20,080 nt of DNA, from positions 1 to 20,080 of the IMG/VR virus record IMGVR_UViG_3300017752_000240. One strand, given 5' to 3'. The stretch's first letter is position 1. Each line of letters starts with the position of its first letter. The notes beneath the pieces are model-generated. The model did not search any database and had not been told where the DNA came from. It saw only the letters and a program-made list of their open reading frames with translations. The stretch is from a virus. Of the stretch, positions 1 to 20,080 are shown piece by piece. The position numbers were made by a program, and so were the translations under genes.

Positions 1-1
1 A

Positions 2-940
2 GAACACGGGGCAGAGACCGGTCTGGTACTGGAGTATAATCGTGGATCTTCACCTCCCTCCAAGATCCAACCCAACCAGATCCCGACCGGTCTCGACCGT
101 ATCAGTCAGAAAGCTGCTGCAAATATTAAATCGATTAGCGGTATTAATGATTCGATGCTCGGTACAGACGGAGCTGAGGTCTCAGGTATAGCAATTCAGG
201 CTAAACAGAATCGTGGCGTGATCATGATTCAAGTTCCGCTCGACAATCTGCGAAAAACCCGTCAGTACCTCGCTGAGAAAATCCTAAATCTTGTGCAAAC
301 GTTTTACACCGAACAGAGAATTATTAGGATTACTAATGAAGAAGACCCAATGGAGTCTCGTGAAGAGATGATCATTAACCAAATGACCCCCAGCGGTGAC
401 ATCGTTAATGATTTAACTATTGGTGAGTACGATGTAGTTATCGGAACCATGCCCGCCAGGGACTCATTTGATGAAGTGCAGTTCGCAGAAGCGCTAGCGC
501 TACGCCAAGCAGGTGTAGCAGTGCCGGATGATGCAATTGTGCAGTACTCACATCTTGCCAAAAAAGCAGAACTAGCTGCGAGATTGCGGCAAGACCCATC
601 TGAAGAGCAGATGCAGATCATGCAGATGCAGCAACAGCTCGCAATGCAGGAAGCACAGCTTCAAGTTGCCAAACTCGAGGCAGAAGTTAGGAAACTTCAG
701 TCCGACGCGGCCGTAAATATTGCAAAAACACAAGATATGACTGATATCCAGCCGCAATTGAAAGTCGCAGAACTACAGCAAGAGCTGCAAATGGCGCAAG
801 AGAACCTGCAATTGCGGCGTGAACTCGCTGATTTAACAAACACCACCCGACAATCGCAGGCACAAACATCAGCAGCGGCAAAATTGGCCACCACTGCTAT
901 GCATACAGCATCTAAAACTGGCCAAAACACGCAAAACTAG
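2..940 (+). CDS. Portal protein, C-terminal part (5' end outside window)
   Basis: The frame is open from base 2, so this is the last 312 residues of a longer gene; the ATG at 155 is internal. The segment around nt 140-210 (SGINDSMLG, then SGIAIQAKQNRG) matches the signature seen near the C-terminal half of P22-type portal proteins. It is followed by a helical region and, at about nt 600-850, a long Gln/Met/Glu-rich coiled coil (QMQIMQMQQQLAMQ, LQVAKLEAEVRKLQ). By family knowledge the portal is the dodecameric ring at one capsid vertex through which DNA is packaged and ejected; a helical C-terminus corresponds to the barrel. The next genes (scaffold, capsid, adaptor) fit. The TAG stop overlaps the Shine-Dalgarno of the scaffold gene. 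Family assignment is from motif recall, not a search. Confidence 0.85.
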   Translation, partial: EHGAETGLVLEYNRGSSPPSKIQPNQIPTGLDRISQKAAANIKSISGINDSMLGTDGAEVSGIAIQAKQNRGVIMIQVPLDNLRKTRQYLAEKILNLVQTFYTEQRIIRITNEEDPMESREEMIINQMTPSGDIVNDLTIGEYDVVIGTMPARDSFDEVQFAEALALRQAGVAVPDDAIVQYSHLAKKAELAARLRQDPSEEQMQIMQMQQQLAMQEAQLQVAKLEAEVRKLQSDAAVNIAKTQDMTDIQPQLKVAELQQELQMAQENLQLRRELADLTNTTRQSQAQTSAAAKLATTAMHTASKTGQNTQN

Positions 941-949
941 GAGTGCGTA

Positions 950-1999
950 ATGAGTGAAAACATGGAAAACCAGGAAGCGACTGAGGAAAAGCCGCTTTCG
1001 TTTGAAGTTATGCCGGGCGCAGAACCTCTCGAGGCCCCAGAAAACATAAGTTTGAGCTTTGATGACCCCGAACCGGAGCCAGAAAAGGCTGAAGAAACCG
1101 AAGAAACTGCGGCTAAAGAGGAAGAAACCGAAGAAACGGAGAAAACCGAGGAGACTGTAGCCGAATCGGGAGATGAAGATGACGATACCGAGCCTGATGA
1201 GGGCGATACTGAAGAAGAGCCGGTAACTGACGAAGAGCCCGAGGAAGAACTGCCGCTCGCAGCTGAAACAACAGAACCAGAAACAAAAAGTCCTATGGTT
1301 CCTAAGTCCCGCCTTGATGAAGTACTAGCAAAGCAGAAAGCGCTACAAAAGCAGGTAGAAGAAATGAGGGCAGCAGCCGAAAAACCGGTAGAAGCACCGG
1401 CAGAATATGATTTCGACCAGGCAGAGTCTCTATACATGGAAGCCGTGCTCGACGGTGAGACTGATAAAGCTAAAAAAATTCGCTCAGAAATAAGAGAAGC
1501 CGAAAAAAACAACTTAGCGTGGGAGTTGGAGCAGAAGATGGGCCAAACAGTCCAGCAATCAGCTCAAGCTACCGCTCTTCAACAAGCCGCAACCGATATG
1601 GAGGCAGCTTACCCAGTATTTGACCAGAACTCTGATCAATTTAATGAAGAATACACAAACGAAGTCGTCGAACTTCGTGATGCGTTTATCATTAAAGGTT
1701 ATGACGCCGTCGACGCTCTTAGCAGAGCAGTTAAGTACGTCGTTAAGGACCGCGACCTCGATACTGCAGGAGAAGCTGAACAACCGGCCCTAGCTGCAGC
1801 AAGTTCAGAACAGACAGCCAAGAAAAAAGCCTCAGTCGCCAAGAAACTTAAAGCGGCAGAAGCCCAACCACCAGAGCTAGAGGGTGAAGGTTCGTCTTCT
1901 CGCGGTGAGAACGTTGTTGATTTCGGTGGTTTGTCTGAGGATGAGTTTGATGCTCTTCCTGAAGCTACCCTTCGCAGGCTGAGAGGAGACATCGTCTGA
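950..1999 (+). CDS. Capsid scaffolding / head assembly protein
   Basis: 349 residues. AGGAG at 939-943 sits 6 nt before the ATG. Residues about 15-110 are extremely acidic, with EET/EETEK-type repeats and almost no basic residues. A linker follows, then VPKSRLDEVLAKQKALQKQVEE (about residues 119-140), a pattern typical of podovirus scaffolds, then helical segments and an A/K/E-rich tail. Composition, length and position between portal and major capsid gene are those of T7 gp9-like scaffolds, which form an internal core guiding procapsid assembly and leave before maturation. No protease motif is visible, so self-cleavage is not suggested. The repeated GAAGAAACCGA-like codons give the acidic region a low-complexity DNA sequence. 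A long Ser-rich open frame on the opposite strand is only its shadow. Confidence 0.8.
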   Translation: MSENMENQEATEEKPLSFEVMPGAEPLEAPENISLSFDDPEPEPEKAEETEETAAKEEETEETEKTEETVAESGDEDDDTEPDEGDTEEEPVTDEEPEEELPLAAETTEPETKSPMVPKSRLDEVLAKQKALQKQVEEMRAAAEKPVEAPAEYDFDQAESLYMEAVLDGETDKAKKIRSEIREAEKNNLAWELEQKMGQTVQQSAQATALQQAATDMEAAYPVFDQNSDQFNEEYTNEVVELRDAFIIKGYDAVDALSRAVKYVVKDRDLDTAGEAEQPALAAASSEQTAKKKASVAKKLKAAEAQPPELEGEGSSSRGENVVDFGGLSEDEFDALPEATLRRLRGDIV

Positions 2000-2018
2000 T
2001 TGTTATTGCTTGCGGTGA

Positions 2019-2039
2019 TATATTAGTTTAACTAATATA
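2019..2039. repeat. Dyad TATATTAGT-TTA-ACTAATATA (copy 1 of recurring ATTAG-N5-CTAAT element)
   Basis: Perfect inverted repeat with 9-bp arms and a 3-nt centre. Its core ATTAG-TTTAA-CTAAT (2022-2036) recurs with different spacer bases at 16269-16283 and 18966-18980, and also inside the portal gene at 323-337. The symmetry and the variable centre resemble a binding site for a dimeric regulator; an RNA hairpin is also possible. It overlaps a TATAAT. Confidence 0.6.
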
Positions 2040-2041
2040 AT
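2036..2041 (+). promoter_or_regulatory. Possible -10 element (TATAAT) upstream of the capsid gene
   Basis: The hexamer is a perfect match to the sigma-70 -10 consensus and overlaps the right arm of the 2019-2039 dyad, an arrangement expected for a regulated promoter. However, the 17-bp-spaced position upstream reads CGGTGA, not a -35 box; the nearest TTG-type hexamer (TTGCGG, 2010-2015) would need a 20-bp spacer. An AT-rich dyad can produce such a hexamer by chance. If real, the capsid mRNA would have a structured leader of roughly 215 nt. Confidence 0.25.
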
Positions 2042-2071
2042 ACTACTTTCGCTTACCTGTGCGATATCAGG

Positions 2072-2087
2072 TCGTGATCGATCACGA
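2072..2087. repeat. Perfect 16-bp palindrome TCGTGATCGATCACGA
   Basis: The two halves TCGTGATC and GATCACGA are exact reverse complements with no spacer. It lies in the capsid leader about 30 nt downstream of the TATAAT. A zero-loop palindrome makes a poor RNA hairpin, so a DNA-binding site for a dimeric protein is the more natural reading. It contains two GATC sites. No second copy was noticed in the window. Confidence 0.55.
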
Positions 2088-2253
2088 TAAACATCGTATT
2101 CGCCCGTCGGGGCGTTAAACACGCCGAGCTCGTAACTCGCTAAACGCACGTCACACGTTCCTCACGATACGAGGTACACGGGCATGTCTGCCCATCAATA
2201 AGACGGTCGATGATTGGGATGACCTCAATCATTTAGTGAAACATATCTTTTAT

Positions 2254-2257
2254 GGAG
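2254..2257 (+). promoter_or_regulatory. Ribosome binding site deciding the capsid start
   Basis: GGAG lies 6 nt upstream of the ATG at 2264. The in-frame ATG at 2252 overlaps this site and has no Shine-Dalgarno of its own, so 2264 is preferred. Confidence 0.75.
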
Positions 2258-2263
2258 CTTAAA

Positions 2264-3418
2264 ATGGCTACTACAAACTACGGCACGCTTACGGGCGACC
2301 AGTTACAGGTATGGTCACGCGACTTCTGGCGTGTGGCCCGCAATATGTCCTTCATCAACCAGTTCGCTGGCGCAGGACAAAATGCAATGGTGCAGCGCGT
2401 AACAGAGCTGACCAAATCAAACAAAGGCACAAAAGCAAATATCACATTGCTTGCAGATATGACTGGCGACGGTATTACCGGCGACAACACTCTGGAAGGT
2501 AATGAAGAAGCACTGCGTGCCTTCGACATCACAATCGAGCTGGACCAACTCCGCTTCGCTAACCGCGTAGCCGGACGTATGGCCGACCAGAAAACGGTTG
2601 TGAACTTCCGTGAGCAATCACGTGACGCTTTGGCATATGCCATGGCTGACCGTATGGACCAACTTGCGTTCCTCACGCTTGCTGGTGTTGCTTACACAAA
2701 CAAAAACAACGGTGCGCTCCGTACAACCTCTTCTTCAGCTGGCCACGAGCTGGTTGATTTGGTGTTTGCTTCTGACGTATCTGCTCCTACAAGCGCACGT
2801 CACGTGCGTTGGGATGCAACGAATAACCTTGTGACTTCAAGTGTTGCAACGACTCAGGTCGCTGCCACCGATACGATCACATATCGTTGTATTGTTGAGC
2901 TCAAAGCCTTTGCCAAAGACAACTACATTCGTGGTATCCGCGGCGCAGGTAACGACGAGATGTTCCATCTCTTCGTAACTCCACAGCAAATGGCTGACCT
3001 GAAACTCGACTCCGACTTCCTGGCTAACGTCAGAAACGCCGGTGTTCGCGGCCCAGGCAACGGTCTGTTTGCTGGATCGTCCAGCCTGATGGTTGACGGC
3101 GTGATGGTTCATGAGTTCCGCCACGTGTTCAACACATCCGGTGCAACAGCTGGTACTTCCAGTAACGCTGGTGCTGCTGGTTACAAATGGGGTGCAAACG
3201 CTGATGTAAACGGCGCACGTGCTCTGTTCTGCGGCGCACAGGCTCTTGCAATGGCCGATATCGGTCTGCCTGAGATCGTCGAAGACACCTTCGATTACGA
3301 AAACCAAGCCGGTATTTCTGTCGGCAAAATCTTTGGTCTTCGTAAGCCGAAGTACAACTCTGATATTTCTGGCTCCGTCCAGGACTTCGGCGTTATCTGT
3401 CTCGATACCGCTCAATAG
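2264..3418 (+). CDS. Major capsid protein, N4-gp56-like family
   Basis: 384 residues from the ATG at 2264 (MATTNYGTLT). The N-terminal third matches what I recall of the N4-gp56 / DUF4043 capsid family: an aromatic N-terminal segment (WSRDFW), then VTELTKSNKGTKANITLLADM, a GDGITGDNTLEGNEE segment, DITIELDQLRFANRVAG, and a long helix ending in DRMDQLAFLTLAG. The family has an HK97-type fold and builds the icosahedral shell. Length is normal. The flanking scaffold and connector genes support the role. A GC-rich hairpin directly after the stop and a long structured leader in front suggest this gene is expressed separately and strongly. The exact family name rests on recalled motifs; that it is the major capsid protein is much safer. 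Confidence 0.88.
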   Translation: MATTNYGTLTGDQLQVWSRDFWRVARNMSFINQFAGAGQNAMVQRVTELTKSNKGTKANITLLADMTGDGITGDNTLEGNEEALRAFDITIELDQLRFANRVAGRMADQKTVVNFREQSRDALAYAMADRMDQLAFLTLAGVAYTNKNNGALRTTSSSAGHELVDLVFASDVSAPTSARHVRWDATNNLVTSSVATTQVAATDTITYRCIVELKAFAKDNYIRGIRGAGNDEMFHLFVTPQQMADLKLDSDFLANVRNAGVRGPGNGLFAGSSSLMVDGVMVHEFRHVFNTSGATAGTSSNAGAAGYKWGANADVNGARALFCGAQALAMADIGLPEIVEDTFDYENQAGISVGKIFGLRKPKYNSDISGSVQDFGVICLDTAQ

Positions 3419-3426
3419 GTATAAGT

Positions 3427-3446
3427 CCCCCCTCTTCGGAGGGGGG
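3427..3446 (+). terminator. GC-rich stem with TTCG tetraloop after the capsid gene
   Basis: CCCCCCTC / GAGGGGGG form an 8-bp perfect stem closed by TTCG, the very stable cUUCGg tetraloop, 8 nt after the capsid stop. The following bases (CATCTTCTTC) are pyrimidine-rich but not a clean T-run, so it may be a leaky terminator or a 3' mRNA-stabilising/processing hairpin rather than a full stop. This fits making more capsid protein than connector protein. The next gene starts 26 nt after the stem with its own Shine-Dalgarno. Confidence 0.75.
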
Positions 3447-3472
3447 CATCTTCTTCATAGAAAGGAAATCAA

Positions 3473-3832
3473 ATGAAGGTCCTATCCGATAAAGAAATAA
3501 GAGTTACCACCACCTGGGGTGGTGTATTTGTACTGTTCCCTGGCGAACCCCAAGAGCTGGCAGAAGAAGCTGCAATCTTGGCGATGTCGATGGGGGCAAA
3601 ACAAGTTGATGGCACTACCGTCGAACCGAGTATCGAAGAAGAAAGCGAAGAATCTGATGACGTTTCGTTTGACGAGCTAGTGGACCAGTTAGTTGTTCTT
3701 ATGGACGAGGGTAACCCAAGTAATTTTAAAAACGACAATACGCCCAAAGCTGCTGTAGTGAATAAGTTAGCGGGTAAAACATTGTCATCAGAGCAACGCG
3801 ACGCAGCTTGGGAAGAAGCGTTACGTAGATAG
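3473..3832 (+). CDS. Small head accessory / head-completion-like protein
   Basis: 119 residues, preceded by AAAGGAAA. The N-terminal half (RVTTTWGGVFVLFPGEPQ, then EEAAILAMSMGAKQV) looks like a small beta-strand domain plus helix. A Glu-rich linker follows (about residues 55-65). The C-terminal part has a pattern seen repeatedly in small phage proteins encoded right after the capsid gene: DEGNPSNFKNDNTPKAAVVNKLAGKTLSSEQRDAAWEEAL, a helix-extension-helix-like module of about 35 residues. Role is unproven; position between capsid and adaptor genes suggests a capsid decoration, vertex or head-completion function. It ends 8 nt before the next start. Confidence 0.55.
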   Translation: MKVLSDKEIRVTTTWGGVFVLFPGEPQELAEEAAILAMSMGAKQVDGTTVEPSIEEESEESDDVSFDELVDQLVVLMDEGNPSNFKNDNTPKAAVVNKLAGKTLSSEQRDAAWEEALRR

Positions 3833-3840
3833 AGGTAGCA

Positions 3841-4521
3841 ATGGCTGTAGCGGTTAATGACGTTATAAACAAAGTTCAAGAGACTCTGCAGGACACTGCC
3901 GGTATCCGCTGGAATGAAACAAATGAGCTCATCCAATGGCTGAATGACGCTCAACGTGAAATAGCCCTACTCAAGCCAGATGCTACATCCGAAAATACTA
4001 CCGTAACGCTGGCTACCGGCACTAAGCAGTCAATACCTTCAGACGGAAATCGCCTACTTCGAGTGATGCGTAACATGTCGGCTGCCTCTCTTGGTAATGG
4101 CGGGCGGGCAATACGTCTTGTAGCAAGAGATGTTCTAGACACCCAGACACCTACATGGCATGACCCAGCTGTTACAGGAGACGCTGCTCACACAAACGTA
4201 GTTAAAAACTATATTTACGACGAGCAAGACCCTAAGAACTACTACGTATTCCCCGGCGTTTCTGGTAGCACCTACATAGAAATTGTCTACTCCAAGAACC
4301 CAGCGACTGTCTCAGCAGGCAACAACCTTAGCGTTGATGACATGTATGCCAACGCCGTCCAAAACTACATCTTATATATGGCGTTCATGAAAGAGTCCGA
4401 GGCCGCTGGTAACGCGCAGAGAGCCTCGTCTCACTACAACCTGTTTACCGCCGCGATTACGGGTAAGGCGCAGATCGACACGATCACTACCCCTAATATC
4501 GAACGTAGAGGAGACGGCTAA
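3841..4521 (+). CDS. Head-tail adaptor / connector protein
   Basis: 226 residues; AGAGG at 3831-3835 overlaps the previous stop and sits 5 nt before the ATG. The N-terminal helical segment (DVINKVQETLQDTAGIRWNETNELIQWLNDAQREIALLKPDA) is characteristic of phage adaptor proteins that dock beneath the portal, the role of T7 gp11 and of the adaptor in phiEco32/SU10-like phages. A beta-rich middle carries PSDGNRLLRV and NYYVFPGVSG segments, and a C-terminal helix (DDMYANAVQNYILYMAFMKESEAAGN) follows. By family knowledge this protein forms a dodecameric ring extending the portal channel. The TAA stop shares one base with the next ATG (TAATG), so the two adaptor-like genes are probably translationally coupled. 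Confidence 0.7.
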   Translation: MAVAVNDVINKVQETLQDTAGIRWNETNELIQWLNDAQREIALLKPDATSENTTVTLATGTKQSIPSDGNRLLRVMRNMSAASLGNGGRAIRLVARDVLDTQTPTWHDPAVTGDAAHTNVVKNYIYDEQDPKNYYVFPGVSGSTYIEIVYSKNPATVSAGNNLSVDDMYANAVQNYILYMAFMKESEAAGNAQRASSHYNLFTAAITGKAQIDTITTPNIERRGDG

Positions 4522-5204
4522 TGGCTATCAGATACGACACTATTTTGCCTGACATCCTATCGATGGTTCCCGCATGCCCCGAAGTAATCGCTGAACGCTC
4601 AATTCGATCCGCAGTCATAGAGCTATGCGAGAAGTCAGAAGCTTATCAGGTGCAGCTTGACCCTATTACTGTGGTTTCAGGTATCTATGAGTACGACTTG
4701 GAGCCACCCACCGGAACGATCGTGCATCGAATAGTTTGGATGACACATGAAGGTAAACCCCTTGAGCCTGTATCCAGCGGATTGTTGGAGCAACGTAAAG
4801 AGAACTGGCGTAAAGATACCGGCACTCCCGAGTATTTTATAAAGCAGAACCTTACGACCGTAAATCTTGTACCCGTTCCGAGCGAAACCATTTCACAAGG
4901 TGTGGAAATACGAGTTGCTTTGAAACCGACACAAACTTCAAACGCCTGCGACGACGGTGTTATGACCGACTACAGAGACACGATCGTTAATGGTGCCCTG
5001 TTTAGGCTGACACGTATGCCCTCTCAGGACTGGACAGATTTTGCAGCAGCCCAAATCTACAACGGGCTGTTTAACGAAGGACTGATTTATGCCGAAAGAC
5101 GCGGCCGTCAGGCGGATAACCCAGTCGTTGCAAAGGTTAGATATGGAGGACTACATGGCGGACGTAAAACTCGTAAGTACGCAGGTAGAAAATCCTTTAT
5201 CTGA
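4521..5204 (+). CDS. Second connector/neck-like structural protein
   Basis: 227 residues starting in a TAATG overlap, with GAGGAG upstream. Its layout mirrors the preceding adaptor: an N-terminal helical part (ILPDILSMVPACPEVIAERSIRSAVIELCEKS), a beta-rich middle (GIYEYDLEPPTGTIVHRIVWM, then LTTVNLVPVPSE) and a C-terminal helix (YRDTIVNGALFRLTRMPSQDW). Proteins of this shape commonly sit next to adaptor genes in podoviruses as neck components. The last 15 residues are basic and Gly-rich (GLHGGRKTRKYAGRK), possibly nucleic-acid- or neck-contacting. Its 3' end overlaps the next gene by 50 nt. A duplication of the adaptor is possible but cannot be shown by eye. The precise role is inferred. Confidence 0.55.
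   Translation: MAIRYDTILPDILSMVPACPEVIAERSIRSAVIELCEKSEAYQVQLDPITVVSGIYEYDLEPPTGTIVHRIVWMTHEGKPLEPVSSGLLEQRKENWRKDTGTPEYFIKQNLTTVNLVPVPSETISQGVEIRVALKPTQTSNACDDGVMTDYRDTIVNGALFRLTRMPSQDWTDFAAAQIYNGLFNEGLIYAERRGRQADNPVVAKVRYGGLHGGRKTRKYAGRKSFI
5145..5150 (+). promoter_or_regulatory. Ribosome binding site inside the upstream gene, deciding the 5155 start
   Basis: GGAGGA lies 4 nt before the ATG at 5155, the best Shine-Dalgarno in this region. The longer in-frame starts at 5089 and 5143 have no comparable site, so 5155 is chosen. Confidence 0.75.
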
Positions 5205-5601
5205 TCCGGTTATTGCGGATATTCGTGACGAATGGGACTGGGTCCTGGAAGGATTACAGGATCTCAAAGAACGTATTCCATCTCTGACATGGCGGCCAGA
5301 GGACGTATATGCAGAGTGTCGTTATGGGAACGCCGTTCTGCATGTTGCAAAAGACGGGTTCGTTATAACAACCGTTATAACAGACCCATATACGAAGGAA
5401 CGCACGCTACATTTTTGGATTGCCTGGGCACGTGATCTCGGCGGCAACTGTGTAATTAAGTATTTGCCGTTTTTCGAAAATGTGGCACAACAGTTAGAGT
5501 GTAAGTTTCTGGAGACCTGGACCCCTGTAGATGAATTGGAGTCGTACTTTTTACAACAAGGTTGGTCGTTAGATACTAGAATTTTTACGAGGTTGGTATG
5601 A
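5155..5601 (+). CDS. GNAT-fold-like virion-cluster protein (T7 gp13-like)
   Basis: 148 residues. The pattern resembles small phage proteins with an acyltransferase-like (GNAT) fold encoded between connector and internal-core genes, such as T7 gp13: an N-terminal helix, a WRPEDVYAECRYGNAVLHVAKDGFVI strand region (about residues 46-71), a second strand region (TLHFWIAWARD), a helix with a Cys (ENVAQQLECKFLE) and a C-terminal GW segment (QQGWSLDTRIFTRL). A clear acetyl-CoA-binding Q/RxxGxG/A loop is not seen, so catalytic activity is doubtful; T7 gp13 is needed for assembly of the internal core. Overlaps the upstream gene by 50 nt and the next gene by 4 nt (ATGA). Assignment is tentative. Confidence 0.45.
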   Translation: MADVKLVSTQVENPLSDPVIADIRDEWDWVLEGLQDLKERIPSLTWRPEDVYAECRYGNAVLHVAKDGFVITTVITDPYTKERTLHFWIAWARDLGGNCVIKYLPFFENVAQQLECKFLETWTPVDELESYFLQQGWSLDTRIFTRLV

Positions 5602-6119
5602 GTAAGGGACCCAAACAACAAGACTACAAACCGAGCGAGTCGGACCAAGTCAACGCGTCGGTAGCAGTAGCCCGCAAGAACAGGTTCGACAGTTTATACG
5701 GTGACCTGCTTTTGCAAATGAGAGATGAATCCGCTGCAGACGATGTTACAAAAGTAGCTCGTAGCCGCGCTAGTGCCGATGTTGCACAAGCAGTCTCAAC
5801 ACCAGATCTGGGTTTGGTTAATGACGTAGATAGAACTGGAACAGTTACGGCGGCTTACGAAGGGCAATTAGGCAGCGCAACCGCTAAGGCAAACGAAATT
5901 ACGAACAAACGTCAGTCTGGTGTGTTGGCAGTAGCAAATAAGCAAGAATCAGATACCACTAGAGGTATGGGTTTGGTCGCTAGGCTGGATACATCTGAAG
6001 CTTTACAAAGAGCTAAGGCTGACACGTTAGTTCAAACAGCTAAAACAAGCGCTCTTGGTCAAATAGGCACCGCCGCTACTCTATACGGTTTGGATAAAGC
6101 CGACATGTTACCAACGTAG
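5598..6119 (+). CDS. Internal virion (core) protein candidate, T7 gp14-like
   Basis: 173 residues; starts in an ATGA overlap with GAGG at 5589-5592. The opening (YKPSESDQVNASVAVARKNRFDSLYGDLLLQMRDES) is a pattern I recognise in small podovirus internal proteins encoded just before the large ejection proteins. The rest is Ala-rich, helical and low in hydrophobic runs (ARSRASADVAQAV, AYEGQLGSATAKANEI). In T7 the equivalent is part of the internal core, ejected to help form the conduit through the outer membrane. No enzyme motif is visible. Followed by two further helical proteins and the giant protein, matching the gp14-gp15-gp16 order. Function is inferred from position and composition. Confidence 0.5.
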   Translation: MSKGPKQQDYKPSESDQVNASVAVARKNRFDSLYGDLLLQMRDESAADDVTKVARSRASADVAQAVSTPDLGLVNDVDRTGTVTAAYEGQLGSATAKANEITNKRQSGVLAVANKQESDTTRGMGLVARLDTSEALQRAKADTLVQTAKTSALGQIGTAATLYGLDKADMLPT

Positions 6120-6129
6120 GAGATAAATT

Positions 6130-6717
6130 ATGATATCGAACCTGATGAGCTCCATCTCCGCAAGACAAATTGCAGCAGGCTATGCTAGTTCACTACCTAC
6201 AGTATCTGACCCTGACAAAGTTATGGCGCAGATGACGAGACAGGACTATTTACAAGGCCGACAAAATTTTGATCAGTTCGAACAAGATCTAGTAGATCAA
6301 GCCCAAACCGACACAAGCCTTATTGATCAGGCACGTGAAGACTCACGTTTAGCTCAGGATACCGCCGCTGGAATAGCAGAACGTAACCGGCAGCGATATG
6401 GGACTGAGTTAACAGCAGCGCAACAGCAGCAGCGAAATTTATCGACTCAACGCGGCGCAACATTAAGCTCCATAAATTCTGTAAACAATGCACGTTTAAC
6501 CCAGGGGGACCAGAACCGAGCGTTGCTGGGGGACTTAATTAACATAGGCCAAGGCCTACGCCGTTCCTCTATGGAAGGTCTTGGTACATCCGCTGCCAAC
6601 GCAACACAGTTAAAAAACGCTTACACACAAGCTAAAGCTTCTAATAAAGCGGCTAACTATCAAGCTGTCGGAAGTCTCGCGTCCACCGCAATTTTAGCAA
6701 TGGCGTTTGGGGTCTAG
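6130..6717 (+). CDS. Internal virion protein candidate
   Basis: 195 residues; AGGAGA (6118-6123) merges with the previous stop, 6 nt before the ATG. The protein is predominantly helical and rich in Gln/Ala/Arg, with a heptad-like stretch (residues about 45-115: GRQNFDQFEQDLVDQAQTD, ERNRQRYGTELTAAQQQQRN). It ends in a short hydrophobic Ala-rich segment (VGSLASTAILAMAFGV) that could insert into a membrane or pack in the core. That plan resembles T7 gp14, which forms the outer-membrane pore during ejection, so either this or the preceding gene may be the gp14 counterpart. No sequence family was recognised with certainty. Confidence 0.5.
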   Translation: MISNLMSSISARQIAAGYASSLPTVSDPDKVMAQMTRQDYLQGRQNFDQFEQDLVDQAQTDTSLIDQAREDSRLAQDTAAGIAERNRQRYGTELTAAQQQQRNLSTQRGATLSSINSVNNARLTQGDQNRALLGDLINIGQGLRRSSMEGLGTSAANATQLKNAYTQAKASNKAANYQAVGSLASTAILAMAFGV

Positions 6718-6726
6718 GAGAAAAAC

Positions 6727-8343
6727 ATGTCTGTACTTACTGGAGTTAATGATGCGCTGAATACGGCAATACGTTTTAGCACCATGCGGAGCCAAGCCGA
6801 CTATAGAGATGCTCTAACTGCTAAGGCTGAAACAGACGTTAAAACGGACGTGGCGAATCAATCTTATAATAATATGCGCGTCACAAACTTGATAGACGAT
6901 GTCGGTGAATTGAACAAACCGGCAGTTATGCGTGTCTTGGGGGGCGAAGGAAGCCCGCAGGAAAACCTTGCTGTTGGCTCTTTGTTTAACAACTTAAGCC
7001 CCGAGCAATTAAAAAACACGGAAATTGGTCTTTCTTACGACCCTAAAACAAAAACTGTAAGCGCGCCCACCCTTACGTTAGATACTGAAACGGGCGCCAA
7101 AACTCCAGGCGCTATTACTGAAGACGGTTCTAGTGATCCAAATTCTAAAGTCGTCCAGCTGTCGGTAGAAGATGCTTACGCCAACTTAGAAGGTCTTTAC
7201 ACTTCTAACGTTTTATCCCGCCAAGACACAATAGATGTAGATGTTTTATCCCGACAAAACACTCTGTTCAGACCAGAAATTGCTAGGAGCCAGGCGAATC
7301 TCCTAGAGTCCCTAGAACAGTTCCCAGAAGTACAGCGCGGAGTTCTTACCGAGTTGTCACGTTTAGAGCGCGACGAAGATAAACTAGAGTTTACTGTGGC
7401 GTTTGAACTGGACTATCTGAAGCGAGATCCGCAAGGCGTGCTATTAGGTATTGCTGACAACTATGACGAAACCTCGTTGGCAAAAACTTACGAGATGGTG
7501 CGGGACGAGGGCATCCAAGACCCTCGTCAAGTCTCTAGGTTACCGATTGCCAAACAAATACAGGTATTTGCCGCTAGTGTTGCTTCGATGCCCGAGGGCG
7601 AAGCAAGGAATAAAGCTGCAGCAAGGTATGGAGATTTGATTCAACGCGGGATACTTGGAGATCAAGATATTGCAAACGCAGGAGACCGTCTGACTAATCA
7701 ACGTGAACTTAAGAAAACCGTCGTGGAGGGACTTCGAGATTTTGGTAAAAACTCGCAGGCCGTCACTACTGCCATCTTGGAAAACGCTTCGAGTATCCGA
7801 GAAAATCTAAAGTTTAATGTGGCCCAAGACGATAAAGAGGGCATATTTTTCGATGATGATAATATCGAAGCGAAAAAATCACTGACGCCCGTAACAGCAG
7901 ACCCTAAAGTTATTACGGCCATGCAGACGCTTCTAACTGATTTAGAAATAGCGAGAGAAAGCGGTAACCCAGCTCTTCAGAGAAAAGCACTCACCAACCT
8001 TCAAGACGGGGTGGCGAGAACACTTTCCGCGCTTGGTAACCAAGTGACAGACAAAAGCCTTTCTCCTTTACCTAGTTTTATAAGCGCTCTTCCAAGCCCA
8101 ACTTCTATCCAAGGTGTAAAAAACTGGTGGAACAACCGTGAGCCGGGGCAGCTATCTATTGGCCCTATGGGCGGCAGAATGCGAATTTCAGAAAATGGCA
8201 ACGAGTACGGGATTGCCTCGGTAAAGGGTAATTCAGATATTGCTAAAAACCCTGTACCAGCAGCCCTTGTCGCCGCCATATTTGGCCCAGAACTCGAACA
8301 AGCATTGAGAGCCGAACTCTTGAATTCGGGTGCTACGTTCTAA
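6727..8343 (+). CDS. Internal virion protein candidate, T7 gp15-like position
   Basis: 538 residues; AGGAG (6716-6720) overlaps the previous stop. The N-terminus (VLTGVNDALNTAIRFSTMRSQADYRDALTAKAETDV) is helical. The body is mostly helical with long charged stretches, including ELDYLKRDPQGVLLGIADNYDE and RLPIAKQIQVFAASVASMPEGEARNKAAARYGDLIQRG. No signal peptide, transmembrane helix or enzyme signature was seen. Order and size relative to the next, much larger gene match T7 gp15 before gp16, proteins that form the periplasmic tunnel for genome ejection. A short tape-measure role in a non-podovirus particle is an alternative, but no tail-tube genes are present. The stop is one base before the next ATG. 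Confidence 0.5.
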   Translation: MSVLTGVNDALNTAIRFSTMRSQADYRDALTAKAETDVKTDVANQSYNNMRVTNLIDDVGELNKPAVMRVLGGEGSPQENLAVGSLFNNLSPEQLKNTEIGLSYDPKTKTVSAPTLTLDTETGAKTPGAITEDGSSDPNSKVVQLSVEDAYANLEGLYTSNVLSRQDTIDVDVLSRQNTLFRPEIARSQANLLESLEQFPEVQRGVLTELSRLERDEDKLEFTVAFELDYLKRDPQGVLLGIADNYDETSLAKTYEMVRDEGIQDPRQVSRLPIAKQIQVFAASVASMPEGEARNKAAARYGDLIQRGILGDQDIANAGDRLTNQRELKKTVVEGLRDFGKNSQAVTTAILENASSIRENLKFNVAQDDKEGIFFDDDNIEAKKSLTPVTADPKVITAMQTLLTDLEIARESGNPALQRKALTNLQDGVARTLSALGNQVTDKSLSPLPSFISALPSPTSIQGVKNWWNNREPGQLSIGPMGGRMRISENGNEYGIASVKGNSDIAKNPVPAALVAAIFGPELEQALRAELLNSGATF

Positions 8344-8344
8344 T

Positions 8345-11300
8345 ATGGCGCAAGATACGCAAAATAAGCCCCTGCTGGGCAACGAAGCACGTATGTTTTT
8401 GAAGGGTGTTGGGCGACAGCTTGTACCTGGTCTTGAGACAACACAGTTTACTGAAGATGATTATTCGCAAGACTATTTGGATGCTTTGTCTATAGTTGCC
8501 GACCACTACTATGGCGCGGATGGCGCAAAAAATAGAGAGGCTTTTCTAGAAAAAAACCTCGCAGACAGAGCTAAAAATTTTCCTGATGTACCACCCGATG
8601 ATTTAGAAAAAGAACTCTCAACACGAGAGGCGCGCTATAGAAAAAAGTTCGAAGGGAAAGGCGTTGACTATAATATGGTCAACACCTTGTTTGGCGAAGG
8701 CTCTATTTTTAAGAGCGGCTACAAAATTGATAGCCCTGCAGATGAGATCAAAACCACACTAGGTGAGTTCAGCCTCGAACGCGACGGCGACACATGGGTA
8801 ATAAATGACAGATACGATTTCTCTGACACCTCTTCTCTTGGTCAAGCTATATCAGACTCTAAAGAAGGTGAAGGCCTCATGGGTAAGGCTTATCCTTTAG
8901 CTAGATGGATAGGCGGGAAAGTTTTACAAGAGAATCCTGATGGTTCGTCCCCAGAAGATTCTCCAGTTGTTACTATTCGAGTACCGGCTGCCCCCCTTCA
9001 AGTTGAAACACCTGTCCCAATGCCCCGGCCTGATTTTAGGTCAGAGCCAGAACCAGAACCAGAACCAGAAGGTACAGTACTCGTTGGCAAACCAACGCCG
9101 TCTGAAGAGCCTAAACTAGAAGACAAATCAGAACCTATAGAAGATGCGACGCCTGTTGCCGCGCCCGCTGAGGTAGAACAGCGCGAGCTGCCCCCTATTC
9201 CTGAGCCAGAAGGCACAAAGCTTGTTGGCAGGCCAACTTCCGCCGCCGAGGCAGAGCTGCAAGACAAACCAGAACCAGAGCCAGAAATCCCGGAACCAAA
9301 AGCTGCAGAGGTGGAACGTCCTGAGATTGAGCCTGAAAATATTAGCGTAGCTAAACCTAAGCTGTCGTTAAAACCAATGGGCGAGCTCAGTTTTTCAGAG
9401 GAAATTAAAAAAGCAGACATTCCAGCGATGGAAACCGTAGAGGTAGAGATCGATGACACTCCCGTTTTCGCCGCCAAGATACCCGGTGAAGGCACAATCA
9501 TCTCGAAAGACAAACGCATTGTTAACGAAGTTGTTAAATCACAAGCTGACGATACATCTCTTTCAATTGCTCTAGGGTATAGCGATAAGAAACCAGCAGA
9601 CTCTGATCGTGTGGTGCGTGTTTTTGACGATAAAAAACGTGTCATCAGCGAAGAAGCTACAAACAATGAGGGTACTGCAGCTGCAAAAATTGCTGCAGAA
9701 CGTATTAAACCAGAGAACGGCAACGTTGACGTGGTTAGTACGGAACAAGGGCTTATTGAAAGGCGCCAAAGATTTCAGACGGGGCAGCCTTCTAATCCAT
9801 ATATTGGTGCTATGAGGGGTGCTGGAAAGCCAGTTACAACCTATCAAGACGCTTTTGGTAGCTTTACACCAAGCCAGATCAATCCCGCTGCTCCGCGTAA
9901 CCTAAAAGAAGCCGCTAGCCGCGGTTTTTACTCTGGTACGGAGAGCACTATTGCAATGGGCAATTACTTTCTGGCCATTGGAAATGCTGTTCTTGGGGAC
10001 GAAGAAGGGGTTGAAATGCGGATGGAGCGCGCCAGGCACGCCGAAGCACGATCCGCTATTCCATGGTCAAACATGGCAGGCTTTGAACAGTTTCTCGAGG
10101 AGCCTGATTTCGGCAAATTCTTAGAGATGAGCGCTGCTTATGTAGGAGTTATGGCGCCTAGTGCTGTGTCGAGTCTCGCCGCCGCGCTTGCCGGTGGTTT
10201 AGTAGGCGGGTATGCCGGTATGGCAGGTGCCGCTGGCGCTGTTGGGCTAGGTGCCGCTGGTGTTAAAGCAGGTGGCGGGGAGCTTTTAAAACGTAGTGTC
10301 AGAGAAATAATACAGCGCAAGCTTAAAGGCGAAGTTCTTGACGAAGCTGAAGAGGCTGTCTTACAGGCTGGGTATAGGGGCTTACGTCGGGGCGCGATTG
10401 TGGGTGCTTTCGGCAGCGAATTTCCGATGATGTCCGGTGCTGTCGCAGGTCAGTTTGAGAAAGCCGGTAAAGAGTTTGGGCGTACTGAAGCGCTTATTTC
10501 AGCTGGTGTTGGCGTACCTGCTGCCGCTGTAGGGGTTTTAAGCGAAAAGTTTATAGCCGAAAACATCGTTAAAATGTTTATGAAAAAAGGTGCCGGTCAA
10601 TCTAGCTCTGTCTACACACGATACGCAAAACGAGTAGGCACTGCCTTTGGTTTAGGTGCTGCTGCGGAGGGCTCGGCCGAAGGTATTCAAGAAAGTATGA
10701 TCAGCGGCGTTCGCAAAGCCATCGATCCTTCATTTACCAATGAAGAATATCTGATGAACATTGCCGAGGGCACGTTTGCAGGCGCTGTTGGCGGCGGTAC
10801 TTTTGCTGGCGGCGGAGCGCTTACAGCTCAGACCTTTCAAGAAGCCAGGGCTATGGTTGATAAAGGCATGGGCATGGCTGCAAATATGCAGGCCGCTCAG
10901 GAAGACACAGGTATTTTACGCTTGACGGGCCCGACTCGGCTCTTGACGGGCCCAACTCAGGAGAGCGACAACGATATTCGTGGTCAAGCTAACGCTGTTG
11001 TAGTTGGTAACAAACCAGCGATGTGGATACCAGAGTCACAGTCAATAGCAGACACTGTTACTGTATACGACGCAGCAGGAAACCCATTCGAAGCCACTGT
11101 TGTGGAGCGTTCGGAAAACGGCGGCGTTTTAGTTATAGACCAGTCGGGGCAGCAAGTTGTCTTGAATATGGGGCCAACTGCGCAAAGCGTTAATGTCAGA
11201 GACCCGCAATATGAATTGGAAACAGCAGGCGCAAACGTTCAAGGGCAAAAAGTACAAGACATAGACGATCTTGACGGAGCGGAATCAGCAGTGGCTGGTG

Positions 11301-14300
11301 TCCTCGAAAAAGCGCGCGGTTCTGGTCAAGGAGCCGAACTCAATGCGATTATGGACATCAATGCCATTCGTACAGAGCGTAAGCGCAGAAGCGGTGACCC
11401 ATCAATAAAAGATATGCGCTTGTCGGACGAAACCGTTGGCGATGACGCAGAGTCAATCAGCGCAGAAGGCGAAGTATTAGCGGATTCTTCTGATATTCGC
11501 GGTAACTTCGACATGTTCGACATCTCGTATGGAAACGAGATTGAGGCTGACCAGCTCACACAGACTGTAGCAACATACGCTCCCGCCACCGCCGACTCAA
11601 ACCGCGAAGCCGATTTTGAAGATCGCTTTGAGGAGCTCATGCGCATCGTCGATGACGATGAAGTTCGTCAAAACTACGAAGCAAACAAAGACAGGCTGTC
11701 TGATTCCGCGGTTAATTTTCTTCTCAAAGAGGCTCGTGCTGAAAACAAAAGAGCAGCTGCGGCAGCAAACGTGAAAAACGTTTACGAAGAAGAAGGATAT
11801 GAGCCTTCTCGATTAATTGTAGATGTACGTAGAGGCGACGAAGGCACAATCGCGGCTGGACAAGAGGTGCTGTTTATTCAGCGCGAGATGACTGACCGTG
11901 ATCTACGCACTATAAACGGTAAGACACTGCCCGCTTTTCTTGAGGACACCCTCAATCGAATCCTCAAAGATGGCGAAGAGTTTAAAGGTTCTACTAAATT
12001 TGAAATCGTAAATCGGGCAGACGGCGTTGTAAGTCCAATAACGTTGGATGGAGTCATTGACGCGGGCAAGTTGATCAACGTCCGTTTTTCGGAGAATGCG
12101 CAAGGCGCCGCACTCTCAAAGTTTAGCGCGGCCAAAGCAGGTCTCCTTCGCGGTATATCTGAGTTAAATCTTATTGGCTACGATTTTTTGGTTAGCGGTC
12201 AGCCTATGACATTAGGACCAGCCGATATCAAACGGGCAGGACCAGGAGCCGTTGCCCACCGAAAAGACAAGATTACGTTTGCTCGCTTGATAAATACAAA
12301 GCTACCGAGCCTGGTTGACGATTCTCCCGAAGCAATCATGCAAAACAAAGCTGAAAGAGATCGTGAGTTGGCGATAGTTGCGGCTATGGCTGAGGACCCA
12401 CCGAATCAATTTGCTGTCGAAGCAGCAGAGTCTCGCTTTGATAGGGCTCGAGATAAAATTATCGCCCGCGAGCGTACTTTAGGCCCTGAAAGCTCGGTCC
12501 GCCGTACGAAGATAAAAGAACGTGGCCAACTGAAAGAAGTAGTTGAAAGCACAGACCCAGCAATTTTAGACCCCGGTAAGCCGGAGACTGTTGGAACTAC
12601 AATGATTATTGTGGTTCGCGATAAAACAACTAATAAAATGCTGTCGCGGCAAGTGATTGATAACGCGAATAGAAAGTCCCCCGCGTTCAAAACAGCGTTG
12701 TCCAAAGCTCGGCGCGAGCGAGTCAAGGGCACAAAAATTACTTATGGAATGAAAAGCAAAGAAGGTACTCGCACACCCACTTTTTCTGGGGAATCTTACC
12801 TGCAATCGCGCATTCAACCTTTCATTGTTATACGTAGCGACGATGTGCTGTTGCGAGCTTTTCTCGTACACCCAGCAATTACCGATTTAAATGTAAGGGA
12901 TACAGCTGCTCAGTTTGCCCGTGATTGGGCAGCGGCTAATCCTGAGAAACCTAGACCAAGAATTACGTATGAAGAATTACGACAAGACAGCATCACACAG
13001 ATTCCCAGTGTTGCTGAATCAATGGAGGGTAACTCTGAACAGATGGCGCGCGAAGCCGCAGTACAAGCAGGCATTGCAAATGTCGGAGGAATCGAAAGCT
13101 CAAGCGAAGTTCCCTTAACACCCTTCCTTATTAAGTACGGTCAAAAACCAGGCGCAAACGCAACTCCAAGCCGCGGTCGTAGAGCCTCACGGCGTGCCCG
13201 TAAAGAGATGGATCTAGCCCAAAAGCAGGCTCGATTAGACACCGAAACGCCTGCAGTTCCACCTGTTATGGGCAATTTAGGCCCGCTGACACGTGCTGTT
13301 CTAAACAAAGCGCATGAACTGTTTAAGTTTAAGCAAAAGATTCGAATTATTACGGTCAAGCAAATACAAGAAGGTCAGTTTATTGGCCGTAGAGAGGCAG
13401 AGCCTTTCCGCGATGCGCTGCTTCAAGCAGTTGAGGATATGAAAGGGCGCGACTCAAATGTACAGGCTAGGACAATAACGATTGATAACGTTTCAGTTAT
13501 CGTCGTTAAAGACCAGCCGAAAGCCAGTTACGGTAAGACCGATGACGCAAAACGCGCCGCGGTGCTGGCGCATGAATTAGGTCACGTTCTTTTTAAAGAA
13601 GAGTTTAATAAAATCGTCAACAACCGCTCGCTCAAGAACGCGCTATGGGCTGAGTACAAAAAAGACGTACAAAAAATCATTGATGAAGGCGGAGACGTAG
13701 GACAGTACAAAGTCCCCGGCAGCGACGAAGATTTCTTTACGAAAGACGGGTTTGAAGAGTGGTACGCAGACCAAGTCGCTTCTTACGTCTACTCAAAAGC
13801 ATCAGCTCGGAAAGACGAAACCCAAGCAGAAAAGAAAGAACGCCAGAGAAAAGGACGCGAGGAAAAAGTAGCCGAGAACCACTTTAAGAAAGTGGCTCGT
13901 TTGCTGCGTGAGTTTGCCAAGAAAGTGAATGAGGTGCTCGGTCTGCGCCTGACCCCGAATGCTTTCTTCCGTAAGTACATGGACAACGTTGCTGAAGCGC
14001 ATCGTACTCATGTCGATGATCAAAAAATTATGAGCGGCGGCGAACATGTGTCACTAGATGGCCAGATACAAATTGATAATTTTATTGAAGGTCTTAACAA
14101 CAAAATACCGAAAGCCGCATTAGATCAACTAGAGAAAGCAAGCGAAGCGTTCTACCGCACACGATTTGGTGAAGTGTTTAACAGGGTCATTAATGCCGTT
14201 GAAACAACGCTTTCTAATATGGAGGGCGGTAAGAGTCTTTCCAAGTTCTTCTATGGTAAGTCTCAGTCTTACGATCAAATGGGCTATCACATGGCCTACG

Positions 14301-16267
14301 AATCTCAAAATAAACGATTTGTGAATCGGGTTGGTGACATTCTTGGCCTAGACCTTCAAATCGATCGCAACTGGGACACATCGTCTGTTGAAAAGATACT
14401 GCTCCAAGCAGAGAACGAAGATATTGCTACGTCTGATTTGAAGTCACTAAGAGCCCGCAACATCCGTAAGTTTTTATCAAACGATGTTTTTGATAATTAC
14501 ATTCAAGACCCAAAGAACGGCAAGGTTTACATACAAATTCCGATCCGCGGCGGCGGTAAAAGAGACATTCGCAAACGCCGCAACTTCTTTCCTCGTTCCT
14601 TGAATGAGAATACTTTGATGACCGGGGACGGACCTAACGCGCGTAACTTGGTAGACGTCCTTACGCAGGATTACACGTTTGAGGTCGACGGTATTACATA
14701 CGATTCAAAGAACTGGCGGATGTCCGTGCCAGAGGCGACAAAGTTGGCGGACGATCTGATAGTTAAAGTTCTTTTTGAGCACCCGGATGTTCGTAAAGAA
14801 GAGCCGGACGGCACTGCTTCGCCCGGCATGTCTTCGGCGTTAGGCCGTAAACTAGATAAAGTGCCGACCGCAGCGTTGCGCCATGCCGGACTCCTACACC
14901 CGCCGCAATCTGCGATTATTCAGTATATCCACCACGTAACCCGTAAAGTTGAGTTCGAGAAACGCGGTGGTTCTAAAGAGGTGGACCGCCGTATTAATCT
15001 AATGGCGAACGAAAAAGATAGAGACTGGGCTCGAGCTTCTGTAGACGCAATGCTCGGCCGCGTCGACGCTCAGCTTCATCCTTGGGTGCGCCGGTTTAAC
15101 AGCGTTGAGTCAGTTCACTCAATCTTTACAACGCTTTTGTTCGCAGTCTTTTCGTCACTCCCTGATTTGGCGGCTATCGCTATACGATCAAAGGAGTTTG
15201 GCAACCTAAACTTGATGTTTAATGAAATATACAACGACTTTAATACACGTCTTATTATTGTTACTGATGGAAGTGGTAACGAGATTAGCCGCACAGTTGT
15301 GGCACGCGAAGACGTTAAAGAAGCCTTACAAAAAGCGTACGATTCTGTCCCCGATGGAGGCCGCGTTCTTGAAAGCACAGAAGCAATGGAGCTTGCTAGG
15401 GCAGTAGGAACAGTATCTTTTGAAGGTTTAGATACGGTGTTCGTGTCAGTCGGTGAACTTGATTTTGGCGAAACTTGGTCTCGCCAGTACCTAGAGAAGT
15501 TTTTTGAGGTGACTCAACTTCAAAGATGGACGCGCTACACCCGTATCATTGCCACCGGCGTAGGTCGTGAGTTTATTAAAAACACTGCACGCCACTCTCC
15601 TAACCAACGAGATGCACGATACCTAACTGAACTCGGCCTAACCAGAGAAGAGGTATTAGAGTGGATCGAGGCTGGAGAAGGTTTTGAAAGTGCTGTCGGT
15701 CAAAAAGTTAGAGACGCTATTGTCCGGTTCTCTGAAGAAGCAATTATTAGGCCGAACGCGGCGGAGCGCCCTTTGTGGGCTTCTAGTCCTTACTTACAGT
15801 TTGTATGGCGCTTGAAATCCTACCCTTATTCTTACGGGAACGTTGTTCTAGGTGGTATGGGTCGAGAAATCATGAACCGCTACAGTGAGGACGGTAACTT
15901 TAACGCTGGGGCTCAGTTAGTAGCCATGTCTTTAGCAATGGCTCTTCCGCTTGCGATGATGGGTTGGGTCTTCCGTGAGAAATCCAAAGAGGCCGGGCGA
16001 TTTATTGTTCCTGACTTTATCCTTCCTGAAAAAGGTGGGTTAGCGCGTTACGAATACATGGATGGTTTAGGCCTTATGGCAGAGCTCGTTGATAGAGGCG
16101 GGTTGTTGGGACGTTGGTCTATCGCTCTACAAACAGCAGAGTCTTTCAAGTACGAGGGAATCATGGCCCCTATTACTTCTAACGTGCCGGTTTATGACGC
16201 TTTCGACGATTCGTTTTTTGATGGGGATAGATATCGATTATTTCCCGTGCTAAACAATATACAGTAG
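8345..16267 (+). CDS. Giant polyvalent internal virion protein with metallopeptidase domain and LPD38-like C-terminus
   Basis: 2640 residues, about 40% of the window. Regions: an N-terminal domain (about 1-210, with GEFSLERDGDTWVINDRYDF); a Pro/Glu-rich linker (about 215-340) with two copies of an EGTxLVGxPT module 47 codons apart; Gly/Ala-rich hydrophobic segments (about 600-640, 715-740, 805-830) with AEGSAEGIQE near 773; a zinc-peptidase centre HELGH at 1743-1747, with EEWYAD near 1804-1809 as likely third ligand; and a C-terminal region (about 1860-2640) with hydrophobic stretches at about 2260 and 2523 and an RPLWASSPYLQFVWRLKSYP motif near 2475. The last resembles the LPD38 domain of phage polyvalent proteins, which travel with the DNA and act early in the host. 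The ATG at 8345 lies one base after the previous stop; no good Shine-Dalgarno is present, implying coupled re-initiation. A GTG at 8330 is less likely. Exact role is inferred. Confidence 0.75.
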   Translation: MAQDTQNKPLLGNEARMFLKGVGRQLVPGLETTQFTEDDYSQDYLDALSIVADHYYGADGAKNREAFLEKNLADRAKNFPDVPPDDLEKELSTREARYRKKFEGKGVDYNMVNTLFGEGSIFKSGYKIDSPADEIKTTLGEFSLERDGDTWVINDRYDFSDTSSLGQAISDSKEGEGLMGKAYPLARWIGGKVLQENPDGSSPEDSPVVTIRVPAAPLQVETPVPMPRPDFRSEPEPEPEPEGTVLVGKPTPSEEPKLEDKSEPIEDATPVAAPAEVEQRELPPIPEPEGTKLVGRPTSAAEAELQDKPEPEPEIPEPKAAEVERPEIEPENISVAKPKLSLKPMGELSFSEEIKKADIPAMETVEVEIDDTPVFAAKIPGEGTIISKDKRIVNEVVKSQADDTSLSIALGYSDKKPADSDRVVRVFDDKKRVISEEATNNEGTAAAKIAAERIKPENGNVDVVSTEQGLIERRQRFQTGQPSNPYIGAMRGAGKPVTTYQDAFGSFTPSQINPAAPRNLKEAASRGFYSGTESTIAMGNYFLAIGNAVLGDEEGVEMRMERARHAEARSAIPWSNMAGFEQFLEEPDFGKFLEMSAAYVGVMAPSAVSSLAAALAGGLVGGYAGMAGAAGAVGLGAAGVKAGGGELLKRSVREIIQRKLKGEVLDEAEEAVLQAGYRGLRRGAIVGAFGSEFPMMSGAVAGQFEKAGKEFGRTEALISAGVGVPAAAVGVLSEKFIAENIVKMFMKKGAGQSSSVYTRYAKRVGTAFGLGAAAEGSAEGIQESMISGVRKAIDPSFTNEEYLMNIAEGTFAGAVGGGTFAGGGALTAQTFQEARAMVDKGMGMAANMQAAQEDTGILRLTGPTRLLTGPTQESDNDIRGQANAVVVGNKPAMWIPESQSIADTVTVYDAAGNPFEATVVERSENGGVLVIDQSGQQVVLNMGPTAQSVNVRDPQYELETAGANVQGQKVQDIDDLDGAESAVAGVLEKARGSGQGAELNAIMDINAIRTERKRRSGDPSIKDMRLSDETVGDDAESISAEGEVLADSSDIRGNFDMFDISYGNEIEADQLTQTVATYAPATADSNREADFEDRFEELMRIVDDDEVRQNYEANKDRLSDSAVNFLLKEARAENKRAAAAANVKNVYEEEGYEPSRLIVDVRRGDEGTIAAGQEVLFIQREMTDRDLRTINGKTLPAFLEDTLNRILKDGEEFKGSTKFEIVNRADGVVSPITLDGVIDAGKLINVRFSENAQGAALSKFSAAKAGLLRGISELNLIGYDFLVSGQPMTLGPADIKRAGPGAVAHRKDKITFARLINTKLPSLVDDSPEAIMQNKAERDRELAIVAAMAEDPPNQFAVEAAESRFDRARDKIIARERTLGPESSVRRTKIKERGQLKEVVESTDPAILDPGKPETVGTTMIIVVRDKTTNKMLSRQVIDNANRKSPAFKTALSKARRERVKGTKITYGMKSKEGTRTPTFSGESYLQSRIQPFIVIRSDDVLLRAFLVHPAITDLNVRDTAAQFARDWAAANPEKPRPRITYEELRQDSITQIPSVAESMEGNSEQMAREAAVQAGIANVGGIESSSEVPLTPFLIKYGQKPGANATPSRGRRASRRARKEMDLAQKQARLDTETPAVPPVMGNLGPLTRAVLNKAHELFKFKQKIRIITVKQIQEGQFIGRREAEPFRDALLQAVEDMKGRDSNVQARTITIDNVSVIVVKDQPKASYGKTDDAKRAAVLAHELGHVLFKEEFNKIVNNRSLKNALWAEYKKDVQKIIDEGGDVGQYKVPGSDEDFFTKDGFEEWYADQVASYVYSKASARKDETQAEKKERQRKGREEKVAENHFKKVARLLREFAKKVNEVLGLRLTPNAFFRKYMDNVAEAHRTHVDDQKIMSGGEHVSLDGQIQIDNFIEGLNNKIPKAALDQLEKASEAFYRTRFGEVFNRVINAVETTLSNMEGGKSLSKFFYGKSQSYDQMGYHMAYESQNKRFVNRVGDILGLDLQIDRNWDTSSVEKILLQAENEDIATSDLKSLRARNIRKFLSNDVFDNYIQDPKNGKVYIQIPIRGGGKRDIRKRRNFFPRSLNENTLMTGDGPNARNLVDVLTQDYTFEVDGITYDSKNWRMSVPEATKLADDLIVKVLFEHPDVRKEEPDGTASPGMSSALGRKLDKVPTAALRHAGLLHPPQSAIIQYIHHVTRKVEFEKRGGSKEVDRRINLMANEKDRDWARASVDAMLGRVDAQLHPWVRRFNSVESVHSIFTTLLFAVFSSLPDLAAIAIRSKEFGNLNLMFNEIYNDFNTRLIIVTDGSGNEISRTVVAREDVKEALQKAYDSVPDGGRVLESTEAMELARAVGTVSFEGLDTVFVSVGELDFGETWSRQYLEKFFEVTQLQRWTRYTRIIATGVGREFIKNTARHSPNQRDARYLTELGLTREEVLEWIEAGEGFESAVGQKVRDAIVRFSEEAIIRPNAAERPLWASSPYLQFVWRLKSYPYSYGNVVLGGMGREIMNRYSEDGNFNAGAQLVAMSLAMALPLAMMGWVFREKSKEAGRFIVPDFILPEKGGLARYEYMDGLGLMAELVDRGGLLGRWSIALQTAESFKYEGIMAPITSNVPVYDAFDDSFFDGDRYRLFPVLNNIQ
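9044..9280 (+). repeat. Pro/Glu-rich in-frame repeat within the giant gene
   Basis: Two diverged copies of a module encoding PEPEGTxLVGxPT, followed by an acidic stretch ending in DKxEP, start near 9062 and 9203. The homologous GGT/GGC codons are 141 nt (47 codons) apart. GAACCAGAACCAGAA-type runs make the DNA locally repetitive. It probably encodes an extended flexible linker separating the N-terminal domain from the ejected bulk. Confidence 0.6.
10919..10960 (+). repeat. 21-bp tandem duplication within the giant gene
   Basis: Bases 10919-10939 and 10940-10960 are near-identical 21-mers sharing CTTGACGGGCCC; they encode RLTGPTR then LLTGPTQ. The reading frame is kept, which suggests a recent seven-codon slippage duplication between the hydrophobic region and the central domain. 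Confidence 0.75.
13571..13585 (+). other. HExxH zinc-metallopeptidase motif (codons for HELGH)
   Basis: The codons encode HELGH in the context AAVLAHELGHVLFKEEF, a canonical zincin helix. The acidic EEWYAD about 61 residues downstream fits a third zinc ligand. It lies inside the giant protein at residues 1743-1747. Confidence 0.8.
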
Positions 16268-16268
16268 T

Positions 16269-16283
16269 ATTAGTGGGGCTAAT
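16269..16283. repeat. Dyad ATTAG-TGGGG-CTAAT with the ribosome binding site in its centre (copy 2)
   Basis: The arms ATTAG and CTAAT are perfect complements around five bases that contain the GGGG Shine-Dalgarno (16275-16278) of the gene starting at 16285. It starts 2 nt after the stop of the giant gene and ends 1 nt before the next ATG. In RNA the hairpin would place the Shine-Dalgarno in the loop; as DNA it could be an operator. Same core as at 2022-2036 and 18966-18980. Confidence 0.6.
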
Positions 16284-16284
16284 T

Positions 16285-16575
16285 ATGGCAACAAAGAAAG
16301 ATCCGAGATTAGCTAGAGCTGGAGTGAGTGGCTTTAACAAACCGAAGCGCACACCAAATCACCCCAAGAAGAGCCACGTGGTGGTTGCCAAAGAAGGCGA
16401 CAAAGTAAAGACCATTCGTTTTGGTGAACAAGGAGCAAAAACCGCAGGCAAACCAAAGGCTGGTGAGTCGGCACGTATGAAAGCAAAGCGTAAGAGTTTT
16501 AAGGCCCGTCATGGCCGCAACATTTCTAAAGGGAAAATGTCAGCGGCTTATTGGGCAGACAAGGTGAAGTGGTAA
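16285..16575 (+). CDS. Small basic phage protein at the head of the lysis cassette
   Basis: 96 residues from the ATG at 16285; the GTG at 16273 is rejected because GGGG at 16275-16278 correctly spaces the ATG. Strongly basic (many Lys/Arg, pI clearly alkaline), with GVSGFNKPKRTPNHPKKSHVVVAKEGDKVKTIRFGEQG in the first half and KSFKARHGRNISKGKMSAAYWADKVKW at the C-terminus. I recall near-identical small proteins in marine podoviruses and cyanophages, where they are annotated as domain-of-unknown-function proteins; the exact family number was not verified. The basic, Gly/Lys-rich make-up suggests nucleic-acid binding or a structural role, unproven. Its TAA stop shares a base with the endolysin ATG. 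Confidence 0.7.
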   Translation: MATKKDPRLARAGVSGFNKPKRTPNHPKKSHVVVAKEGDKVKTIRFGEQGAKTAGKPKAGESARMKAKRKSFKARHGRNISKGKMSAAYWADKVKW

Positions 16576-16973
16576 TGGATTGGTCAAGATACCCAAACTT
16601 TAGCCGCGGAGAGTTTGAATGCTCTGCTACAGGTTATTGTGATATGAACCCAGATTTTATGGAGCAGATTCAAATCCTGCGCGAGGTTTACGGTAAACCA
16701 CTGGTAGTAACCAGTGGATACAGAGACCCGATAGAACACCCTATCGAAGCCAACAAGACGCGTCCCGGCTCTCATGCATACGGAGTAGCCGCAGACTTTA
16801 AAGTAGCTTACGGAGCCGCTCACGAGCTTCTTACGTGCGCTATAGAACTTAACGTATTTACGGGCATAGGAATTGCCCAGAAAGGCGATCCAGCCAGTCG
16901 TTTTATACATCTGGATACCGCCACGAGTGAGATGCTTGACGGAGCGCTGCGTCCTACGATCTGGAGTTACTGA
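16575..16973 (+). CDS. Endolysin: peptidase M15 family (D,D/L,D-peptidase-like)
   Basis: 132 residues, the usual size for M15_3-type phage peptidases. The start at 16575 (MDWSRYPNFSRGEFECSATG) overlaps the preceding stop as TAATG, with AAGGTG at 16561-16566; the longer frame using TTG at 16551 is rejected. The zinc site is visible: SGYRDP, then SHAYGVAADF giving H67 and D74, and FIHLD giving H112 plus D114. By family knowledge such enzymes cut peptide bonds of peptidoglycan stem peptides in the periplasm. There is no signal peptide or membrane anchor, so release should depend on the holin encoded directly downstream. Cys16 and Cys22 near the N-terminus could form a disulfide or be incidental. 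Confidence 0.88.
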   Translation: MDWSRYPNFSRGEFECSATGYCDMNPDFMEQIQILREVYGKPLVVTSGYRDPIEHPIEANKTRPGSHAYGVAADFKVAYGAAHELLTCAIELNVFTGIGIAQKGDPASRFIHLDTATSEMLDGALRPTIWSY

Positions 16974-17338
16974 TGTTACAGAGTTTGTTTGGTCCAGTTG
17001 CAGCCGTTGCGACAAAGTTTATGGAAGGCCGTCAAAAGAAAGCCGAGCTTAAAGCCCGTGTAGAAGAAGCCAAAGTTAACGCGAAGATTAAGAAGTTGGA
17101 GCAAGACGGCGGCTGGGAAGAGAAAGCTATGGACGCTTCGGCGGATTCGTGGAAAGACGAGGCCTGGACAATTTGCTTTATCGCGATCATATGCGGGAGC
17201 TTCATTCCTGCGGCACAGCCGTACATGCAGCAAGGTTTTGATTTCCTTCGTACCGCTCCCGAGTGGATTCAATGGGGCATTTTGGCATCTATAGGCGCGA
17301 GCTTCGGCCTCAAGTCTATTGGTAAATTGAAAGGTTAG
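16973..17338 (+). CDS. Holin, 3TM / GTA-holin-like
   Basis: 121 residues; ATG overlaps the endolysin stop (TGATG), with GGAG at 16963-16966. An N-terminal weakly hydrophobic segment (LFGPVAAVATKFM) is followed by a highly charged helix (residues about 18-50, Lys/Glu-rich), then the SWKDEAWTICFIAIICGSFIPAA segment (membrane helix about 64-81) and WIQWGILASIGASFGLK (about 98-113). SWKDE before a membrane helix and a terminal GASFG segment match the holin family found in alphaproteobacterial phages and gene transfer agents. Holins oligomerise in the inner membrane and open it at a set time, releasing the endolysin. Adjacent endolysin strongly supports the call. No spanin gene was recognised beside it. 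Confidence 0.8.
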   Translation: MLQSLFGPVAAVATKFMEGRQKKAELKARVEEAKVNAKIKKLEQDGGWEEKAMDASADSWKDEAWTICFIAIICGSFIPAAQPYMQQGFDFLRTAPEWIQWGILASIGASFGLKSIGKLKG

Positions 17339-17340
17339 TT

Positions 17341-17712
17341 ATGGCTTATACCGAAACTGTAAAGTTTGTAACCGGAGACTCGTTACCAGAGGTAACGGTT
17401 AATCTTAAAGACAGTAATACTGCCGCATCCGGCAAGGTATTGGACGAAAACGACAACACGACGTGGGCTCCAATCAATCTAACAGGCGCAGGCGTAAAGA
17501 TGCGTATCCGCGAAGTTGGATCAGAAACGATAACCAAAACTCTAACTATGTCGGTAACAGATGCTGCAAACGGCCAGGCTGCAACCGACTTCCCTGCAAC
17601 GTTTACAACACCAGGCGTTTTCGAGGGTGAAGTAGAAATTACATTTAGTACTGGCGGTATTCAAACAATCTACGACCTGATTAAGTTCAACGTTCGCGGT
17701 GATTTCGACTAA
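17341..17712 (+). CDS. BppU-N-like tail/baseplate protein (Ig-like domain)
   Basis: 123 residues; AAGG at 17331-17334, 6 nt before the ATG. The beta-rich pattern resembles the N-terminal domain of the BppU baseplate protein family: an opening FVTGDSLPEVTVNLKDSN, an INLTGAGVKMRIREVGSE strand pair, and a closing GVFEGEVEITFSTGGIQTIYDLIKFNVRG. In other phages this domain anchors receptor-binding proteins to the tail. Here it is free-standing and immediately precedes two small tail proteins and the fibre, so it probably acts as an adaptor between tail tip and fibre. Its stop shares one base with the next ATG. Confidence 0.65.
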   Translation: MAYTETVKFVTGDSLPEVTVNLKDSNTAASGKVLDENDNTTWAPINLTGAGVKMRIREVGSETITKTLTMSVTDAANGQAATDFPATFTTPGVFEGEVEITFSTGGIQTIYDLIKFNVRGDFD

Positions 17713-18527
17713 TGGCTGTCAAATACACAGTTTCTGCGAGTGAGCTACGCGCTTTGCTTGAGCGCGTTGACGTAAAGATTGTGTCTCAAAGTCTCGACGG
17801 TCAAATGATAGTCGAAATCGACCCTGATACTTTGAATCGTTATTTCCGTTCTGGGACGGAAGCCACGCTTAGCGAGGTTGCGTCTATACTTTTTGAACGC
17901 CCAGTATCCGATAGTTTTTCTATTGGGGATACCGACCCCGCATTTGTGTTTAATAAAAACCCGTCTGATACCGTAGGTATAACTGAGTCAATATTTTTAC
18001 TTATTACAATTGTTAGGGACTTTACCGACGCCGCGACTATTAGCGAAACGATATCGTTAGCGGTTGACCTACTGCCTAGCGATTTAATCACTATATCCGA
18101 AAATAAAATATACAGTTTAGATAAGGGTTTATCGGATACAGCACTGATTGGTGAGCAGGCCGCTCTTAACATAACGTTACCTCGTGCAGATTCTTTTTCT
18201 GTAAGTGAATCATTTTCAAGGGTTACAACGTTCAGCCGGTCCTTTTCGGACAGCTTTACACTTGACGACTTTACTGATGTTGCTGCCGTTTCAAAAGAGG
18301 TCAACGGCAATAAGACAAATATCTTTTCGATTGAAGAAGACCATGCTATGTCTTTATCTAAGGGTTTGTCTGACAGTTTCGGACCAACGGAATTGTTAGC
18401 AATCAGCTTGGACTATACGCTTTCTGATAGCGCGTCTGTTGGTGAGAGTATTTCCATTAACCTCGTATCGGGTGCGAGCTCGATACTTAACACGAGCCCG
18501 ATTAACGGGTTTACCCTAAACGCATAG
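17712..18527 (+). CDS. Repeat-containing tail protein (SD-x-ES repeats)
   Basis: 271 residues, starting in a TAATG overlap with GGTGA at 17698-17702. After an N-terminal 60-residue part (MAVKYTVSASELRALLERVD), the protein consists of about ten degenerate repeats of 16-25 residues built on (S/T)D-x(2-3)-(I/V)-x-E-(S/T) followed by alternating hydrophobic residues: SDTVGITES, TDAATISET, SDLITISEN, SDTALIGEQ, ADSFSVSES, SDSFGPTEL, SDSASVGES. The pattern predicts a repetitive beta structure such as a beta-solenoid or fibre shaft. It ends with a short NTSPINGFTLNA segment of a kind common at the ends of marine phage tail proteins. It sits between the adaptor and the fibre, so a shaft or receptor-contact role is likely; no enzyme motif is seen. 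Confidence 0.6.
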   Translation: MAVKYTVSASELRALLERVDVKIVSQSLDGQMIVEIDPDTLNRYFRSGTEATLSEVASILFERPVSDSFSIGDTDPAFVFNKNPSDTVGITESIFLLITIVRDFTDAATISETISLAVDLLPSDLITISENKIYSLDKGLSDTALIGEQAALNITLPRADSFSVSESFSRVTTFSRSFSDSFTLDDFTDVAAVSKEVNGNKTNIFSIEEDHAMSLSKGLSDSFGPTELLAISLDYTLSDSASVGESISINLVSGASSILNTSPINGFTLNA

Positions 18528-18537
18528 GAGCCGAAAA

Positions 18538-18963
18538 ATGTTGAATGATGATTTTATAATGAAGGGACGAGTTTCGATTGCTGTTAACGACGAAGTCGTG
18601 CAGGAAATCGATAACCTAGTCGTTACTGCTGGTAAAGGTTATGTAGCCAGCCGCATGAAAGACACTACTGCTACTGCCATGTCGCACATGGCGGTTGGTA
18701 CTGGAAGCACTGCTGCTGCAGCGAGCGATACTGCCTTGGGCAGCGAAATTGATCGGAACGCTTTGACAAGCACAACAGTGACTGCCAATGAAATCGCTTA
18801 TGTTTGTTCATATGCTGCTGGTGATGCGACTGGTGCTATAACTGAAGCTGCTCTTTTTAATGCTTCGTCTAGTGGCACGATGTTATGTCGAACGGTTTTT
18901 TCCGTAGTAAACAAAGGCGCATCTGACGCAATGACTATTACCTGGACCGTTACTGTTTCATAA
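18538..18963 (+). CDS. Tail fibre accessory protein (conserved small phage tail protein)
   Basis: 141 residues; AGGAG at 18526-18530 overlaps the previous stop. The layout is one I recognise in small phage tail proteins: an N-terminal GRVSIAVNDEVVQEIDNLVVTAGKGYVASRM, a central MAVGTGSTAAAASDTALGSEIDRN, then YAAGDATGAITEAALFN and a C-terminal LCRTVFSVVNKGASDAMTITWTVTV. Such proteins usually sit beside fibre genes and are annotated only as tail or hypothetical. All-beta character is likely. The function is not established. A gap of 31 nt with the recurring dyad separates it from the fibre gene. Confidence 0.6.
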   Translation: MLNDDFIMKGRVSIAVNDEVVQEIDNLVVTAGKGYVASRMKDTTATAMSHMAVGTGSTAAAASDTALGSEIDRNALTSTTVTANEIAYVCSYAAGDATGAITEAALFNASSSGTMLCRTVFSVVNKGASDAMTITWTVTVS

Positions 18964-18965
18964 AT

Positions 18966-18980
18966 ATTAGTAACGCTAAT
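18966..18980. repeat. Dyad ATTAG-TAACG-CTAAT before the tail fibre gene (copy 3)
   Basis: Perfect 5-bp arms with a 5-nt centre, 2 nt after the stop at 18963 and 14 nt before the fibre ATG. As in copies 1 and 2, the core is preceded by T and the centre begins with T (TATTAGTnnnnCTAAT). The Shine-Dalgarno (GAGG, 18983-18986) lies outside the dyad here. Confidence 0.6.
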
Positions 18981-18994
18981 TCGAGGTAATTGAG

Positions 18995-20080
18995 ATGGCT
19001 GTAAAGTTTTCAAATAACGGTAAGACCACACTAGCGTCTGACATAACAAATTCGGCTACCAGTATCACGGTAAACGACGGCTCCGTTTATCCGTCATTAA
19101 GTGGTGGCGACACGTTTTTTATGACGCTTGAAGACCCGAGCGGAAACATAGAAATTGTTTCCGTCTCAGCCGTAAGTTCAAACACTCTTACGGTCACGCG
19201 CGCTCAAGAAGGCACAACGGCTCGTGCTTTTAGTGCTGGTGATAAAGCTGAGAACCGTTTGACTGCCGCCGGTCTAAACTCATTTGTAGCTGATTCCGGC
19301 GATACAATGAGCGGTAATCTGGGTGTTACAGGGAATATTACCGTTACTGGAACAGTCGATGGCCGAGATGTTGCAACAGATGGCTCAAAGCTGGATGGCA
19401 TTGAAGCATCAGCCACAGCAGACCAAACAGCCGCAGAAATACGCACACTGGTCGAAAGCGCGACAGACAGCAATGTGTTCACTGATGCAGATCATACTAA
19501 GCTCAATGGCATAGCTGCGAGTGCAACCGCTGTCTCAAGCCTAACTGATCTTAGTATTTCAGACGGAACAAATGGTCAGGCTCTGAAGACAGACGGAGCC
19601 GGAAACTTTAGTTTTGGTGACGTAGCTTCCAGCACAGCATTTGCAGATGTAACAGGCAAGCCAACAACCATCGCTGGCTATGGCATCACTGACGCTTTTG
19701 ATGGCCAGACTACTAGTCTCACTGGCGGTAGCTTTAGCCATTCTGGAAATTTCCAATTCCTAAATGGTGGTTCGGCGCAAAATGTCTTAGCACGTTCCGT
19801 CTACGCCGGAACATCTTATGCGGCGGCGACTGCTAACGCTGGCGAAGTAGATGCACTTAATGGCTATCGAGTGGCTGGTACAAGTGTCATTGACACGAAT
19901 AGATACGTATATGCACCTAGGTTTTATCCAGGTGACGGAAACGATGGTTATTTCTACAGTGACGCTAATGGTCGCACAGCTTTCACCGGCGGTGACTTTT
20001 ACATAAGGGCAGAGGTGGGTAACACTTACCTTTATGCGACTAATACCTATTTAGGTTCTGGCTCTGGCGATACCATTCAC
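18995..20080 (+). CDS. Tail fibre protein, N-terminal part (3' end outside window)
   Basis: Open from the ATG at 18995 (GAGG 8 nt upstream) to the end of the window: 362 residues without a stop. The N-terminal domain (MAVKFSNNGKTTLASDITNSATSITV, then GGDTFFMTLEDPSGNIEIVSVSAV and VTRAQEGTTARAFSAGDKAENRLTAAGL, about residues 1-95) is a common phage fibre anchoring module. Two copies of a KLxGIxASATA repeat follow (near residues 129 and 166: DGSKLDGIEASATA and DHTKLNGIAASATA), then DVTGKPTTIAGYGITDAFDG near 215-235, all common in fibres of marine phages. The remaining part is Gly/Ser/Tyr-rich beta sequence. The protein likely binds the host receptor; a chaperone or receptor tip may lie beyond the right edge. 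Confidence 0.8.
   Translation, partial: MAVKFSNNGKTTLASDITNSATSITVNDGSVYPSLSGGDTFFMTLEDPSGNIEIVSVSAVSSNTLTVTRAQEGTTARAFSAGDKAENRLTAAGLNSFVADSGDTMSGNLGVTGNITVTGTVDGRDVATDGSKLDGIEASATADQTAAEIRTLVESATDSNVFTDADHTKLNGIAASATAVSSLTDLSISDGTNGQALKTDGAGNFSFGDVASSTAFADVTGKPTTIAGYGITDAFDGQTTSLTGGSFSHSGNFQFLNGGSAQNVLARSVYAGTSYAAATANAGEVDALNGYRVAGTSVIDTNRYVYAPRFYPGDGNDGYFYSDANGRTAFTGGDFYIRAEVGNTYLYATNTYLGSGSGDTIH

Follow-up and report, generated by a model that had tools for sequence, protein, structure and literature searches.

The 15-bp dyad ATTAG-TGGGG-CTAAT at positions 16269 to 16283 of the window (the whole 20,080-nucleotide stretch of viral DNA analyzed here) is very probably an operator for the lambda-CI-like lysogeny repressor of its phage. 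An operator blocking transcription into the lysis genes had been proposed in the initial annotation; the identity of the site as an operator is well supported by the recurrence of its arms and by their association with a regulator, and the block itself we infer.

Setting of the dyad at the lysis junction

The dyad, which has no strand, comprises a left arm ATTAG (16269 to 16273), a centre TGGGG (16274 to 16278) and a right arm CTAAT (16279 to 16283), followed by a single T (16284) and an ATG (16285 to 16287). It fills a 17-nt gap between the stop codon (TAG, 16265 to 16267) of a giant structural gene of 2,645 amino acids and the start of a gene for a 96-amino-acid basic protein, p96 (16285 to 16575, plus strand; profile match to phrog_7595, function unknown). 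The next gene (16575 to 16973, plus strand) encodes an endolysin by profile match (Peptidase_M15_3; phrog_894, M15 peptidase), and the one after it (16973 to 17338, plus strand) matches phrog_2524, of unknown function, whose product is a holin candidate from its position beside the endolysin. GGGG at 16275 to 16278 (plus strand) forms a Shine-Dalgarno sequence in the operator centre with a spacing of 6 nt to the ATG. The small basic protein heading a lysis cassette, the GGGG in the 5-nt centre and the start codon one base past the right arm were thus as originally described; the dyad is also real, but it is 15 bp long and ends two bases earlier than was first given.

A lone dyad of this 5-N5-5 geometry is ordinary, since the window holds 27 of them (174 with loops of 3 to 8 nt). 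The site at 16269 is lifted beyond chance by the recurrence of the same arms, not by the dyad alone. ATTAG-N5-CTAAT occurs four times in the window (at 323, 2022, 16269 and 18966), and the reversed pattern, used as a control, does not occur. The initial annotation makes no mention of further copies. Pattern search located the three other copies, none with a strand. ATTAG-TTTAA-CTAAT (2022 to 2036) overlaps the -10 element of the capsid promoter, and ATTAG-TAACG-CTAAT (18966 to 18980) separates a fibre-region gene from its downstream neighbour (ATG at 18995); the latter is kept in the related record G040, with the centre CTACG. ATTAG-GATTA-CTAAT (323 to 337) lies inside the portal reading frame, where the single change relative to G040 turns AGG into AGA, both Arg codons (by eye). 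Because its sixth base breaks the Y..R consensus of the other sites and the change to G040 is synonymous, this copy may be fortuitous.

The lysis-junction dyad is found at the same place with intact arms in three related records: G039 (centre TGGGG), G040 (TGGAG) and G007 (CGGAG, with a TTG start codon), so that the centre differs from that of the window in two of the three. An alignment of the window with G040 around 16269 has 136 columns, of which 109 are identical, and the single difference within the dyad falls in the centre. A chance origin, with an isolated 5-bp dyad holding a Shine-Dalgarno sequence by coincidence, would accord with the 27 dyads of the same geometry and with a scan of the whole collection, in which the pattern ATTAGNGGRGCTAATN{0,5}ATG matched 68 stretches and control arms (GATTA) matched at least 120; the Shine-Dalgarno-in-operator arrangement therefore shows no bulk enrichment across the collection. 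Fourfold use of one arm in the window and conservation of the junction in three records, with the centre changed in two, make this explanation extremely unlikely. Only the minority of matches in contigs with several such dyads are informative: more than one was present in 9 of the 68 ATTAG stretches compared with 2 of 80 control loci among the matches listed, and some of the nine (e.g., L314) resemble matches in coding sequence.

Recurrence of the dyad in related phages

The motif was present in 19 of 30 related records, with up to 10 copies each, and the reversed control was absent from all 30; G008 holds 10 copies in 59 kb and G041 holds 15 in 61 kb. Relatives were collected by capsid protein instead of by p96 because the p96 gene is mobile: it is shared by a wide range of phages, and many relatives have it upstream of the capsid gene, not the lysis genes. 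As a query, p96 returned 80 loci (L005 to L084), mostly from other phages, with 4 copies of ATTAG-N5-CTAAT in 594 kb, and the C terminus of the giant reading frame returned one conspecific contig only. In the 80 loci collected by major capsid protein (894 kb), ATTAG was the commonest 5-N5-5 arm, with 66 copies. Megablast of the window against named phages gave no matches, and neither this dyad nor the AGTAC dyad described below occurs in KPP25, which by capsid is the nearest named phage.

A nonredundant set of 244 sites, which excludes identical 45-nt contexts and copies less than 60 nt from a contig end, gave the consensus T-ATTAGY-NNN-RCTAAT-A, with fixed arms and a nearly free centre. ATTAG was itself the search pattern, so the evidence for constant arms comes from the census covering every arm and from orthologous places. 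The copy at 16269 has T after the right arm, where A is commonest. Sites are mostly intergenic, 53 of 244 lying deep inside called reading frames compared with 4,139 of 4,880 random positions. They are also mostly single and dispersed, with one close pair (in G028) and no clustered tandem operators at two promoters. In a Motiliproteus genome of 4.2 Mb, all seven dyads fall between 1362365 and 1422530 of one contig, a prophage-like stretch of 60 kb.

In nine loci (L211, L219, L223, L228, L230, L232, L233, L249 and L255), a dyad was also seen within conserved sequence towards the end of a long reading frame. That sequence reads ...HDEIV.IS.AN... in the sense direction (by eye), the operator sequence being kept within coding sequence.

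Probable operator copies in promoters

The copy at 2022 is embedded in the capsid promoter, TTGCGG-17-TAATAT (2010 to 2038, plus strand). Of the 80 capsid loci, five of which have too little upstream sequence, 38 have a dyad between -210 and -250 relative to the capsid ATG. In all 38 a TTG stands at exactly -12 and is followed by TAATAT in the frame TTGNNN-17-TAATAT, and the right arm falls within the -10 element. Over the full set, the 488 orientations include 81 with TTG at -12 (79 of 244 sites); other offsets from 6 to 39 reach at most 39 and usually 3 to 20. A second operator-promoter lies 5.8 to 7.7 kb upstream of the capsid gene in relatives, and an operator-promoter of the form GGGTGT-17-TAATAT precedes the homologue of gp17341. 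The dyad is likewise set in a promoter frame at the junction after the giant gene in G023 and G025 and after the lysis genes in G008.

In relatives the motif is set in promoter frames at three late positions, which raises the alternative that 16269 marks an intact or decayed promoter of the lysis cassette, with the operator in the spacer and -10 element as at the capsid gene, and CTAATT could be a degraded CTAATAT. Neither the TTG at -12 nor TAATAT is present at 16269, however. The -35 place reads ATATAC and the -10 element would be TAATTA, the TTG is missing in G007, G039 and G040 as well as in the window, and no plus-strand sigma70-like site was found between 14000 and 18600. The resulting transcript would also be without a Shine-Dalgarno sequence, an awkwardness that had been pointed out at the outset. 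A lysis-cassette promoter at this site is accordingly very unlikely.

The capsid promoter is separated from the capsid ATG by a structured leader RNA of approximately 200 nt (2039 to 2251 in the window), for which no Rfam family came near its gathering score. It comprises seven helices over 24 relatives, with 96.6% of cells paired, and covariation is strong: 13 of 28 pairs are changed on both sides, and none of 500 shuffles reached the covariation score.

A CI-like regulator and two classes of probable operator

In two related records with the ATTAG dyad, G023 and G008, the gene for an HTH_3 protein lies near that of a tyrosine integrase (Pfam matches for both HTH proteins and the G023 integrase; the G008 integrase by eye). 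G020 and G021, which belong to a second class with AGTAC arms, encode relatives of this regulator with a different recognition helix. A scan with these four regulators, blind to the dyad, fetched 80 loci (1.09 Mb) containing 194 ATTAG dyads; the next most frequent arm had 27 copies. Loci with a Q[GS]A helix carried ATTAG dyads in 58 of 71 cases and AGTAC dyads in 2 of 71 (one each), those with a QSNF helix carried ATTAG in 0 of 7 and AGTAC-N5-GTACT in 5 of 7, and the two loci with other helices carried neither. The helix classes were defined after the helices had been seen, and their pattern includes L273, L274 and L275 as well; Fisher tests of helix against arms ignore relatedness and near-duplicate contigs. 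Of the 71 Q[GS]A loci, 13 have no ATTAG dyad, and a search of 10 of these (all but L208, L218 and L227) for a substitute motif found none. The Motiliproteus regulator (at 1421833, in the same 60-kb stretch as all seven dyads) has a third helix, QSSISQMMNA, yet its dyads are ATTAG; helix and arms are therefore not related one to one.

AGTAC-N5-GTACT replaces the motif in part of the relatives that lack ATTAG, with the promoter kept (9 of 80 capsid loci). The AGTAC class was found in 4 of 19 records, none of which has ATTAG, and the two classes are mutually exclusive in all 19, G000 included. In L175 and L176 the class is swapped inside the same gp17341 promoter frame, in the form GTACTAATAGTAC. 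Exceptions aside, site and repressor specificity thus appear to diverge together, ATTAG with Q[GS]A and AGTAC with QSNF.

The sister phage of the window is represented by G043 and G040, which overlap by 126 nt at 99.2%. It encodes a regulator with the helix QGAFSQYLNG beside an integrase-like frame (by eye), and the best solved relatives of this regulator are lambda CI chains (E 4.7e-7). The window and G003, both fragments, gave only a 28% match over 46 amino acids (E 0.93) when searched for the regulator, the gene for which would, in the phage of the window, sit outside the 20-kb record.

Proposed mechanism and comparison with known systems

Fixed arms and a nearly free centre give the picture of a dimer on two half-sites: a repressor dimer would read both arms and ignore the central bases. 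Where a copy covers the -10 element of a promoter, as at the capsid gene and elsewhere, bound repressor would keep RNA polymerase away, and at tight junctions free of promoters, 16269 among them, it would stop read-through by passing polymerase in a stoperator-like manner. Such a block at 16269 would cover p96, the endolysin and the holin candidate. Because the associated protein is a CI-like regulator encoded near an integrase, silencing of the lysis genes in lysogens is the likely role of the site rather than the timing of lysis first suggested, which found no support as such. Physical binding, dimerization, the elongation block, lysogen silencing and the presence of the regulator in the phage of the window are what we infer from the sequences.

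Operators of lambda CI are pseudo-palindromes of approximately 17 bp whose arms are read by a CI-type HTH and which overlap promoter elements; they form clustered triplets at two promoters. The ATTAG sites would resemble them in being palindromic, in overlapping promoters and in their association with a CI-like HTH (the lambda CI match noted above), but differ in being mostly single and genome-wide.

Dispersed phage operators are already known from L5, P1 and SPbeta. In L5 and other Cluster A phages, many repressor sites (stoperators) are spread over the genome, some in promoters and most in short intergenic spaces, and their sequence diverges between related phages along with the repressor; the L5 sites are asymmetric 13-mers, each recognized by a repressor monomer, and their orientation follows that of transcription (PMC6550527, PMC9283540). 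Action on passing polymerase has been proposed for them (PMC9283540). The ATTAG sites are similar in being numerous per genome, mostly intergenic, partly in promoters and divergent along with the repressor, whereas they are palindromic and without orientation, are associated with a lambda-CI-like HTH and are only presumed to block elongation. The 22 operators of P1 C1, dispersed over the genome, silence lytic genes and share an asymmetric 17-mer consensus (PMC8546580); the dispersal is alike, but the ATTAG site is a palindrome of 15 to 17 bp. In SPbeta, a repeated 15-bp element (SPBRE) in intergenic and promoter regions is bound by the master repressor MrpR, which has a tyrosine-recombinase fold (PMC10516654). 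A repeated 15-bp element is common to both, and the candidate regulator here is an HTH_3 protein instead.

Among the papers listed on stoperators (also marine), on operators over Shine-Dalgarno sequences, on Kochitakasuvirus and KPP25, on P1 C1 and on SPbeta, none was seen to describe the motif, which is not proof of absence. On the basis of this limited search, the palindromic CI-like version, the co-varying classes and the centres bearing a Shine-Dalgarno sequence appear to be new. We tentatively propose, as something a little short of an even chance, a second and unrelated stoperator-like immunity system, in which a CI-like dimer on palindromic junction sites of temperate phages would stop elongation in both directions, the free centre would admit a Shine-Dalgarno sequence and the two operator classes would correspond to two immunity groups. 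If this is true, a large group of uncultured, mostly metagenomic phages gains a readable lysogeny switch, and operator arms would predict the repressor recognition helix and hence which phages are mutually immune. The palindromic version would also test the need for an oriented site in elongation block, the L5 stoperators being asymmetric and orientation dependent.

Shine-Dalgarno sequence in the centre and a possible RNA hairpin

At the lysis junction the 15 bases that take part in ribosome binding would also control transcription, and one element may serve as both off-switch and translation start for lysis and other genes. By strict scoring, a Shine-Dalgarno sequence lies in the centre of 8 of 244 ATTAG sites, four of which are this lysis junction; in the AGTAC class it does so at 6 of 21 sites among the matches listed (start codons by eye). 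Its location in the centre is probably due to the junction being only 17 nt long and the centre being free to vary.

CsrA/RsmA sites place the Shine-Dalgarno sequence in a hairpin loop before the start codon, and CsrA binds GGA in such loops. The dyad at 16269 resembles them in that its possible hairpin would carry this sequence in the loop, ahead of a start codon, and it had been suggested that the sequence would be exposed in RNA or maskable by a bound protein. Translation of p96 and the lysis genes would then be controlled in this way. Consistent with this, the isolated 15-mer folds at -1.5 kcal/mol, folding in context is predicted for two AGTAC-class sites whose loop contains a Shine-Dalgarno sequence (pair probabilities of 0.68 and 0.99), and relatives encode CsrA, the loops of G007 and G040 containing GGA. 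The window loop, TGGGG, has no GGA, however, and at this junction GGA is confined to G007 and G040. The probability of arm pairing in context is at most 0.12 in the window and the three orthologous junctions (an analysis that used a mononucleotide shuffle), and folding energy over four context lengths is no better than that of shuffles (z scores of 0.54, -0.21, -0.23 and -0.55). The arms are fixed in sequence rather than covarying, as the excess of ATTAG over the next arm in the regulator-fetched loci illustrates, and most copies lie outside 5' leaders, many of them inside a promoter and not its transcript (e.g., 38 of 38 at the capsid promoter). An exposed or maskable Shine-Dalgarno sequence in RNA is thus highly improbable at 16269, and this reading was rejected for the ATTAG class on the grounds of folding no better than shuffles and of the low pairing probability in all four orthologues. 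It may hold for the two AGTAC-class sites predicted to fold.

AGTAC-AGG(A/G)G-GTACT precedes an ATG at L190:6960 and L193:5844, and RNA of the former is predicted to expose the Shine-Dalgarno sequence fully in the loop. A search of the literature on phage CsrA found nothing. CsrA-family proteins (PF02599) are encoded in relatives at L166:7135-7320, L170:6208-6408 and L167:6404-6601, and in L166 and L170 an operator dyad lies between the CsrA-family gene and the next gene.
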